64,000 nucleotides of DNA. Source: an uncultured Solobacterium sp. GTDB taxonomy: Bacteria; Bacillota_I; Bacilli_A; Erysipelotrichales; Erysipelotrichaceae. Position numbers and translations under genes: made by a program. Under the pieces are notes generated by a model. The model saw only the letters and a program-made list of their open reading frames with translations. It was not told the DNA's origin and searched no databases. The stretch is from positions 1 to 64,000 of the forward strand of contig UQPV01000004.1 in assembly GCA_900543035.1 (NCBI GenBank), read 5' to 3'. Each line of letters begins with the position of its first letter. Within the stretch, counting starts at the first letter, position 1. Of the stretch, positions 1 through 64,000 are shown one piece after another.

Positions 1-903
1 CGCTGGGACGACGCGCTCCTGCGGGCCATGGATATTCCCGCGCAGGTGCTGCCCAAGGTGGTGGACACCTCCGGCGTGGTCGGCATGCTCGACAAGCGCG
101 TGCTTGGGCGGGAGATCCCCGTGGCAGCGCTGGTGGGCGACCAGCAGGCGGCGCTGTTTGGCCACGGCTGCTTTGCCCCGGGCATGTCAAAAAACACCTA
201 CGGCACCGGCTGCTTTTTGCTGATGAACACGGGGCTGCACCCGGTCAAGTCCGTCAGCGACCTGATCACCACCATTGCCTGGCAGCTCGACGGGCAGGCG
301 CGCTACGCATTGGAGGGCAGCGTGTTCGTGGCCGGGGCGGTGGTCAAGTGGCTGCGCGACGAGATGGGGCTGATCGCTTCGGCGGCGGAGTCCGAGGCGC
401 TGGCTTCCTCCATCGCCGACAACGGCAACGTCTACTTCGTGCCCGCCTTCACCGGGCTGGGCGCGCCGCACTGGGACATGTACAGCCGCGGTACCATCGT
501 CGGCCTTACGCGCGGCACGGGCAGGGCGCACATCGTCCGCGCGGCGCTGGAGGCCATCGCCTACCAGTCCGCGGACGTGCTTGAGGCCATGAGCCGCGAC
601 AGCTCCACGCGCCTGAACGTGCTGCACGTGGACGGCGGGGCGAGCGCCAACGACTTTCTCATGCAGTTTCAGGCCGACATACTCGGCACGCGCGTGCAGC
701 GCCCGGCGGTCATCGAATCCACGGCGCTGGGCGCGGCGATGCTGGCCGGGCGCGCCGTGGGACTTTGGAGCGACGAGCAACTGCGCGGTCTGGGCGAGAG
801 CGAGCGCGAATTCGCGCCCAACATGGACGAGGCCACCCGCCGCCATCTGCTGCGCCAGTGGCACCGCGCCGTAGAAAAGAGCAGCGGCTGGGAGGAGGCG
901 TAA
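1..903 (+). CDS. glpK: glycerol kinase, 3' part (5' end outside window)
   Basis: C-terminal 300 residues of an FGGY-family glycerol kinase, which phosphorylates glycerol with ATP in the cytoplasm to give sn-glycerol-3-phosphate. The frame is open from base 1. The conserved block GDQQAALFGHGCF followed by KNTYGTGCF, and the C-terminal VDGGASANDFLMQF with ESTALGAAMLAG, are typical of GlpK. About 200 N-terminal residues are missing. Nearly all Asp codons here are GAC (about 17 of 18), unlike most genes further right, and GC is visibly higher. The next gene starts 6 bases downstream but is an unrelated ABC exporter. Identification is firm; whether it belongs to the same native locus as the rest is less so. 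Confidence 0.93.
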   Translation, partial: RWDDALLRAMDIPAQVLPKVVDTSGVVGMLDKRVLGREIPVAALVGDQQAALFGHGCFAPGMSKNTYGTGCFLLMNTGLHPVKSVSDLITTIAWQLDGQARYALEGSVFVAGAVVKWLRDEMGLIASAAESEALASSIADNGNVYFVPAFTGLGAPHWDMYSRGTIVGLTRGTGRAHIVRAALEAIAYQSADVLEAMSRDSSTRLNVLHVDGGASANDFLMQFQADILGTRVQRPAVIESTALGAAMLAGRAVGLWSDEQLRGLGESEREFAPNMDEATRRHLLRQWHRAVEKSSGWEEA

Positions 904-909
904 AGGGCC

Positions 910-2820
910 ATGAGAGAAGACCGCTACGACGACCCGGCGTTTTTTGCCAAGTACAGCCAGATGCCGCGCTCGCAGTATGGCCTGGAGGCGGCGGGCGAAT
1001 GGGAGACGCTGCGCACGCTGCTGCATTACATGGGTAATCACCGTTTCTTGCTGCTGGCCGTGGCCGTGCTCGTCTCGCTGAGCGCGCTGGCCAACCTGCT
1101 GGGCACATACATGCTCAAGCCGATCGTCAATGACTACATCATCCCCCGCGATGTGAACGGGCTGATCCACGCGGTGGCGCTCACCGCCTGCATCTACGGC
1201 GCCGGTGTGCTTTCGGCCTATGGCTACACGCAGATCATGGTGGTGGTCGCGCAGAAGATCGTCTGTGAGATCCGCGAGGATCTGTTTCACCGGATGCAAT
1301 CGCTCCCGCTGCGTTATTTTGACACCAATCCTAACGGCGATACGATGAGTCGTTTCACCAACGATGTGGATACGATCTCGGACGCCCTCAATAACAGCTT
1401 TGCGATGATGGTGCAGAGCTTCATTCAGATCGTGGGCACGCTGACGCTGATCTTCATCCTCAACTGGCAGCTGTCGCTGATCGTGCTGCTCTGCTATATC
1501 CTCATGTTTGCGTATATCCGCTTCAGCGGGCAGCGCAGCCGCCATTACTTCGGGCAGCAGCAGCGCTGCCTGGGCCGGCTCAACGGCTTTGTCGAGGAGA
1601 TGATCCAGGGGCAGAAAGTCGTCAAGGTGTTCAACCATGAGCAGGCGAACATGGCAGAGTTCCGCGCGCGCAACGGCGAGCTGCAGCAGGCGGCGACCAG
1701 TGCGCTGGCTTATGCCGGCACGATGGTGCCGATGGTGGTCAGCCTCTCTTATGTCAATTATGCGATCGTGGCCATCGTCGGCGGCATCATGGCCATCAAC
1801 GGCTGGACCGACGTGGGCTCGCTGGCCAGCTATCTGGTCTTCGTCCGGCAGACCGCGATGCCGATCAATCAGTTCACAAGCCAGTCCAACCTGATCCTGA
1901 CGGCCATGAGCGGCGCAGAGCGCATCTTCGAGCTGATGGAGCAGGAGCCGGAACGAGACGAAGGCAGGGTCACGCTGACCAGCGTGGCGCGCCGCAGCGA
2001 TGGCTCCTTGTATGAATGTGTGCAGAACAGCGGGATGTGGGCATGGCGGCATCCTCGCGCTGATGGAAGCGTGGAGCTGGTGGAGCTGCGCGGCGATGTG
2101 CGCTTTGACCATGTGCGTTTCGGCTATGACAGCGGCCGCCCCATCCTGCATGATATCTCGCTGTATGCGAAGCCGGGACAGAAGATCGCCTTCGTGGGCG
2201 CGACCGGCGCGGGCAAGACGACGATCACCAATCTGATCAACCGGTTCTATGATGTCGATCAAGGCAGCATCACTTATGACGGCATCGATGTGCGCCTGAT
2301 CCGCAAGGCGGACCTGCGCCGTTCGCTGTCCATCGTGCTGCAGGACACACATCTGTTCACCGGGACGATCGCGGACAACATCCGCTATGGCAAGCTGGAT
2401 GCGTCGATGGAGGAAGTCGTGCAGGCGGCCTGTCTGGCCAATGCGGATTCGTTCATCCGCCGTCTGCCTAATGGCTATGACACCCGGCTGAGCGGGGACG
2501 GCGCTTCGCTTTCGCAGGGACAGCGCCAGCTGCTGGCCATCGCGCGCGCCGCGATCGCCGATCCTCCGGTGCTCATCCTCGATGAGGCGACCAGTTCGGT
2601 CGATACCCGCACCGAGCGGCTCATCGAAAAGGGCATGGATTCCCTGATGGAGGGGCGGACCGTCTTCGTCATCGCGCATCGTCTGTCCACCGTGCGCAAT
2701 GCCGATGCGATCATGGTGCTCGATCATGGCCGGATCATCGAGCGGGGCTCTCATGATGAGCTGATCGCGCGCAAAGGCACATATTACCAGCTATATACGG
2801 GAATGTTTGAGCTTTCCTGA
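910..2820 (+). CDS. ABC exporter half-subunit (fused membrane and ATPase domains)
   Basis: 636-residue exporter with an N-terminal six-helix membrane domain and a C-terminal ATPase. Walker A GATGAGKT is at residues 430-437, signature LSQGQ at 534-538 and Walker B LILDE at 555-559, all intact. A charged insert around residues 345-395, between the membrane domain and the ATPase, and the start MREDRYDDPAFF resemble the second subunit of heterodimeric LmrCD/BmrCD-type multidrug exporters. In that family the partner gene normally lies directly upstream; here glpK is there instead and no partner is in the window. Substrate unknown. The first ~250 bases share the GC-rich composition of glpK. Weak spacing for a ribosome site (AAAGGGCC). 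Confidence 0.88.
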   Translation: MREDRYDDPAFFAKYSQMPRSQYGLEAAGEWETLRTLLHYMGNHRFLLLAVAVLVSLSALANLLGTYMLKPIVNDYIIPRDVNGLIHAVALTACIYGAGVLSAYGYTQIMVVVAQKIVCEIREDLFHRMQSLPLRYFDTNPNGDTMSRFTNDVDTISDALNNSFAMMVQSFIQIVGTLTLIFILNWQLSLIVLLCYILMFAYIRFSGQRSRHYFGQQQRCLGRLNGFVEEMIQGQKVVKVFNHEQANMAEFRARNGELQQAATSALAYAGTMVPMVVSLSYVNYAIVAIVGGIMAINGWTDVGSLASYLVFVRQTAMPINQFTSQSNLILTAMSGAERIFELMEQEPERDEGRVTLTSVARRSDGSLYECVQNSGMWAWRHPRADGSVELVELRGDVRFDHVRFGYDSGRPILHDISLYAKPGQKIAFVGATGAGKTTITNLINRFYDVDQGSITYDGIDVRLIRKADLRRSLSIVLQDTHLFTGTIADNIRYGKLDASMEEVVQAACLANADSFIRRLPNGYDTRLSGDGASLSQGQRQLLAIARAAIADPPVLILDEATSSVDTRTERLIEKGMDSLMEGRTVFVIAHRLSTVRNADAIMVLDHGRIIERGSHDELIARKGTYYQLYTGMFELS

Positions 2821-2869
2821 AATTTATACACACAAAATGAAATGTATAGATGAAAGTTTATTTTGACTC

Positions 2870-2878
2870 TGTTATAAT
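2870..2878 (+). promoter_or_regulatory. extended -10 promoter element
   Basis: TGT-TATAAT (TGn extended -10) lies 55 bases before the start at 2933, in an AT-rich gap after the ABC exporter. No good -35 box is visible, as is usual for extended -10 promoters. Confidence 0.5.
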
Positions 2879-2932
2879 TGTTCAGATCACTGCAGTCGAT
2901 CTCGGCTGCATGAAAATCGGGGAGGAAAGAAC

Positions 2933-3490
2933 ATGCATTCAGTACTGACGGTGCTGCTGCTGAGCGCCACTTGCACAGACAGTTTCGTCGCGATGATGGA
3001 ACGCGGATCCAACATGCGGGAAATGCGCTTTGCCAAGGGCGGCTGCCATGCGATGATCTTCGCCGCCGTGAACACGCTGATGCTGGCGGCGGGCATGGCC
3101 GTGAGCGGGCTGCTGCGCGCGGCGCTGAACCCGGAGGACGGCCGGATCCTTCCGGCGTGCTTCCTGGTGGGGCTGGCGACCTTTCTGCTGGTCAAGACCA
3201 TCCATGGCAGGAAATATGTGGAGCATCTCGATCTGGGCTTCTGTTACCGCAAGAGCTTTTGCCTGGCAGCGGAGACCGGCCTGGATACGCTGATCCTCGG
3301 CGCAGCGCTCGGCTTTCTGCATATCGCGCCGCTGCCGGTGATGAGCGGGATGTTCCTGATCTCGTTTGCCGCGATCTTTGCGGCGCTGTGGATCGGCTAC
3401 TATCTGGGCGCGGCTTATCAGAAGATCATGATCGTGGGCACATCCGTGGTCTATTATGCCACGACGCTGCTTCTGCTGCTGCCGGCATAG
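2933..3490 (+). CDS. MntP/YtaF-like polytopic membrane protein
   Basis: 185 residues, almost entirely hydrophobic, with about six predicted membrane helices. The N-terminal helix carries LSATCTDSFVA, reminiscent of the LSxDAF/LDSF motif in MntP manganese-efflux and YtaF proteins, and the length fits that superfamily. The Asp in this helix would be the candidate metal ligand. Start chosen at ATG 2933 with GGGGAGGAAAG upstream. A TetR regulator follows 35 bases downstream and may control it. The family assignment is by pattern only; a different small exporter family is possible. Confidence 0.5.
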   Translation: MHSVLTVLLLSATCTDSFVAMMERGSNMREMRFAKGGCHAMIFAAVNTLMLAAGMAVSGLLRAALNPEDGRILPACFLVGLATFLLVKTIHGRKYVEHLDLGFCYRKSFCLAAETGLDTLILGAALGFLHIAPLPVMSGMFLISFAAIFAALWIGYYLGAAYQKIMIVGTSVVYYATTLLLLLPA

Positions 3491-3525
3491 GACCAGCGGC
3501 AATCAGACGACAGGGAGTGGATGGT

Positions 3526-4080
3526 ATGGAACAACGCAAGGCGAGGATGAAGGATTTTCTGGCAGAGAGCCTGGTCGTGCTCATGCAGGAAAAGCCCTTC
3601 GAGAAGATAACGATCAAACAGATCTGTGACCGCACGGGCGTGATCCGTGCCACATTCTACAATCATTTTGAAGACAAGTACGCTGCGCTGGACTATGTCT
3701 GCGGCATGATGCTGTGTGAGAAGCGCCAGGCGCTGATCGCTGCAGGCGAGATGGAAAGCTATATCCGTTCGCTCTGCATAGAGATCTATGATCATGCGGG
3801 GTTTTTCCGCAAGGCATTTCAAGTGCAGGGACAAAACGATTTTGATACCATGTTCCTGACCCATGCGGGCAGGGGCATCCGCGCCATCCTGGATCAGGAG
3901 GGCAGATGGGAGGGGGCGTATGACAGCGAGGAGCTGTCGCTGTATTACGCCAACGCCTTCATGTATCTGTGCAAGGAATGGCTGCGAAAGGGATGCGTGA
4001 TGAGCGCGCAGGAATTCTGCGGCTACAGCCTCGGCCTGCTGATGAACGGGCTGAAGGACTATATAGGTGAAAAAGGATAG
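3526..4080 (+). CDS. TetR/AcrR-family transcriptional regulator
   Basis: 184 residues. The N-terminal 60 residues form a TetR DNA-binding domain (KITIKQICDRTGVIRATFYNHFEDKYAAL), followed by a helical ligand-binding domain of the type with a TetR_C_33-like end (SLGLLMNGLKDYI). Start ATG 3526 is preceded by AGGGAGTGG. It lies between a small membrane protein and the activase genes, so it may regulate either; no operator could be identified. Confidence 0.85.
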   Translation: MEQRKARMKDFLAESLVVLMQEKPFEKITIKQICDRTGVIRATFYNHFEDKYAALDYVCGMMLCEKRQALIAAGEMESYIRSLCIEIYDHAGFFRKAFQVQGQNDFDTMFLTHAGRGIRAILDQEGRWEGAYDSEELSLYYANAFMYLCKEWLRKGCVMSAQEFCGYSLGLLMNGLKDYIGEKG

Positions 4081-4102
4081 AGATGAATGACGGGGTGATG
4101 GA

Positions 4103-7033
4103 ATGACGTACCGTATCGGATTTGACATTGGAAGCACGACGATCAAGGCTGTTGTGATGGATGACAACGGCACGATATTATATAAGAGCTATGAGCGCCA
4201 CATGGCGCAGATCCGCGAGATGGCGCTCAAGAAGATCGAAGAGCTGAAGGAAATGCTGGGCGATGAGCCGTTTTACTTCGCACTGAGCGGCAGCGCCGCG
4301 CTGGGCATGAGCCAGGAAGGAGACCTGCCGTTCGTGCAGGAAGTGTTCGCCAGCGCGCAGGCCGTGCGCAAGCATTATCCGGAAGTGGACGCCGCGATCG
4401 AGCTGGGCGGAGAGGACGCTAAGATCTTGTTCTTTCAGGGGGCGGTGGAGCAGCGCATGAATTCTACCTGTGCCGGGGGAACAGGCGCCTTCATCGATCA
4501 GATGGCATCGCTGCTCAACATCGATCTGGAGACGATGGACAAGCTCAGTCTGGCGCATCACCGGCTGTATCCGATCGCTTCACGCTGCGGCGTGTTCGCC
4601 AAGACGGATATCCAGCCGCTGATCAACCAGGGTGCCGATAAGGCCGATCTGTGCGCGAGCATCTTTCAGGCAGTGGTCGATCAGACCATTACCTCGCTGG
4701 CGCAGAGACACCGCATCGAGGGCAACATCCTGTTTCTGGGCGGTCCGCTCTATTTCATGAAAGGGCTGCGGCATCGCTTCAAAGAGACGCTGAACCTCGA
4801 TGATGACCATGCGGTGTGCCCGGATATCGCCATTCACTTTGTGGCGTTCGGCACGGCCATCTGCGCGAGCGAGCGCTTTACCTATGATGAGCTTCACGAC
4901 AAGCTGGAGGCATTGAAGAACATGCCGGTGCGGGAAGAGGAAAGCGAGCCGCTGTTCGAAAACGAGGAAGACTATGAGGAATTCGTCCGCCGCCATCAGC
5001 GCAGCGACGTCAGCTACGGCGACATCTCCACGTATACGGGAAAAGCGTATCTGGGCGTGGACAGCGGCAGCACGACGACCAAGCTGGTGCTGGTCGGAGA
5101 AGCGGAGGAACTGCTCTATGAGGCATATACGTCCAATCAGGGCAGTCCGCTGGATGTCGTGGTGGAGCATCTGAAAAAGATCTATGCGCTTGGCGAGGGC
5201 CGCATCACGATCGCTGGCAGCTGCGCGACCGGCTATGGCGAGGAGCTCATGAAGCACGCCTTCCATCTGGATGAGGGCGCGGTCGAGACGATGGCGCACT
5301 ATGAGGCAGCCCGCCATTTCAATCCGAATGTCGATTACATCCTGGACATCGGCGGACAGGACATCAAGTGCTTTAAGATCAAGGATGGGCGCATCGATGA
5401 CATCGTGCTCAACGAGGCCTGCTCTTCAGGCTGCGGATCGTTTCTGGAGACGTTTGCGAAGAGCCTGGGCTACAGCGCGCAGGAGTTTGCGCAGCTGGGC
5501 CTGAAGGCGCGCCACCCGGTCAACCTGGGCACGCGCTGCACGGTGTTCATGAACTCCGGCGTCAAGCAGGCGCAGAAAAACGGCGCGAGCATCGAGGACA
5601 TTTCGGCAGGCCTTTGCCGCAGCGTCGTGAAGAACGCGCTGTATAAGGTCATCCGTGCTCGCCGCCGCGAGGACATCGGCGATGAGATCGTCGTACAGGG
5701 CGGCACGTTCCGCAATGACAGCGTGCTGCGCAGCTTCGAGCAGGAGCTGGGCACGCAGGTCATCCGCCCCAGCATCGCGCATCTGATGGGGGCCTATGGC
5801 GCGGCGCTGATCGCCAAGCGTCATTCCAAGGGGACCTCCACGATCCTGAACGAAGAACAGGTGAACAGCTTCACCCATTCGTCGACGGGCGCTGTCTGCA
5901 ATGGCTGCACGAACCATTGCGCGCTGACCGTCAATGTGTTCGCAGACGGACAGCGGCTGATCGCCGGCAATAAATGCGAAAAGCCGACGCTGCGCGCCGG
6001 CGCGAAACAAGAAGCGCTTCCGGATCTGTACAAGGTGAAGAACGATCTGCTGCGCAGCTATCGCGGCCGCTATCATCATGAGAAGAAGATCGGCATCCCG
6101 CTGGTGCTCAACATGTATGATCTGTTGCCGTTCTGGGTGGAATTCTTCCATCAGCTGGGCTATGAGACGCTGATCTCGCCGCAGACGAACAAGGCGATGT
6201 ATCACAGCGCGCAGCACAGCATCCCCAGCGATACGGCCTGCCTGCCGGCCAAGGTGGTGCATGGTCATATCCAGTGGCTGCTCGACCAGCATGTCGAGAA
6301 GATCTTCTATCCATGCATGACCTACAATGTGGATGAACAGATCAGCGATAATCATTTCAACTGTCCGCTGGTCGCCTATTATCCGGAACAGATCGATGCG
6401 AACATGGATATGGAGGGAACCGATTTCCTGCATCCGTATATCGTGCTGGATGACATGAAGAACTTTGAAAAACGCATCAGCGAAGTGTTTGCGGCGCATG
6501 ATATGCCGCATGATCGCCGGATCATCCGCAAGGCGGCCGAAGCGGGCATGCGCGAATACCGCGCATTCCACGCGCGTCTGCACGAGGAGCATGAACGAGC
6601 GGTTGCCTATGCCCGCGCGCATCATCACCCCATCGCGGTGGTCTGCGGACGCCCTTATCACGGCGATCCGTTCATCTCTCATGAGATCACCAAGCTGCTC
6701 ACGCAGCTGGGCTTCGTCGTGGTGAGCGAGGAAAGCGTGCCGCTGCAGGAGAAACGCGCGGTGGGCGTGCTCAATCAGTGGACCTATCACGCCCGGCTGT
6801 ATCAGGCGGCGTACTACGCGGCCGCTCAGCCGGACATGGAGCTGATCCACCTGGTCAGCTTCGGCTGCGGCATCGACGCGATCACCAGCGATGAGGTCAA
6901 AGCGATCCTGAAGCAGAAAGACCGCTTCTACACACAGATCAAGATCGATGAGATCGATAATCTGGGCGCGGTAAAGATCCGCCTTCGTTCCCTGAAGGCG
7001 GCCATTGAGGAGCGAAAGGAGGAAACCGCATGA
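4103..7033 (+). CDS. 2-hydroxyacyl-CoA dehydratase activase-like protein (two BadF/BcrA domains plus DUF2229)
   Basis: 976 residues. Two ASKHA ATPase domains: the first opens with GFDIGSTTIKAVV at residue 4 and has CAGGTGAFIDQ; the second opens with LGVDSGSTTTKLVLV near residue 316 and has EACSSGCGSFLE. These Cys positions match those that hold the bridging [4Fe-4S] cluster in archerases such as HgdC. A DUF2229-type region with CTNHC and FYPCMTYN follows. Family members use ATP to drive one-electron transfer to a dehydratase, but the substrate of this large variant is not established. The stop overlaps the start of the next gene (ATGA at 7030-7033), so the two products are probably made together. 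RBS GGGGTGATGGA. Confidence 0.85.
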   Translation: MTYRIGFDIGSTTIKAVVMDDNGTILYKSYERHMAQIREMALKKIEELKEMLGDEPFYFALSGSAALGMSQEGDLPFVQEVFASAQAVRKHYPEVDAAIELGGEDAKILFFQGAVEQRMNSTCAGGTGAFIDQMASLLNIDLETMDKLSLAHHRLYPIASRCGVFAKTDIQPLINQGADKADLCASIFQAVVDQTITSLAQRHRIEGNILFLGGPLYFMKGLRHRFKETLNLDDDHAVCPDIAIHFVAFGTAICASERFTYDELHDKLEALKNMPVREEESEPLFENEEDYEEFVRRHQRSDVSYGDISTYTGKAYLGVDSGSTTTKLVLVGEAEELLYEAYTSNQGSPLDVVVEHLKKIYALGEGRITIAGSCATGYGEELMKHAFHLDEGAVETMAHYEAARHFNPNVDYILDIGGQDIKCFKIKDGRIDDIVLNEACSSGCGSFLETFAKSLGYSAQEFAQLGLKARHPVNLGTRCTVFMNSGVKQAQKNGASIEDISAGLCRSVVKNALYKVIRARRREDIGDEIVVQGGTFRNDSVLRSFEQELGTQVIRPSIAHLMGAYGAALIAKRHSKGTSTILNEEQVNSFTHSSTGAVCNGCTNHCALTVNVFADGQRLIAGNKCEKPTLRAGAKQEALPDLYKVKNDLLRSYRGRYHHEKKIGIPLVLNMYDLLPFWVEFFHQLGYETLISPQTNKAMYHSAQHSIPSDTACLPAKVVHGHIQWLLDQHVEKIFYPCMTYNVDEQISDNHFNCPLVAYYPEQIDANMDMEGTDFLHPYIVLDDMKNFEKRISEVFAAHDMPHDRRIIRKAAEAGMREYRAFHARLHEEHERAVAYARAHHHPIAVVCGRPYHGDPFISHEITKLLTQLGFVVVSEESVPLQEKRAVGVLNQWTYHARLYQAAYYAAAQPDMELIHLVSFGCGIDAITSDEVKAILKQKDRFYTQIKIDEIDNLGAVKIRLRSLKAAIEERKEETA

Positions 7034-8319
7034 GTTACGGTATTTTCACCCCGGAGATGAAGAAGACGCACACGGTGCTCGTGCCGGGGATGCTCGCCAT
7101 CCACTTCCGGCTGTTCCCGGCCATCTTCGAGACGGGCGGCTATCATGTCGAAGTGCTTTACAATGAAGGAGACGAAGTGGTGGAGGAAGGCCTCAGCCAT
7201 GTACATAATGATACGTGCTATCCGGCACTGCTGGTCATCGGGCAGATGATCGCGGCGCTGAAGAGCGGGAAATATGATCTCAACAAGGTGGCGCTGGCCA
7301 TCACACAGACCGGCGGCGGCTGCCGTGCCAGCAATTACATCTTCCTGCTGCGCAAGGCGCTGGCGATGGAAGGCTGGGAGCACATCCCGGTGCTCTCGGT
7401 CAATTTCTCCGGATTGGAGAAGGAAAATGCCGTGGAGCTGACATTGCCGCTGGGCAAGAAGCTGCTCTATGCTTTCCTGTATGGCGATGCGATGATGTGG
7501 CTGAAGAATCAGGTGAAGCCCTATGAGCGAAACGCCGGGGATACGGACCGGCTGGTCGATCAGCTGATCGCTGAGCTGGAGGAGAAGTTCCGCAAGGATG
7601 ATTACAGCGCCAGCAAGGCGTTCTATCGTGAGATGATCCGCCGGTTCGCGGCCATCCCGCGTCATCATCAGAAGAAGATCCGCGTCGGCATCGTCGGCGA
7701 GATCTACATGAAGTACGCTCCGCTGGGCAATCACCACCTGGAAGATTTCCTGATCGAGGAAGGCTTTGAGCCGGTGCTCAGCGGCGTGGCCGATTTCGGA
7801 TTATACTGTCTGGAAAACACCCGGATCGATCATCGCTATTATCACCGCCACGCCTTGACCTTCCCGTTTCTGACGCTGGCGCAGAATGTCCTGATGCGCA
7901 TGCAGGAGACGTTCATCCGTCTCGTGGAGGAGGATGGCACGTTCCATGCGCCGGATCGTTTCCGCGATGTCATCCGCAATGCGGATGGATTCATCGACCA
8001 GGGCGTCAAGATGGGCGAAGGATGGCTGTTGACGGCAGAGATCGTCTCGCTGATCAAGGAAGGCGTGTCCAACATCGTCTCTGCGCAGCCTTTCGGCTGT
8101 CTGCCGAACCATATCGTTGCCAAGGGCATGGCGCGCCGGATCAAGGAAGCTTATCCGCAGTCGAACTTGGTGGCCATCGACTATGACCCCAGCGCTTCCC
8201 GGGTCAATCAGGAAAACCGCATCCGCCTGATGCTGGCGAATGCGCGCCTTTCCGAGGAAGAGCTGGAGGATGATGCGGAATGTGCCTACGCCGGTGCAAA
8301 GAAGGAAAAATACGCATGA
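7030..8319 (+). CDS. 2-hydroxyacyl-CoA dehydratase-like subunit (COG3581 type)
   Basis: 429 residues. Matches the C-terminal third of the ~1400-residue activase/dehydratase proteins of many Firmicutes: HNDTCYPALLVIGQ, GGGCRASNYIFLLRKAL, and QPFGCLPNHIVAKG near the C-terminus, with several Cys that may bind an iron-sulfur cluster. Here it is a separate gene, translationally coupled to the activase by a 4-base overlap. A terminator follows at 8322, closing the two-gene unit. Substrate unknown. Confidence 0.8.
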   Translation: MSYGIFTPEMKKTHTVLVPGMLAIHFRLFPAIFETGGYHVEVLYNEGDEVVEEGLSHVHNDTCYPALLVIGQMIAALKSGKYDLNKVALAITQTGGGCRASNYIFLLRKALAMEGWEHIPVLSVNFSGLEKENAVELTLPLGKKLLYAFLYGDAMMWLKNQVKPYERNAGDTDRLVDQLIAELEEKFRKDDYSASKAFYREMIRRFAAIPRHHQKKIRVGIVGEIYMKYAPLGNHHLEDFLIEEGFEPVLSGVADFGLYCLENTRIDHRYYHRHALTFPFLTLAQNVLMRMQETFIRLVEEDGTFHAPDRFRDVIRNADGFIDQGVKMGEGWLLTAEIVSLIKEGVSNIVSAQPFGCLPNHIVAKGMARRIKEAYPQSNLVAIDYDPSASRVNQENRIRLMLANARLSEEELEDDAECAYAGAKKEKYA

Positions 8320-8321
8320 GG

Positions 8322-8345
8322 AAACAGGATGCATGTCCTGTTTTT
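8322..8345 (+). terminator. intrinsic terminator after the activase/dehydratase pair
   Basis: Stem AAACAGGA/TCCTGTTT with a 6-base loop, followed by TTC, 3 bases after the stop codon at 8319. Confidence 0.7.
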
Positions 8346-8374
8346 CTCTGTGCGTGCTGAAAGGAGGCGCCGCC

Positions 8375-9139
8375 ATGCGCTATGATGTGCTGTTGTTTGA
8401 TGTAGATGACACGCTGCTTGATTTCGGCGCCTGTGAGCAGGAAGCGCTGCATGCCACCTTTGCACGCTTTGCGCTTCCCTTTTCCCCGCGCGAAAAGCAG
8501 GCTTTCCACGCCATCAACGATGTGCTGTGGGCCCGCTATGAGCAAGGGGGGATCAGCCGCGATGAGCTGTGCCGGACGCGCTTTGCCCGGCTGTTTGCGC
8601 AGATGGGGGCGGCGGTGGATCCGCTGGTGTTCGAAGAAGCGTACCAGCATGCCCTCTCGCTGGGCCACGCGCTCATGCCGCATGCGCGTGAGGTGCTGAT
8701 CGGCTTACAGGGCAGGGCGCGCGTCGTCCTCGCCAGCAACGGGGTGTGCGCGACGCAGCACCGCCGGATCAACGAGGCCGGCATCCGCCCTTATGTCGAC
8801 GCCGTCTTCCTGTCAGAGGAGATCGGCGCGCGCAAGCCGGATCCCCGGTTCTTTGACATCGTGCTGAAGGCGCTGGGAGAGCCTGCGCGCACACGCTGCC
8901 TCATGATCGGTGATTCGCTGCGCAGCGACATTCAAGGGGCAGCAGGCGCCGGACTGGACAGCGTATGGCTGAATCCGCAGGGGAAAGCGGCATCGATGGC
9001 TGTTCAGCCGACATATGAGATCAAGACGCTGCTTGAATTGGAAGAGATCCTGGAGGTGAGTGATGATGAAGCAGAAGAGCAAAGGACAAAGGCTGCTGGA
9101 GGCCGCGCGTGCTTCCCGTCAGAAGCAGGGCAGCAATAA
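8375..9139 (+). CDS. HAD-superfamily hydrolase (YjjG-like nucleotidase)
   Basis: 254 residues. HAD motif I is LLFDVDDTLLDFG at residues 6-18, motif II ASNGVCATQHRRI, motif III ARKPDPRFF, and motif IV MIGDSLRSDIQGA, the pattern of YjjG-type noncanonical pyrimidine nucleotidases. Start ATG 8375 follows AAGGAGGCGCCGCC. The natural domain should end near residue 228; the last ~26 residues (from VSDDEAEE) read through a separate small gene in another frame that has its own ribosome site, a 77-base overlap that suggests a lost stop codon or shifted reading frame at the 3' end. Confidence 0.85.
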   Translation: MRYDVLLFDVDDTLLDFGACEQEALHATFARFALPFSPREKQAFHAINDVLWARYEQGGISRDELCRTRFARLFAQMGAAVDPLVFEEAYQHALSLGHALMPHAREVLIGLQGRARVVLASNGVCATQHRRINEAGIRPYVDAVFLSEEIGARKPDPRFFDIVLKALGEPARTRCLMIGDSLRSDIQGAAGAGLDSVWLNPQGKAASMAVQPTYEIKTLLELEEILEVSDDEAEEQRTKAAGGRACFPSEAGQQ

Positions 9140-9209
9140 GCGGCTTTCACAGATCGTGGGCAAGCCTAACGATCGGGCCAAGTTCGCAAAGACCAATTTT
9201 AACGGATGA
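9063..9209 (+). CDS. small basic protein of unknown function (48 aa)
   Basis: 48 codons starting ATGATGAAGCAG, preceded at 9-12 bases by GGAGGTGAG. The product is Lys/Arg/Gln-rich (KQKSKGQRLLEAARASRQKQ, then a tail ending KTNFNG) and has no membrane segment. It overlaps the 3' end of the HAD gene by 77 bases and ends 16 bases before the MATE gene. The strong ribosome site and coding-like sequence support a real gene; no family recognised. Confidence 0.55.
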   Translation: MMKQKSKGQRLLEAARASRQKQGSNKRLSQIVGKPNDRAKFAKTNFNG

Positions 9210-9225
9210 TGAAGGGGGAAAAAGA

Positions 9226-10545
9226 ATGAACCGGCTGAGCATGAGCGAAGCGCCGGTTAGCCGGCTGTATCTGAGCTATCTGCTGCCGACAGTGATCGCC
9301 ATGGTATCCAATTCGCTGTACTGTCTGGCAGATGTCTATTTTATTTCTATCGGGTCGGGCACGCTTGGTCTGGCCGCGGTGAATATCGTGATGCCGATGT
9401 ACACGCTGTATTCGTGCATCGGCTTGTTGTTCGGGGTCGGGGCGTCGACGATCATCGCGATCGAGCGCGGCGCAGGACATGAACAGCGCGCCGATCAGGC
9501 GTTTTCGATGAGCGTGGCGGCCGTGGTGATCAGCGGATCGCTGCTGATGGTGCTTTCGCTGCTCTTCATCGAGCCGCTGGCGCGTCTGCTGGGCTCCTCT
9601 GAACAGCTGCTGCCGTATGTCATCGAATACCTGCGGCCGGTGGCCGTCTTCACGCCGGCCTTCATCGCCATGTACGCTGCCGGCATCCTGATCCGCTGCG
9701 ATCATGCGCCGCGGCTGGTGATGGGGGCCATGCTGACCGGCAATCTGTCGAACATCGTGCTTGACTATGTGTTCGTCATCGTGTTTGGCTGGGGGCTCAC
9801 CGGCGCGGCAGCCGCCACAGCGCTGTCGCCGATGATCACACTGATCATCACGGCCTTTCATTTCATCCTGAAGCGCAACCAGCTGCATTTCTGCCGCTTT
9901 GCGATGGACGGCGCGCTGTTTCGGCGCATGCTGAGCAATGGCGCGGGCAGCGGCGTGCTGGAGCTGAGCGCCGGCGTGATCATCTTCGTGTTCAACGCCG
10001 TGATCCTGGCCGTCAGCGATGAGGTGTTCCTGGCGGCATATGCCATCGTCGCCAACATCGCTTATGTGCTCAAAGGGCTGTTCGGGGCCTTTGGCCAGGC
10101 GGCCCAGCCCATCATCTCGCATAATTACGGGGCCGGCGACATGCGCCGGGTGAAGCAGACGCTGCGCATCGCGCTGATCTCTTCGCTGCTCTTTGCGCTC
10201 GCGCTCTATGCCCTCTGTCTGTTCTTTCCGACACAGCTGGCGGCCTTCTTCGCCAATCATGACCGTGCCGTGATCGCGTTAGGCGCAGCCGGCATCGTGC
10301 TGTATTTCTCCTCACTGCCGTTCTCTGCGCTGAATACGGTCATCATGTATTATTTCCAGTCGATCGAGCAGGGACGATGCGCCACTTTGCTCGCCTTGCT
10401 CAAAGGCACGCTGTTCGCCTTCATCGGCATGGCGCTGCTCTATGCGCTGTTTCAGGAAAACGGCATCTGGCTGACGATCACCTTTGCGGAAGGGTGCGCG
10501 CTGATCCTGGCATGGATCATGCAGCGCAGGATAGACAGAAGCTGA
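9226..10545 (+). CDS. MATE-family efflux transporter
   Basis: 439 residues with about twelve membrane helices. Typical MATE N-terminal pattern (LYLSYLLPTVIAMVSNSLY, then ADVYFISIGSGTLGLAAVNI) and the repeat-start FGQAAQPIISHNYGAG in the second half. Such proteins export drugs or metabolites by H+ or Na+ antiport. Start ATG 9226 is preceded by AAGGGGGAAAAAGA. Substrate unknown. Ends at a strong terminator. Confidence 0.9.
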   Translation: MNRLSMSEAPVSRLYLSYLLPTVIAMVSNSLYCLADVYFISIGSGTLGLAAVNIVMPMYTLYSCIGLLFGVGASTIIAIERGAGHEQRADQAFSMSVAAVVISGSLLMVLSLLFIEPLARLLGSSEQLLPYVIEYLRPVAVFTPAFIAMYAAGILIRCDHAPRLVMGAMLTGNLSNIVLDYVFVIVFGWGLTGAAAATALSPMITLIITAFHFILKRNQLHFCRFAMDGALFRRMLSNGAGSGVLELSAGVIIFVFNAVILAVSDEVFLAAYAIVANIAYVLKGLFGAFGQAAQPIISHNYGAGDMRRVKQTLRIALISSLLFALALYALCLFFPTQLAAFFANHDRAVIALGAAGIVLYFSSLPFSALNTVIMYYFQSIEQGRCATLLALLKGTLFAFIGMALLYALFQENGIWLTITFAEGCALILAWIMQRRIDRS

Positions 10546-10550
10546 AGCAT

Positions 10551-10573
10551 GCCGCGCTTGCCGCGGCTTTTTT
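10551..10573 (+). terminator. intrinsic terminator
   Basis: Stem GCCGCG/CGCGGC with a 5-base loop and a run of six T, 5 bases after the MATE stop codon. Confidence 0.9.
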
Positions 10574-10667
10574 ACTGCCCGTGTGAGGAACATGCAGATT
10601 ATATGGTGAAGGTATAGTGATTTTTGTCGAATTGTGCTATATTTATTTACAAAAGGGAGGGCTTTCA

Positions 10668-11174
10668 ATGAATGCAAAGGAAGCGATCATCACTGCGCTG
10701 AAAGAATACCGCGCCATTACCGGGCTGCGCAGCTATCTGATCGAAGATGAAGACGACATCAACAGCGCTGCCGAAAAGAATTATTTCTGCAAGTGCCTGA
10801 AGACGAGCGCGGCCGCGCTGCGCCACTGTGAGGAGTGCACGAGCGAAAACTACCGCAATGCGCTGCAGTCAGACAAGGTGTGCATGTATTCGTGCCATGC
10901 CGGCCTGGTCAAATGGTCCATGCCGATCCGCTGCAATGCGTTCAGCGGTGTGGTGATCAGCGAGGGCGTCATCACGAAGCAGCAGGTCAAGGACGCGGAG
11001 ACCTGGGTGCATTATTTGAGCGAGCATTATAATGTGCGCAAGGATGTGCTGCAGGACAATTATCAAGTGATCAAGGAGATGACCGAGGAGGAGGTCAACA
11101 TCTCCATCAAGCTGCTGAAGGATCTGATCGATTATCAGCTGGCGATGCTGGACGCACATCCGGTCCAGGGATAA
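10668..11174 (+). CDS. stand-alone PocR-type sensory domain protein
   Basis: 168 residues matching the PocR ligand-binding domain: Cys-rich FCKCLKTSAAALRHCEECT followed by CMYSCHAGLVKWSMPI. In other bacteria PocR sits on AraC regulators or histidine kinases that sense small hydrocarbon-derived ligands. Here no DNA-binding or kinase domain is attached; the C-terminus is a short helical segment (EMTEEEVNISIKLLKDLI). Start ATG 10668 is preceded by AAAAGGGAGGGC. Monocistronic, between two terminators. Role unknown; redox or metabolite sensing by partner contact is a guess. Confidence 0.7.
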   Translation: MNAKEAIITALKEYRAITGLRSYLIEDEDDINSAAEKNYFCKCLKTSAAALRHCEECTSENYRNALQSDKVCMYSCHAGLVKWSMPIRCNAFSGVVISEGVITKQQVKDAETWVHYLSEHYNVRKDVLQDNYQVIKEMTEEEVNISIKLLKDLIDYQLAMLDAHPVQG

Positions 11175-11183
11175 CGGAAACAG

Positions 11184-11218
11184 CCGGAGGGCCGATGATG
11201 ACGCCCTTCGGGTTTTTT
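11184..11218 (+). terminator. intrinsic terminator after PocR gene
   Basis: Stem CCGGAGGGC/GCCCTTCGG (one G-U pair), 10-base loop, then GTTTTTT. Confidence 0.85.
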
Positions 11219-11282
11219 ATGCATCCGGTTTTCGTTTCTGTCTCAAAGATGCTATACTCTTTGATGTAATGGGGTGTGGCAT

Positions 11283-11495
11283 GTGAAGAAGAAAGTGGAA
11301 AAATTCTGCCGGATCAATGATGAGAAGCTGGAGAAAGACATTCAGGAGCTGCAGTGCTATGTGAACCTTCTCGAGGAACGGCTCAGGCAGGTGGAGGATC
11401 CCAATCTCTATCGCAAGATGAAGAAGCTGGACCGCGACGCCCGCCTGATGATCCATGACCTGAAAAATATGAAGCTGCTCAACCGCGAAGAATAG
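11283..11495 (+). CDS. small coiled-coil-like protein (70 aa), function unknown
   Basis: Highly charged helical product (KVEKFCRINDEKLEKDIQEL, later LEERLRQVEDPNLYRKMKKL) with heptad-like spacing suggesting a short coiled coil. GTG 11283 is preferred over GTG 11274 because GGGGTG precedes it by six bases; both are in frame. A TATACT -10-like box lies at 11253. No family recognised. Followed by a weak terminator at 11494. Confidence 0.55.
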   Translation: MKKKVEKFCRINDEKLEKDIQELQCYVNLLEERLRQVEDPNLYRKMKKLDRDARLMIHDLKNMKLLNREE

Positions 11496-11519
11496 AGTCA
11501 CGAAAACCGTGCTCTTTTC
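11494..11519 (+). terminator. probable weak terminator
   Basis: AGAG-CACG/CGTG-CTCT stem with one bulged T, followed by TTTTCTTTT. Confidence 0.45.
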
Positions 11520-11617
11520 TTTTGCGCGCTCTTTTCATCAACACCAAGTTGTGCTATCATATTGAATATGAAAACGCTTTACTTTCATTGAATAAAAACA
11601 GAAGGAGGGTGAGAGAT

Positions 11618-13087
11618 TTGGAACGCTGTGCAGGAATCCTGGCCGCCGTATCATCGCTGCCGGGAAATCAGGGAATCGGCGATTTCGGACGGAAGACGAG
11701 AATGTTCATCGACATGATCGCCAGAGCGGGATTCACGATCTGGCAGCTGCTGCCGACGCAAGCGCTGGGCTATGGAAATTCCCCGTATCAGCCGTTTTCC
11801 TCGTTTGCGGGAGATCCGTTGTTCATCAACATCGATCGGCTGAGCGAGATCGGACTGTTAAAGCAGAGCAGCATCAGAAATCTGAACAAATTCAAGGAGA
11901 GCGTCAGCTATGACGAAGTGCGCGCTTTCAAGGAAACGTATTTCCGCAAGGCATTCTATGAATTCAAGAAGAACTTCGCTTCATTCCAGCAGGAGTATGA
12001 CTGCTTCTGCAGGGAATGTGAGTGGCTGGAGGATTATGCGGTATTCATCACGTTCAAGAAGCTGAACGGGATGAAGGCGTGGACGGAATGGCCTTTGGAG
12101 ATGCGGGAATGGCCGAAGCGCCGCAGCATCGATCTGGAGCCGTATGGGAACGATATCTTCTATGAGAAGTTCCTGCAGTACATGTTTTACACGCAGTGGG
12201 TGGAGATCCGCGACCATGCGCATGAGAAGGGGATCCGCATCATGGGCGATATCCCGTTCTATGTGGGGCTGGACAGCGTGGACGTCTGGGTGAACCGCGA
12301 CTGCTTCCTGCTGGAAGAAGATGGCACGCCCAGCTATGTCGCCGGCGTACCTCCGGATTATTTCTCTGAGAGCGGGCAGCGCTGGGGCAATCCGATCTAT
12401 GACTGGAAACAGATGGAAAAGGACAAGTATGAGTTCTGGGTGCGCCGTTTGGCGTGGCAGAACGAGTGCTATGATATCGTGCGGATCGACCATTTCCGAG
12501 CGTTTGACACATACTGGAAGATCCCTGCTTCCTGTGAGACCGCCATCGAGGGCGAATGGGTCGAAGGGCCGCAGCAGGCGTTCTTTGACCGCATCTATGC
12601 CTGTCTGCCGGATATCGAGCTGGTGGCGGAAGATCTCGGGGAGATCCGTCCGGAAGTGACGGAGCTGAAGGATGCCAACGGCCTGCCGGGCATGGATGTG
12701 CTGCTGTTTCGCATGGAGCCTAAGCTGCTCAAGAAGCCGGCCGCCAAAAACAGCATCGTCTATACCGGGACGCATGACAATGACACGGCGGAAGAGGCAT
12801 ATGGCAAATTTACGCACAACCGCCGCATCGCGCTGCGCCGGTTCTTCCATAACCGCGACTATCGCGAACGCAATTTCCACGATCTGCTCGTCCATTTCGC
12901 GCTGGATTGTGACGCGGACTGTGTCATCATTCCGGTGCAGGATATCCTGGGGCTGAAGGCAGAAGGGCATATGAACCGCCCGGGCACCCTGGGCTCTCCC
13001 AACTGGGAGTGGAAGCTGAAGGACTACAAGGTGCTCACCAAGGAGATGAGCAAGGTCAAGAAGTGGATCCGCAGTGCCAAACGATGA
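11618..13087 (+). CDS. malQ: 4-alpha-glucanotransferase
   Basis: 489 residues, GH77 family. Transfers alpha-1,4-glucan segments between maltooligosaccharides in the cytoplasm. N-terminal SSLPGNQGIGDFG and LPTQALGYGNSPYQPFSSFA are classical; catalytic positions are seen in DIVRIDHFRAFD (nucleophile Asp), LVAEDLGEI (acid/base Glu) and YTGTHDNDT (stabilising Asp). Start taken as TTG 11618 because AGAAGGAGGGTGA lies 7 bases upstream and no good ATG fits; length then equals the family norm. No glycogen phosphorylase or maltose transporter is nearby. Confidence 0.92.
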   Translation: MERCAGILAAVSSLPGNQGIGDFGRKTRMFIDMIARAGFTIWQLLPTQALGYGNSPYQPFSSFAGDPLFINIDRLSEIGLLKQSSIRNLNKFKESVSYDEVRAFKETYFRKAFYEFKKNFASFQQEYDCFCRECEWLEDYAVFITFKKLNGMKAWTEWPLEMREWPKRRSIDLEPYGNDIFYEKFLQYMFYTQWVEIRDHAHEKGIRIMGDIPFYVGLDSVDVWVNRDCFLLEEDGTPSYVAGVPPDYFSESGQRWGNPIYDWKQMEKDKYEFWVRRLAWQNECYDIVRIDHFRAFDTYWKIPASCETAIEGEWVEGPQQAFFDRIYACLPDIELVAEDLGEIRPEVTELKDANGLPGMDVLLFRMEPKLLKKPAAKNSIVYTGTHDNDTAEEAYGKFTHNRRIALRRFFHNRDYRERNFHDLLVHFALDCDADCVIIPVQDILGLKAEGHMNRPGTLGSPNWEWKLKDYKVLTKEMSKVKKWIRSAKR

Positions 13088-13095
13088 ATCAAACG

Positions 13096-13126
13096 GAACT
13101 GAACATGGCGTTCGGTTCTTTTTTTC
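13096..13126 (+). terminator. intrinsic terminator of malQ
   Basis: Stem GAACTGAAC/GTTCGGTTC (one G-U), 5-base loop, seven T. Confidence 0.85.
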
Positions 13127-13133
13127 GTACCAC

Positions 13134-13158
13134 GAAAAAAAGAAGGCCGAAGCCTTCC
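13134..13158 (-). terminator. intrinsic terminator of coaX (minus strand)
   Basis: On the minus strand GAAGGC-TTCG-GCCTTC followed by TTTTTTT, directly after the coaX stop at 13161; convergent with the malQ terminator. Confidence 0.88.
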
Positions 13159-13160
13159 GT

Positions 13161-13940
13161 TCATCGCTTTGTCTCTTTGCAGCGCTCGTAGATGATCTTG
13201 AGTCCCTTGAAGGTCAGATTGCGGTCATAGACGTCGATCAGATCGGTATGCCGATAGATGATCTTGCCTAAGCCACCGGTCGCGATGACCTTGATGTCCT
13301 CGCGGCCCAGCTCTTTCTTGAACTGGCGGATGATGTATTCGGTCTGGCCGAGAAAGCCGTAGAACAGACCGGCCTGCATGTTGCTGGAGGTGTTCTTGGT
13401 CAGGATCGTCCCTGGCGATTTGATCTCGACCTCCGGCAGCTGTGCCGTCTGCGACCACAGCGCGTTGGCGCCGGACTCTACGCCCAGGGCGATGACGCCG
13501 TAGCTGAACACGCCGTTTTCATCTACATAATCAAAGGTGGTCGCCGTGCCGAAATCCACGATCAGCGCCGGTCCGCCATAGACATAGTAGGCGCCGGCAC
13601 AGTCGACGATGCGGTCTGCGCCGACGGCCTTGGGGTTCTCCATCTGCACGGAGATGCCGGTGCGCACGCCGGGACCGATGATGATCGGTTCCTTGTGCAG
13701 ATATTTGCGGATGCAGTTGCGGAACGAATGCATGACCTTGGGCACGACGCTGGCGATGATCACATCTTCGACATCGCTGCTCACGACGCCCGCGTCATTC
13801 ATGAAGTTGGTCAGCATGAACCCGTACTCATCGCTCGTGCGCTTCATCTTCGTCGTCAGGCGGTATGTATGCTTCAGCCGGTCCCCTTCATAGAGACCGA
13901 TCGTGATGTTGGTGTTTCCGATATCGATGACAAACAGCAT
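13161..13940 (-). CDS. coaX: type III pantothenate kinase
   Basis: 259 residues. First step of CoA synthesis: phosphorylates pantothenate. The start MLFVIDIGNTNITIGLYEG carries the phosphate-binding DxGNT motif; PKAVGADRIVDCAGA and VDFGTATTFD are diagnostic for CoaX and absent from type I/II kinases. ATG 13940 gives an 8-base gap from GGGGGA; an upstream in-frame ATG (13946) overlaps the coaBC stop but is too close to that site. Operon partner coaBC lies just upstream. Confidence 0.93.
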   Translation of the reverse strand: MLFVIDIGNTNITIGLYEGDRLKHTYRLTTKMKRTSDEYGFMLTNFMNDAGVVSSDVEDVIIASVVPKVMHSFRNCIRKYLHKEPIIIGPGVRTGISVQMENPKAVGADRIVDCAGAYYVYGGPALIVDFGTATTFDYVDENGVFSYGVIALGVESGANALWSQTAQLPEVEIKSPGTILTKNTSSNMQAGLFYGFLGQTEYIIRQFKKELGREDIKVIATGGLGKIIYRHTDLIDVYDRNLTFKGLKIIYERCKETKR

Positions 13941-13942
13941 GT

Positions 13943-15136
13943 TCATTTCCCCCTGTTCAGCGTGAGCATGTGCTCGAGGATCTTGATGCCGAGCTCGTAT
14001 TTGCTCATCTTTGCGCACGGATGCGCGCCTTCCTGATCGAGAATGGTGGCGATGTTGGTGTCGCCCTGAAAGCCTGCGCCTTCTGTGTGCAGGTCATTGG
14101 CCACGATCATGTCGCAGTGTTTGGCGGCAAGCTTGCCCATGGCGTTTTCCAGCAGGTTCTGCGTCTCCATGGCAAAGCCGCACAGCACCTGATGAGGCTG
14201 CTTGTGCGTGCCCACATAAGCGAGGATATCCGGGTTCTTGACGAATTCCACCCGCAGGCTGTCGCCTTCCTTCTTGATCTTCTGCTCGCTGACGTGCAGC
14301 GGACGGTAATCGCCGACCGCTGCTGCCTTGATGATGAAGTCCGCCGTCTCATAGTGCGCGCGCACGGCTTCGAACATCTCCACTGCGGTGGTCACGCGGA
14401 TCACCTGCGCCTGTGCGGGCGGCTGCAGCTGCACCGGACCGCTGATGAGCGTGACCTCTGCCCCCAAGTCCAGCGCTGCCTGCGCGAGCGCATAGCCCAT
14501 CTTTCCGGATGAGTGGTTAGTGAGGTAACGCACCGGATCGAGCGCTTCCTGGGTCGGGCCGGCGGTGATGAGGACGCGGCGTCCCTTCAGCTGATCTCCG
14601 CGGTGGAAGAAGCGTTCCACATAATTCATGATGACGCTGAGATCGCACAGCTTGCCTTTGCCGCTGTCGCCGCAGGCCAGATGGCCGCTTGCCGGCTCCA
14701 GGATATCATAACCGTATTCCCGGCACAGCTGCAGGTTGCGCTGGGTGATCGGGTTTTCATACATCTGTGTGTTCATGGCCGGACAGATGACCTTCTGCCG
14801 GCTGCAGGCGAGAAAGGTCGTCGTGAGCATGTCATCCGCGATGCCGTGCGCCACCTTGGCGATCACGTTGGCACTGGCCGGAACCAGGATGAACAGGTCT
14901 GCCTTCTTGGCCAGGGAGATGTGATGGATGCTGCGGTTCTGGACCTTTTCGAATGTATCCACGACCACATTGTGGCTGATCAGGGCCTCAAAGGTCAGCG
15001 GAGCCACGAACTGTGTGGCATTCTCGGTCATGATGACCTCCACGTCATAGCCTGCTTTGATCAGGTCGCTCGTCAGCTGCGCCGCCTTGAACGCGGCGAT
15101 CCCTCCGCAGACACCCAAAACGATTGTCTTCTTCAT
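13943..15136 (-). CDS. coaBC: bifunctional phosphopantothenoylcysteine decarboxylase / phosphopantothenate-cysteine ligase
   Basis: 397 residues, FMN-dependent CoaC domain first (GVCGGIAAFKAAQL, catalytic-His region HHISLAKKADLF, PAMNTQMYENP, ASGHLACGDSGKG with the active Cys), then the CoaB ligase domain from GRRVLITAGPTQE. The two enzymes add Cys to 4'-phosphopantothenate and decarboxylate the product. Start ATG 15136 after GAAGGGAACGAG. Forms a two-gene CoA operon with coaX, whose start it overlaps or abuts. Confidence 0.94.
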   Translation of the reverse strand: MKKTIVLGVCGGIAAFKAAQLTSDLIKAGYDVEVIMTENATQFVAPLTFEALISHNVVVDTFEKVQNRSIHHISLAKKADLFILVPASANVIAKVAHGIADDMLTTTFLACSRQKVICPAMNTQMYENPITQRNLQLCREYGYDILEPASGHLACGDSGKGKLCDLSVIMNYVERFFHRGDQLKGRRVLITAGPTQEALDPVRYLTNHSSGKMGYALAQAALDLGAEVTLISGPVQLQPPAQAQVIRVTTAVEMFEAVRAHYETADFIIKAAAVGDYRPLHVSEQKIKKEGDSLRVEFVKNPDILAYVGTHKQPHQVLCGFAMETQNLLENAMGKLAAKHCDMIVANDLHTEGAGFQGDTNIATILDQEGAHPCAKMSKYELGIKILEHMLTLNRGK

Positions 15137-15166
15137 CTCGTTCCCTTCTTTCCGGACAATAGGTAT

Positions 15167-15175
15167 ATTATAGCA
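15167..15175 (-). promoter_or_regulatory. extended -10 promoter of coaBC-coaX
   Basis: On the minus strand TGC-TATAAT, 31 bases before the coaBC start. A perfect TGn extended -10; the -35 is poor. Confidence 0.6.
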
Positions 15176-15221
15176 CAGTTTCAAGAATTGTAACGGTTTG
15201 TTGAAAAAAAGAACAGGGCGC

Positions 15222-15250
15222 TTGGAAAACGCTGATGCGCTTTATATAAT
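15222..15250 (+). promoter_or_regulatory. promoter of the NAD(P)HX repair gene
   Basis: TTGGAA, 17-base spacer, TATAAT; divergent from the coaBC promoter and 21 bases before ATG 15271. Confidence 0.65.
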
Positions 15251-15270
15251 AAGGACAGGAGAGTGATCGG

Positions 15271-16791
15271 ATGAAGTGTGCAACAGCGGCGGAAATGCGG
15301 GCGATGGATCAGCGGGCGGTCCATGCGCACGGCATATCGGAGACGGAACTGATGCAGAGGGCAGCGCAGGCGATGCTGGATGCGCTGTGTGCGCATTATG
15401 GGCGCACATGCCGTTATGGCATCTTTTGCGGCTGCGGGAACAATGGCGGAGACGGCTATGCGCTGGGCGAGCTGATGGCGGATGCCGGCATGTCGCTGAC
15501 CATCTGTGCCCGTGATGGACAGCTTTCCCCTGGCGCGGCCGTTTACGCAGAGCGCGCGGCAGAGAAGGGCGTGCGCATCGCGAGGATGGATCAGGCGGAT
15601 GAGGTGATCGCGGACAGCGATGTGCTGGTGGATGCGCTGTTCGGCACCGGAATCAGCAGAGAGATGAACGGAGCGGACGCCGCGCTGGCCGATCGGTTAA
15701 TCGAGAGCGGGAAGCCTGTGGCCGCGGTCGATATCCCCAGCGGCATGCATGCGGACGGGGAATGGATGAGCGCCCATACGGTGAAGGCGGAGCTGACCGT
15801 CACCTTTGTCTGTCTGAAGGAGGCGATGCTGAGGCTTCCGCAGCGCGAATGGTGCGGAAAGATCGAAGTGCGCCCCATCGGCATGCCGCCGGCGGCGGTC
15901 CAGTGCGCGGATCCGGCGATCGTGCTGGATGATGAGCGCGTGCGGGCCATGCTTCCGCGGCGCATGCCTCATTCGCACAAGGGCACATATGGCAGGGTGC
16001 TGCTCATCGCCGGCAGCCTGAACATGAGCGGTGCGCCCCGGCTGTGCGCGCAGGCGATCCTGCGTGCCGGTGCCGGCCTGCTCACCTGCATGATCCCGGC
16101 GGGCATTCATGACATCGTCGCCTCTGCCATCCCTGAGGCGATGTATCGTCCGCTGGCGATGGATGAGAACGGGCAGATCGCCGTCAGCGCGCTTCCGCAG
16201 CCCGAGCAGCTGCGCGGGTTCGATCTCATCGTGATCGGCAACGGCATGGGACGGGGCAGCTCCACCCGGGCCGCCGTGCAGCTGGTGCTGGACAGCGGGG
16301 TGCCCTGCATCCTCGATGGCGATGCCCTGTATGAGGCGGGCATGCACGGGCTGCTCCCGACGCATCGCGACAGCGCGCTCATCGTGACGCCGCATCTGCG
16401 GGAGCTGGAATATCTCAGCGGCATCCCGCTTTCGCAGATCAGCCGCGATCCGCGTCAATGCGCGCTCACGCTGGCACAGCGCTATCCTTATCTGTGCGTC
16501 GCGGCCAAAGATGACTTCACCTGGATCGTGCAGGAATCGCGTCAGGCAGTGAACATCACCGGCAATGACGGCTTGGCGAAAGGCGGCAGCGGCGATGTGC
16601 TGTGCGGGATCATCGCCGGTCTGTACGCGCAGGGAAGACAGGCGTTTGAGAGCGCCTGCGCCGGCGTGTATCTGCATGCGGCGGCGGCCCGTCATCTGGC
16701 AGCGCATTGCGATACGATGAGCATCCTCCCGCATGAGCTGAGCGAATGTCTGGGCAGCGTATGCGCCTCGCTGCGGCGTCAGCGGCCATAA
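15271..16791 (+). CDS. nnrDE: bifunctional NAD(P)H-hydrate epimerase / ADP-dependent dehydratase
   Basis: 506 residues, same architecture as YjeF. The N-terminal NnrE domain (AAEMRAMDQRAV; GCGNNGGDGYALG; LVDALFGTGI) epimerises damaged NAD(P)HX; the C-terminal NnrD domain (RMPHSHKGTYGRVLLIAGS; GNDGLAKGGSGDVLCGIIAG) dehydrates it back to NAD(P)H using ADP. Start ATG 15271 follows GGACAGGAGAGTG. Single gene closed by a terminator. Confidence 0.92.
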   Translation: MKCATAAEMRAMDQRAVHAHGISETELMQRAAQAMLDALCAHYGRTCRYGIFCGCGNNGGDGYALGELMADAGMSLTICARDGQLSPGAAVYAERAAEKGVRIARMDQADEVIADSDVLVDALFGTGISREMNGADAALADRLIESGKPVAAVDIPSGMHADGEWMSAHTVKAELTVTFVCLKEAMLRLPQREWCGKIEVRPIGMPPAAVQCADPAIVLDDERVRAMLPRRMPHSHKGTYGRVLLIAGSLNMSGAPRLCAQAILRAGAGLLTCMIPAGIHDIVASAIPEAMYRPLAMDENGQIAVSALPQPEQLRGFDLIVIGNGMGRGSSTRAAVQLVLDSGVPCILDGDALYEAGMHGLLPTHRDSALIVTPHLRELEYLSGIPLSQISRDPRQCALTLAQRYPYLCVAAKDDFTWIVQESRQAVNITGNDGLAKGGSGDVLCGIIAGLYAQGRQAFESACAGVYLHAAAARHLAAHCDTMSILPHELSECLGSVCASLRRQRP

Positions 16792-16794
16792 GGG

Positions 16795-16829
16795 AAAACG
16801 GCAGGTTTATCCGCCGTTTTGCGTTTTTT
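16795..16829 (+). terminator. intrinsic terminator
   Basis: AAAACGGC/GCCGTTTT stem with 10-base loop, then GCGTTTTTT. Confidence 0.85.
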
Positions 16830-16851
16830 CATGACTTGCCGGCATCAGGGA

Positions 16852-16860
16852 TGATATACT
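16852..16860 (+). promoter_or_regulatory. extended -10 promoter of the DUF885 lipoprotein
   Basis: TGA-TATACT, with TGACTT 17 bases upstream as a weak -35. Confidence 0.55.
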
Positions 16861-16877
16861 GAATACTAAGGAGGATC

Positions 16878-18680
16878 ATGACCATGTTACAATTCAAAAA
16901 GATCTGTACCTGGGTGCTGGCGGGCGCGCTGGCCTTTTCTGTGGCTGGCTGTCAGCCGCAGACACAGCCTCAGGCACAGAATGAAGAACCGACCGCGGAA
17001 CAGGAGCGCTTCGACGCGTTCATCGAAAAGGAATTTGTGGATACGATGGAAAGCGACTATACGACGGCGCATGTCTATCTGCAGGATCCGGAGAGCTTCG
17101 GCGTCGACCCGGACAAGATCAGCGTTTCCCTGGGCACGCGGATGGATGAGGAGAGCCAGCAGGCGTCTTTGGATGCCTTTGAGGCGACGTGCGAGGAATT
17201 CCGCACCTTTGATCGGGATGAGCTGAGCGCAGAGCAGCAGGACATCTATGACATCTTCGATTATCAGGTCTCATTGAGCGAGTCGCTCAGCGATGAGCGC
17301 TTTGATTATTATGCGCCGATGTTCGAGAGCATCTCCGGCCTGCATTATCAGCTGCCGACGCTGTTCGCCGACTGGCAGCTGCGCAATGAAGAGGATGTGC
17401 AGGACCTCATCACGCTGATGAGCGATGTGCGTCCATATGTGGACAGCGCCCTGGAATACACACGGATACAGGAAGAGAAAGGGCTGCTCATGCTCGATCT
17501 GGATTCGGTCATCTCTTATTGTGAGGGGATCGTGGAGAGCGGCGAAGACAGCGCTGTGCTGCAGGCGATGAATGACAGCATCGCCGCGCTGGAGCTGGGC
17601 GAAGAGAAGACCGCGCAGTATCAGGAACAGCTGCGCACGGCATTCTCCGATTCATTTCTGAGCGCGTATCAGGATATCCTGGATACGATGCGGGAGCTGC
17701 AGTCATCCGGCGAAAACAATGAACAGGGACTGGCGCAGTTCGAATATGGAAAGGAGTACTATGCGCTGCTTCTGCAGCAGAGCATCGGCTCGAACAAGAC
17801 GCCTGAGGAAGTCAAAGCCATGATGGAAGAGGCGTTCAACGAGCATCTGCAGCAGCTGCAGATGTATGCGATGGCTTATCCGGAGGAGACGGAACAAGTG
17901 CTGAGCCAGGATCTGCCCAAGACCGGATATACGAGCTATGATGAGATCCTTCAGGATCTGCAGGGCAAGATCTTCGACAGCTTCCCGCAGGTGAAGGACC
18001 TCAGCTATCAGATCGAGGATGTCAATGAGGAGATCGCCTCGGACAGCGGGGTCGCCGCGTATTTCAACATCCCTTCTTTGGATGGAGATACGGTGAAGCA
18101 GCTGCGGGTGAATCCGAACAATGCCGGCGTCGATTCGATCGATACGTTCTCTACCGTGGCGCATGAAGGCTTCCCGGGCCATATGTATCAGTATGCTTAC
18201 ATGTATGAAAATATCGACAGCAACTTCATCAAGGCGCTGGCCAATGTGGGCGCCTATACCGAAGGCTTTGCGGTCTATGCGCAGTATGAGAGCCTTCAGT
18301 ATCTGGAGGGCATCAGCCAGGAGCTGCTCGATGTCTACCGCGAATATGAGCTGCTCACGTACTGTCTGGTGATCGCCGCGGACATCGGCATCCACTATGA
18401 GGGATGGTCCCTGCAGGAGTTTGAGGATTACTTCACGGAAATGGGGCTCTCCATCGGCAGCGGCGACGCGCTCTATCAGCAGCTGCAGGCCAACCCGGCC
18501 GTATTTGAGACGTACTATGTCGGATATCATGAGATCATGGATCTGCGTGAAAAAGCGGAGGACGCGCTGGGCAATGCCTTTGAAGAAAAGGCGTTCAATG
18601 AGGCATTGCTGGAAAGCGGAACGGCGCCCTTCAGCGTCGTGGAGCGGCATATCGACGCTTATATCGAAAGCGCATCCTGA
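16878..18680 (+). CDS. DUF885-family lipoprotein (putative metallopeptidase)
   Basis: 600 residues. Signal peptide with lipobox FSVAGC (Cys near residue 25), then an acidic linker and a DUF885 domain. The HEGFPGHMY motif near residues 429-437 is the characteristic HExxxxH-like zinc site of DUF885 proteins, and EGFAVYAQYE follows as the likely third-ligand region. Predicted to be anchored on the outer face of the membrane and act on peptides, though the family's substrate is poorly known. Two in-frame starts: ATG 16878 and ATG 16884; the latter is 9 bases from AAGGAGG and may be the real one. Confidence 0.85.
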   Translation: MTMLQFKKICTWVLAGALAFSVAGCQPQTQPQAQNEEPTAEQERFDAFIEKEFVDTMESDYTTAHVYLQDPESFGVDPDKISVSLGTRMDEESQQASLDAFEATCEEFRTFDRDELSAEQQDIYDIFDYQVSLSESLSDERFDYYAPMFESISGLHYQLPTLFADWQLRNEEDVQDLITLMSDVRPYVDSALEYTRIQEEKGLLMLDLDSVISYCEGIVESGEDSAVLQAMNDSIAALELGEEKTAQYQEQLRTAFSDSFLSAYQDILDTMRELQSSGENNEQGLAQFEYGKEYYALLLQQSIGSNKTPEEVKAMMEEAFNEHLQQLQMYAMAYPEETEQVLSQDLPKTGYTSYDEILQDLQGKIFDSFPQVKDLSYQIEDVNEEIASDSGVAAYFNIPSLDGDTVKQLRVNPNNAGVDSIDTFSTVAHEGFPGHMYQYAYMYENIDSNFIKALANVGAYTEGFAVYAQYESLQYLEGISQELLDVYREYELLTYCLVIAADIGIHYEGWSLQEFEDYFTEMGLSIGSGDALYQQLQANPAVFETYYVGYHEIMDLREKAEDALGNAFEEKAFNEALLESGTAPFSVVERHIDAYIESAS

Positions 18681-18699
18681 GGCAGCGAAAGCTGCCTTT
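18680..18699 (+). terminator. short intrinsic terminator
   Basis: GGCAGC-GAAA-GCTGCC followed by TTTC, immediately after the lipoprotein stop. Short T tract, so probably leaky. Confidence 0.55.
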
Positions 18700-18742
18700 C
18701 GTGCATTCAGGGGAAGAGGAGCGCATATACTGCGGCGAGGTG

Positions 18743-20008
18743 ATGCGCGTGGAGAGGGTGCTCACACAGCTCAATCAGCTGATCTGGGGACAGGGGATGA
18801 CGGTCCTGCTGATCTTGAGCGCGCTGTATTTTGTTTGTTTCGCCCGCCGTTATCCGCTCATGCGCGTCAAGCGCAGATCGAGCGGGGAGCAGAAGAGCAA
18901 GGATGCGTTTTTTACCGCGCTGGCCGGCACGCTGGGGATCGGCGGGATGGTCGGCGTGGCGGCAGCGCTCGCCATGGGCGGAGCGGGCGCGGTGTTCTGG
19001 ATGGGCGTGAGCGCGCTGGCCGGTATGGTGCTCAAGTATGTGGAGGTCACGCTGTCCTGCGCAAGCCAGGTCAAGACGGCGCAGGGCTGGCGCGGCGGCG
19101 CGATGGTGATCCTGGAAAAGCTGCGTCATCCGGCCGCGGCGGCATGCTTCTGCCTGTGCTGCATGGCGGCGGCGTTCGCCATGGGCGCGCTGGTGCCGGC
19201 TTCCAGCGTCTGCGCCGCTTTGCACATGGCGTTCGATCTTCCGCCCTGGATCAGCGCGGCCGCCTTTGCCCTTGCCGCAGCCGTGGTGCTGCGCGGCAGA
19301 GGGCAGGCGATCCTGAAGGCGAACCGCGTGCTCATCCCGCTGGCGACGCTGCTGTATGTCGGGATGTGCCTGTGGATCATCTTTACGCATGCGGAGCGCA
19401 TCGGCACGATCGGTGAGCAGATCCTGCGGGAAGCGTTCGACTTTTCCGCCGCCGCATCCGGTGGATCGGGATTCGCGCTGGGCAAGGCCGTGCGCTATGG
19501 TGTGAGCCGCGGCATCTTCTCGCATGAGGCCGGGATGGGGAGCGCGCCGCTCTCTTATGCGTCAGCGCCGGTCAGCGACCCCGCCCGTCAGGGCCTCATG
19601 GGCGTGGCAGAGGTCTTCGTCGACACCTTCCTCGTCTGCATGCTCACCGCGTTTGCGCTGCTGATCATCGGCATCGATGGATATGGGCAGGACGGCATGA
19701 CGCTGATGATGGCGGCCTTCAGCCGGGCGATCGGTCCTGCCGGTCCGGCGCTCATCGCGTTCTTTATCGTGCTGTTCGCCTTTCCCTGTGTGCTGGGCTG
19801 GTATTATTACGCGTCTGTCTGCCTGACGTATCTCAGCGGCAGCACGCTGCTGGCCGATGGCTATCGGCTGTCGTTTTTGCTCATGATCGCCGCCGGAGCC
19901 ATGCTCAGCGGCAGCCTGATCTGGGAGATCAGCGATCTGCTCAACGGGTGCATGACGGTCCTCAACCTCGCGGCGCTGTTTCTGGCGCGCCGGCTTACGG
20001 ATCCCTGA
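18743..20008 (+). CDS. sodium:alanine/glycine symporter (AGCS family)
   Basis: 421 residues, about ten membrane helices. AGCS hallmarks: DAFFTALAGTLGIGGMVGVA, then AMGGAGAVFWMGVSALAGMVLKY and VSRGIFSHEAGMGSAPL. Imports alanine or glycine with Na+ in the cytoplasmic membrane. Somewhat short at the N-terminus compared with ~450-residue members. Start ATG 18743 follows GCGAGGTG; a GTG one codon earlier is also possible. Confidence 0.88.
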   Translation: MRVERVLTQLNQLIWGQGMTVLLILSALYFVCFARRYPLMRVKRRSSGEQKSKDAFFTALAGTLGIGGMVGVAAALAMGGAGAVFWMGVSALAGMVLKYVEVTLSCASQVKTAQGWRGGAMVILEKLRHPAAAACFCLCCMAAAFAMGALVPASSVCAALHMAFDLPPWISAAAFALAAAVVLRGRGQAILKANRVLIPLATLLYVGMCLWIIFTHAERIGTIGEQILREAFDFSAAASGGSGFALGKAVRYGVSRGIFSHEAGMGSAPLSYASAPVSDPARQGLMGVAEVFVDTFLVCMLTAFALLIIGIDGYGQDGMTLMMAAFSRAIGPAGPALIAFFIVLFAFPCVLGWYYYASVCLTYLSGSTLLADGYRLSFLLMIAAGAMLSGSLIWEISDLLNGCMTVLNLAALFLARRLTDP

Positions 20009-20066
20009 GCATGACCCAGACATGCGTCTTGTCCAGGCATAGGATATGAGGGAAAGGAGTGAGCAT

Positions 20067-21116
20067 ATGCTGCATGGAATCGACATTTCCAACTATCAGC
20101 GCGGGCTGAGGATCGCCGATATCCAGGCGGATTTCGTCATCGTCAAGGCGAGCGAGGGAGTCGGCTATGAGGATCCTTCCGCAAAGGATCTCGCGCATCA
20201 GACGCTGCAGAGCGGCCGCAGGCTGGGCATGTACCATTTTGCGCATCCGGGCAAGAATACGGCGCAGGCGGAGGCAGAGTGGTTCCTGAAGATCGTTCAG
20301 CCGTATATCGGCAAGGCCATCCTGGCGCTGGACTGGGAGGCGGACACCATCTCGGATACGGCGTGGGCGAAGGAATGGCTGGATATCGTCTACCAAAAAA
20401 GCGGGGTGCGCCCCTGGATCTACATGAGCGAATCGGTGGCAAACCGCTATGACTGGACGGACGTGGCGAAGGATTACCGGCTCTGGATGGCGCAGTATCG
20501 CAGCACGCAGCCGGCGTATCAGTATGATATGCGCAAGGCCGGCACGCCCGGCGCGGTTCGCCGCTGGCCCTCGATCATCTGCTGGCAGTGGAGCGACAAT
20601 GGCCGGCTGAAGGGCTGGAACGGCGCGCTCGACATGGATGTGTTCTATGGGGAGCGCAGCAAGTGGGATGAGATGGCGAAGGCGGCGCCGGCGCGCAAGA
20701 GCGAGGCGCAGATCGCCGATGAAGTGATCGCGGGCAAATGGGGAAACGGCGAGGAACGCACACGCCGGCTGAAGGCAGCCGGTCATGATCCTGACCGTAT
20801 CCAGAAGCTCGTGAACGAGAAGCTGAAGCCAAAGAGCGTGGATGAGCTGGCGGAAGAGGTCATCGCAGGCAAATGGGGCAATGGAGAGACGCGGGCAAAG
20901 CGTCTTACGCAGGCCGGTCATGATGCCGCTGCCGTGCAGAAGCGGGTGAATGAGCTGCTTGAGGAGCGAAGCAAGAGCTATCATACGGTGCGCGCGGGCG
21001 ATACGCTGAGCGCCATCGCCCAGCGCTATGGCACCAGCGTGGCCCAGCTGGTCAGCTGGAATCACATCGCGGATCCTGACCGCATCCGTGTGGGCGAACG
21101 GCTGCGGGTGCATTGA
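20067..21116 (+). CDS. GH25 lysozyme with two CW_7 repeats and a LysM domain
   Basis: 349 residues. Residues 1-200 are a GH25 muramidase (HGIDISNYQRGL, VKASEGVGYED, MYHFAHPGKN, LALDWEAD with catalytic Asp/Glu, WQWSDNG). Two 40-residue CW_7 (Cpl-7) cell-wall repeats follow, each with DEVIAGKWGNGE or EEVIAGKWGNGE and AGHD. A C-terminal LysM domain (TVRAGDTLSAIAQRYGTS) binds glycan. No signal peptide is visible, so export or release is unclear; the layout resembles phage endolysins, yet no phage genes are near. Start ATG 20067 after GGGAAAGGAGTGAGC. Confidence 0.9.
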   Translation: MLHGIDISNYQRGLRIADIQADFVIVKASEGVGYEDPSAKDLAHQTLQSGRRLGMYHFAHPGKNTAQAEAEWFLKIVQPYIGKAILALDWEADTISDTAWAKEWLDIVYQKSGVRPWIYMSESVANRYDWTDVAKDYRLWMAQYRSTQPAYQYDMRKAGTPGAVRRWPSIICWQWSDNGRLKGWNGALDMDVFYGERSKWDEMAKAAPARKSEAQIADEVIAGKWGNGEERTRRLKAAGHDPDRIQKLVNEKLKPKSVDELAEEVIAGKWGNGETRAKRLTQAGHDAAAVQKRVNELLEERSKSYHTVRAGDTLSAIAQRYGTSVAQLVSWNHIADPDRIRVGERLRVH

Positions 21117-21141
21117 CAGCCGCGTTCCGGTATATTAGAAT
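21113..21141 (+). promoter_or_regulatory. consensus promoter of the structured MATE leader
   Basis: TTGACA (overlapping the lysozyme stop codon), 17-base spacer, TAGAAT. Predicted transcript start near 21148, giving a ~95-base leader before ATG 21242. Confidence 0.8.
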
Positions 21142-21147
21142 AGGGTG

Positions 21148-21241
21148 GATAAATTTGCCGCCGGGCAAGCATTGAGCCGCATCGACAGGCCTGAGAAGAT
21201 GCGTGTTCGATGCTTTTTTTTGCGGCAGGGGAGGAATGTGC
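21148..21241 (+). ncRNA. candidate riboswitch or attenuator leader of MATE gene
   Basis: The leader contains hairpin TTGCC-GCCG-GGCAA (21155-21168), then two mutually exclusive pairings of the same segment: CGCATC (21178-21183) with GATGCG (21198-21203), enclosing a CAGGCCTG palindrome, or GCATCGA (21179-21185) with TCGATGC (21207-21213) followed by eight T (21214-21221), an intrinsic terminator upstream of the ribosome site GGGGAGG. TGCCGC (21156-21161) can also pair with GCGGCA (21222-21227). This is transcription-attenuation architecture. No known riboswitch class was recognised. What is seen is the base pairing; ligand control is inference. Confidence 0.55.
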
Positions 21242-22555
21242 ATGAACCTGAATCTCTTCTTCCGTTATGTCTCAGCGAGCGTGGCCGGGATGATCGCGCT
21301 GTCCTGTTACATCCTGGCCGATACGTATTTTGTCTCTGCCGGCATGGGCGCGGACGGCCTCACCGCGCTGAATCTCGCCATCCCCATATACAGCTTCATC
21401 CATGGCAGCGGCCTGATGATCGGCATCGGCGCAGCGACGCGCTTCACGATGCAGAAGAGCCGGGGACAGGACAGGGAGGCGGATGCGTACTTCACGCATG
21501 CGCTGCTGAGCGCGGGCGTGTTCGCGCTGGTCTGTGTGGCAGGATCGTTTGGTGCAGAACAGATCGTGCGCATCTTCGGCGCCCAGGGAAGGGTGGCGCA
21601 GTACAGCGCTGACTATCTGCGGGTGATCATGTCGTTCGGCCCGGCGTTCCTGCTCAACAATGTCCTGCTCGGCTTTGTCCGCAATGACGGCGCGCCGCGG
21701 CTGGCCATGAGCGCCATGATCATCGGCTCGCTTTCCAATGTGGTGCTGGACTGGGTGATGATCTTCCCTTGCGGCATGGGGATCGTCGGCGCCGCTGTAG
21801 CGACCGGGCTGGCGCCGATCATCAGCGTGCTCATCCTCTCACCGCATGTCCTGCGCAGCCGCTGCGGCTTTCATGTGATCCGCTGCCCGCTCTCCTGGCG
21901 CAAGGCCGTGACGCTGCTTTCGGCCGGCGTGCCTTCATTGGTGAGCGAGGTGTCTTCCGGCGTGGTGATGATCGTATTCAACTTCCTGCTGCTTCATCTG
22001 GGCGGCAATACGGCCGTGGCGGCATATGGCGTCATCGCCAATCTTTCTCTGGTGGTGATCTCCATCTGCACCGGCATCGCGCAGGGCATCCAGCCGCTGC
22101 TCACCCGCGCCTGCGCGGCGGGCCGAAACAAGGAGGCGCGGCTGGTCCTGCGCGCTGCGCTGATCTGCATGCTCGTCTTCTCCGCCCTCGTCTTTGCGCT
22201 CACACAGCTGGGGACAGACGGGATCGTCGGCGTGTTCAACAGCGCGCGTGATCCGCAGCTGCAGCAGACGGCTGACGCGGGGATGCGGCTGTATTTCCTG
22301 GCTGTGCCTTTTGCCGGCTTCAACATCATCCTCTCGATGTATTTTACTTCGGCTGCCCGCCTGCGGGAGGCGCATGTCATCTCGCTGCTGCGCGGCTTTG
22401 TGCTGATCATCCCGACGACGTTTCTGCTGGCTGCCGTTCTGGGGATCACGGGCGTATGGTGTGCTTTCCCGCTGACGGAGGCGCTGTGTGCGCTGCTCGC
22501 CCTGGCGTTTTGGGCATATGCCGGAAAACAGCGGCTGGCCGCAGTGAGCGCATAA
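21242..22555 (+). CDS. MATE-family efflux transporter
   Basis: 437 residues, about twelve membrane helices. MATE patterns: YVSASVAGMIALSCYILADT, GLTALNLAIPIYSF, GIAQGIQPLLTRACAAGR. Distinct from the MATE genes at 9226 and 51043 (little similarity in loops). Start ATG 21242 follows GGGGAGGAATGTGC. Expression is probably controlled by the structured leader just upstream, implying that the exported compound or a related metabolite may be the signal; substrate unknown. Confidence 0.9.
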   Translation: MNLNLFFRYVSASVAGMIALSCYILADTYFVSAGMGADGLTALNLAIPIYSFIHGSGLMIGIGAATRFTMQKSRGQDREADAYFTHALLSAGVFALVCVAGSFGAEQIVRIFGAQGRVAQYSADYLRVIMSFGPAFLLNNVLLGFVRNDGAPRLAMSAMIIGSLSNVVLDWVMIFPCGMGIVGAAVATGLAPIISVLILSPHVLRSRCGFHVIRCPLSWRKAVTLLSAGVPSLVSEVSSGVVMIVFNFLLLHLGGNTAVAAYGVIANLSLVVISICTGIAQGIQPLLTRACAAGRNKEARLVLRAALICMLVFSALVFALTQLGTDGIVGVFNSARDPQLQQTADAGMRLYFLAVPFAGFNIILSMYFTSAARLREAHVISLLRGFVLIIPTTFLLAAVLGITGVWCAFPLTEALCALLALAFWAYAGKQRLAAVSA

Positions 22556-22564
22556 ATGAAAAAG

Positions 22565-22630
22565 GGCCGTGAAGCCCTGATCATCCCTTGTCATCAGACG
22601 GGGAAAGATCAGCGTTCACGGTCTTTTTTT
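22565..22630. terminator. bidirectional intrinsic terminator
   Basis: Long stem GGCCGTGAA/TTCACGGTC with an inner CTGATC/GATCAG pairing, seven T on the plus strand and five on the minus strand (plus A run 22559-22563). Serves the MATE gene and the convergent DUF815 gene, whose 3' end (22609) lies inside it. Confidence 0.85.
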
Positions 22631-23952
22631 GCTTCCTGTGCCTGTTTTATGAGCGCTTTTCCGCTGAGGTCATAGATTAGCTGCTGCGCTGCCCTTCCGC
22701 TCATGCCGCCATGGCTGAGCTCCCACTTGCGGGCCTCTGCGATCAGCTCCTCCTCGCTCAGGGTGATCTCCGGATAGCGCCTTGCCAGTTCGCACACGAT
22801 CTTCATGTAGTTTTTCTGATTCGGCCGTTCGTAGCAGATGGACAAGCCGAAGCGCGCCACCAGGCTGAGCTTTTCCTGCACGGTGTCGCTGTGATGCAGC
22901 TCATCCTCGTTCATGTCGCTGCGGTCGCTCCATGTCTCCCTGATCAGGTGGCGGCGGTTGCTGGTGGCGTAGATGAGGATGTTTTCCGGCCGGGTCTCCA
23001 CTCCGCCTTCGATGACGGCCTTCAGGAATTTATAGTCGGTCTCGAAATCTTCGAAAGAGAGGTCGTCCATATAGATGATGAACCGGTGGCTGCGCAGCTT
23101 GAGGCGCGCGATCAGCGCGGAGAGATCCTTGAACTGATGGCGGTAGATCTCGACCATGCGCAGGCCGTCTTGATAAAACTCGTTGACGATCGCCTTGATG
23201 CTGGTGGATTTGCCGGTGCCGCTGTCTCCGTAAAGCAGGACATTGTTGGCGCTGCGCCCTTCGACGAAGGCGCGCGTGTTGTCGATGAGCAGCTGTTTCT
23301 GCATCTCATAGCCGACCAGGTCGCTGAGCACGACGTTGTCCATGTTGCGGATCGGCAGAAAGGTGAGATCACCTTCTCTTTGCTCGAAGCGGAAGGCGCG
23401 GTTGAAGGCGAATATGCCGGCGCCGTATCGGGTGTAGAAGTCGGTCAGCGCGTCATACATCTCTTCCGCGCTCTCGCTGTTCTCCAGCTTGTCCACCATC
23501 TGCAGCACCATCTCGCTGACGCCGCGGTTGTACATGCGCTCGCTCTTGGCGACGGCGTGATAGTGGGTGATCAGCGAGAAGCAGTCGAGATTCAGCCGTT
23601 TTTCGAGACGGCTGAAGTCATAGTCGAACAGTTCCCGGAACACTTGCAGATCCTGCAGGACGAACAGATTGACCGTCCCTTGCGGAGCCGGCTTCTTCTC
23701 GCAGACCAAAGAGAAGGAATTCTCGTGGGTCATGAGCAGCCAGGTCAGATAACAGTGCCACAGATTGCCGTCGAATCCGCATTCGGTAGACAGATCGAGC
23801 AGCGCCTTGATCTGGGCGTGGATCCGGTCGATCAGTTCGTATTTCGGCGCGCTTCCTTCATCGAACTCGCGGATGATGCTGCACAGCTGACGGAAGATGC
23901 TGTCAGCGGGGAACCCGCGGTAGACGACGAGACGGGCGTATTCCTGATACAT
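22609..23952 (-). CDS. DUF815 AAA-type ATPase
   Basis: 447 residues. The N-terminal ~200 residues are helical and variable; the ATPase part has Walker A LLYGDSGTGKSTSIKA, Walker B RFIIYMDDLSFE, and ATSNRRHLIRETWSDR, the signature of DUF815 (COG2607) predicted ATPases. Function unknown, widespread in Firmicutes. Start ATG 23952 after AAAGGGGGCTTCATCT. No operon partners: its neighbour upstream is the divergent ilv operon. Confidence 0.87.
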   Translation of the reverse strand: MYQEYARLVVYRGFPADSIFRQLCSIIREFDEGSAPKYELIDRIHAQIKALLDLSTECGFDGNLWHCYLTWLLMTHENSFSLVCEKKPAPQGTVNLFVLQDLQVFRELFDYDFSRLEKRLNLDCFSLITHYHAVAKSERMYNRGVSEMVLQMVDKLENSESAEEMYDALTDFYTRYGAGIFAFNRAFRFEQREGDLTFLPIRNMDNVVLSDLVGYEMQKQLLIDNTRAFVEGRSANNVLLYGDSGTGKSTSIKAIVNEFYQDGLRMVEIYRHQFKDLSALIARLKLRSHRFIIYMDDLSFEDFETDYKFLKAVIEGGVETRPENILIYATSNRRHLIRETWSDRSDMNEDELHHSDTVQEKLSLVARFGLSICYERPNQKNYMKIVCELARRYPEITLSEEELIAEARKWELSHGGMSGRAAQQLIYDLSGKALIKQAQEAKKDRER

Positions 23953-24027
23953 AGATGAAGCCCCCTTTGCGTATATACCATGTATTATAGCGAAACCGAA
24001 GTCGTTTGAAAAGCGGGAAAAAGAGCG

Positions 24028-24047
24028 GTTTCATAAAATAATGAAAC
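24028..24047. repeat. inverted repeat upstream of the ilv promoter (operator candidate)
   Basis: GTTTCAT-N6-ATGAAAC, a perfect 7-base inverted repeat, 37 bases before the ilv -35 box in the divergent gap. Could bind a regulator of either the DUF815 gene or the ilv operon. Confidence 0.4.
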
Positions 24048-24084
24048 AAACAGCAAGTATTTTCAGAAAATATTATCAATTGTA

Positions 24085-24113
24085 TTGACATGCCTCATAA
24101 AAAGTTTTAAACT
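24085..24113 (+). promoter_or_regulatory. promoter of the ilv operon
   Basis: TTGACA, 17-base spacer, TAAACT. Predicted start near 24120, about 30 bases before the leader-peptide ATG. Confidence 0.75.
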
Positions 24114-24130
24114 ATGAACAACACCGGATC

Positions 24131-24316
24131 TGAAAGGAAGTGGACGCCATGATGGGCCTGGCAGTGATTATTATTATCCTTATAGTCCTAAGCAAGTCTG
24201 TTTTTCTTTCAAGAATACCGCAGAGCGGTTCTCCGGCAACAGATCTCTTTTGTCATTGCTGAGTGATGATGAGGATTGAAAGAAAAGCAGCACTATTTCA
24301 GATAGGCTGCTTTTTT
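24131..24316 (+). promoter_or_regulatory. transcription attenuator of the ilv operon
   Basis: Segment 2 (24198-24212) pairs with segment 3 (24276-24290) over 15 consecutive bases with a single G-U pair: the antiterminator. Segment 3 overlaps the 5' side of the terminator stem (24283-24291 with 24306-24314, then T tract to 24316). Segment 1 (24131-24140, containing the leader ribosome site) can pair with 24202-24211. A small hairpin ACCGC-AGA-GCGGT sits at 24217-24229. A ribosome stalled on the Ile/Leu/Val codons leaves segment 2 free to pair with 3 and allows readthrough; one that reaches the stop masks segment 2 and termination follows. Confidence 0.85.
24149..24262 (+). CDS. ilv leader peptide (37 aa)
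   Basis: Short open frame with its own ribosome site AAGGAAG eight bases upstream. Begins MMGL and then reads AVIIIILIVL: four Ile in a row plus Leu, Ile, Val, Leu, the three branched-chain residues. The codon run occupies 24164-24190. It ends with TGA at 24260-24262, 20 bases before the terminator stem. A ribosome starved for charged Ile/Val/Leu tRNA would pause on this run. Same logic as the ilvGMEDA leader of enterobacteria; the peptide itself is not expected to have a function. Confidence 0.85.
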   Translation: MMGLAVIIIILIVLSKSVFLSRIPQSGSPATDLFCHC

Positions 24317-24335
24317 GTTAAATAGGAGGGGTTAA

Positions 24336-25538
24336 ATGAACAGCAGAGATGTAGAGGCCGCGGCGAAGCGCTTGCAGGGCAATATCCATAACGTGAAGGT
24401 GACCAGCTCAAAGACGTTTTCGGCCATGAGCGGATGCGACCTGTTCCTGAAGAGCGAAAACCGGCAGAAGACCGGTTCCTTCAAGGTCAGGGGCGCCTTC
24501 AACAAGCTGGCGCGGCTGAAGGAAGCAGGCAGCACGCGTCCGGTCATCGCGAGCAGCGCGGGCAATCACGCACAGGGGGTAAGCTATGCGAGCGCACAGC
24601 TGGGCATGCAGGCGACGATCGTGATGCCCAAGAGCACGCCGATCGCCAAGGTGATGGCCACCAGAGGATATGGCGCTGAGGTCGTCTTGGCCGGCGACAA
24701 CTATGACGAATGCTATGAAGAGGCGCTGCGCATCCAGCAGGAGCGCGACGCGGTGTTCATTCATCCCTTTGACGATGAGGACGTGATCGCCGGGCAGGGG
24801 ACCATTGCCTATGAGATCTGCCGCGATCTGCCCAACGTGGACATGATCGTCGTTCCGGCAGGGGGAGGAGGCCTGCTGGCCGGCATCAGCTTCTACGCGA
24901 AGCAGATCAATCCCCGCATCAAGATCGTCGGCGTGCAGGCTGAGGGCGCGGACGCCATCGTGCGTTCCTTCCGCAGCGGGAAGCATTGTTCGACGGACAC
25001 CGTGAATACGATCGCGGACGGCATCGCGGTCATGAACCCGGGAGAGAAGACGGTAGCGCTCATCCAGGAGAACGTGGATGAGATGGTGACGGTCAGCGAT
25101 GATGAGATCGCTTCTACGATCCTGCTGCTGCTGGAGCGGGAAAAGCAGGTGGTGGAACCGGCCGGCGCATGTTCGCTGGCGGCGGTGCTCAATCACAAGA
25201 TCGATGTCGCGGACAAACGAGTCGTCTGTGTCCTTTCCGGAGGAAACATCGATGTGTCCTTCATTCACAAGGTCGTGGAAAAGGGCCTGGTGACCAGAGG
25301 ACGGAACATGAAATTTAAGACGCCGATGCTCGATGTGCCGGGATCGCTGGAAAAGATCGCGGGCATCCTGCATGAGGTCAATGCCAATATCATCGAAGTG
25401 CGGTATGACCGCATTTCAGCGGATCTGAACCTGAATGAGACCATCATCCATATGGGGGTCGAGGTCAGCAGCAAGGAGCATGGCGAGGCGATGATCCGTG
25501 AACTGAGGGCGAACGGCTATGATGTGACATTGGAGTAA
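24336..25538 (+). CDS. ilvA: threonine ammonia-lyase (threonine dehydratase)
   Basis: 400 residues, PLP fold II. Deaminates threonine to 2-oxobutanoate, the committed step to isoleucine. The PLP Lys is in KTGSFKVRGAF (K50); the glycine-rich phosphate loop PAGGGGLLAG starts near residue 174. A C-terminal ACT-like domain of about 75 residues (TPMLDVPGSLEKIAGILHEV) suggests allosteric control. By length it resembles the short Firmicutes/TdcB form, but its place at the head of ilvBNCD and under the Ile/Val attenuator argues for a biosynthetic role. RBS AGGAGGGG. Confidence 0.92.
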   Translation: MNSRDVEAAAKRLQGNIHNVKVTSSKTFSAMSGCDLFLKSENRQKTGSFKVRGAFNKLARLKEAGSTRPVIASSAGNHAQGVSYASAQLGMQATIVMPKSTPIAKVMATRGYGAEVVLAGDNYDECYEEALRIQQERDAVFIHPFDDEDVIAGQGTIAYEICRDLPNVDMIVVPAGGGGLLAGISFYAKQINPRIKIVGVQAEGADAIVRSFRSGKHCSTDTVNTIADGIAVMNPGEKTVALIQENVDEMVTVSDDEIASTILLLLEREKQVVEPAGACSLAAVLNHKIDVADKRVVCVLSGGNIDVSFIHKVVEKGLVTRGRNMKFKTPMLDVPGSLEKIAGILHEVNANIIEVRYDRISADLNLNETIIHMGVEVSSKEHGEAMIRELRANGYDVTLE

Positions 25539-25553
25539 AGGAGGAAGACACGG

Positions 25554-27221
25554 ATGAAGATGAATGGTTCACAGATACTGATACAGTCTCTGATCGACCA
25601 GGGAGTGGATACGATATTCGGTTATCCCGGCGGATCAGTGCTGAACATTTACGATGCATTATATGAGAAGAGCGACGAGATCCGCCATGTGCTGACTTCC
25701 CATGAGCAGGGGGCGGCGCATGCCGCGGACGGCTATGCGCGCAGCACCGGGAAGACCGGGGTCTGCCTGGCCACCAGCGGCCCGGGAGCGACCAACCTGG
25801 TCACCGGCATCGCGACCGCGTACATGGACAGCGTTCCTGTGGTCGCCATCACCGGCAATGTCTCCAATGATCTGCTGGGCAGAGATTCGTTCCAGGAGGT
25901 GAACATCGCGGGCATCACGATGCCGATCACCAAGCATAATTTCATCGTGCAGCGGGTGGAGGATCTGGCCGCCACGGTGCGCAAGGCGTTCGTGATCGCC
26001 AATTCAGGGCGCAAGGGGCCGGTGCTCATCGACATTCCCAAGGATGTGACCGCAGCGGTCACGGAATATATCCCATTGCCCAAGTACCGCATCCGCAAGC
26101 TGCCCAAGGTGGATGAGGCCAAGTTCGAGGAGGCGATGAACGCCATCAAGGAAGCTAAGCGTCCATTGATCTATTCCGGCGGCGGCATCATCAGCGCCGG
26201 AGCGACCAAGGAGCTGCTCAGCTTCTCCAAGCATATGGATATTCCGATCACCACGAGCATGATGGGCCTGTCTTCCGTGCCGTATGATTATGATCTGTAT
26301 CTGGGCATGATCGGCATGCATGGCACGCCGGTGGCCAACTATGCGACGCTCAACACGGATCTGATCATCGCGATCGGCGCGCGTTTCTCTGATCGTGTGG
26401 CAGGCAATCGTGAGGAATTTGGCAAGAATGCCAAGATCATCCATTTTGACATCGACGCGTCGGAGATCTCCAAGAACGTGCATTCGGATATGGCCATCGT
26501 GGGAGATGCCAAATACATCCTGAAGCACATGATCGAGCGGATGCCGGAGACACGCCATAAGGAGTGGACCGACACGCTGAAGGATTTTAAGACGAAGCTT
26601 GGTCTGCCTAAGCCGAAGGAGGGGGACGCGGTCGATCCGCGCGATCTGGCCTTGACGCTGCATCAGATCGTCGGCGAGGATGCGATCATCGTCACCGATG
26701 TCGGCCAGCATCAGATGATCATGGCACAGTATTATCAATTCACCCGCCCGCGCAGCTTCGTGAGCTCCTGCGGCTTAGGCACGATGGGATTCGGCATGGG
26801 CGCCGCCATCGGTGCCAAGATCGCCAACCCGAAGCGACCGGTCGTGCTCGTCACGGGGGATGGCAGCTTCCACATGAACATGAACGAGCTGGCCACCGCG
26901 GTCAGCGAGAAGCTGCCGATCGTCGTGCTCATCTTCAACAATCATGTGCTGGGCATGGTGCGCCAGTGGCAGACGCTGTTTTATGAGCACCGTTACTCTA
27001 ATACGACGATCGACCGCGCCACCGACTATGTGAAGCTGGCGGAGGCGTTTGGCGGAAAGGGCCTGCGCATCAAGAACCGCTATGATATCGAACCGGTCAT
27101 GAAGGAGGCCATGCACAGCGATACCGTCTGTGTCGTCGACTGCTGGATTGACAAGGATGACTGTGTCTATCCGATCATCCCGCCGGGAAAAGGTGCGAAG
27201 GACATCATCATCGGAAACTAA
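25554..27221 (+). CDS. ilvB: acetolactate synthase large (catalytic) subunit
   Basis: 555 residues, TPP enzyme. Condenses pyruvate with pyruvate or 2-oxobutanoate. GVDTIFGYPGGSVLNIYDAL with the catalytic Glu in the following helix (HEQGAAHAADGYAR), FAD-type middle domain, and TPP-binding GDGSFHMNMNELATAV through IFNNHVLGMVRQWQ. Start ATG 25554 after AAAGGAGGAAGACACGG, 15 bases after ilvA. Pairs with the downstream regulatory subunit. Confidence 0.95.
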   Translation: MKMNGSQILIQSLIDQGVDTIFGYPGGSVLNIYDALYEKSDEIRHVLTSHEQGAAHAADGYARSTGKTGVCLATSGPGATNLVTGIATAYMDSVPVVAITGNVSNDLLGRDSFQEVNIAGITMPITKHNFIVQRVEDLAATVRKAFVIANSGRKGPVLIDIPKDVTAAVTEYIPLPKYRIRKLPKVDEAKFEEAMNAIKEAKRPLIYSGGGIISAGATKELLSFSKHMDIPITTSMMGLSSVPYDYDLYLGMIGMHGTPVANYATLNTDLIIAIGARFSDRVAGNREEFGKNAKIIHFDIDASEISKNVHSDMAIVGDAKYILKHMIERMPETRHKEWTDTLKDFKTKLGLPKPKEGDAVDPRDLALTLHQIVGEDAIIVTDVGQHQMIMAQYYQFTRPRSFVSSCGLGTMGFGMGAAIGAKIANPKRPVVLVTGDGSFHMNMNELATAVSEKLPIVVLIFNNHVLGMVRQWQTLFYEHRYSNTTIDRATDYVKLAEAFGGKGLRIKNRYDIEPVMKEAMHSDTVCVVDCWIDKDDCVYPIIPPGKGAKDIIIGN

Positions 27222-27232
27222 GGGGGAAGCAT

Positions 27233-27724
27233 ATGGAACGAAATGTATTATCGCTGCTGGTCGCCAACCATTTCGGCGTGTTGACCAGAGTGACCAATTT
27301 GTTTGGCCAGCGTGGGTTCAATATCGATTCGCTGGCGGTGGGAGAGACGGAAAATCCGCGCTTCTCCCGCATCACGATCACCACGCATGGCGATGAGCGC
27401 GTGATCAATCAGATCAAGCTGCAGCTGGCCAAGCTGGAGGATGTGAAGGCCGTGGTGGAGATCCCGGAAGAGCAGCTGTTCATCCGGGAGGTCGTATTGA
27501 TCAAGGCAGAGCCGAAGAAGGCGCAGATGGAAGCGTTCGAGCAGGCCGTGTCTGATTTCGGCGGACGGCTGCAGATCGTGGAAGGCGATGTGTATGTGAT
27601 CGAGCTCACCGATACGCCGGACAGCATCAACTACTTCATCGAAGAGCTTCAGGACTTCCATATCCGGGAGATCAGCCGCACCGGCGGCGTGGCGCTGGAG
27701 CTGTCGAGGGAGACCGTATACTGA
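27233..27724 (+). CDS. ilvN: acetolactate synthase small (regulatory) subunit
   Basis: 163 residues. N-terminal ACT domain (LSLLVANHFGVLTRVTNLFG, RGFNIDSLAVGETE) that binds valine for feedback inhibition, and a C-terminal domain (KAEPKKAQMEAFEQAVSDFGG, ISRTGGVALEL). Also called ilvH in many genomes. Eleven bases after ilvB, RBS AAGGGGGAAGC. Confidence 0.94.
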   Translation: MERNVLSLLVANHFGVLTRVTNLFGQRGFNIDSLAVGETENPRFSRITITTHGDERVINQIKLQLAKLEDVKAVVEIPEEQLFIREVVLIKAEPKKAQMEAFEQAVSDFGGRLQIVEGDVYVIELTDTPDSINYFIEELQDFHIREISRTGGVALELSRETVY

Positions 27725-27751
27725 TATTACCGCACCCATGTGCGTTAATAT
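27724..27751 (+). other. intercistronic hairpin between ilvN and ilvC
   Basis: ATATTACCGCAC-CCAT-GTGCGTTAATAT: 12-bp stem with one mismatch and no T tract. Probably an mRNA-processing or stability element giving ilvC its own stoichiometry, rather than a terminator. Confidence 0.5.
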
Positions 27752-27770
27752 AGATGAGGAAAACAGTTAG

Positions 27771-28784
<1,014 letters not shown>

Positions 28785-28808
28785 ACGATTGGAAATCAGG
28801 TGAATACA

Positions 28809-30473
28809 ATGAGCAGACCAAGTGACAGAGTATTAAAAGGAGATGCCTGCGCACCGCAGCGTTCGCTGTTCTATGCGCTGGGCCTGACCCAGGAGGAGCT
28901 GGAGCGTCCGCTGATCGCCGTGGTCAGCGCCCACAGCGAGATCGTGCCGGGACATCTGCATCTGGATAAGATCACGGATGCGGTGAAGGCCGGCATCCGC
29001 ATGGCGGGCGGGACACCGATCATGGTGCCGGCCATCGGTGTATGCGATGGTATCGCGATGGGCCATATCGGCATGAAGTATTCGCTCGCCTCCCGCGAGC
29101 TGATCGCGGACAGCGTGGAAACGATGCTCAACGCCCATGGCTTTGACGGCGCGGTGCTCGTGCCCAACTGCGATAAGATCGTGCCAGGCATGCTGATGGG
29201 GGCGCTGCGCGTCAACATCCCGGCCGTCGTCATGAGCGGCGGCGCGATGCTGCCAGGTAATGACCGCGGCAAGGACATGAGCCTTTCGACGATGTTTGAG
29301 GCCGTCGGCGCCAAGAAAGCCGGGCTGATCGATCAGGATGAGCTCACCTATATCGAGCAGAACGCCTGCCCGGGCTGCGGTTCCTGCTCCGGCATGTTCA
29401 CGGCCAACTCCATGAACTGCCTGTGCGAAGTGCTGGGCATCGCCCTTCCGGGAAACGGCACCATTCCGGCCGTGTACTCCGGCCGCATGCAGCTGGCCAA
29501 GAAAGCCGGCATGGCCGTGATGGACATGGTGGAGAAGGGCATCCGGCCGCGCGACATCGTCAACGAACAGGCGCTGCGCAACGGTCTGGCCTGTGATATG
29601 GCGCTTGGCTGCTCATCCAATACCGTGCTGCATCTGCTTGCCATCGCAAAGGAAGCGCAGGTCGAGCTCGACCTCAACGTCATCAATGAGATCTCGCAGT
29701 CCACACCAAATCTGTGCAAGCTGGCCCCTGCCGGACCGGATCATATCGTCGATCTGTATCGCGCCGGCGGTGTCCAGGCAGTGATGAAGGAGCTGCAGAA
29801 GAAAGGCCTCATCGATGATACGCTGATGACCGTCACCGGCAAGACGATCCGGGAAAACCTGGAACAGGCAAAGAATCTCGATCATCACATCATCAAAGAT
29901 ATCGAGAGCCCGAATTCGCCGACCGGCGGCATCGCCGTCCTCTTTGGAAACATCGCACCGAAGGGCTGCGTCGTCAAACGCAGCGCCGTGGATCCCGCCA
30001 TGCTCAAGCATACCGGCCCGGCGCGTGTCTTTGACAGCGAGGAAGAAGCCATCGAGGCGATCTATGATGGTAAGATCGTCAAAGGGGATGTGGTGGTCAT
30101 CCGCTACGAAGGGCCGAAGGGCGGTCCAGGCATGCGGGAGATGCTCAACCCGACCAGCGCGCTGGCCGGCATGAAGCTGGACAAGGATGTCGCGCTGATC
30201 ACCGACGGCCGGTTCTCCGGCGCAACCAGAGGCGCGGCCATCGGCCATGTCTCTCCGGAGGCGGCATCATGCGGACCGATCGCCGTCATCCGCGAAGGCG
30301 AGCTGATCGACATCGACATCAACGCAGGAACGATCGATCTGCGGATCAGCGAGGAAGAGATGCAGAAGCGCCTTGGCGAATGGAAGCCATTGGAGCCGAA
30401 GGTCAAGGGCGGCTGGCTGGAACGCTATGCCCGTCTGGTTTCCTCTGCCGATGAAGGCGCAGTGCTGAAATGA
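28809..30473 (+). CDS. ilvD: dihydroxy-acid dehydratase
   Basis: 554 residues, the family norm. Iron-sulfur enzyme converting dihydroxy acids to the 2-oxo acid precursors of valine and isoleucine. Cluster Cys in [11 protein letters not shown] and [34 protein letters not shown] at the N-terminus. ATG 28809 is preferred to GTG 28800, which lies within its ribosome site AGGTGA. Last gene of the operon; no leu genes or aminotransferase follow, so leucine genes must be elsewhere. Confidence 0.95.
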
Positions 30474-30479
30474 CCGATC

Positions 30480-30509
30480 AGGGGCAGTCACGCAGACTGC
30501 CTCTTTTTC
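30480..30509 (+). terminator. intrinsic terminator of the ilv operon
   Basis: GGGCAGTC/GACTGCCT stem with a 5-base loop followed by CTTTTT. Confidence 0.85.
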
Positions 30510-30545
30510 TGTTGAAAAGATTCATCAGAAGTTCAGAATGAACGG

Positions 30546-30574
30546 TTTACAAAATTGCGGACCGGCTTTAAGAT
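30546..30574 (+). promoter_or_regulatory. promoter of lipoprotein gene
   Basis: TTTACA, 17-base spacer, TAAGAT, 29 bases before ATG 30603. Confidence 0.65.
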
Positions 30575-30602
30575 AAAGATATTTGAAAGGCGGAAAGACA
30601 AG

Positions 30603-31238
30603 ATGAGACGTGAGGGATTTCTAGTCGTGGCATTGAGCGCGGCACTGTGCGGATGCAGCGGGGAAGTACAGGAGCAGCCGGCAGCGGCGGCCGATTATGA
30701 AGGCTATGCGGCAGTGATCGCACAGCTGGATGAGGTGCAGAGCTATCGGGTGAGCACGGTTTCCACAGACGAAGACTACGGGGAAGATTATGCTTATGAA
30801 GAGCGCAGCGAGACAACGGTGAGCGTGGGCGAAGAAGGAGACAGCGCGAGCGAGACGACGATGTCGTATCATGTGTATGAAGATGGGACGAGCAAAGACG
30901 TGACCTGCAGTTCTTCAGAGCTGGAAGGCAGCGGTCAGGAAGAGAGCTGCGCGCTCGTGCATTCCTATGAAAACGGTGTCCGGACATACAGTGACGGCTA
31001 CGAGGACGAGACGGCACAGCGCATGTCCCAGCAGTATTTCATGATGATGGATAATTTGGAAGATGCGCAGTTCACGCTGGAAGGCGACACCTGGACGATC
31101 AGCGGGGAGAGCGATGCGGGCAATGCATATACCGCGACGCTGCGCGTCGACGAGGATGGCATGCCGAAGATCTTTACGTATGCTTATGACGGCCTGGGAC
31201 TGAGCATGGAACGGACGATTTCTGACATTGTCCGCTAG
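30603..31238 (+). CDS. lipoprotein of unknown function
   Basis: 211 residues. Signal peptide with lipobox ALCGC (Cys near residue 18), then an acidic Ser/Glu/Tyr-rich domain. The pattern of alternating strands (TTMSYHVYEDGTSKDVTC; EGDTWTISGESDAGNAYTA) resembles LppX/LolA-like or DUF-type lipoproteins that measure or carry lipids, but no family is certain. Start ATG 30603 chosen for the signal peptide, with AAAGGCGG upstream. Single gene with its own promoter. Confidence 0.75.
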   Translation: MRREGFLVVALSAALCGCSGEVQEQPAAAADYEGYAAVIAQLDEVQSYRVSTVSTDEDYGEDYAYEERSETTVSVGEEGDSASETTMSYHVYEDGTSKDVTCSSSELEGSGQEESCALVHSYENGVRTYSDGYEDETAQRMSQQYFMMMDNLEDAQFTLEGDTWTISGESDAGNAYTATLRVDEDGMPKIFTYAYDGLGLSMERTISDIVR

Positions 31239-31305
31239 CTTGGACACGATCTTTACCGTGTTGATCAGCCTGATGCCGTCTTCAGCGCTTCTTTGCGAGA
31301 GAAGA

Positions 31306-31334
31306 TTGACAGCGTGCTGTGCACTGTCTATAAT
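31306..31334 (+). promoter_or_regulatory. perfect consensus promoter of marR-type operon
   Basis: TTGACA, 17-base spacer, TATAAT: full match to the sigma-A consensus. Predicted start at about 31341, in the centre of the operator below. Confidence 0.88.
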
Positions 31335-31336
31335 TA

Positions 31337-31350
31337 GTTTGAATTCAAAC
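31337..31350. promoter_or_regulatory. palindromic operator for the MarR regulator
   Basis: GTTTGAATTCAAAC, a perfect 14-base palindrome two bases after the -10 box and covering the predicted start. Occupation would block the strong promoter, so autorepression by the adjacent MarR protein is likely. Confidence 0.7.
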
Positions 31351-31366
31351 AAAAAGGAGGGACAGG

Positions 31367-31792
31367 ATGCTGGAAGAAGAATTGCATTTTCAATTGCTGA
31401 GGAGCTTTCACTTCAGCAACCGCGCCATCGTTGCGCAGACGTCTCAGCTGAAGCTGATGCCGGGACAGCCGAAGATCCTGCTGTATCTGCTTGAGCATGA
31501 TGGGGCGATGGCCAGGGAGATCACTGAGGGATGTGTGCTGGACAAATCGACGGTGACATCGCTGCTGGCCAGGATGGCACAGCTGGGGCTGATCGTCCGC
31601 CGTCCTCATGAGCGCGACCGGCGCGCCGCCATGACCTATCTTACGGAAAAAGGGCGTGCGCTCGCCGAAGAAGTCCATGACATCTGCCGGCGCAGCGATG
31701 AGCGTGCACTGCGCGGCATCGATGCGCAGGAACGTCAGACGCTGGTGCGTTTGCTCAGACAGGTCAGCGCCAATCTGGAGGAGCCGGCATGA
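31367..31792 (+). CDS. MarR-family transcriptional regulator
   Basis: 141 residues. Winged helix: GAMAREITEGCVLDKSTVTSLLARM (recognition helix), wing PHERDRRAAMTYLTEKGR. Start ATG 31367 follows AAAAAGGAGGGACAGG. Overlaps the downstream membrane gene by ATGA (31789-31792). Probably represses its own operon through the palindrome at 31337. Confidence 0.88.
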   Translation: MLEEELHFQLLRSFHFSNRAIVAQTSQLKLMPGQPKILLYLLEHDGAMAREITEGCVLDKSTVTSLLARMAQLGLIVRRPHERDRRAAMTYLTEKGRALAEEVHDICRRSDERALRGIDAQERQTLVRLLRQVSANLEEPA

Positions 31793-32439
31793 GCCGCCAG
31801 ATTGAGAGGCTGGTCTGGTTTTCGGCCGGGATCCTCATCAACTCCTTTGGCATCGTGCTGATCACCAAAGGAGCCTTAGGCACTTCGCAGATCTCCAGCA
31901 TCCCGTATGTGCTCAGCCTGCAGATGCCTTTCATCAGCTTTGGCATGTTCTCATTCATCATGAACATGGTGTATATCGTCTTGCAGGCCCTGCTGCTCAG
32001 GAGACAGTTCAAGCCGATCCAGCTGCTGCAGATCGTGGTGAATGTCGTGTTCAGCGCCAGCATCGATGTCTTCATGGCGATGCTTTCGTTCTATGCGCCG
32101 CAGCAGCTGTTCACCCGTGTGCTCAGCGCCATCGCCGGCTGCATCGTGCTCGCTTTCGGCATCAGCGTCGAAGTGGCGCCGGATCTCATCATGGTGCCTG
32201 GTGAAGGCATCGTCGCCGCCATCAGCAAAGTCAGCGGAAGGCGCTTCGGCAGTGTCAAGGTCGTGTTCGATGTGACGCTCATCCTCATCGCGGCGTTGCT
32301 GTCGTGGCTGTTTTTCGGCAATATCGTCGGCGTGGGCGTCGGGACGCTGCTCTCTGCCGTCAGCGTCGGCCAGTTCGTCAATCTCATCAACCGCCATGTG
32401 CCGCTGCTTCAGCATATCCGGGCACTGGCCGAAGAATAG
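31789..32439 (+). CDS. YczE/YitT-like membrane protein (DUF6198 type)
   Basis: 216 residues, five or six membrane helices. The N-terminal GILINSFGIVLITKGALGTS and the VAPDLIMVPGEGIVAAIS segment are characteristic of the YczE/YyaS family of unknown-function membrane proteins. Translationally coupled to the MarR gene, so it is probably the regulated effector, perhaps a transporter. Confidence 0.75.
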   Translation: MSRQIERLVWFSAGILINSFGIVLITKGALGTSQISSIPYVLSLQMPFISFGMFSFIMNMVYIVLQALLLRRQFKPIQLLQIVVNVVFSASIDVFMAMLSFYAPQQLFTRVLSAIAGCIVLAFGISVEVAPDLIMVPGEGIVAAISKVSGRRFGSVKVVFDVTLILIAALLSWLFFGNIVGVGVGTLLSAVSVGQFVNLINRHVPLLQHIRALAEE

Positions 32440-32453
32440 AAAGGGTGTCATTT

Positions 32454-32924
32454 ATGAAGATCAGAAGAGCGCAGATCAAGGATATGGAACGCATCGATGA
32501 GCTGCTCATGCAAGTGGCGATGGTCCATCACCGCGGCCGTCCGGATCTGTTCAAGTATGGAACAAGAAAATATACCGATGAGCAGCTGAAAGCGATCATC
32601 GGTGATGATGAGCGGCCGATCCTGGCTGCGGTGGATGAAGAAGACCGACTGCTGGGCTATGCGTTCTGCATCTTCCAGCAGCACATCGGCGACAATATCC
32701 TGACCGACATCAAGACATTATACATCGATGATCTGTGCGTAGATGAAAAGTTGCGCGGCCAGCACATCGGATCAGCGCTGTACGAGGCCGCCAAGCAGTA
32801 CGCCAGAGCGCATGGCTGTTACAACCTCACGCTCAATGTGTGGAGCTGCAACGAAGCAGCGATGAAGTTTTACGAATCCTGCGGCCTGAAACCGCAGAAG
32901 GTCGGCATGGAGACCATATTATAA
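32454..32924 (+). CDS. GNAT-family N-acetyltransferase
   Basis: 156 residues. GNAT fold with acetyl-CoA loop VDEKLRGQHIGSALYEAA and C-terminal NVWSCNEAAMKFYESCGL. Substrate unknown; the second half resembles RimI-like enzymes. ATG 32454, RBS AAGGGTG, 14 bases after the membrane gene, so it may belong to the MarR operon. Accessory DNA begins right after it. Confidence 0.85.
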   Translation: MKIRRAQIKDMERIDELLMQVAMVHHRGRPDLFKYGTRKYTDEQLKAIIGDDERPILAAVDEEDRLLGYAFCIFQQHIGDNILTDIKTLYIDDLCVDEKLRGQHIGSALYEAAKQYARAHGCYNLTLNVWSCNEAAMKFYESCGLKPQKVGMETIL

Positions 32925-32970
32925 AGAATGAGCCGCAGGAATCTGATCCGGTCCCTGTCAAGTGGACACA

Positions 32971-32979
32971 TTAAATAAG
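32971..32979 (+). repeat. left target-site duplication of the insertion sequence
   Basis: TTAAATAAG, repeated exactly at 34158-34166. Confidence 0.9.
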
Positions 32980-34157
32980 CACGCAAATCAATTTTCCAAA
33001 AAGCCAAAAAGATGATACAGTAAATGCATGAAGAAAAATGGAATTACAGAGTACTTTGAAGAAGTAGAAACAGAAGAAGAATACAACGGATATTTTTGCC
33101 GTATCCCCGATGTCATCACGATCGTCATCTTAGGCAGCATGTGCGGTTTGCGAAATATAAGCCAGATTCATCAGTGGGCCGCAAGCGACAGAGTAAGCAG
33201 CTTTTTGAAGGAGCGTTTTGGAATTGAACATGTACCCTGCTATTACTGGATCCTCTGCATGCTGAAGATGATCAAAACGGAAACGCTCAATGAGTGCTTC
33301 ATGAATTGGGTCGTTTCATTTCTGCCTGAAAAAGTAAGAGATCTGACCATCTCGCTTGATGGAAAGACCATTTGTTCGACAAATCGGATATCGAAAATGG
33401 ACAGCCCCCTGCATATCATCAGTGCGCAGATTTCTGAACTCGGCCTCACGTTGGCGCAGCGGAGCACGGATGAGAAAAGCAATGAGATCCCGGCAGTACA
33501 GGAGTTATTGAATGCATTGCATATCGAAGGCCAGATGATCACAGCAGATGCGATGAATTGTCAGAAGGAAACAGCCAAGATCATCGTAGAACAGAAAGCC
33601 GATTATCTGTTATGCGCAAAAGATAACCAACCAGCATTGAAAAAGGATATCGAAGCATACGTACAAGATAAAGAACTGCGTGAGAAGATGGATGCGCTGG
33701 TGAAGACAGAAAAGAATTACGGACGAATAGAGACGAGAAGCGCGTATGTGACATCAGATATCGAATGGTTGGAACAAGGAAAAAACTGGAAGAATCTGAA
33801 GAGCATAGGAGCGATCCATACAGAATTTAAAAGCGCGAAAGGGCAGAGCAGCGAGTGGCATTACTATATAAGCAGTCGGGACTTAAGTGCGAAAGAACTG
33901 TTGCATCATGCGCGCATGGAATGGTCGGTAGAAACGATGCACTGGCTGTTGGACGTACATTTTGAAGAAGATTGGTGCCGGATAGAAGATAAGAAGGTGC
34001 AGCAGCACCTGAATATGTTCAGGAAAGCAGCGATCAATCTGATCAAACAGTATAAGACAAGGAGCAAATCAAAGAAGCCGATCTCTCATATCATGCTAGA
34101 ATGTTTGATCGATGATTCGGTTATTTTAAAGGTCATTTCTGAAAATTGATTTGCGTG
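32980..34157 (+). mobile_element. complete ISAs1-type insertion sequence, 1178 bp
   Basis: Bounded by perfect 17-base inverted repeats: CACGCAAATCAATTTTC at 32980-32996 and its complement at 34141-34157, flanked by a 9-base target duplication. One transposase gene fills it; its stop codon lies inside the right repeat. GC is clearly lower than in neighbouring chromosomal genes. Intact ends and open frame suggest recent insertion and possible activity. Confidence 0.93.
33028..34149 (+). CDS. ISAs1-family transposase
   Basis: 373 residues, DDE transposase. First Asp in TISLDGKTI, second in MITADAMNCQKETA, and the Glu region VETMHWLLDVHFEEDWCR, a modified form of the family's HWxIENxLHWxLDVxFxED motif. 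Full length for the family with no frameshift. No clear ribosome site. AT-rich codon use unlike its neighbours. Confidence 0.92.
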   Translation: MKKNGITEYFEEVETEEEYNGYFCRIPDVITIVILGSMCGLRNISQIHQWAASDRVSSFLKERFGIEHVPCYYWILCMLKMIKTETLNECFMNWVVSFLPEKVRDLTISLDGKTICSTNRISKMDSPLHIISAQISELGLTLAQRSTDEKSNEIPAVQELLNALHIEGQMITADAMNCQKETAKIIVEQKADYLLCAKDNQPALKKDIEAYVQDKELREKMDALVKTEKNYGRIETRSAYVTSDIEWLEQGKNWKNLKSIGAIHTEFKSAKGQSSEWHYYISSRDLSAKELLHHARMEWSVETMHWLLDVHFEEDWCRIEDKKVQQHLNMFRKAAINLIKQYKTRSKSKKPISHIMLECLIDDSVILKVISEN

Positions 34158-34166
34158 TTAAATAAG
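34158..34166 (+). repeat. right target-site duplication of the insertion sequence
   Basis: TTAAATAAG, identical to 32971-32979. Confidence 0.9.
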
Positions 34167-34177
34167 TGAAATGAATT

Positions 34178-34208
34178 ACCCAATTGGCATCATGCTGATT
34201 GGGTTTTA
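34178..34208 (+). terminator. probable terminator in the accessory patch
   Basis: ACCCAAT/ATTGGGT stem followed by TTTATT. The insertion sequence landed just before it. The remaining bases to 34298 are AT-rich and hold no recognisable gene. Confidence 0.55.
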
Positions 34209-34298
34209 TTGTTTAAACATTCCGCATAGCGCAAGCCGCAGATATGATGGAAAAACATAGGAATGTCTGTATTTGCATATTTAATATAGATAAATTTA

Positions 34299-34306
34299 AA
34301 AGTTTA
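34299..34306 (+). repeat. left 8-base duplication of MITE-like element
   Basis: AAAGTTTA, repeated at 34439-34446. Confidence 0.75.
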
Positions 34307-34438
34307 TGTGAGTACCCATCTGGGGGCCCTTGTTAGCTTAGAACAATTACAGAGTTTTAAATAAGACTAATAAGTCGTACATTTTAACCGTTTATTTCAT
34401 TGATAATACTACCTAGGGTACTTAACTGGATACTCACA
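34307..34438. mobile_element. 132-bp MITE-like non-autonomous element
   Basis: Begins TGTGAGTACCCA and ends TGGATACTCACA: terminal inverted repeats matching at 11 of 12 positions, starting TGTGAG and ending CTCACA. Flanked by perfect 8-base direct repeats AAAGTTTA. No coding capacity. Size, ends and duplication fit a miniature element mobilised in trans by a transposase not in this window (the 17-base ends of the neighbouring insertion sequence are different). Confidence 0.75.
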
Positions 34439-34446
34439 AAAGTTTA
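34439..34446 (+). repeat. right 8-base duplication of MITE-like element
   Basis: AAAGTTTA, identical to 34299-34306. Confidence 0.75.
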
Positions 34447-34457
34447 TAATATTAGTA

Positions 34458-34706
34458 TCGAAGTATTCGCTGGGGATGAAGCAAAAGTTGAGATTGATCC
34501 AGGCAATCATGGAGAAGCCTAGATATATCATCCTGTATGAACCGTTTGACGCGTTGGACAATAAGATGAAGGGCACGGCGAAAGATCTGCTGGAAGAAGC
34601 TGTGCGAGAAGGAGCAACGCTGATCTTTACCAGCCATGACCCTGATGCGAGGGAATTCGCGGATGTTGCTTTGCAGATCGAAAACAGGGGGTTGGTCAAG
34701 AGATGA
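34458..34706 (+). pseudogene. truncated ABC transporter ATPase
   Basis: C-terminal 82 codons of an ABC ATPase starting in the signature region (SKYSLGMKQKLRLIQ) and ending with the H-loop FTSHDPDAREFAD. Walker A and everything before it are missing, and Walker B reads IILYEPFDAL, with Tyr for the catalytic-site Asp. Closest relative in view is the ATPase at 61081 (KYSLGMKQKMRLIQAFMEKP). The MITE lies 12 bases upstream. A strong ribosome site AAGGAGG with GTG at 34738 follows but opens only a seven-codon frame, a relic of the next gene. Confidence 0.8.
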
Positions 34707-34822
34707 GCAAAGCATTTGCAAAGAAGGAGGATGTCCGTGCATAGGACATCAGCAGGCTGACAGCGAATCAGAGTCCCTGTCGGAATAAGTCTGATATCTC
34801 CTTCGATCGATGAAAAGCATGA

Positions 34823-34860
34823 AAAAATTCTGCAAGCGCATGGCCTGCAGAATTTTTTTT
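34823..34860. terminator. bidirectional terminator
   Basis: AAAAATTCTGCA/TGCAGAATTTTT stem with A and T tracts on both sides. Closes the pseudogene relic on the plus strand and the pyrophosphatase gene on the minus strand. The 34707-34822 interval contains only relic sequence. Confidence 0.8.
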
Positions 34861-34871
34861 ACGTTAAGCTT

Positions 34872-36512
34872 TCATCCCGCAGAGTTGATGATGGCGCGGG
34901 ATAGCAGCGGCACGATCTGATTCTTACGGGAGAGGATGTCTTCCTGGAAGCTGTGTGCGCCGTGATGGTTGGGGAATGCTTCGGTCACGATCTCGCTGAG
35001 CGGGCCGGACGCATAGAAGATGGAGCCGTTTTCCAGGATGCTGGTAAAGGCAGCGACGAACAGGTCCAGTTCTTTGTCGATGGCGAAGCTGTTCATCTCT
35101 TGCTGCAGCTCATCTTCGATGCTGTGTACCTCATCGACCGCCGAGATGATGATCTGGGCGATCATGACCTTGTGAGAATCGATCTGGAATGTCTTGACAT
35201 CCTGGGTGATCAGTTCCTGTACGCTCTTCTGCGAGATGTTGGAGCTGACGCGGAACATCTCTGAAGCAAAGGCATCGATGTCCAGGTCGGCGATATGTGC
35301 CAGCGTCTTGGCTAGACCGATGTCTTTGGGCGTCGTGGTCGGGGAGCGGAACTTCAGCGTATCCGAGAGGATCGCGCCCAGCAGCAGGCCCGCCACATTC
35401 TTGGGGATGTCCATCTGGTTTTCCATATAGATGGAGGTGATGATGGATGCCGTGGAACCGATGATCTCATTGCGGAAGGAGATCGGCCGGCTGGTGGCGA
35501 TATCGCAGATGCGGTGATGATCGATGATCTCCAGCAGATCGGCCTTTTCCACGCCTTTGACCGACTGGGCGTACTCATTGTGATCGACCAGGATCACCTG
35601 TTTGTTGCGATAGTCGAGGATATGATAGCGGGAAAGGTATCCGCGCAGATAGTTGTTGTTGTCGATGACCGGGTAGCTGCGGTAACGGCTCTTCAGCATC
35701 TTCTTTCCGACATCTTCGACGAATTCGTCCATATTGAAGCTGACCAGCGTTTTCAGCATGATCAGCCGCACCGGCGGCGCGAAATACAGATAACGGGAAG
35801 TGTTCATCGTGCCGTGTCCGGAGATGATGATCGGGCAGTGATGCGCTTTGGCCAGCTCGATGACTTCCGGCGCGATCTCCTTTGTCCAAACGACGACCAG
35901 GATGCCGGCCCCTTTGCGGATGGCGGCCTTCTGCGCCTCGGTGTCATTGCCCAGCATGACCAGCCGGTCGCGGATGTCATAGTCGTTGAGCCCGGTCTCT
36001 GTCATGGCGATGATGCTGACCTTGCCGTTGAAGTGATATTCTTCATCGCGGTAGGCGAAGAAGCCGCGGATGGTCTTGGCGATGTAATCCAGCGGAGTAT
36101 CCTTGAGCAGCTGGATGGCGGCGGCGGTATCGCCCAATCCGACGCGGGAGAGGTCGCTGCGGGTCACCATGCCCAGCAGCTGTCCCTTCTGGTTGACGAC
36201 GCCGTAAGACTGCTTGTTGTTCTGCTTCATCAGCTGCAGCGTCTCATAGATCGTCGTTTCCGGCGTGATGGTCAGCGGCGGGTCCATGTCGATCTCTTTT
36301 ATCGTGGCCCGGGCATCCTCGAACAGCATCGGTTCTTCAAAGCCGAAGCGCTCCAGCAGCCAGCGCGTCTCCGTATTGATCGGACCGAGCCGGCAAGGGA
36401 CGGCGTTGATGCCCTTGCGGCGCTGCAGCAGTGCATAGGCGATGGCCGACGCGATCGAGTCCGTGTCCGGATGACGGTGCCCGGTGATGTACACAGTTTT
36501 CTGTCGTTCCAT
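34872..36512 (-). CDS. manganese-dependent inorganic pyrophosphatase, CBS-DRTGG type
   Basis: 546 residues, family II (DHH) pyrophosphatase with a regulatory insert. N-terminal GHRHPDTDSIASA supplies metal ligands; then a CBS domain (DPPLTITPETTIYETL), a DRTGG region, second CBS (RSYPVIDNNNYLRGYLSRYH), VDHNEYAQSV and the DHH motif LEIIDHHR, and the C-terminal DHHA2 part with GSTASIITSIY. Cytosolic hydrolysis of PPi, with adenine nucleotides known to regulate CBS-containing members. Start ATG 36512 after GAGGAGGAAAC. Confidence 0.92.
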   Translation of the reverse strand: MERQKTVYITGHRHPDTDSIASAIAYALLQRRKGINAVPCRLGPINTETRWLLERFGFEEPMLFEDARATIKEIDMDPPLTITPETTIYETLQLMKQNNKQSYGVVNQKGQLLGMVTRSDLSRVGLGDTAAAIQLLKDTPLDYIAKTIRGFFAYRDEEYHFNGKVSIIAMTETGLNDYDIRDRLVMLGNDTEAQKAAIRKGAGILVVVWTKEIAPEVIELAKAHHCPIIISGHGTMNTSRYLYFAPPVRLIMLKTLVSFNMDEFVEDVGKKMLKSRYRSYPVIDNNNYLRGYLSRYHILDYRNKQVILVDHNEYAQSVKGVEKADLLEIIDHHRICDIATSRPISFRNEIIGSTASIITSIYMENQMDIPKNVAGLLLGAILSDTLKFRSPTTTPKDIGLAKTLAHIADLDIDAFASEMFRVSSNISQKSVQELITQDVKTFQIDSHKVMIAQIIISAVDEVHSIEDELQQEMNSFAIDKELDLFVAAFTSILENGSIFYASGPLSEIVTEAFPNHHGAHSFQEDILSRKNQIVPLLSRAIINSAG

Positions 36513-36526
36513 GTTTCCTCCTCGAT

Positions 36527-36540
36527 GCCATGATCATGGC
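36527..36540. promoter_or_regulatory. perfect palindrome in the pyrophosphatase 5' leader
   Basis: GCCATGATCATGGC, 14 bases, about 12 bases after the predicted start and right before the ribosome site on the minus strand. Could be an operator or a small hairpin that affects translation. Confidence 0.4.
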
Positions 36541-36558
36541 ACCCCTTACATTGATTTC

Positions 36559-36587
36559 ATTTTAACCCGTTTCCTGCCGCATTTCAA
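36559..36587 (-). promoter_or_regulatory. promoter of the pyrophosphatase gene
   Basis: On the minus strand TTGAAA, 17-base spacer, TAAAAT; about 47 bases before the start codon. Confidence 0.7.
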
Positions 36588-36663
36588 GGAATTCATCCTG
36601 GCGGCATAACCCGTGCGTGAACAGCCATACTAAACGATGAATGAACATGGTGGAGGGATCCAG

Positions 36664-37839
36664 GTGAAGCGGATACTGATCGTGGCGAATGTGAGCAGCT
36701 TTCTCTATAAGTTCGAACGAGGCGATGTGCGCATCCTGCAGTCGCTTGGGTATGAGGTGCACTGTGCGGCCAATATGCATGAGCAGCATCATGAGGGAGA
36801 GACACAGGTGATGGAACAGATGGGGGTCATCATGCATCACATCAGCGTCGCCCGCTCTCCCTATCTGTATCATGACAACCGCACGGCGCTTGCTCAGCTG
36901 CTCCTGCTCATCGAGAAGCTGGATATCCGGGTGCTGCACTGTCACACGCCGGTGGGCGGCGTGCTGGGCAGGCTGGCTGGCAGACTGTCGAAACGTCCGC
37001 TCTATGTGCTGTATACCGCCCATGGCTTTCATTTTTACAAGGGCGCGCCGCTGCTCAATAACACGTTGTATTATCTGGCTGAGCGTGCGCTGGCGGCTCA
37101 TACCGATGTGCTCATCACCATCAATGAGGAGGATCACGCCCGAGCCAGGCGGTTGAAGCTGAAGCCCGGGGGAAGCGTGTGGCTGATCCCCGGCGTCGGG
37201 CTGGATATGGCGCATTTCACGGTGATGGGCCCGCATGAGCGTCTTCGCTGCCGCAGGGCGCTGCAGGTGGATGCGCATTGCTTTCTGGCTGTCTCGGCGG
37301 GCGAGCTCAACGGCAATAAGAATCATGAGGCGGTCCTGCACATGTTTGCGCAGCTGAAGGCGCAGGGATGGGACATGCGGGATGTGTGTTATCTCATCTG
37401 CGGGGAAGGGCCATTCGCCCGCCGCCTTCAGGACATGATCCAGGCATGCGGGCTGCAGGACAATGTGCGCCTGCTGGGGCATGTCAGCGATATCCGCTCC
37501 ATCGTCGGCTGTGCCGATGTCTTTTTGTTCCCTTCCCGGCGGGAGGGATTGGGCATGGCGGCGCTGGAGGCGCTGTCCATGGGCATTCCGGTGATCGCGG
37601 CGGATAACCGCGGCACCCGGGAATACATGAGCAATGCCTTCAATGGCTGGCTGTGCGCCCCGCAGAAGCTGAGCGAGCAGATGGGAGAGGCGCTGAAGAA
37701 GCTGCGTGCCATGCCGGCGGCTGAGCGCGGCCAGCTGCGCAAGCGCTGTGTGATCTCCGTATGGCAGTATGAAAAGCGGCATACGCATCGGATCATGCAG
37801 GAAATCTATGAGAGGATGGATCGAGACGTATGGAAGTGA
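36664..37839 (+). CDS. GT4-family glycosyltransferase
   Basis: 391 residues. GT-B fold: N-terminal half with HCHTPVGGVLGRLAGR and YTAHGFHFYKGAP, C-terminal nucleotide-sugar site with FPSRREGLGMAALEALSMGIPVIA (EX7E motif). Resembles enzymes that act early in capsule or teichoic acid linkage synthesis. GTG 36664 is preferred over ATG 36637 because GGAGGG lies six bases upstream. First gene of the polymer locus; its stop overlaps the start of the next gene by 10 bases. Confidence 0.87.
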   Translation: MKRILIVANVSSFLYKFERGDVRILQSLGYEVHCAANMHEQHHEGETQVMEQMGVIMHHISVARSPYLYHDNRTALAQLLLLIEKLDIRVLHCHTPVGGVLGRLAGRLSKRPLYVLYTAHGFHFYKGAPLLNNTLYYLAERALAAHTDVLITINEEDHARARRLKLKPGGSVWLIPGVGLDMAHFTVMGPHERLRCRRALQVDAHCFLAVSAGELNGNKNHEAVLHMFAQLKAQGWDMRDVCYLICGEGPFARRLQDMIQACGLQDNVRLLGHVSDIRSIVGCADVFLFPSRREGLGMAALEALSMGIPVIAADNRGTREYMSNAFNGWLCAPQKLSEQMGEALKKLRAMPAAERGQLRKRCVISVWQYEKRHTHRIMQEIYERMDRDVWK

Positions 37840-39911
37840 AAATCAGTGTGATCATGGGGGTCTATCAGCCCCGCAGCCGTCAGATCCTGTTTCAGGCGGT
37901 GCTGTCCATCTGTTCCCAGACATTTTCGGACTGGGAGCTGATCATGGTGGATGATGGGACGCATGGCGAGGGAAGGGACTGGATCGATCAAGCGTCGCTG
38001 CTGGATGCGCGCATCCGGCTCATCCGTCTGCCGCGGCACAAGGGGCTGAGCACGGCGCTCAATGCGGCCATCGCAGCCAGTCGCGGAAGCTATATCGCGC
38101 GCATGGATGCCGATGATCTCTCAGCCCCGCATCGTCTGCAGCGACTGTATGACTTTCTGCAGGCTCATGCGCAGTATGCTTGGGCAGGCTGCTGCTGCAG
38201 GCTTGTGGATGAGGATGGGGCATGGGGGCATGTGCGGGTGCCCCGGGAGCCTTGCGCGCGGGATTTCCTGCCGCATTCTCCATATATCCACCCCTCGGTG
38301 ATGTTTCGCGCGCATGCGCTGGCAGATGGCTATTGTGAAGTGCGCAGCATCGGCCGCAGCGAAGACTATGAGCTGTTCATGCGCCTGCATGCGGCAGGGC
38401 TGCAGGGGGCCAATGTGCAGGAATATCTTTATCTGTACCGGGAAGACCGGAACAGTTATCACCGGCGGTCTTTCCCGCATGCGCTTCGAGAGGCGCGCAC
38501 ACGCGGCAAAGGGTTTGCCGCGCTCGGATTGCCCTCGCTGTCTGCGCTGCCCTATGTCGTCAAGCCGCTGTTCGTCGCCATGACGCCGCCGCGGCTGCAC
38601 TGGCGCATCAAGCAGAGACGCTATGCGGATGACATCATGCGCTTTCGCCGCGTGATGGCCAGGATGGCGCTGATGGCGGTGCGCACGGATTCGATGAAAC
38701 GGCTCGATCAGTATGCCTATGCGGTATTCGGGCCGGTGTTGTGCGGGTTTGTCATCTGGGTGCTGAAAGAAGCGCAGCGCCGCGGCATCCGCACGCTGTA
38801 TTTTCTCTCGCGCGATGGCTGGATGATGGCAGAGGCGGCAAAGCGGCTGTGCGGCGCGCTGGGCGTGCGGATGGAGATCCGCTATCTGTATTGTTCCCGG
38901 CTCTCGCTTCATCGGTCATATGCGCATATCGATATGGAAAAAGCGCTGCGGCTGCTGCTGCGCCCATCGCTGCAGATGACGCCGCGCTCGCTGATCGCGC
39001 GGACGATGCTTCCTGCTCAGCAGCAGGAAGCGTGCCTGCGCCAGCTGGCGCTGCCTTACGGGCCGGATGCGCCGTTGACACCTGATCAGGGGGATGAGCT
39101 GCGCAAGCGCCTGTGCTCAGATCCGGCGTTTGTCCGCTGGATGAGCGCGGAGGCGAAAGCAGCATATGACGCCCTGCAGGGCTATCTGAAGCAGGAAGGG
39201 CTGGAAGAAGGCGCTTATGCCATCGTAGACAGCGGCTGGATCGGATCGCTGCAGATGACGCTGTCCGCCATGTGCGAAGCGATGGGGCTGCCTCAGCCGC
39301 AAGGGTTTTATTTCGGCCTGTCCCGGCTGCAGCCTGGCGCAGACCCTGCCGCATATCATGCGTATTTCTTTTCCCCTTCTTCTGATCTGCGCCGACGCGC
39401 GTTCTTCGTGCCTGCGCTGTTTGAAGCCGTCTATGGCGCACCGCATGGCATGTGCGCCGGCTATCGTCAAGAGGCGGGCAGATGGGTGCCGGTCTGCCTG
39501 AAGCAGGATGAGCGGGCCAGACGGTGGGCAAAGGCGCTGGGCGCGCAGATCAGCGCTTATGCGGATCAGCTTTCCACGCGCGATCTGCGCACGATCAGCG
39601 ATGAACGAAATGCCGCGCTGGCTCACCGCCTGCTGTATCTGCTCATGGTCAGGCCGACGGCGCGGGAAGCCGCGTGGCTGGGCGCTCTTCGCTTCGGGGA
39701 TGACCCGCTGCATCAGGATGGAGAGCTGGCGCCAGAACAGCCGGATGATGCGCTGCGGGCGTATGCGCTGTCTGGCCGGCTCAAGCAGAAGGTGACGCAT
39801 CAGCCGCTTGCCATGAGCGCATGGCCTGCAGGCAGCGTGCGCCGATGTCATCCCAACAGACGCCTGCGCGGCCAGCATTTGTGGCAGTGGCTGCGGGAGG
39901 CAAAGGGATGA
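37830..39911 (+). CDS. GT2 glycosyltransferase fused to an uncharacterised SRDG domain
   Basis: 693 residues. Residues 1-230 are a GT-A family 2 transferase (ISVIMGVYQPRS, IARMDADDLSAPHRL with the DxD motif, RSEDYELFMRL). From about residue 290 a second domain has LYFLSRDGW (near 324), YLYCSRLSLHRSY, and AIVDSGWIGS (near 466). The same domain forms the C-terminal part of the HAD proteins at 41540 and 43467. Its function is unknown. Overlaps both neighbours (10 and 4 bases), so the genes are tightly coupled. Confidence 0.83.
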   Translation: MEVKISVIMGVYQPRSRQILFQAVLSICSQTFSDWELIMVDDGTHGEGRDWIDQASLLDARIRLIRLPRHKGLSTALNAAIAASRGSYIARMDADDLSAPHRLQRLYDFLQAHAQYAWAGCCCRLVDEDGAWGHVRVPREPCARDFLPHSPYIHPSVMFRAHALADGYCEVRSIGRSEDYELFMRLHAAGLQGANVQEYLYLYREDRNSYHRRSFPHALREARTRGKGFAALGLPSLSALPYVVKPLFVAMTPPRLHWRIKQRRYADDIMRFRRVMARMALMAVRTDSMKRLDQYAYAVFGPVLCGFVIWVLKEAQRRGIRTLYFLSRDGWMMAEAAKRLCGALGVRMEIRYLYCSRLSLHRSYAHIDMEKALRLLLRPSLQMTPRSLIARTMLPAQQQEACLRQLALPYGPDAPLTPDQGDELRKRLCSDPAFVRWMSAEAKAAYDALQGYLKQEGLEEGAYAIVDSGWIGSLQMTLSAMCEAMGLPQPQGFYFGLSRLQPGADPAAYHAYFFSPSSDLRRRAFFVPALFEAVYGAPHGMCAGYRQEAGRWVPVCLKQDERARRWAKALGAQISAYADQLSTRDLRTISDERNAALAHRLLYLLMVRPTAREAAWLGALRFGDDPLHQDGELAPEQPDDALRAYALSGRLKQKVTHQPLAMSAWPAGSVRRCHPNRRLRGQHLWQWLREAKG

Positions 39912-40663
39912 AGCAGCATGCGTTCATCGTCCGTGAGCTGACGATGCGTGAGCTGCGGCGCAAATATGCGCGCAGCGCGCTGGGCATCCTGTGGAGCGTG
40001 CTCAACCCGCTGTTGTCCATGGCCGTGCTCTCGCTCATCTTTTCAGGCATGTTCCGCCGTTCCATCGAAAATTATCCGATCTATTACCTGTGCGGCTATC
40101 TGATCTGGCAGATGTTCACGGCGGCGACGATGGCGTCCATCAGCGTCTTTGCGGATAACCGGGCGCTGCTGCTGAAGGCGCAGCTGTCCCCGGAGCTCTT
40201 TTTGATCGCCCGGGTGATGACCGCCTTCGTCAATCTGTTGTTTTCCCTGATCGCCTTTGCGGCGGTGCTCATCGTCTTTGCCATCCCGTTTCATGCGGGG
40301 ATGCTGCTGATCCCGCTGATCTTCGTGCTGCTGCTGGGGTTTGCGCTGGGCATATCGTATCTGCTGGCCTGCGCCTATGTCAGCTTCGGGGATGTGCGCC
40401 ACCTGTATACGGTCGTGCTGACGCTGTGGATGTATTGCTCGGCGATCTTTTATCCGATCACGCAGCTGCAGGGCATCGCCCGCACGCTGGTCGCGTTCAA
40501 TCCGCTGTACAGCTATATCGAGGCGTTCCGCATCATCGTGCTGGAACAGGCGCTGCCGCCTTCGCCGCTGTTGGCGCGGATGCTGTTTTGGTGTCTGCTG
40601 TCGCTGGGGGCGGGGCGGATCTGTTATGCGCGGCTGCACGGCTCGCTGATGCAGCGACTGTAA
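39908..40663 (+). CDS. polysaccharide/teichoic acid ABC exporter permease (TagG/Wzm type)
   Basis: 251 residues, six membrane helices, ABC-2 family. RELTMRELRRKYARSALGILWSVLNPLLSM is the typical start of TagG/KpsM/RfbD permeases, and AIFYPITQLQGIARTLVAFNPLY the typical C-terminal motif. Exports the undecaprenyl-linked polymer with the ATPase encoded next. ATG 39908 overlaps the previous stop by 4 bases. Confidence 0.9.
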   Translation: MKQHAFIVRELTMRELRRKYARSALGILWSVLNPLLSMAVLSLIFSGMFRRSIENYPIYYLCGYLIWQMFTAATMASISVFADNRALLLKAQLSPELFLIARVMTAFVNLLFSLIAFAAVLIVFAIPFHAGMLLIPLIFVLLLGFALGISYLLACAYVSFGDVRHLYTVVLTLWMYCSAIFYPITQLQGIARTLVAFNPLYSYIEAFRIIVLEQALPPSPLLARMLFWCLLSLGAGRICYARLHGSLMQRL

Positions 40664-40676
40664 AGGAGGGATCGGG

Positions 40677-41531
40677 ATGATCATCGACGCAGAGACGCTG
40701 CTGTGGCTTGCGTTCAGCGCGCTGGTGCTGGCGCTGTGGGCGCTGTATGCCGTTCGGACAGCGCCGCCGGCTGAGGAGAGCGCGGTCCCTTCAGATCCGG
40801 ATGTGGTGATCGAAGCGGATCATGTCACGATGCGCTTCTTGTTGGAGAGAGATGCGCCGCTCAGCCTGAAGGAGCGCGTGGTGCGTACGCTGAGGCATGA
40901 GCGCAGGCAGGAATGGTTCACGGCGCTGTGCGCGGTGAGCTTTACGGTGCGCCGAGGCGAGGTCGTTGGCATCGTGGGTACCAACGGCTCAGGCAAGAGC
41001 ACGCTGCTGCGCATCATCTGCGGGACATATGCGCCCAGCGAAGGAACGGTGCGCGCGGATCGAAGGCAGATCACGCTGCTGGCGCTGGGCGCAGGCTTTG
41101 ACCATGAGCTCAGCGGCCGGGAGAATGTGTATCTCAGCGGCGCGCTGTGCGGGTACAGCCGCGCCTTTCTCGACGCGCATTATGAAGAGATCGTCGCGTT
41201 TGCCGGACTGGAAGGGTTCATGGAAGAAAAGGTGCGTCATTATTCCTCCGGCATGGTATCGCGCCTGGCTTTTGCCATCGCGTCTGCCGGCCAGGTGTCC
41301 GGGGTGCTCATCCTGGATGAGGTGCTCAGCGTAGGAGACCGCTTTTTCCGCGAAAAGAGCGAAAAGCGCATCCGCGAGCTGATCAGCGGCGGGACAGCGG
41401 TGCTCATCGTCTCACATTCCACGACGGTGCTGCGGCGCATCTGCAGCAGGGTGATCTGGATCGAGAAGGGCGAGCTGCGCATGGACGGCGCGCCGGATGC
41501 GGTCTGTCTGGCTTATGAGAAGAGAAAGTGA
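40677..41531 (+). CDS. polysaccharide/teichoic acid ABC exporter ATPase (TagH/Wzt type) with N-terminal membrane helix
   Basis: 284 residues. Walker A VGIVGTNGSGKSTLLR, signature region YSSGMVSRLAFAI, Walker B GVLILDEVLSVGD. MRFLLERDAPLSLKERVVR near the start is typical of the TagH/RfbE clade. Unusually, residues 8-27 (TLLWLAFSALVLALWALYAV) form a membrane helix before the ATPase; most TagH/Wzt proteins begin directly with the cytosolic domain. No C-terminal glycan-binding extension. RBS AAAGGAGGGATCGGG. Confidence 0.88.
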   Translation: MIIDAETLLWLAFSALVLALWALYAVRTAPPAEESAVPSDPDVVIEADHVTMRFLLERDAPLSLKERVVRTLRHERRQEWFTALCAVSFTVRRGEVVGIVGTNGSGKSTLLRIICGTYAPSEGTVRADRRQITLLALGAGFDHELSGRENVYLSGALCGYSRAFLDAHYEEIVAFAGLEGFMEEKVRHYSSGMVSRLAFAIASAGQVSGVLILDEVLSVGDRFFREKSEKRIRELISGGTAVLIVSHSTTVLRRICSRVIWIEKGELRMDGAPDAVCLAYEKRK

Positions 41532-41539
41532 GGGATATC

Positions 41540-43453
41540 ATGAAAGAGCGTCTGTTTGACTGGGTGATCGGAGAGGAGCGGACACGGTATGCCGATGACC
41601 GGCTGCGGATGAGCAGGGAGAAGGCGGCCATGCATGCGCTGCGCCGCCGTCTGCATCCGAAGGAGACAGCCTGTGTCGGCAGCGAGTCCGCGCAGCATGC
41701 GCTGCCCTCGCCTGGCCGCCTGGCCCGATGGCTGTCCCGGTTCGATGTGGTCTGTTTCGATGTGTTTGACACGCTGCTGGTGCGCAGCGTGGACGAACCT
41801 GCGGCGCTGTTCTACCTGCTTGCGGATCAGCTGAATGTGCCGGATCTGCGGCGTCTGCGCATCGAGGCGGAGCACCGGCTCAGAAGGCGGCATGGCGAAG
41901 TGACGCTGGCGCAGATCTGGGCAGAGCTGCAGGATGCCTGCGGCGTCGACGCAGAGGAAGGCATGGCAGCGGAATGGGCGCTGGAACAGCAGGTGTGCGC
42001 CGGCAGAGCGTATATGCAGGCGCTCGTCTGGCATCTCTCGCGCAGCGATACGCGCATGATCGCCGTCTCAGACATGTATCTTTCCAGCGCGCAGATCATG
42101 ACGCTGCTCAAGATGAACGGCTTTGCGGCGCTGCAGGAATGCCATGTCTCCGCAGAGCGGGGGATGTCCAAGGCGAAAGGGGATATCTACCCCTGGCTGC
42201 GTGCGCGTTATGGGCGCGGATGCTCGCTGGTGATGGTCGGCGACGATCCTATCGCTGATCATGATCATGCGCTGCGCGCCGGCCTTGCGGCGGTGCAGCT
42301 GCCCAATGTCAACCGCTGCGGCGCGCCTTTCCGCGCGCGGCAGATGTCGCCGGTGTGCGGCGCGTTTTACCGGGGCATCGTCAACGCCGCCTTGCATGAC
42401 GGCATCCGGCAGTTGCCCGAAGCCTATGAGCTGGGCTTCGTGTATGGTTCTCTGCTGGCGCTGGGCTATTGCCAGCACATCCACCGCTATGTGCATGCGC
42501 ATGGCATTGAGCGCGTGTTGTTCTTATCGCGGGATGGGGATATCCTGCATCAGGTGTATGGCATGCTCTATCCGCAGGAGCGTGCGCGCTGTTCGTATGT
42601 GTATTGGTCGCGGCTTGCGGCGGCCAAGCTCATGGCAGGGCGGTGGAAGCATGATTATTTCCGCCGCTTCCTGTATCACAAGGCCGACGGCACGCTGCCG
42701 CTATGCGATGTCTTTGCGTCCATGGAGCTGGAGGACATGACGGCGGCTTGCGCGCGTTCGCTGGGCGTCATGCCGGATGCTTTGCTGGATCGGCAGCTGG
42801 CGCAGCAGGCGGAAGCGTATCTGCGCGGGCATATGGATGAGGTGCTGCATCATTATGCGCAGCAGGATGAGGCGGCGCGCAAGTATTACCGCAGGATCCT
42901 GGATGGTGCGCGCCTTGCGGCAGCCGTCGATGTAGGCTGGGCCGGCAGCGGCGCGCTGGCATTGCGCGCGCTGATGCGCAAGTGGGAGATCCCCTGTGAG
43001 ATCCGCGGCCTGCTGGCAGGGACCAATACGGTGCATAACGCGGATGCGGATGCGGTGGAGGGACAGCTCTTTACGGGCACGCTGGACAGCTATGTGTTCT
43101 CCGCGGCGCACAACCGTGAGCTGTGGCGCGGCCATGATCTGCGCAGGATGCACAATGTGATCGTGGAGGTGCTGCTCAGCTCGCCAGATCCGGGCTTTCG
43201 CGGCTTTATGCTGGATGCGGCGGACGAACCGCAGCCGCAGTTCAAGCCGCAGACAGGCGATCCGCGCGCACGGGCGCTCATCCAGCGCGGGATCCTCGAT
43301 TTTGCCGCACTGTATGTAAAGCGTGTGCCTCAGGGCGCACAGCGGGCCATTTCCGGGGCGGACGCGTATGCGCCGGTATCCTTGCTCAAACGCGCGCGGA
43401 ATCGGCCGGTGATGGAACGAGCGCTGCGGCTGATGGATGAGCTGCAGCTGTAA
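41540..43453 (+). CDS. HAD-domain protein with C-terminal SRDG domain
   Basis: 637 residues, COG5610-like. HAD motif I is VCFDVFDTLL (Asp at about residue 74; the +2 acid of phosphatases is Phe), motif II VSDMYLSS, motif III SKAKGDIY, motif IV MVGDDPIADHD. The C-terminal domain has VLFLSRDGD (near 327), YVYWSRLAAAK and AAVDVGWAGS (near 463), shared with the proteins at 37830 and 43467. Role unknown; the context points to synthesis or decoration of a phosphate-containing surface polymer. ATG 41540 after GAGGG. Confidence 0.8.
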   Translation: MKERLFDWVIGEERTRYADDRLRMSREKAAMHALRRRLHPKETACVGSESAQHALPSPGRLARWLSRFDVVCFDVFDTLLVRSVDEPAALFYLLADQLNVPDLRRLRIEAEHRLRRRHGEVTLAQIWAELQDACGVDAEEGMAAEWALEQQVCAGRAYMQALVWHLSRSDTRMIAVSDMYLSSAQIMTLLKMNGFAALQECHVSAERGMSKAKGDIYPWLRARYGRGCSLVMVGDDPIADHDHALRAGLAAVQLPNVNRCGAPFRARQMSPVCGAFYRGIVNAALHDGIRQLPEAYELGFVYGSLLALGYCQHIHRYVHAHGIERVLFLSRDGDILHQVYGMLYPQERARCSYVYWSRLAAAKLMAGRWKHDYFRRFLYHKADGTLPLCDVFASMELEDMTAACARSLGVMPDALLDRQLAQQAEAYLRGHMDEVLHHYAQQDEAARKYYRRILDGARLAAAVDVGWAGSGALALRALMRKWEIPCEIRGLLAGTNTVHNADADAVEGQLFTGTLDSYVFSAAHNRELWRGHDLRRMHNVIVEVLLSSPDPGFRGFMLDAADEPQPQFKPQTGDPRARALIQRGILDFAALYVKRVPQGAQRAISGADAYAPVSLLKRARNRPVMERALRLMDELQL

Positions 43454-43466
43454 GGAGGTAATGAGC

Positions 43467-45536
43467 ATGGGAATGAAACAGCAGATCTATGATGCGCTGG
43501 TGCGCAGCAACGAAGGCGTGCGCGATGAATATGAACGCTATGTCATGGCGCATCTGGATGAGCATCAGCAAAACCGCCTGCAGCACTGGAAGCTGCTGGC
43601 CGCGCTGAACTGGCATTATCGTGTCCGCAGTCAGGACCGCCCGCTGCTGGGCACACCGCCATCCGGGGAAAAGAAGAAGGCCGCCCCTTCTGCGCCTGCG
43701 CGCTCTGCCGCGCTGAGCTATCCGGAGAGCGAATCGCTGATCCGCAGCGATCCCGCAGAGCTGGCGCATCTTCTGGGCCGTTATGACATCGTCTCTTTCG
43801 ATCTGTTCGACACGCTGATCTTTCGGGCATGCGCAGCGCCGCAGGATGTGTTCTGGCTGGTGGGCAATGCGCTGTATCTGTCCAATTTCAAGGAGATCCG
43901 CCGCAATATAGAAAGAGAGTGCCGGCAGAGACATGAGGATCATGAAGTGTTTCTCGAAGAGATCTATGAGGTGGTGGAGCAGCGCTATGGCGTCGATAAA
44001 GAGACCGGCATGCGCAAGGAGCTGGAATTGGAGCGCGCCGTCTGTTTCGCCAACCCGTATATGCAGGAGATCGTCCGGCTGCTGCAGGCGCAGGGAAAGC
44101 GGATCATCGTCACCAGCAACATGTATCTGCGCGCCGCACAGCTGCGCGAGCTGCTTTCCGCATGCGGCTATGACCTGGATGAGATCTATGTCTCGTGCGA
44201 GCAAGGCTGCAGCAAGCTGCATGGCGCGCTGCAGAAAAAGCTGTCCGGACAGTTTGCCGGTCATTCCGTGATCCACATCGGGGACAATTACCGCATGGAT
44301 GTGGAAGGCAGCCGCATGGCCGGCTGGAAGGCGGTCCACTATCCCAATGTCAGCGAGCTGGGCAAGCCTTACCGCGGCACGCGGATGAGCGTGATCAGCG
44401 GCAGCATATGGCAGGGGCTGGTCAATGCGAAGCTGCACAGCGGAGAGAGCCTCGACCCGTATTATGAGTATGGATACGCGTATGCCGGCTATCTGGTCGT
44501 CGGCTTCTGCAAGTGGCTCAATGAGAGCGCAAAGCGCCGGGGCATCGACCGATTCTTATTTGCGGCGCGGGACATGGATGTCGTCTACAAGGTGTATCAG
44601 CGCTTCTTCGCTCAGGTGGATGCGGTCTATGTCAAGGCTTCCCGCACCTCGAGCATCCATCTCTCCTTTGAGCGCCACATCGATCATTTCTTCGACTGGC
44701 ATATCCGCCGCCGCATCAGCAGCGCGCTGACGCTGGGAGAGGTGCTGCATGAGCTTGAGCTGGATTTCCTCATCCCGGACCTGCAGGAAATTGGCCTGCA
44801 TGAGGATGAGCTGCTCTGTGCCGACAATGCGCCGCAGATGAAGGAGCTGCTGTATGCGCATAGGGAGAAGATCCTGGACAGCTATGCGCAGGAGCGCTGT
44901 GCGGCCCAGAAGTATTACCGCGCGCAGATCGCAGAGGCAAAGCATGTCTGCTTTGTCGATCTGGGCTGGAAGGGATCCACGTTCAGCAGCCTGGAATATT
45001 TCCTGAAAGAGACATGTCAGATGGATGTGCAGATCAGCAGCGCGCTGCTGGGAACGGAAGGACATGCGTTCGTGGATGAGAAGATCGACTGCGGAAAGAT
45101 CGACTCGTATATCTTCTCCAGTCAGGCCAATGCGGACATCATGCGCATCCATAACCGCAACGGCAATATCTGGCGGCGCATCTATGAGATCATCTTCACT
45201 GCCAATGAGCGTTCGCTGCTGCGCTTCTGCTTGGATGAACAGGGCGAGCCGGATTTTGTCTGGCTGCGCGATGAGGTCCGCGATCCGCATATCATCGATG
45301 CGATGCAGCAGGGGATCCTGGATTTCGCACATGATTACACGCAGATCGAGCGCCGCCTGGGCGTGGATCTGGTGATCGCGGCGCGCGATGCTTACCGGCC
45401 GCTGTTTCGCATCCTGCATGAAACAGACTACAACCTGCGGCTGTTTCAGGAATTTGAGGTGTGCTTCATCGCCGGCAATGTGTCCAGGCAGCGCGCGGAG
45501 ATGTTCAAGGATGTCGTCATGAAGGGAGGAAAATGA
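43467..45536 (+). CDS. HAD-domain protein with C-terminal SRDG domain (second copy)
   Basis: 689 residues, same architecture as its upstream neighbour but clearly diverged. HAD motif I VSFDLFDTLI (near residue 111), motif II VTSNMYLRAAQL, motif IV HIGDNYRMDVEGS. C-terminal domain: FLFAARDMD (near 364), VYVKASRTSSIH, CFVDLGWKGS (near 497). A ~95-residue N-terminal helical extension precedes the HAD part. ATG 43467 chosen because AAGGAGGT lies 8 bases before it. Two bases from the next gene start. Confidence 0.8.
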   Translation: MGMKQQIYDALVRSNEGVRDEYERYVMAHLDEHQQNRLQHWKLLAALNWHYRVRSQDRPLLGTPPSGEKKKAAPSAPARSAALSYPESESLIRSDPAELAHLLGRYDIVSFDLFDTLIFRACAAPQDVFWLVGNALYLSNFKEIRRNIERECRQRHEDHEVFLEEIYEVVEQRYGVDKETGMRKELELERAVCFANPYMQEIVRLLQAQGKRIIVTSNMYLRAAQLRELLSACGYDLDEIYVSCEQGCSKLHGALQKKLSGQFAGHSVIHIGDNYRMDVEGSRMAGWKAVHYPNVSELGKPYRGTRMSVISGSIWQGLVNAKLHSGESLDPYYEYGYAYAGYLVVGFCKWLNESAKRRGIDRFLFAARDMDVVYKVYQRFFAQVDAVYVKASRTSSIHLSFERHIDHFFDWHIRRRISSALTLGEVLHELELDFLIPDLQEIGLHEDELLCADNAPQMKELLYAHREKILDSYAQERCAAQKYYRAQIAEAKHVCFVDLGWKGSTFSSLEYFLKETCQMDVQISSALLGTEGHAFVDEKIDCGKIDSYIFSSQANADIMRIHNRNGNIWRRIYEIIFTANERSLLRFCLDEQGEPDFVWLRDEVRDPHIIDAMQQGILDFAHDYTQIERRLGVDLVIAARDAYRPLFRILHETDYNLRLFQEFEVCFIAGNVSRQRAEMFKDVVMKGGK

Positions 45537-45537
45537 G

Positions 45538-47313
45538 ATGGATGTGGAAAGCTATACGCATTATCAGGAATGCATGAAGCAGCCCATCCGCCCCGGCCTG
45601 GTGCTGCTTGAGTCGCACAACGGCCTGGATCTGGGCGGCAATCTGTTTGCGATGGCCAGGTGCATCAGCGCCAGCGAGAAGCTGTCTTCGCTGCGCCTGC
45701 AGATCGTGTGTCTGGCAGACAATGAGGAATGGATGCGGCAGCGCTGCAGCCAGTATGGGGTGAAGGCAGAGCGCTTCGTCATACGGGAAACGCCGGCATA
45801 TTTCGAGGCGCTTGCCCGCGCGCAGTATCTTCTCAGCGATGTCGCGTTTCACCCGCTGTTTCGCAAACGGCCCGATCAGCGCTGCTTCGGGACGTGGCAT
45901 GGCACGCCGCTGAAGACGCTGGGCTTTGACTTCATGGAAGACGCGTATGTCGCAGCCAACCAGAAGCGCGGCTTCTTGCTCAGCGATGTGCTCGTCATGC
46001 CCAACGCTTACACCTGGGAGAAGATCCGCGCCGCGTATCAGCTGGATCAGCTCTTTCAAGGGCAGGTGCTGTTTGGCGGATATCCGCGCAACGCGGTGTT
46101 CTTTCAGGCGGAGCGGCGAGAGGAGATGCGCCGGCAGCTGGATGATCGCGGACGCCGCATCATCGCCTATATGCCGACGTGGAGAGGAAAGGTCATCGAT
46201 GTGCGCGCCGAGGAGCAGACGCGGCAGCTGCAGGAGATGCTTCGCGAGATCGATGAAGGACTGGATGAAGATACGCTGTTTCTGTGCAAGCTGCACCGCC
46301 TCAACAGCAAAGACATCGATTTCAGCGCCTTCCGCCATGTGCGCCCCTTTCCTGATGAGTGGGAGACGTATGATGTGCTCTGCGCCGCGGATGTGCTGGT
46401 GAGCGATTACTCCAGCGTGATCATCGACTTTTTATGCACCGGAAGACGCATCGTGCTGTTTTGTTATGATCATGATGAGTATGTGGGAAAGCGCGGCTGT
46501 TACATCGATCCTGCGCAGCTGCAGCTGCCCATGGCCCAGACGGTCAGTGCGCTCAATGCGCTGCTTCAGCGCGATCTGCCCTGTCCTGATCCGCAGTTGC
46601 GGGAGCGCTTCGTGCATGAGGATGGCGCGGATGCCTGCGAAGCGATCTGTCATGCGCTCTTTCTGGGGGAGGAGCGCTGTGTGCGAGCAGACCATACGCT
46701 GCCCTCGCGCCGCCGTGCGCTGCTCTTCTGCGGGGAACTGAGCAAGGGGAAGATGAGCGATTCGCTGTTCTTCTACCTGGATACGCTGGAGGAAGAGGTG
46801 CACATCACCTTCATGAACCATCTGTTCAAGGAGAAATGGGAGCGGCTGCAGCAGTTCCCCGGCCTGGATCTGATGCCGATGTACATGTATCAGAAGCGCT
46901 ATGCGCATGTGAGCAAGGCAGAGGAAGGGCTGCTTGCGCGCATCAGGGAGACGCTGCGTCGGAAGGAAAAGGTGAGCAAGGCGGATCTGCGCCTGCTCGA
47001 ACGTCAGGGAGAGCGGGAATACAGCCGTTATCTGTATCAGGGAGAATTCGCGCTCTTTGTGCGTTATGGCGGGCTGGACATCGAATCGCTGAAGTGGCTG
47101 ACGGTCTTCCCGGGAGAGCGGCGCCTCGTGCTGCATGATGTCATGGTGCAGAAGGCAAAGAACAACGCGGAATTCGCCTTTTACCTGAAACGGGCGGCAG
47201 AGGCCGCGGACCTGCTGATCTATGCGGATCATTCCGTGCTGGCGATGGCAGAGGGCGCATATGAAAAGCTGCCGTGCAGGCAGCTGGTGATGGATCTGTA
47301 TGCGGGATTGTAA
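45538..47313 (+). CDS. CDP-glycerol:polymer glycerophosphotransferase (TagF/TagB type)
   Basis: 591 residues. Hallmarks: CFGTWHGTPLKTLGFD (catalytic His), AYMPTWRGKVIDV and DVLVSDYSSVIIDFL. Family members move glycerol-phosphate (or other polyol-phosphate) from CDP-linked donors to the growing chain at the inner membrane face. The C-terminal 180 residues (from ALLFCGELSKGKMSD) form a second glycosyltransferase-like region. Indicates that the exported polymer contains polyol-phosphate. No CDP-glycerol synthesis gene is in the window. RBS GGAGGAAAATGAG. Confidence 0.88.
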   Translation: MDVESYTHYQECMKQPIRPGLVLLESHNGLDLGGNLFAMARCISASEKLSSLRLQIVCLADNEEWMRQRCSQYGVKAERFVIRETPAYFEALARAQYLLSDVAFHPLFRKRPDQRCFGTWHGTPLKTLGFDFMEDAYVAANQKRGFLLSDVLVMPNAYTWEKIRAAYQLDQLFQGQVLFGGYPRNAVFFQAERREEMRRQLDDRGRRIIAYMPTWRGKVIDVRAEEQTRQLQEMLREIDEGLDEDTLFLCKLHRLNSKDIDFSAFRHVRPFPDEWETYDVLCAADVLVSDYSSVIIDFLCTGRRIVLFCYDHDEYVGKRGCYIDPAQLQLPMAQTVSALNALLQRDLPCPDPQLRERFVHEDGADACEAICHALFLGEERCVRADHTLPSRRRALLFCGELSKGKMSDSLFFYLDTLEEEVHITFMNHLFKEKWERLQQFPGLDLMPMYMYQKRYAHVSKAEEGLLARIRETLRRKEKVSKADLRLLERQGEREYSRYLYQGEFALFVRYGGLDIESLKWLTVFPGERRLVLHDVMVQKAKNNAEFAFYLKRAAEAADLLIYADHSVLAMAEGAYEKLPCRQLVMDLYAGL

Positions 47314-47371
47314 GCTTTCCAGCACACAGGATTTATGATATAGTGTGAGCGATGAAGAGGAGTGATGGAAG

Positions 47372-48157
47372 ATGGATCAGTTGAAGGTCGGATGGATCGG
47401 ATTCGGCAACATGGCCAAGGCGATGGCACAGGGGCTGATCGGCAGCGGCCGCATCGCGCCGGATGCGCTGTATGCCTGCGCCAGAGATCAGAAGAAGCTG
47501 CAGGACAACACAGCAACGCTCGGCATGCATGCGTGTCCGGATGCGCGCACGCTCGTTGAAGCGGTCGATCTGGTGATCGTGGCGGTCAAGCCGTATCAGG
47601 TGCATGATGTGCTCATGCCGCTGCGCGATGCGCTCAGCGATAAGATCGTGCTGTCGGTGGCGGCCGGCATGCCGTTTGCCGCTTATGAAGAGCTGCTCGC
47701 GCCGGGCAGCGCGCATATTTCCACGATGCCCAATACGCCGATCGCGGCGCAGGCAGGCGTCATGGTCTGTGAGGAGCGTCATTCGCTGAGCGATGAACAG
47801 CTTGACGCGGTAAGGGCATTGTTTGCGGGCTGCGCCCTGCTTGTCTTCGTCAGCAGCGAGCAGCTGGCGATCGCGGGAACGATCAGCGGCTGCGGCCCGG
47901 CATTTGCCTGCATGATGGTGGAAGCGCTGGCGGACGCCGGCGTGAAGCATGGATTGCAGCGGAGCCAGGCTTATCAGCTTGCGGCCGGCATGTTAAAGGG
48001 AACAGGCGCCCTGCTGCTGCAGACGGGCGAACATCCCGCCGTGCTGAAGGATGCTGTCTGTTCGCCGAAAGGCACCACGATCAAAGGCGTGGAAGCCCTG
48101 GAGGAAAACGGCATGCGGCATGCGCTGATGGCGGCAGTCGACGCAGCGCAGTCATAA
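47372..48157 (+). CDS. proC: pyrroline-5-carboxylate reductase
   Basis: 261 residues. Last step of proline synthesis. N-terminal GWIGFGNMAKAMAQGLI NAD(P)-binding motif, VAVKPYQVHDVL, STMPNTPIAAQAG, SGCGPAFACMMVEALADAG, and C-terminal CSPKGTTIKGVEALE, all diagnostic of ProC. Single gene, extended -10 TGA-TATAGT about 35 bases upstream, terminator at 48176. proA and proB are not in the window. Confidence 0.94.
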   Translation: MDQLKVGWIGFGNMAKAMAQGLIGSGRIAPDALYACARDQKKLQDNTATLGMHACPDARTLVEAVDLVIVAVKPYQVHDVLMPLRDALSDKIVLSVAAGMPFAAYEELLAPGSAHISTMPNTPIAAQAGVMVCEERHSLSDEQLDAVRALFAGCALLVFVSSEQLAIAGTISGCGPAFACMMVEALADAGVKHGLQRSQAYQLAAGMLKGTGALLLQTGEHPAVLKDAVCSPKGTTIKGVEALEENGMRHALMAAVDAAQS

Positions 48158-48175
48158 ACAGCGTATAAAGACAAC

Positions 48176-48215
48176 AAAAGACAGTGCCATATCGATCAGA
48201 AGAGCACTGTCTTTT
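48176..48215. terminator. bidirectional terminator
   Basis: AAAAGACAGTGC/GCACTGTCTTTT, 12-bp perfect stem with A and T flanks, between convergent proC and the BlaI/MecI-type gene. Confidence 0.85.
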
Positions 48216-48280
48216 ATACATTCTGTCTGATTCAGAATGCAGTACGGTATTTCTCATCTATCCCTGTTCCGTAATTTGTG

Positions 48281-48631
48281 TTACTTGTTGCTCAGAAGCT
48301 TCCTGAGCTCTTCCAGCCGCTGCGGATCATCGCATTTTTCAATGTAGGAAACCGCAATCGCATAAGCAGTTTTCTCATCCAGAAAGGCGCTGAGATATTC
48401 CGCCTGTGTGATGAGGGGCTGATATTCCCTGGTGATGGAATTCCTGGTGAATCCGACACCGGCGACTTCAATGTAGCCTCTTTCATTGAGCTTGCGCAGA
48501 TTCGGCTGAATCGTGTTGATGCTGATCTCCGGGGCGAGAGAGTGGATGTCGTTGGATGACAGCGGTTTCTCGCTTCTCCAGAAGATTTCCATGATGTCCG
48601 TTTCACGTTTTGTCAGTCTTGTCACTTTCAT
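48281..48631 (-). CDS. BlaI/MecI/CopY-family repressor
   Basis: 116 residues. Winged helix typical of the penicillinase repressor family: LTKRETDIMEIFWRSEKPLSSNDIH, then NTIQPNLRKLNERGYIEVAG. In relatives, DNA binding is relieved by a membrane sensor protease (BlaR1) or by copper. No BlaR1 or beta-lactamase gene is adjacent, so its target is unknown. Start ATG 48631 follows GAGGAGGGACC on the minus strand. Confidence 0.82.
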   Translation of the reverse strand: MKVTRLTKRETDIMEIFWRSEKPLSSNDIHSLAPEISINTIQPNLRKLNERGYIEVAGVGFTRNSITREYQPLITQAEYLSAFLDEKTAYAIAVSYIEKCDDPQRLEELRKLLSNK

Positions 48632-48882
48632 GAAGGTCCCTCCTCGCAACTGATTATATATAAAAACTAAAGAAAACAAAAGCATTAAAGAGCCCATAAT
48701 AAAAAGTATTTTTAAACTTTTATTATTTATTTAAAGCACGATTTTATTATTGTATTACAGCAGTATAAAAAATAACGATATACTTAATTCGTATATTTTT
48801 CTTTCTTAGTGGAATCTCATCTAAAAATTGGCATTCTCTTTCCTTGGCTTTTTATAATCAAAAAAGAGGGAGAGGTGATGTT
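48632..48882. other. AT-rich divergent control region
   Basis: 251 bases between two divergent regulator genes, far richer in A+T than anything nearby (long A/T runs at 48655-48800). Contains inverted repeat ATATAC-N7-GTATAT at 48778-48796 and TATAAT-like boxes on both strands. No open frame. Likely carries promoters and operators for both genes. Confidence 0.5.
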
Positions 48883-49230
48883 GTGGAATATGGTGAAGGA
48901 TTTCGGCGGATGATGTTTGCGCGAAGAAAACGCAAAGGCATGACACAGACAGAGCTGGGCGCCGAAGTAGGCATTTCCCAGCATGGCATTTCTGATTATG
49001 AATGTGGAAAGACATCCATTCCGATCGATGATGCGGCGGCCATCGCCGCAGTGCTCGAGTTTTCCCTGGATGAGGCCACGAAGCTGACCAAGCGGGAAGG
49101 CGCGCTCTATCCCAGCGCAGATGAGTGGGAGCTGATCGATCTGTTCCGCGAGATCCCAGAAAAGAACCGCCGGGAAGTGATCGAGATCGTCAGACTGACG
49201 AAAAAGATGGTAAACGGCAAGAAGATCTGA
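48883..49230 (+). CDS. XRE-family helix-turn-helix protein
   Basis: 115 residues. Cro/C1-type HTH: KGMTQTELGAEVGISQHGISDYECGKTSIPID, followed by a C-terminal helical segment (EKNRREVIEIVRLTKKMVNG). Start GTG 48883 after GGGAGAGGTGAT; no ATG suits. Phage- or plasmid-type regulators look like this, but no mobile genes adjoin it. Confidence 0.82.
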   Translation: MEYGEGFRRMMFARRKRKGMTQTELGAEVGISQHGISDYECGKTSIPIDDAAAIAAVLEFSLDEATKLTKREGALYPSADEWELIDLFREIPEKNRREVIEIVRLTKKMVNGKKI

Positions 49231-49240
49231 TCGTCCGGAT

Positions 49241-49269
49241 TTGTTTTTTCTTCGCAGGATGTGTATAAT
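49241..49269 (+). promoter_or_regulatory. promoter of the TetR-type gene
   Basis: TTGTTT, 17-base spacer, TATAAT, 26 bases before ATG 49296. Confidence 0.7.
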
Positions 49270-49295
49270 ATAGAACACATGACGGAGGGGAAAGC

Positions 49296-49847
49296 ATGCC
49301 GAAGAAGACATATCAGTGTTCCATCGAGACGAGAAATCTCATCCTGCGGAAAGTGCATGATGAGGCGGCACAGAACAACGAGATGCCTTCCATCAAGGAG
49401 ATCTGCGCGCTCTGCGGCCTGTCCAGAGGAACATTTTATCTGTATTTCCCGTCGATGGACGCTGCGCTCTCCACGCTGGCGCAGGAACATGGGGAAATGC
49501 TCCGTCATCAGGTTCACGCCTATCAACAGGATCTGTTGAAGCAGCGGCTGCTGCCGCGGGCCATCGCGATCTTTCAATGGCTGAAGGATGATCTGGATTT
49601 TTACCGCTTCATGATCCTGAAACAGAAAGATGCAGAGCTCTGTCAGACATTGAGCGACTGCGCGGAGCGTCTCTTCGTTCAGGAGGAAGAAGAGATCTGC
49701 CGGCATTTTTTGCTCGGCGGCCTGCTCGGCGTCATCTTATCCTGGCTGGCACAGGATCGGCCCATCGGTCCATATGTGATCTCCGTCCAGCTGGAAGAAC
49801 TGTATCAGCACTTACAGATAGAAAAAATGCAAAAAAGTGTTGCGTAA
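49296..49847 (+). CDS. TetR-family regulator
   Basis: 183 residues. N-terminal HTH with IKEICALCGLSRGTFYLYF, then a helical domain ending LLGGLLGVILSWLAQDRPIGP. Start ATG 49296 after GACGGAGGGGAAAGC. Has its own promoter. No obvious regulated partner: it is followed by the tRNA genes, whose promoter begins within its last codons. Confidence 0.83.
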   Translation: MPKKTYQCSIETRNLILRKVHDEAAQNNEMPSIKEICALCGLSRGTFYLYFPSMDAALSTLAQEHGEMLRHQVHAYQQDLLKQRLLPRAIAIFQWLKDDLDFYRFMILKQKDAELCQTLSDCAERLFVQEEEEICRHFLLGGLLGVILSWLAQDRPIGPYVISVQLEELYQHLQIEKMQKSVA

Positions 49848-49868
49848 TGAGGTCCGCTTGTATATAAT
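49840..49868 (+). promoter_or_regulatory. promoter of the tRNA-Thr pair
   Basis: TTGCGT, 17-base spacer, TATAAT; overlaps the last codons of the TetR gene and lies 19 bases before the first tRNA. Confidence 0.7.
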
Positions 49869-49886
49869 AGGTATTGCTCAGGCAAC

Positions 49887-49960
49887 GCCGGTATAGTATA
49901 GTGGTAATACAAAGCAATGGTAATGCTTAGCGCTCAGTTCAATTCTGGGTACCGGCACCA
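49887..49960 (+). tRNA. tRNA-Thr (anticodon GGT)
   Basis: Folds as a cloverleaf: acceptor GCCGGTA/TACCGGC, D arm GTAT-AGTGGTA-ATAC with a short loop, anticodon stem AAGCA/TGCTT with loop ATGGTAA, T arm CTCAG-TTCAATT-CTGGG, discriminator A and encoded CCA. Reads ACC and ACU. Confidence 0.9.
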
Positions 49961-49967
49961 TTTCTCT

Positions 49968-50043
49968 GCCGACTTAGCACAGCTGGTAGTGCAACGCACT
50001 CGTAACGCGTAGGTCGGGGGTTCGAGTCCCTTAGTCGGCACCA
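49968..50043 (+). tRNA. tRNA-Thr (anticodon CGT)
   Basis: Acceptor GCCGACT/AGTCGGC, D arm GCAC-AGCTGGTA-GTGC, anticodon loop CTCGTAA on stem ACGCA/CGCGT (last pair A-C mismatched), T arm GGGGG-TTCGAGT-CCCTT with two G-U pairs, CCA encoded. Reads ACG. Confidence 0.92.
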
Positions 50044-50056
50044 TATAGATCAAAAA

Positions 50057-50080
50057 AGCCTTTCAACGAAGGCTTTTTTT
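50057..50080 (+). terminator. intrinsic terminator of the tRNA pair
   Basis: AAGCCTT/AAGGCTT hairpin with a seven-T tract. From here to 50280 no gene is convincing; short open frames have poor starts. Confidence 0.9.
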
Positions 50081-50280
50081 CATGTTGAGCGATCTATGCA
50101 CACATTATAGATTTGATCTGGCTTTTCCCTCATCCTGCGCAGGCGGACTTCCTCATGATCGCGTTTGCGTGAGGAGTCGTCGATCGTTCATCATCAGCGC
50201 TGTACAGACATCGTGCCGTGCTCTGGACCATCAGGCATCGCGCATCCCTTCTTGCGGGAAAAGGCGCATGGATACAAAAG

Positions 50281-50321
50281 CAGGGATGATCCTGACGGTT
50301 GCTTCGTCAGGGTCATCCCTG
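50281..50321 (-). terminator. terminator of the flavin reductase-rubredoxin gene
   Basis: CAGGGATGATCCTGAC/GTCAGGGTCATCCCTG, 16-bp stem with one G-U pair; on the minus strand it is followed by CTTTTG, just past the stop at 50329. Confidence 0.75.
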
Positions 50322-50328
50322 TATGGAT

Positions 50329-50967
50329 CTATGTGATGATCTTTTCGAACATGTCGGCGCCGACGCCGCAGATCGGACATTTGAAGCCTTCGGGCAGCGG
50401 ATCTCCTTCATAGATGTAGCCGCAGATCATGCATTTCCAGCGGATGGAAGATCCTGCGTCCGCTTCTTCCTGCGGCTGGTAGGTCGGGGCGTTTTTCGGG
50501 CTCTTGCCTTTGATGACCTTATGATAATACGAATAAGTCATCGGGGTGCCTGGCCTGATTGCTTCCATCGCGGTGATCTCGCCGAGGAAGATGGTGTGGG
50601 TAGCGGTCTCCATCGTATCGATGAGCTTGCAGATGATGAAGCCGGAAGCATCCTGGATGATCGGAAGCCCATCCTGCATCTCGAAGCGGATATCCTTGAA
50701 CTTGTCCGTATCGCGGGAGCTGTGAAAGCCGAAGGTGCCGATGAGGGCAGGATCGCTGTCTTCGGTGAGGATGGAGATCGAGAATCGTCCGCTCTTGCGG
50801 ATGCAGGCATTGGTGTAATTGTCGTGATTGACGCTGACGGCGATCGTTGCAGGTGACGAAGTGATCTGCATGACGCTGTTGGTCACACAGCCGACGGGGC
50901 GTCCGTCATCCACGGCCGCGGTGATGTAGACGCCGTATGAAAGATCATAAAGCACTTTGTTGTTCAT
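50329..50967 (-). CDS. flavin reductase domain fused to rubredoxin (high-molecular-weight rubredoxin)
   Basis: 212 residues. Residues 1-155 are an FMN-binding flavin-reductase-like domain (SYGVYITAAVDDGRPVGCVTNSV, SPATIAVSVNHDNYT). The last 40 residues are a rubredoxin: CMICGYIYEGDPLPEGFKC followed by PICG, with all four iron-ligand Cys. In Moorella the same fusion (Hrb) passes electrons from NADH oxidoreductase to a flavodiiron oxygen/NO reductase, so an oxygen-defence role is likely. Start ATG 50967 after GGAAAGGAG. No flavodiiron gene adjoins. Confidence 0.88.
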   Translation of the reverse strand: MNNKVLYDLSYGVYITAAVDDGRPVGCVTNSVMQITSSPATIAVSVNHDNYTNACIRKSGRFSISILTEDSDPALIGTFGFHSSRDTDKFKDIRFEMQDGLPIIQDASGFIICKLIDTMETATHTIFLGEITAMEAIRPGTPMTYSYYHKVIKGKSPKNAPTYQPQEEADAGSSIRWKCMICGYIYEGDPLPEGFKCPICGVGADMFEKIIT

Positions 50968-51042
50968 GTGACTGCTCCTTTCCTGTCTGTTTATAGTATG
51001 CCCGTTTTTCGGACGCATGTCGAGCAGCCGGGAAAGATCGTG

Positions 51043-52434
51043 TCAGGCACTGGCAGGATGGGCATCCTCCTGCATCTTGCGCATGACTTTTTTAAACTCA
51101 AAGGCGAACAGCGTAGCGGTCGTGATGACGGCGATGGTGTCTGCGATCGGCTCGGCGAGGAATACCGCGAACACATCATCTTGCATGAACTGCGGAAGGA
51201 TGAAGATCAGCGGGATGAGGACGATGATCTTGCGGAAGACAGCGAGGAAGGCGCTGATCTTGGAATTGCCGAAAGCGATGAATGTCTGCTGGCAGGAAAC
51301 CTGGATGCCCATCAGGAGGACGGCGGCCATGTAGATGCGCAGCGCCCAGACGGTGATCTCGCTCAGCTGCGGCTCATTGGTAAAGATGGCGACGAACGAT
51401 GATGGGCACAGTTCCACGGCGGCCCACAGCAAGGATGAGTAGGTGAAGCAGGCGATGGTCTGCAGGCGGAATGCCTTTTTGACGCGCTGTGCCTGCATGG
51501 CGCCGTAGTTGTAGCTGATGATCGGCTGGCCGCCCTGGGTCAGGCCCTGCAGCGGCAGCATCGCGAACTGCATCACGCTGGAAAGGATGGTCATGGCGCC
51601 GACGGCCAGATCGCCGCCGTAACGCAGCAATGAGGAGTTGAAGCAGAGCACGAGCACGCTTTCGGTCGCCTGCATGGCAAAAGGCGCGACGCCCAGTGCG
51701 ATGCAGGGGGCGAGGACCTTCATGTCTATGCGCAGGTTTTCCTTCTTCAGGCGCAGGATGCTCTTGCCTTTGCTCAGGAACCAGACGGCCCACAGGGCGC
51801 TGAGCGCCTGAGAGATGATGGTGGCCCAGGCAGCCCCGGCCACGCCCATGTTGAAGACGAAGATGAAGATCGGGTCGAGGATGATGTTGGTGACTGCGCC
51901 GATGCATACCGTCATCATGCTGATCGTGGAGAAGCCTTGCGCGGAGATGAAGGAGTTCATGCCCAGCGTCAGCTGCACGAAGATGGTGCCGATCGCGTAG
52001 ATGGTGATGTATTCCTTGGCATAGCCGATGGTGTTCTCGCTGGCGCCGAACAGATAGAGCAGGGGGTCTTGGAAGATCAGCACGACGGCGGTCAGGATGA
52101 TCGAAACGATGATCAGTGAGGAAAAGCAGTTTCCCATGATCTTCTCTGCGCCTTTGTTGTCTTTGCGTCCCATGCAGATGCTGGCGCGCGGCGCGCCGCC
52201 CATGCCCAGCAGATAGGCAAACGCCGAGATGATCATGATGAGCGGGAAGCAGACGCCTACGCCGGTCAGCGCGGCAGATCCGATCTCTGGGATATGGCCG
52301 ATATACATGCGGTCGACCATGTTATACAGTGCGTTGACCACCTGTGAGGTGATGGAAGGCAGAGCCAGGATCAGCAGCAGATGGCCGATCGGCTCTTTGC
52401 CTAAATCAACTTCTTTTGACATTTTCAGTTTCAT
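51043..52434 (-). CDS. MATE-family efflux transporter
   Basis: 463 residues, about twelve helices. EPIGHLLLILALPSITSQVVNAL, MVDRMYIGHIPEIGSAALTGVGVCFP and LQGLTQGGQPIISYNYGA are typical of the MepA/NorM-like MATE clade. The start ATG 52434 overlaps the end of the MarR gene by 29 bases (RBS AACGGAGGATACAT), giving a regulator-exporter operon like mepRA of Staphylococcus. Confidence 0.92.
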   Translation of the reverse strand: MKLKMSKEVDLGKEPIGHLLLILALPSITSQVVNALYNMVDRMYIGHIPEIGSAALTGVGVCFPLIMIISAFAYLLGMGGAPRASICMGRKDNKGAEKIMGNCFSSLIIVSIILTAVVLIFQDPLLYLFGASENTIGYAKEYITIYAIGTIFVQLTLGMNSFISAQGFSTISMMTVCIGAVTNIILDPIFIFVFNMGVAGAAWATIISQALSALWAVWFLSKGKSILRLKKENLRIDMKVLAPCIALGVAPFAMQATESVLVLCFNSSLLRYGGDLAVGAMTILSSVMQFAMLPLQGLTQGGQPIISYNYGAMQAQRVKKAFRLQTIACFTYSSLLWAAVELCPSSFVAIFTNEPQLSEITVWALRIYMAAVLLMGIQVSCQQTFIAFGNSKISAFLAVFRKIIVLIPLIFILPQFMQDDVFAVFLAEPIADTIAVITTATLFAFEFKKVMRKMQEDAHPASA

Positions 52435-52870
52435 ATGTATCCTCCGTTCTGAAGTGGCTGATGATGCGCTGTATGGTGTCTTCCATCTGCGCGATGTCGG
52501 ATTCTGGTATGTCAGCCAGCAGTTCCCGGTTCATTTCGGCTCCGGCTTGTTTCAGCCGCGCGGTCAGCGTCCTGCCTGATTCGCTCAGCTGCAGCTGCAC
52601 GACCCTGCGGTCGTGTGCGCTGCGTGTGCATTCGAGCAGCCCGCGCTTTCGCAGGTTGTCCACGCTGCGGCTGATGAGCCCTTTGGAAACGCCCAGCAGC
52701 ACGCAAAGCTGTGTCGCGGTCGTGACCGAAGGGTTATTGGCAAGCATGAGCAGGATGGAGATCTCGCTGGGCGAGAGGTCTTCGTCAGCGAAGCGGCTGT
52801 TGAGCGCCAGGGCGTAGTATCTGCGCACCTGGGAGAAATAGTTCAAAAGTGTCTCCACATTCGGTACCAT
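52406..52870 (-). CDS. MarR-family regulator of the MATE exporter
   Basis: 154 residues. Winged HTH (VTTATQLCVLLGVSKGLISRSVDNL, wing SAHDRRVVQLQLSESGR). Start ATG 52870 after CAAGGAGGGATCAC. Cotranscribed with the MATE gene by overlap, and an inverted repeat covers its promoter start, so it likely represses the pair until a drug or metabolite binds. Confidence 0.88.
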   Translation of the reverse strand: MVPNVETLLNYFSQVRRYYALALNSRFADEDLSPSEISILLMLANNPSVTTATQLCVLLGVSKGLISRSVDNLRKRGLLECTRSAHDRRVVQLQLSESGRTLTARLKQAGAEMNRELLADIPESDIAQMEDTIQRIISHFRTEDTYETENVKRS

Positions 52871-52887
52871 GTGATCCCTCCTTGATT

Positions 52888-52901
52888 GTTTACAAGTAAA
52901 C
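52888..52901. promoter_or_regulatory. operator for the MarR-MATE operon
   Basis: GTTTAC-AA-GTAAAC inverted repeat beginning at the predicted transcript start on the minus strand. Confidence 0.65.
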
Positions 52902-52908
52902 CATATAC

Positions 52909-52937
52909 AGTATAGTGCTTTGCCTTGCAGAAAACAA
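52909..52937 (-). promoter_or_regulatory. promoter of the MarR-MATE operon
   Basis: On the minus strand TTGTTT, 17-base spacer, TATACT. Confidence 0.7.
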
Positions 52938-53062
52938 GATGAAAAACAGTTTTCGTCCATAAACAGCCGGTGCTTCTGTGGAAGGGCAAGGGAAAATATG
53001 GTACAATGAAAAAACGATAAAAACACGCATAAAACAATACATGACAAGAAGGGAGTGAGCGT

Positions 53063-54223
53063 ATGAAGATCATCGTGGCTTGTGATTCTTATAAGGGATG
53101 CATGACGTCGGCGCAGGTGGCGGACAACATCACGGCGGCCATACACCGGGTGGATCCGGCGATCGAAGTGGTCTCTTACACGATGGCAGATGGAGGGGAA
53201 GGAACCGCTGCCGCGTTCTGCGACGCGTGCGGCGGAGAGATGGTGGAAGCAGCGACCACCAACGCCTATGGCCGGCGGATCAGTGCGCAGTATGCGCTGA
53301 TCGAAGAGGGGAAGACGGCGGTCATCGAGGCGGCAGGCTGCATCGGACTGGCCATGCATCCCCGGGAGAAACGCAATCCGCTCATGGCGAGCAGCTTCGG
53401 CGTGGGGACGCTGATGCTGGATGCGCAGGCGCGCGGCTGCCGGCGGATCATCGTCGGCCTGGGCGGCACGGCGACCAATGACGGCGGAATGGGCCTGTTG
53501 CAGAGCCTGGGCGCACGTTTCTATGATGAGCACCATCAATATCTGTCGCCGCAGGCGGTCAATCTGGAAAAGGTGCGCTATATCGATTTCAACCGGCTCA
53601 ACCTGCTGGAGGACATCGAGCTGACGGTCGCCTGCGACGTGAAGAATCATCTGCTGGGCAAGGCGGGCGCGACCTATACGTTCGGCAAACAGAAGGGGCT
53701 TTACCCTGCGCAGCTGGAACGGGTGGATCAGGGCATGCGCAATTTCCGGGATCAGGTGAAGCGTTACCGGCATATCGATCTGGATGCGTTTGAAGGCGGC
53801 GGCGCCGCCGGCGGGATCGGCGCCGTGCTCATCGGCCTGCTGGGCGCCAGGATGGTGCCGGGCATCGAGCTGCTGCTGTCTTACAGCACGCTGGAAAAGG
53901 AGATCGCGGACTGTGACCTGGTGATCACCGGGGAAGGGCAGAGCGATGCGCAGACGCTCATGGGCAAGGTGCCGGCCGGCATCGCGGCCAGAGCGGCCGC
54001 AGCCAACTGCCCGATCATCTGCGTGAGCGGTGCGCTGGGCATCGGATATGAGAAGCTGTATGAGCTGGGCTTCATCGGCGTCTACAGCATCGCGGACCGC
54101 GCCATGAGCTTTCTGCAGGCGCTGGAGCAGGCGCCGGCAAAGCTGCAGGCATTCATTTATTCGCTCATCCGCACCATCGTTTCCCTGCAGCGTGATTTTC
54201 GGTCATCCGGATTTACACAATGA
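53063..54223 (+). CDS. glycerate kinase (GK-I family)
   Basis: 386 residues. ATP-dependent phosphorylation of glycerate to 2-phosphoglycerate. N-terminal IIVACDSYKGCMTSAQVADNI, MADGGEGTAAAF, GLGGTATNDGGMGLLQSLGA and CDLVITGEGQSDAQTLMGKVPAG are all characteristic of GlxK/GarK-type kinases. ATG 53063 follows AAGAAGGGAGTGAGCGT; an extended -10 TGG-TACAAT lies about 55 bases upstream. No glycerate transporter or reductase adjoins. Confidence 0.92.
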   Translation: MKIIVACDSYKGCMTSAQVADNITAAIHRVDPAIEVVSYTMADGGEGTAAAFCDACGGEMVEAATTNAYGRRISAQYALIEEGKTAVIEAAGCIGLAMHPREKRNPLMASSFGVGTLMLDAQARGCRRIIVGLGGTATNDGGMGLLQSLGARFYDEHHQYLSPQAVNLEKVRYIDFNRLNLLEDIELTVACDVKNHLLGKAGATYTFGKQKGLYPAQLERVDQGMRNFRDQVKRYRHIDLDAFEGGGAAGGIGAVLIGLLGARMVPGIELLLSYSTLEKEIADCDLVITGEGQSDAQTLMGKVPAGIAARAAAANCPIICVSGALGIGYEKLYELGFIGVYSIADRAMSFLQALEQAPAKLQAFIYSLIRTIVSLQRDFRSSGFTQ

Positions 54224-54240
54224 GCGAACAGGACTATAAT
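54212..54240 (+). promoter_or_regulatory. promoter of the small NrdD-tail-like gene
   Basis: TTTACA (overlapping the end of the glycerate kinase gene), 17-base spacer, TATAAT. Confidence 0.75.
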
Positions 54241-54265
54241 GGGGACAGAAAAGGGAGGTCTTGTC

Positions 54266-54550
54266 ATGTCATTTGAAACAACGGTAGACGGGATTCAGAT
54301 CCAGTCAAATGAAGAGCTGAGCGAAAAGGAGTGCCGCGCGTATATCCGCTACATCCAGTCGAAAAACCATAATCGCAGCATTGAGCGCATCAATCTCGAT
54401 TTTGACGGCGATGATGTGAATCTGGGCTATTATCTGGAACCGCAGGGATTTGAGAAGATCCGCCGCATCACCGGATATCTGGTGGGCACCGTGGACCGCT
54501 TCAACGATGCGAAGCGCGCGGAAGAGCGTGACCGCGTCAAGCACATGTGA
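54266..54550 (+). CDS. small protein resembling the C-terminal segment of anaerobic ribonucleotide reductase
   Basis: 94 residues. The C-terminal half IRRITGYLVGTVDRFNDAKRAEERDRVKH closely recalls the NrdD C-terminal pattern (RRITGYL ... RFNxAKxAExxDRVKH), but the glycyl-radical and zinc Cys motifs are absent and the protein is far too short to be an enzyme. It occurs as its own gene with a good promoter, RBS GGGAGGTC and terminator. A regulatory or structural partner of the reductase is possible but unproven. Confidence 0.65.
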   Translation: MSFETTVDGIQIQSNEELSEKECRAYIRYIQSKNHNRSIERINLDFDGDDVNLGYYLEPQGFEKIRRITGYLVGTVDRFNDAKRAEERDRVKHM

Positions 54551-54554
54551 GAAG

Positions 54555-54574
54555 AGCCGGGAGACCGGTTTTTT
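54555..54574 (+). terminator. intrinsic terminator
   Basis: AGCCGG-GAGA-CCGGTT hairpin continuing into six T. Confidence 0.75.
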
Positions 54575-54727
54575 CTTTCGCTGAAGGACGATGCAGGGCA
54601 AACCGAGGAATGACGCATTTTGAAATAAAAGATGAAAAAGATTTGAAAATGATTGCGAAACAGTTTCATAATCGATATAATAGAGTGGAACTGTGAAAGA
54701 GATGAATTGGGAAGCAGGTTGTTAAAC

Positions 54728-55750
54728 ATGAATACATGGGAAGAAGTATACTCGCTAGCCCGGCAGAAATGCGGGATCTGCCGCTGCTGTCCGTCATGCA
54801 ACGGAAGGGCGTGCCGGGGCGAGATGCCGGGACCCGGAGGAAAAGGAACGGGTTCCGCGTTCGTGCGCAATGTGGATATGCTGGAGAAGGTCATGATCGT
54901 GATGGATACGATCACCGGCAATGAAGAGGTGGACACCTCTTCTGATTTCTTCGGCACTCCTGTATCTTTGCCGGTATATGCGGCGCCGATCAGCGGCATC
55001 CGGCAGAATTACGGCGCAGACATGAGCGAAATGGATTATACGGAGGCGGTCGTTTCCGGCTGTGAAGCCATGAAGACGATCACGTTTACCGGCGATGGAA
55101 AGATCGACAGCATGTTCAGGGAACCGATGGAGGTGCTCGGCCGGCATGGCGGACATGGCGTGCCGACGATCAAGCCGTGGGCGATGGGACACATGGATTG
55201 GCGCGTCGATCTGGTGAACGAGAGCAGCTGCCCTGCGATGGCGTCAGACATCGATGCCAGCGGGCTGAGCAATCTGCGCAACAGCGACGTCCCGGTGGGC
55301 TTCAAGGATGTCAGCGAGCTGAAGGCGCTGTGCGAACGCTCATCCAAGCCGGTGATCCTGAAGGGGATCATGAGCGTGAAGGGCGCGCGCAAGGCCATGC
55401 AGGCCGGCGCGGCAGGCATCATCGTCTCAAACCATGGCGGCAGGGTGCTTGACGGCGCGCAGTCCGGCATCGAGGTGCTGGAGGATATCGTCGCCGCGGT
55501 CGGCAAGACGATGAAGGTGTTCGTGGACGGTGGTTTCCGCAGCGGAAACGACGTGTTCAAGGCGCTGGCGCTCGGCGCAGACGGCGTATTGATCGGCAGG
55601 CCGATCTCGCACGCGGCCATCGGCGGCGGAAGCGAGGGCGTGCAGATCTATCTGAAGAAGATCCAGCTGGAGCTGCGCGAAGCGATGGCGCTGGCCGGAT
55701 GCAAGACGATCAAAGAGATTACACGGGACATGGCAGTCTGTGATTTTTAG
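54728..55750 (+). CDS. FMN-dependent alpha-hydroxy-acid dehydrogenase-like protein with Cys-rich N-terminus
   Basis: 340 residues. FMN-binding TIM barrel: LPVYAAPISGI, KPVILKGIMSVKGARKAMQAGAAGIIVSNHGGRVLDG (catalytic His in SNHGG), VFVDGGFRSGNDVFKALALGADGVLIGRP. Lactate/glycolate oxidase family. Unlike the classical enzymes, residues 15-29 contain six Cys (15, 18, 20, 21, 24, 29), a possible iron-sulfur site, and the N-terminal barrel strands are shortened. Start ATG 54728, GAAGCAGG upstream. The next gene follows after 10 bases. Confidence 0.82.
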   Translation: MNTWEEVYSLARQKCGICRCCPSCNGRACRGEMPGPGGKGTGSAFVRNVDMLEKVMIVMDTITGNEEVDTSSDFFGTPVSLPVYAAPISGIRQNYGADMSEMDYTEAVVSGCEAMKTITFTGDGKIDSMFREPMEVLGRHGGHGVPTIKPWAMGHMDWRVDLVNESSCPAMASDIDASGLSNLRNSDVPVGFKDVSELKALCERSSKPVILKGIMSVKGARKAMQAGAAGIIVSNHGGRVLDGAQSGIEVLEDIVAAVGKTMKVFVDGGFRSGNDVFKALALGADGVLIGRPISHAAIGGGSEGVQIYLKKIQLELREAMALAGCKTIKEITRDMAVCDF

Positions 55751-55760
55751 GAGGAAGACA

Positions 55761-56150
55761 ATGAATACACTGGAGAACAACGCATTTTTCTGGCAGAAGC
55801 TGGATACGCTCTACTTATCATCCAAACTTGTGGTGGACCGCCCGAAGGGAACATGCCATTACAAGTACAGCAACCTGGTATACCCGGTGGACTACGGATA
55901 CCTCAACGATACGACCGGTTCGGATCAGGCGCCGATCGATGTGTTCCGCGGTACGCAGAAGTCTAATCTGATCCAGGCAGTGGTCGTCAGCGCAGATATC
56001 CTGAAGAAGGACTGTGAGGTAAAGCTGCTGGTCGGCTGCACGCAGGAAGAGGAGTATGCCATCCTGGAATTCCTCAATCAGACCGAATTCCAGAAGGCCA
56101 TCCTGGTGCGCCGCAGCAAGGATGTGCCGGATTGGGCCGTCAACGACTGA
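55761..56150 (+). CDS. family I inorganic pyrophosphatase-like protein, possibly inactive
   Basis: 129 residues against ~175 for bacterial Ppa. The fold signature KYSNLVYPVDYGYLND is clear, but the catalytic DGDPxD motif reads SDQAPID, so the Asp equivalent to E. coli Asp67 is Ala, and the later DxxxxDxK motif is degenerate (KKDCEVK). It probably does not hydrolyse PPi in the usual way; a true family II enzyme is encoded at 34872. RBS TAGGAGGAAGACA; forms an operon with the FMN enzyme. Confidence 0.7.
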   Translation: MNTLENNAFFWQKLDTLYLSSKLVVDRPKGTCHYKYSNLVYPVDYGYLNDTTGSDQAPIDVFRGTQKSNLIQAVVVSADILKKDCEVKLLVGCTQEEEYAILEFLNQTEFQKAILVRRSKDVPDWAVND

Positions 56151-56158
56151 TACGCATG

Positions 56159-56187
56159 ATCTCGGAAGCGATTCCGGGATTTTTTTT
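56159..56187 (+). terminator. intrinsic terminator
   Basis: ATCTCGGAA-GCGA-TTCCGGGAT (one G-U) with eight T. Confidence 0.9.
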
Positions 56188-56234
56188 GCATGTTCCGCTC
56201 TGGATGGGAATATAGTGAGGCAGGGAGGTACAGG

Positions 56235-56669
56235 ATGAGAAAGCTCTTGCTGGCCGTGTGCCTGACGCTGCTGTGCGGCTGCAGCAGTCTGGGTTCGGCA
56301 GACCGCGGCGACCTGGATATGGAACGCGCCCTGGCGCATATGGCAGAGGAGATGCGCGAGGCAGATGTCGGCGTGCTGATGAATGCGGAATGCGAAGACA
56401 CCCATGTGCTGCAGCAGCTTTATGACCTGCAGCTGCAAAAAGGAGAATATGCGCTCATTCGCGGCATTCGCGCGGATGTGTCCCAGGAAGCGGCGATTTT
56501 TAAGTGTAATGCGGAAAACAGGAGTATAATAAAAGAGAAAGTGGAAGCGCGCGCCGCCGCGCTCAGCGCCAGCGACATACCTGTGCAGATCGGGGAAAAG
56601 GGGGATTATCTGTACATTGCGATCGGCGCGGATGCGGTATGGATGCGCAACTATCTGAAAGGTTTGTAG
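56235..56669 (+). CDS. small lipoprotein of unknown function
   Basis: 144 residues. Signal peptide KLLLAVCLTLLCGC with lipobox LCGC, then a soluble domain with helical N-terminal half and C-terminal VQIGEKGDYLYIAIGADA. The overall pattern recalls DUF4358-type lipoproteins, which I cannot confirm. Start ATG 56235 after AGGGAGGTACAGG. Three bases before the YihY gene, so probably cotranscribed. Confidence 0.7.
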   Translation: MRKLLLAVCLTLLCGCSSLGSADRGDLDMERALAHMAEEMREADVGVLMNAECEDTHVLQQLYDLQLQKGEYALIRGIRADVSQEAAIFKCNAENRSIIKEKVEARAAALSASDIPVQIGEKGDYLYIAIGADAVWMRNYLKGL

Positions 56670-56672
56670 AAT

Positions 56673-57539
56673 ATGAGAGTGATAAAAGAAATCTACCGGC
56701 AGTTTGACTCCTTTGATGGCCGTCTGTTTCGCTATGCCCTCGCCTTCAGCCTGCTGCTGGCGATCGCGCCGATCCTGATCGCCCTGATCCTGGTCTTTCA
56801 AAACAGCATCATCTTGAACGAGGGGGCGGCAGATGCGCTCGTTGCCGTGCTGATCCAGTATCTGCCTCGCGACATCATCGTGCCCTTTGTCGAGTGGTTT
56901 TCCAGCGAAGGAGAGCCGATCGGATTCTGGGCCACCATTTCCACGCTGGCCATCTCCTTCTACCTTGCCAGCCGCAGCATCTATTCGTTTTTGTTGATCT
57001 CGGCCCAGGTGGAGAAGGTCAAGGTGCCTGTGGTCTATATCCGTCTGCGCGCCATCCTGCTGACCGTGTACTTTGCGCTGTATCTGTGTGCGTTTTATTT
57101 TCTGGTCGTCGTCTTTGAGCGGCTGTGGCTCATCGTGGTCGCCTTTTTGGCCGTCCTGCTGTTCATGTGTATGTACCATGCGCTTTCGTTTTACCACCGG
57201 CCGATGATGTATGGCATCGCCGGATCGCTGTTCAGCGTATGTTCCTTCGTCATCCTGGGCGCTGTATTGACCAAGATGCTGGAGACATTCACTTCTTATT
57301 CCACAGTATATGGACCGATGGCATCATTCATGACTTTGTTGTTGTCAATCTACATCATCGCCTGTATTATATATTTGGGATTCTGTGTTCACATCGTACT
57401 GGAAGAGACAGCGGATGTCAGCGAATGTGAACTGAAGAGAGGAATATTGCTCAGGCTGTCAGTGGGCGTCCTTTCCAGAATAGGACGAAAGAGAGGGTCA
57501 TATGAGAGTAACGATAAAGAAAATGGGGATCAACGGTGA
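56673..57539 (+). CDS. YihY/BrkB-family membrane protein
   Basis: 288 residues with six helices. FRYALAFSLLLAIAPILIALILVF, the amphipathic YLPRDIIVPFVEWF and PMASFMTLLLSIYIIACIIYLG follow the YihY/virulence factor BrkB pattern. Integral membrane protein of unsettled function, once misnamed ribonuclease BN. Its 3' end overlaps rlmD by 38 bases. Confidence 0.85.
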   Translation: MRVIKEIYRQFDSFDGRLFRYALAFSLLLAIAPILIALILVFQNSIILNEGAADALVAVLIQYLPRDIIVPFVEWFSSEGEPIGFWATISTLAISFYLASRSIYSFLLISAQVEKVKVPVVYIRLRAILLTVYFALYLCAFYFLVVVFERLWLIVVAFLAVLLFMCMYHALSFYHRPMMYGIAGSLFSVCSFVILGAVLTKMLETFTSYSTVYGPMASFMTLLLSIYIIACIIYLGFCVHIVLEETADVSECELKRGILLRLSVGVLSRIGRKRGSYESNDKENGDQR

Positions 57540-58824
57540 AGGCATCGGCTACATCGACCGTCTTCCGGTATTCGTGCCGGGCGCTTTGCTCAACGAGGAA
57601 GCAGAGATCAAGGTGATCGAGCGCACACAGCGCTATGCCCGTGCCAAAGTGGAAAAGATCATCAAGCGCAGCGACAAGCGGGTCAGATCGGCCTGCGGCA
57701 TCCAGCATCGCTGCGGCGCCTGCCCGTATATGGTATGTGCCGATGAGGAACAGCTCCGCTTCAAGCGCGATAATCTGCGTCAGTCGCTGATCAAGTATGC
57801 GCAGATCGATCCGAAGCTGATCAGCGAGGTCCGGCCAAGCCCTGCTAAGCTGCATTACCGCAATCAGTTCAAGCTTCCGCTGAGCATGCAGGAAGGGGAA
57901 CTGGTCAACGGCATGTATATGCCCAATTCCAACATCTTCGTGCCGATGGAGACATGCCTCATTCATGAGGAAGGGCTGGAGGCGCTGCGCAAGGCCATCC
58001 TCGCCGTCCTCAACCGGCATGGCATACGCGCCTATGACTGGCATCAGAAGCGCGGGCTGAGACATCTGGTCGTGCGCGGCTTTGAAGGACGCTATCAGTG
58101 TACGCTCGTCACCGGCGAGGAACAGCTTCCCCAAGAGCTGATCGATGATCTGCTGCAGCTGGAAGGGCTCGTCTCCCTGTGGCAGAGCATTCAGACAGCC
58201 AAGAAGACGCCGGATATCTTCGGTCCGAAGATGATCCTGCTGGGCGGACAGCGCAGCCTGACCATGCATCTGCACGGCTTGCGCATCCCGATTTCCCCGC
58301 GGTCCTTCTTTCAGCTGAATACCGCACAGGCCGCAAACCTGTATGCCTGCATCGACGCCATGGTCGAACCAGGATGCAAGCGCATCGTGGAGGCATACAG
58401 CGGCATCGGCGGCATTTCCATGTATCTGAAGGATAAGGCCGAGGAAGTCATCGGCATCGAGATCATCAAGGATGCGGTGCTCGACGCCAGAAAGGCCGCT
58501 GAGCGAAACGGCATCCACAACGTCGAATTCATCTGCGCCGACGCGGCAGATAAGCTGACTTACTTATCCAAGAAAAAGAACATCGATGTGCTGGTGGTCG
58601 ATCCGCCGCGCAGCGGTCTGGACGATCTGATGCTGGAGACGATGCTCAGAAGCAGGATCACCAAGATCATCTATGTCTCCTGCAACCCCTCCACGCTCGC
58701 CAAGAACCTGGCCGTGCTCAGCGAACGCTATGAGGTCAGACAGATCGTCCCCTTCGATATGTTCCCGCACACCGCGAACCTGGAAACGATCGTCCAGCTG
58801 GAGCGCCGGCAGGGCAGAAGATAA
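57502..58824 (+). CDS. 23S rRNA (uracil-C5)-methyltransferase RumA/RlmD family
   Basis: 440 residues. N-terminal TRAM domain (KMGINGEGIGYIDRLPVFVPGAL), iron-sulfur Cys in SACGIQHRCGACPYMVC, SAM-binding VEAYSGIGGISMYL, catalytic VVDPPRSGLDDLML and IIYVSCNPSTLAKNLAVL with the nucleophilic Cys. Methylates U1939 or U747 of 23S rRNA in relatives; which site cannot be told from sequence. Start ATG 57502 inside the YihY gene, RBS AAAGAGAGGGTC. Confidence 0.92.
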   Translation: MRVTIKKMGINGEGIGYIDRLPVFVPGALLNEEAEIKVIERTQRYARAKVEKIIKRSDKRVRSACGIQHRCGACPYMVCADEEQLRFKRDNLRQSLIKYAQIDPKLISEVRPSPAKLHYRNQFKLPLSMQEGELVNGMYMPNSNIFVPMETCLIHEEGLEALRKAILAVLNRHGIRAYDWHQKRGLRHLVVRGFEGRYQCTLVTGEEQLPQELIDDLLQLEGLVSLWQSIQTAKKTPDIFGPKMILLGGQRSLTMHLHGLRIPISPRSFFQLNTAQAANLYACIDAMVEPGCKRIVEAYSGIGGISMYLKDKAEEVIGIEIIKDAVLDARKAAERNGIHNVEFICADAADKLTYLSKKKNIDVLVVDPPRSGLDDLMLETMLRSRITKIIYVSCNPSTLAKNLAVLSERYEVRQIVPFDMFPHTANLETIVQLERRQGRR

Positions 58825-58839
58825 TTGATACATGAACAT

Positions 58840-58881
58840 GAACCTTGAGTCTGGATATCCAGGCAAAGAGGTTCTTTTTTT
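58840..58881 (+). terminator. intrinsic terminator
   Basis: GAACCT ... AGGTTC stem with an inner CTGGATATCCAG palindrome, followed by eight T. Confidence 0.85.
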
Positions 58882-58967
58882 GAAGCCATCTGCGCCGAAT
58901 GGATGTCGTGCTGTCTAACAGTTTTGTTATAAGGCCATGATCCTCTTGTTCTTGAACGGAAAAGCTG

Positions 58968-59147
58968 TTACTGTATTATTGTAAGTAGTACAGTTGGCAG
59001 ATGATCCGATACGGCTGTTTCGTCACTGATCATCACATGTATCATTTCCCACGCCGGATGGGATCGTTTCAGCTTTTGCTTGCTGATCATGCCGCCTGAG
59101 ATGTTTGAGGGATCATGGCAGAGCTCACCATCTTCGGCATACATCAT
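58968..59147 (-). CDS. possible small protein or gene remnant (59 aa)
   Basis: On the minus strand an open frame reads MMYAEDGELCHDPSNISGGM and on to a TAA at 58968; it stays open without a start for another ~30 codons upstream, to about 59240. The composition looks protein-like, but there is no ribosome site and no family is recognised. Otherwise 58882-59251 contains nothing identifiable. Confidence 0.25.
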   Translation of the reverse strand: MMYAEDGELCHDPSNISGGMISKQKLKRSHPAWEMIHVMISDETAVSDHLPTVLLTIIQ

Positions 59148-59251
59148 AAGGATGACCCCGCTTTGCGGGAAGAGGATCTGATGAAGATCTGCGGCAGCTA
59201 TACATCCTGACGACAGTTGATCTCCTCGATGAATGAGATCAGACAGCGATA

Positions 59252-59437
59252 ATGAACAGAAAGAGAAAGGTATGGTTCGTCATTGAACCAATAGGTGCAG
59301 AGCGATGGATGATCAGTTTATCCTGCCGGTATCTGCAGATGTTTGCCTTTAAGCAGGTCGATGGCAGGATCATCAGAGGATATACGCCTGATGTTGAACG
59401 AATCAAAATAGAGCGGATGACCATGAATGCGGGGTGA
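59252..59437 (+). CDS. uncharacterised small ORF (61 aa) before ABC permease
   Basis: 61 codons ending 6 bases before the permease start. The product is basic (RKRKVWFVIEPIGAERW, ending ERIKIERMTMNAG) and has no ribosome site, so it may be the 3' relic of a longer gene. Its segment RGYTPD is also encoded at 62075 (RGYTID), within a near-identical 20-base stretch. Confidence 0.3.
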   Translation: MNRKRKVWFVIEPIGAERWMISLSCRYLQMFAFKQVDGRIIRGYTPDVERIKIERMTMNAG

Positions 59438-59443
59438 TATGTG

Positions 59444-60337
59444 ATGTTGTCTTGGATCAGACGCAACAAAAGATATATCCTCTTAGGAGGAGTCTTCCTG
59501 ATCATGCTTTTGGTAACAGTGGTGTTTTTAGGAACAAATTATGGGGAAATTCTATCCAGATATTTCAACGAGGGAGAGGAGTATCTCAAGAGTGTGAACG
59601 AAACCAATCACTTGTCTGGTGAGTATCATCAGGAAGTTACCGGACTGTTCAGTCTGACGGCATATTATTTCCAATGGCTGAAAGCTATTTATGGCTTTGA
59701 TTATCATATGGCACATGGTACGATGATTGCCGATTATCTGGTGCCGATCATCGCCATCTTTGCAGGAGTGAATCTGCATAAACGTCTTCGTTCGACATTT
59801 GCGCTCTCAGCATTCAGAAAAGGAAATTACCGTCAGGCACTGATCACTGATGTCCTGAAGGAAAGCTGCCGGACTTCCCTGGCGGTCTTTATCCCATATC
59901 TGATTTATCTGTTATTTGTGTATGTATTTACGATGGACGGTACAGCAGAGCTTGGGGCTTATAAATATTTTCTCTCGGATCTGCTGGGTGAGCGATTCTT
60001 CTATGACCATGTACAGCTGTATTATCTGATCGAAGGAACGATCCGGTTCTTCTTCGTTCCCTTTGCATATAGCTGTATGGGACAGGCGGCGGCAATCTGT
60101 TTACAGTCACGAAAATATATCATCCTGGAACCGATCATCCTGTATTTTGGCCTTACCGCATTGATGGGCGTGCAGAATACGGTAAACGCCGTAACGGTGT
60201 ATTTCAATCCGATCATGATCATGACCAATCAGGTCATACGCGGATACAACAGCATCTTGTTGATGATGTTCACCTTTGGCGTGTTGGTATTGAGCGGCCT
60301 TGCCATCTGGAAGAAAAGCGGAAAGGTGGAACTATAG
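59444..60337 (+). CDS. ABC-2-type membrane permease
   Basis: 297 residues. One N-terminal helix (RYILLGGVFLIMLLVTVVFL), an extracytoplasmic loop of ~60 residues, then five more helices. Precedes a second permease and an ATPase, so it forms one half of an ABC exporter, possibly for a peptide or self-immunity. ATG 59444 favoured over GTG 59441 by spacing from GGGGTGAT. Less GC-rich than core genes. No named family recognised. Confidence 0.65.
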   Translation: MLSWIRRNKRYILLGGVFLIMLLVTVVFLGTNYGEILSRYFNEGEEYLKSVNETNHLSGEYHQEVTGLFSLTAYYFQWLKAIYGFDYHMAHGTMIADYLVPIIAIFAGVNLHKRLRSTFALSAFRKGNYRQALITDVLKESCRTSLAVFIPYLIYLLFVYVFTMDGTAELGAYKYFLSDLLGERFFYDHVQLYYLIEGTIRFFFVPFAYSCMGQAAAICLQSRKYIILEPIILYFGLTALMGVQNTVNAVTVYFNPIMIMTNQVIRGYNSILLMMFTFGVLVLSGLAIWKKSGKVEL

Positions 60338-60352
60338 CGGGAAGGTGAGAAG

Positions 60353-61084
60353 ATGAAGACAAAAAGACATGCGGCCGCATTGGCCATGCTTGTGGTATTG
60401 CTCATCGCCGGATCTGGTTATGTTCATCTGGCCAACGCTTCAGCGCAGGAACAGGCGTTGGCATATGGCGGATCCATCGAACCGCTGTTATCTGCCGCTG
60501 ATCATCTGCGTGCGTTCTTCATGGACCGCGACTTTCTTTTGGCCCATGGCATGAGCGTTCCCAATGTCAACGGGATGTGCATCCTGATCCTGTATCAGGC
60601 ATTGCTCTTCAATATCGTGGAAGATTACCGGAACCGCACGTTGTCATCCTACAGCCTGTGGCAATACCGGCAGAGCAGATCACGATTTATCTTATCTTAT
60701 ATCAAGGAGGCGGTCGTTTCTTTGATGATCGGCTTCTTGTGCACGCTGGCGGTCTTCGGGCTGTTCTCCTGTTTTGCCGGATGTGCGGGTACGGATATCC
60801 TGTATGTGACGTTATATCTGATCAGGCTGTATATGCTGCTGATGGGACTGACCGTGCTGTCCAGGATCTGTTATCTGTTCACCGGAAGCCATATCACGCT
60901 GGTGCTGCAGATCGTCTTGTATATCATATTGCTGTTTGTGGATAATTTCTCCATGACGGCGTTCGTCATCATGAGCGGCAGTGTATCTGAGGAAATCGCA
61001 TTGATCGGGGCATACGGAGGACTGCTGGTCCTGCTCATCGCGGTTTCATGGATCATGTATCAAAGAAAAGGAGATATCTTATGA
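60353..61084 (+). CDS. ABC transporter membrane subunit
   Basis: 243 residues, six helices, with one after residue 10 followed by a loop (residues 30-75) outside the membrane, the same layout as the preceding permease. ILILYQALLFNIVEDYRNRTL resembles ABC-2 permeases. Overlaps the ATPase gene by ATGA (61081-61084). With the previous gene it probably builds a heterodimeric channel. Confidence 0.65.
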   Translation: MKTKRHAAALAMLVVLLIAGSGYVHLANASAQEQALAYGGSIEPLLSAADHLRAFFMDRDFLLAHGMSVPNVNGMCILILYQALLFNIVEDYRNRTLSSYSLWQYRQSRSRFILSYIKEAVVSLMIGFLCTLAVFGLFSCFAGCAGTDILYVTLYLIRLYMLLMGLTVLSRICYLFTGSHITLVLQIVLYIILLFVDNFSMTAFVIMSGSVSEEIALIGAYGGLLVLLIAVSWIMYQRKGDIL

Positions 61085-61721
61085 TCGAACTGAGAAATGT
61101 AAGCAAAGGATTTAAAGGAATCGAACTGTTTCGTGATGTTTCGCTGTGTATTCCGGATGGAAAGAAGATCTTTATCAAGGGAACGAACGGTTCAGGGAAG
61201 AGCGTGCTGCTGAAAATGATCATCGGATTCTCCCGGCCAGACAGCGGGCAGATCCTGGTGAATGGGGAAGAAGTCGGGAAAAGCAGGATTTCATCCCGAA
61301 TGCCGGCATCTGCATCAATGCGCCGGAATTTGTGGGAAATGTCAGCGGATATGAGAATCTGATGGAACTGGCAAAGATCCGAAAGATCGCCGGGAAAGAA
61401 GAGATCATGGCCCTATGCGAACGATTTGGGCTGGCAGAGCACATTCACAAGAAATATGGGAAATACTCATTGGGCATGAAACAAAAGATGCGTCTGATCC
61501 AGGCTTTCATGGAGAAACCGGATATCCTGATCCTGGACGAGCCATTTGACGCGCTGGATAAGACGAGCAGAGAGATCCTGGTGAATTATCTTGAAGAATT
61601 CATGAGCGGACCACATCATACATTGATCTATACCAGCCATTCTCCGGAGTTTGAGGACTTTGCGGACATCATCTATGAGATCGATGACCATAAGCTGGTC
61701 GAACATGTAAAAGTAAGGTAA
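61081..61721 (+). pseudogene. ABC transporter ATPase disrupted by a frameshift
   Basis: Begins MIELRNVSKGFKGIELFRDV with Walker A GTNGSGKS (residues 34-41). The frame is lost at the A tract 61279-61282 (GGGAAAAGC): reading continues correctly in the -1 frame (QDFIPNAGICINAPEFVGN, signature YSLGMKQKMRLIQ, Walker B ILILDEPFDALD, H-loop YTSHSP) to 61721. Adding one A would restore a ~213-residue ATPase. Could be a real mutation, a phase-variable tract or a sequence error. Related to the relic at 34458. Confidence 0.85.
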
Positions 61722-61730
61722 AGAAAAAGC

Positions 61731-61752
61731 CGGATTTCGACAGAAGTCCGGT
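61731..61752 (+). terminator. probable terminator
   Basis: CCGGATTTC-GACA-GAAGTCCGG hairpin (one G-U); T tract is poor. Confidence 0.5.
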
Positions 61753-61789
61753 TGATAAGGAGATTCAAATATATTGGATTTTTAAACTG

Positions 61790-61888
61790 ATGAACATGAT
61801 ATTTTATTTAAAGAAAGTTCTTGCTTGTTTGAATAGATCATTATATGATGAAGATAAAGAAATGAGCAATTTATCAATGATTAAATAA
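61790..61888 (+). CDS. possible small peptide (32 aa)
   Basis: ATG 61790 opens 32 codons: IFYLKKVLACLNRSLYDEDK in the middle, a basic amphipathic segment followed by an acidic one. No clear ribosome site. Lies between the ABC cluster and the DUF1430-like gene, where bacteriocin-type peptides sometimes sit. Weak support. Confidence 0.25.
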   Translation: MNMIFYLKKVLACLNRSLYDEDKEMSNLSMIK

Positions 61889-62000
61889 GTAAGTGCAGAC
61901 CGAGGAAAAATCAAACTGAATCTTTTAAACACTAAGCTGCTTCAATAAAGAATAGTGCGAATGCGGGTATTTGAACATACTGTGTAGTTTGTGTTAATGT

Positions 62001-62040
62001 GGGGAGAGCAGTATCCGATCAAGCCTGCTCTCCTCATTTT
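62001..62040 (+). terminator. intrinsic terminator
   Basis: GGAGAGCAG/CTGCTCTCC perfect stem with a 13-base loop and ATTTT after it. The 61889-62000 interval has no recognisable gene. Confidence 0.7.
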
Positions 62041-62044
62041 AACG

Positions 62045-62101
62045 ATGCCTCGTTCAAGAAAAACAAAAACAAGCAGAGGATATACGATTGATGGGATCTG
62101 A
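62045..62101 (+). other. short ORF or relic with RGYTID segment
   Basis: 18 codons, basic, ending SRGYTIDGI, and ending just before the ribosome site of the next gene. Shares CAGAGGATATACG plus a following TGATG with 59374-59393. Probably the tail of a decayed gene or a duplicated leader. Confidence 0.3.
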
Positions 62102-62110
62102 GGTGAGGAG

Positions 62111-64000
62111 ATGAAAAAACTGTTGTATGCGTATATCGCATTTATCGCGATATTGCTATTTAGCTTTTCCTATGATTCATATAATTTGATCAATTATTAT
62201 CGAATCAGCAGTGTGTTCAATGGAATGACAGATAATGAGGATACACATTATGCGTATGATCTGACTTTTATTGATCGGGAAGCAAAGGAAGAAGTCATTC
62301 GCTTTATCGTAGATGTGGCGGAGACAAATGACGTGCAGTTTGTTTCGCAGAATTTTATTCCAAATGATAAGGGAATCATGAAATATGATTACTATATCCT
62401 GACGGAAAATGATGACTGGATCTATGCGCGGCTGCGGATGACCTCAGGGAAGAAAGTGGATTTTACGAATGTTCATGATACGGGATATCTTTCCTCTGAT
62501 GTTCATGATGAAGAGGCGGCCGGAACATTCTCTTCGTATGACAATACCTATTTCCAAAGTGAAGATGAGGTCCTCCAGTTTAAGAATGCGGCTGTCTGGT
62601 TTCGATACATCGAGAATGATACGGCATTGTTTTATTTTGATACGGCAGAGCATGGTCAGTTGATTGCAGATCAGGTCAATCAACATTTTGGAGACAGAGC
62701 CATGATGATCCAAATGGAAGTCCATGGCGGTCTTGAAGAAGGTTTTCTGGAATTATATCGGCAGGGAGATATTCTGTTGGCACTCGGCTGCAGTGTCGTT
62801 GTGATCTTGTTGATCTTGTTCTGCATCATCATGAAAGAAAAACGGGAGATCCTCATCCGCCGGATGCATGGCCAAAGCGCGCTGAGCATCGTGCTGAAGC
62901 AGTTTTTGCCTGTATTGGCCATTGCCTGGATGGTATTTGCATTCGCGCTGGCGCTGACCTGGGCCATCGCGATCCATTCCGGGGATCTGTTTTACGCAGA
63001 ACTTAACCATGATCTGCTTCGTTTTGCGGCAGTGGGCGCAGGATTGATCATTCCGCTGTTGTTGTTGAGCTATGTATATATCGTGATGACGACACATGTC
63101 ATCGAATTGAAAGAAACACAGCCGTTGAATCGCATGCATCTGATCAATATCGTTCTCAAGATCTGCATCAGCGTGCTGATCCTGATGCCGTTTGTCACAT
63201 CCATGAACATGCTTGTACCTAATCTGAGCCAGTATATCCATATATCGATGAATGCGGAGAAATATGAGGGTTTTTACAATATCAGCTATTTCGAAGGCAG
63301 AAGGGAAGAACTGCAGGAAATTTATGAACAGACCATTTATTTTGACATGACCGATTATGCGCTGATGAGCGATGCGGCAGCTTATGCATTGAGCGGGATG
63401 CCGTTGAATGAGGAAGACAGGATCGATGAATATAATTTGCCATTGATCAGAGTAAACAAGCCGTATCTGCGAGCGCATAAGATCATCGCAGAGGATGGAA
63501 GCGTATTGGATACGGATGAGCTGGGCGATAAGACATATCTGATCCCGCTGCAGTATAAGGAGACATATACGCCGGAAGATGGGGATATCGTATATGTCAG
63601 GGATACCGGAACACATGAAAACTTGCAGCTGCGGGAGCCGGTATATCAGGTAAGCAACCCGATCATCGTGCTGTATGGCCGTTATGATACGATGGCAATT
63701 TCGGAGAGCAGGGTATATTTGAAACAACCGAGCCGAGCTGACGCAGAAATGATATTATCTAATGTTACAAGATATGATTATAGATTGAATGATATATCGA
63801 GCGGAGTCAATTATGCCAAGGTCCGCACGATGAACGCTGTGCAGACGGCAGCCGGACGGATGATCATGTATGCGGTCGTATATGGATTGTTCATCTTCCA
63901 GTTTGCGACCTTATATCTGGAGGATCACAAAAAGGAGCTGTCGATCTCGTATATGTGCGGAAAATCCAGGTTGAATCGATATGGCAATTTGTGGCTGATC
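62111..64000 (+). CDS. DUF1430-like bacteriocin-associated membrane protein (3' end outside window)
   Basis: Open for 630 codons to the window edge. An N-terminal helix (KKLLYAYIAFIAILLFSF), a large extracellular region, then three helices near residues 215-350 (LALGCSVVVILLILFCIIM; FLPVLAIAWMVFAFALAL; FAAVGAGLIIPLLLLSY), a further helix, another outer domain, and a final helix run starting near residue 580. This layout and the MKEKREILIRRMHGQSALSI loop match DUF1430/FtsX-like proteins that sit with ABC ATPases in lactococcin-972-type bacteriocin loci. ATG 62111 after GAGGTGAGGAG. The ATPase partner may follow outside the window or be the broken gene at 61081. Confidence 0.7.
   Translation, partial: MKKLLYAYIAFIAILLFSFSYDSYNLINYYRISSVFNGMTDNEDTHYAYDLTFIDREAKEEVIRFIVDVAETNDVQFVSQNFIPNDKGIMKYDYYILTENDDWIYARLRMTSGKKVDFTNVHDTGYLSSDVHDEEAAGTFSSYDNTYFQSEDEVLQFKNAAVWFRYIENDTALFYFDTAEHGQLIADQVNQHFGDRAMMIQMEVHGGLEEGFLELYRQGDILLALGCSVVVILLILFCIIMKEKREILIRRMHGQSALSIVLKQFLPVLAIAWMVFAFALALTWAIAIHSGDLFYAELNHDLLRFAAVGAGLIIPLLLLSYVYIVMTTHVIELKETQPLNRMHLINIVLKICISVLILMPFVTSMNMLVPNLSQYIHISMNAEKYEGFYNISYFEGRREELQEIYEQTIYFDMTDYALMSDAAAYALSGMPLNEEDRIDEYNLPLIRVNKPYLRAHKIIAEDGSVLDTDELGDKTYLIPLQYKETYTPEDGDIVYVRDTGTHENLQLREPVYQVSNPIIVLYGRYDTMAISESRVYLKQPSRADAEMILSNVTRYDYRLNDISSGVNYAKVRTMNAVQTAAGRMIMYAVVYGLFIFQFATLYLEDHKKELSISYMCGKSRLNRYGNLWLI

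Follow-up and report, generated by a model that had tools for sequence, protein, structure and literature searches.

A probable ribosome-mediated attenuator in front of the ilvA-B-N-C-D operon of an Erysipelotrichales lineage

What switches the branched-chain amino acid (BCAA) genes of this bacterium on and off? In the 64,000 nucleotides analysed here (the window), five genes of BCAA biosynthesis, ilvA-ilvB-ilvN-ilvC-ilvD, are arranged head to tail (24336–30473; Table 1). Judged by its sequence, the window reads as DNA of a gut bacterium related to Merdibacter, within the Erysipelotrichales; its IlvA shares 85% identity with the protein of Merdibacter massiliensis and 87% with that of genome G045. 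A sequence-only reading had proposed a leader-peptide attenuator of the classical type before ilvA, preceded by a promoter. The promoter is found, with hexamers TTGACA (24085–24090) and TAAACT (24108–24113) separated by 17 nt and matching the consensus at 10 of 12 positions; promoter-like sites number 4 in 601 bases, against 0.9 expected. Relatives also display a TTGAC-type −35 and a −10-like hexamer, with the exception of L084, where the contig ends too early. From promoter to ilvA the leader measures about 215 nt, and it folds better than shuffled sequences (z −2.75, 0 of 200 shuffles as good), as does its 3' half (z −2.92, 2 of 200). Divergent from the ilv promoter is a gene for a DUF815 AAA-type ATPase (22609–23952, − strand), and an ISAs1-family transposase gene (33028–34149) is located downstream of the operon.

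Table 1. Positions of leader elements and ilv genes in the window
Feature	Position	Strand	Basis
Sigma-70-type promoter TTGACA-17-TAAACT	24085..24113	+	sequence scan and relatives
Segment 1, leader ribosome site and spacer (GAAAGGAAGTGGAC)	24132..24145	+	pairs with segment 2
Leader peptide frame, 37 codons	24149..24262	+	sequence, ORF list
Control codons, nine consecutive Val/Ile/Leu (VIIIILIVL)	24164..24190	+	sequence; relatives
Segment 2, inside leader frame, codes SVFLS	24196..24212	+	pairs with segment 1 or 3
Segment 3, antiterminator 3' side, overlaps terminator 5' side	24276..24290	+	pairing, comparison
Intrinsic terminator hairpin and U-run (segments 3, 4)	24281..24316	+	folding
ilvA ribosome binding site	24324..24331	+	sequence
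ilvA, threonine ammonia-lyase	24336..25538	+	TIGR01127
ilvB, acetolactate synthase large subunit	25554..27221	+	TIGR00118
ilvN, acetolactate synthase small subunit	27233..27724	+	TIGR00119
ilvC, ketol-acid reductoisomerase	27789..28784	+	TIGR00465
ilvD, dihydroxy-acid dehydratase	28800..30473	+	TIGR00110

The leader contains a small frame that begins with an ATG at 24149 and ends with a TGA at 24260–24262 (the ORF list gives it as 24140–24262, counting from an in-frame GTG). As the sequence-only reading had it, this frame has 37 codons, a ribosome site of its own and a run of Ile, Val and Leu codons; an open frame with such a site and run is conserved in 11 relatives. The run VIIIILIVL is the longest unbroken series of I, L and V among 905 small frames (10–60 aa) in the window, the runner-up having 7. 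All 12 leader peptides carry 7–10 consecutive BCAA codons (eight in L091, followed by Met and Leu). The order of the residues is specific to each of two clades (VIIIILIVL vs VILLVVIIIL) while the class of codon is unchanged, as would be expected if the codons, and not the peptide, were under selection. Behind the run, every one of the 12 peptides continues with S-[V/A]-F-L-S, which is segment 2 read as codons, and in none of the 12 leaders do its codons TCT, TTT and CTT vary, even at third positions, as expected if RNA pairing is under selection.

An intrinsic terminator, previously placed at 24283–24316, is found as a hairpin of −16.9 kcal/mol spanning 24281–24316; it sits between the leader frame and ilvA, as a classical attenuator requires. 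A simple terminator scan of the region did not list this hairpin, probably because its stem is bulged. The 5' side of the hairpin is shared with the antiterminator, for which the proposed 15 bp with one G-U proved exact: 24198–24212 and 24276–24290 form 15 consecutive pairs, and 24281–24290 is common to both structures. The duplex has an energy of −19.0 kcal/mol, which none of 1000 dinucleotide shuffles of the upstream RNA reaches (best −18.3). When all 12 leaders are compared (alignment A1), 85.0% of antiterminator cells are paired vs 44–61% when the pairing is slid by 1–3 columns, and none of 500 shuffles is as high in either cells paired or covariation score. In energy, the antiterminator outdoes all 500 shuffles in eight leaders, and 487 or more of the 500 in the remaining four. 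The covariation looked for in this helix is present as a single well-kept pair, U-A in six leaders and G-C in six, split between the two clades, which makes it essentially one two-sided change. Three pairs are altered on both sides, without clear excess (30 of 500 shuffles reach 3), and two of the three fall in the poorly kept outer part. The second clade has a shifted or bulged base in segment 3, so that the lower half of this segment is probably misaligned in A1.

Segment 2 has a further possible partner. The leader ribosome site (24131–24140) had been described as engaged in a third pairing, with “the same segment”; the pairing itself is confirmed and is longer than first stated (24132–24145 with 24196–24210), and the partner identified here is segment 2. 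In detail, 24132–24144 pairs with 24197–24210, to which C24145-G24196 is added. In the register tried first, 88.9% of cells were paired and covariation did not exceed that of shuffles, with a hint of it one column away. In the register finally counted (13 pairs, spacer included), 98.7% of cells are paired over the 12 leaders vs 42–62% when slid, and 0 of 500 shuffles are as high in cells paired or covariation score, figures favoured by the choice of this register after inspection of the sequences. One pair in it is changed on both sides, a number that 500 of 500 shuffles reach. The covarying pair occurs in four standard types (A-U 5, U-G 5, C-G 1, G-U 1), and its base in segment 2 is the very one for which covariation with segment 3 is seen. 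A switch predicts just this, a base matched in two helices that exclude each other, even if in the antiterminator and in the 1:2 helix alike the covariation is essentially one change between two clades. The lowest-energy 1:2 duplexes range from −13.4 to −14.5 kcal/mol (L085 only −9.6), and in the window's clade they use a neighbouring register for the half that contains the ribosome site. As a control, the pairing of the leader site with segment 2 (−14.7 kcal/mol) was compared with the upstream regions of 44 long frames in the window, the best of which gives −13.6. From these pairings we prefer an arrangement in which segment 2 would be claimed either by segment 1 (off) or by segment 3 (on), the two being mutually exclusive.

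Whether such a switch operates at equilibrium was examined by folding, in a model where the ribosome is nothing more than an unpairable stretch. For whole leaders without a ribosome, the terminator reaches at least 0.98 in 10 of 12; in L003 (7819–7983) and L090 (1316–1480) the antiterminator reaches 0.93–0.94 even in this state. The 1:2 helix is at least 0.78 in eight leaders and at most 0.08 in L081, L085, L003 and L090. A stalled ribosome rarely alters the equilibrium outcome, and the terminator is still favoured in most stalled states. Taken alone, the masked-leader folding proposed earlier does not reproduce the switch at equilibrium. If the RNA is cut before segment 4, again with no ribosome, the antiterminator is at least 0.75 in 9 of 12 (low in L085, L002 and L088) and beats the 1:2 helix in nine of the twelve (0.99 vs 0.00 in the window). 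A 1:2 pairing that protects segment 2 from the antiterminator is thus present in the register selected after inspection, but loses at this stage in 9 of 12 leaders, so that segment 1 would have to recapture segment 2 kinetically, ahead of the emergence of segment 3.

In this truncated state, a stall in the window at any control codon except the last Leu gives an antiterminator of at least 0.99. Relatives are mixed (0.00–0.98 in L002, 0.00–0.94 in L088, partly low in L082 and L085); in L088, and to a smaller degree in L002, most stall positions give a weak antiterminator. A ribosome on the final BCAA codon, at a distance of 10 nt from segment 2, abolishes the antiterminator in 11 of 12 leaders; in L084, where this distance is 13 nt, it does not. 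With a ribosome at the stop codon, 10 of 12 leaders can still form the antiterminator before segment 4. L082 (10 nt), the only clear instance of coverage, loses it, and in L085 it is low whether or not a ribosome occupies the stop. The idea that a ribosome finishing at the stop would mask segment 2 therefore fails: the stop is 47 nt from 24212 in the window (49 nt from the end of CTTTC at 24210), and masking is generally not seen in relatives, where the distance from CTTTC to the stop is 10–22 nt (16 nt in L091). Stop masking of the trp type is rejected for the window, although such a geometry is not required of every attenuator.

A rough timing model uses rates from PMC1183508, which are those of E. 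coli work; it ignores polymerase pausing and assumes an initiation delay of 0.3 or 1 s and a starved rate of 1 codon/s. At the moment of decision, the starved ribosome is upstream of segment 2 in 91–100% of runs, and the unstarved ribosome is mostly on or past it. With the stop too far away and the ribosome past segment 2, something must hold this segment, a role for which the 1:2 helix readily suggests itself.

The most consistent interpretation is that the element is very probably a ribosome-mediated transcription attenuator of the ilvA-B-N-C-D operon, responding to branched-chain amino acids. This agrees with the sequence-only reading: the parts stand in the right order before BCAA genes and are conserved, and neither loss of the frame from relatives nor a T-box in the leader came to light. 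The assignment draws on sequence and comparison, that is, on the parts and their order, conservation, mutual exclusion of helices and covariation. The response to amino acids, ribosome stalling, recapture and the co-transcriptional choice would then proceed as follows. Transcription would start near 24120, to judge from the −10 hexamer, and a ribosome would initiate on the leader frame. If charged tRNA for Ile, Val or Leu were scarce, this ribosome would stall within 24164–24187, upstream of segment 2, and segment 2 (24196–24212) could pair with segment 3 (24276–24290) as the latter leaves RNA polymerase. This 2:3 pairing would block the terminator at 24281–24316, and the operon would be transcribed. 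If amino acids were plentiful, the ribosome would sweep through segment 2 and beyond, segment 2 would be recaptured from behind by the ribosome site and spacer (24132–24145) before segment 3 is out, and the terminator could form and stop transcription. The same 1:2 helix would hold the operon off if no ribosome were loaded. For the terminated state we favour this return of segment 2 to the leader ribosome site, and the choice between helices would be kinetic, as the folding suggests.

A wider proposal, which we put forward tentatively and at slightly less than an even chance, is that of a self-closing attenuator. Segment 1 would be the leader's own ribosome site and segment 2 the end of its frame, so that ribosome loading keeps the leader open, while passage of the ribosome closes both the leader (to a second ribosome) and the operon (by the terminator). 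Each transcript would sample the tRNA pool once, and the device would have arisen as BCAA control in one T-box-rich, CodY-less lineage of the Erysipelotrichales.

The distribution of the leader is narrow. It is found before ilvA in all 11 relatives for which upstream DNA is present, and in 11 of 11 ilvC follows 3.4–3.5 kb after ilvA on the same strand, as in the window. Absence of the frame from relatives had been named as evidence that would speak against an attenuator; all 11 keep an open frame with its BCAA run. A covariance model built from the 12 leaders (alignment A1) was used to search 244 family genomes, a selection from a larger group; it recovered the leader in 11 of them (E 3.7e-29 to 1.5e-22). 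As the model was built from these same leaders, their recovery is by construction, and the added value is that no other convincing match appeared among the best first-look candidates scored (at most 10 per genome, a depth at which weak relatives could escape). The 11 genomes are 11 of the 12 with an IlvA at least 70% identical to that of the window; the remaining genome, G169, lacks the upstream DNA, its contig beginning within ilvA. Genus-wise searches in which 150 candidates were scored were positive in 3 of 3 and 6 of 7 genomes, the miss again being G169. Twelve weak covariance matches (bits <30) were read by eye, inspected for frames rich in I, L and V close to their centre, and set aside as chance, a check confined to the matches themselves. 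At L126 and L132 the I/L/V-rich stretch opens a long frame (388 and 250 aa, respectively); within the latter, a run of six also occurs in a frame of 31 residues. L127 has a frame of 11 residues that includes a run of five.

Searches by other means give a similar picture. A scan of the first 80 loci for a BCAA-rich small frame followed by a terminator, at a threshold that missed L001 and L024, returned the window leader, L002, L003 and the unrelated L027 and L075. A similar scan of 20 other ilv regions of the family gave no BCAA leader directly before an ilv gene, and none was seen upstream of ilvA in the 10 loci read out of 19 with an IlvA 55–64% identical. The next closest IlvA proteins (60–64%) belong to Clostridia, namely Butyricicoccus and others (L004–L017), which raises the question of transfer between groups. 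Eight of these 14 loci were read; they show a promoter-like stretch near ilvA and no leader.

T-box leaders (RF00230) precede ilvA in other members of the family, but not here. No T-box match occurs in the window leader, and 23900–24500 contains none even at E 10; five sub-threshold Rfam matches in the leader at E up to 10 all belong to unrelated families. Nor do T-box matches occur up to about 1.5 kb from ilvA in any of the 11 relatives (the L084 locus ends ∼240 bases 5' of ilvA). Such a match, which the sequence-only reading held to be incompatible with its proposal, is therefore found neither in the window leader nor in relatives, and T-box control of this leader is rejected. More generally, no Rfam 15 family matches the window leader or the ilvA loci of the 11 relatives at the gathering threshold. 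Two neighbouring tRNA genes (49887–50040) are the sole Rfam matches in the window at such thresholds. The lineage is nevertheless rich in T-boxes, with 10–23 matches per genome (E up to 0.001) in the 12 closest genomes. Among 20 ilv regions of other family members, five have a T-box directly before ilvA (L167, L168, L171, L172 and L174), with ilvA of a different type, 43–44% identical to that of the window. This means that tRNA sensing for the operon differs within one family. In three regions (L176, L178, L179) a T-box near ilvB lies on the opposite strand and reads away, and 12 have none above threshold, some of these being short or containing only ilvC.

Just upstream of the −35 is a palindrome, TATTTTCAGAAAATA (24058–24072), which resembles a CodY site in that it has two mismatches to what we take to be the CodY consensus. 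Matches with up to three mismatches to this assumed consensus number two in the window vs 0.72 expected, and 15 of 100 shuffles also reach two. A CodY gene was found in none of 14 genomes (11 with the leader and three other family members, completeness not given), all of them genomes of relatives, in a search with B. subtilis and L. lactis genomes as positive controls. On this ground, CodY control of the ilv operon is rejected; another regulator may bind the palindrome. Several relatives have sequences like TTTTCTGAAAA or TTTTCATGAAAA near the same place.

The principle of such attenuation has long been known, and examples exist in Listeria and Staphylococcus. For Rli60 of Listeria monocytogenes, ribosome-mediated attenuation of ilv-leu was demonstrated, and mutants in its start codon and ribosome site show lower ilvD expression under low BCAA (PMC5864092). 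The two systems have in common a Firmicute host, a BCAA operon, a BCAA-rich leader peptide and a segment shared by antiterminator and terminator. They differ in that Rli60 is described with a 13-residue peptide and alternative structures downstream of it, whereas segment 2 here is within the frame; the Listeria operon is ilvDBHC-leuABCD-ilvA and is also under CodY, for which no gene was found in the genomes of the 14 relatives here. Segment 1 here is the leader ribosome site; according to its legend, the Rli60 figure marks the ribosome site in both structures (PMC5864092), and it may be paired there too. In Staphylococcus aureus, selected mutations support an attenuator in the ilvD leader, which likewise has a peptide with Leu and Ile codons, a terminator downstream and a predicted ribosome-dependent choice. 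There the antiterminator is predicted to pair with the U-tail of the terminator and not to disturb its stem, and CodY also acts (PMC5794164, which further cites predicted BCAA attenuators of Lactococcus and Streptococcus). Closest in taxonomy are the his attenuators predicted in six species of Erysipelotrichales, the order of the present bacterium, with leader peptide, terminator and antiterminator; they serve the histidine operon with His codons, and their peptides are described as immediately upstream of the structures (PMC9413887).

The four-segment logic resembles that of enterobacterial trp and his (PMC1183508). Region I of trp lies behind the start codon and contains the control codons, whereas segment 1 here is the ribosome site upstream of the frame. 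The same account describes super-attenuation, in which I:II and III:IV form without translation, and two ways to a low basal readthrough, namely a late stop codon or an extra hairpin (PMC1183508). In Actinobacteria, leader peptides reported without a clear mechanism precede ilvB (PMC1262725). In B. subtilis tlrB, a leader peptide and a terminator are accompanied by a hairpin that sequesters the downstream gene's SD; translation of the leader would be inhibited by this hairpin as well. For B. pumilus, the prediction is of a weak hairpin that takes in the SD of the leader (PMC6851288). In the text of the open-licence literature searched, neither this ilv element nor a leader with its own ribosome site as segment 1 was found described.

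Several other readings of the leader can be weighed against an attenuator. The I/L/V run also resembles a membrane helix, and the frame is conserved with its own ribosome site, as would suit a small membrane protein, with the I/L/V run as its transmembrane helix, that is encoded by chance in an ilv leader whose terminator is constitutive. We consider this very improbable. Apart from one Met in L091 the run consists of I, L and V, where a helix would also use A, F, G and M; its order changes between clades while the codon class is kept; the later part of the frame doubles as segment 2, with one base covarying with segments 1 and 3; and the leader peptide has no Pfam match. Also having a very small chance, comparable to that of the membrane protein, is a leader that senses a protein or small molecule, through an undescribed riboswitch or RNA-binding regulator, with translation of the frame incidental. 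Terminator and antiterminator each form without a ribosome in static folding, which would accord with it; against it, no Rfam family matches the leader at threshold and the sub-threshold matches are unrelated, and beyond the run, the ribosome site, the pairing segments and the terminator just one further conserved block was seen. Least likely of all is arrest by the nascent peptide, in which the tail S-V/A-F-L-S would stall the ribosome on a ligand, in place of stalling by uncharged tRNA at the run. The tail residues are indeed kept in 12 of 12 peptides, but so are TCT, TTT and CTT down to their third positions, exactly within segment 2, so that RNA pairing suffices to explain their conservation.

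A ribosome-mediated attenuator is thus the preferred reading. The element is real and conserved in its lineage, very probably an attenuator of a known kind, whose family is undescribed in the open-licence literature searched; as far as that literature was searched, the family, the lineage and the ribosome site as segment 1 are new with respect to the systems of Listeria and Staphylococcus, and the wiring is probably a variant. What the sequences support is a set of three mutually exclusive helices with one shared covarying base. A ribosome site acting as segment 1 would be a compact design, an alternative to covering segment 2 with a ribosome at the stop codon. A T-box-rich lineage would here use ribosome-mediated attenuation for its BCAA operon, where other members of the family have a T-box before ilvA, and the replacement of one tRNA-sensing device by another becomes directly comparable within a family. 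As no Rfam 15 family matches at threshold, a new one could be added from alignment A1.

Two minor features of the leader deserve mention. The window differs from its Merdibacter relatives at the position of their TAA, a few bases being inserted upstream (24210–24262), and to judge from the sequence its longer frame, compared with the 11 relatives, could be drift. Between segments 2 and 3, a block consisting of CAGAT and then TTT (24240–24250) is invariant in 12 of 12 leaders; its partner could be a local sequence or the 5' part of segment 2.
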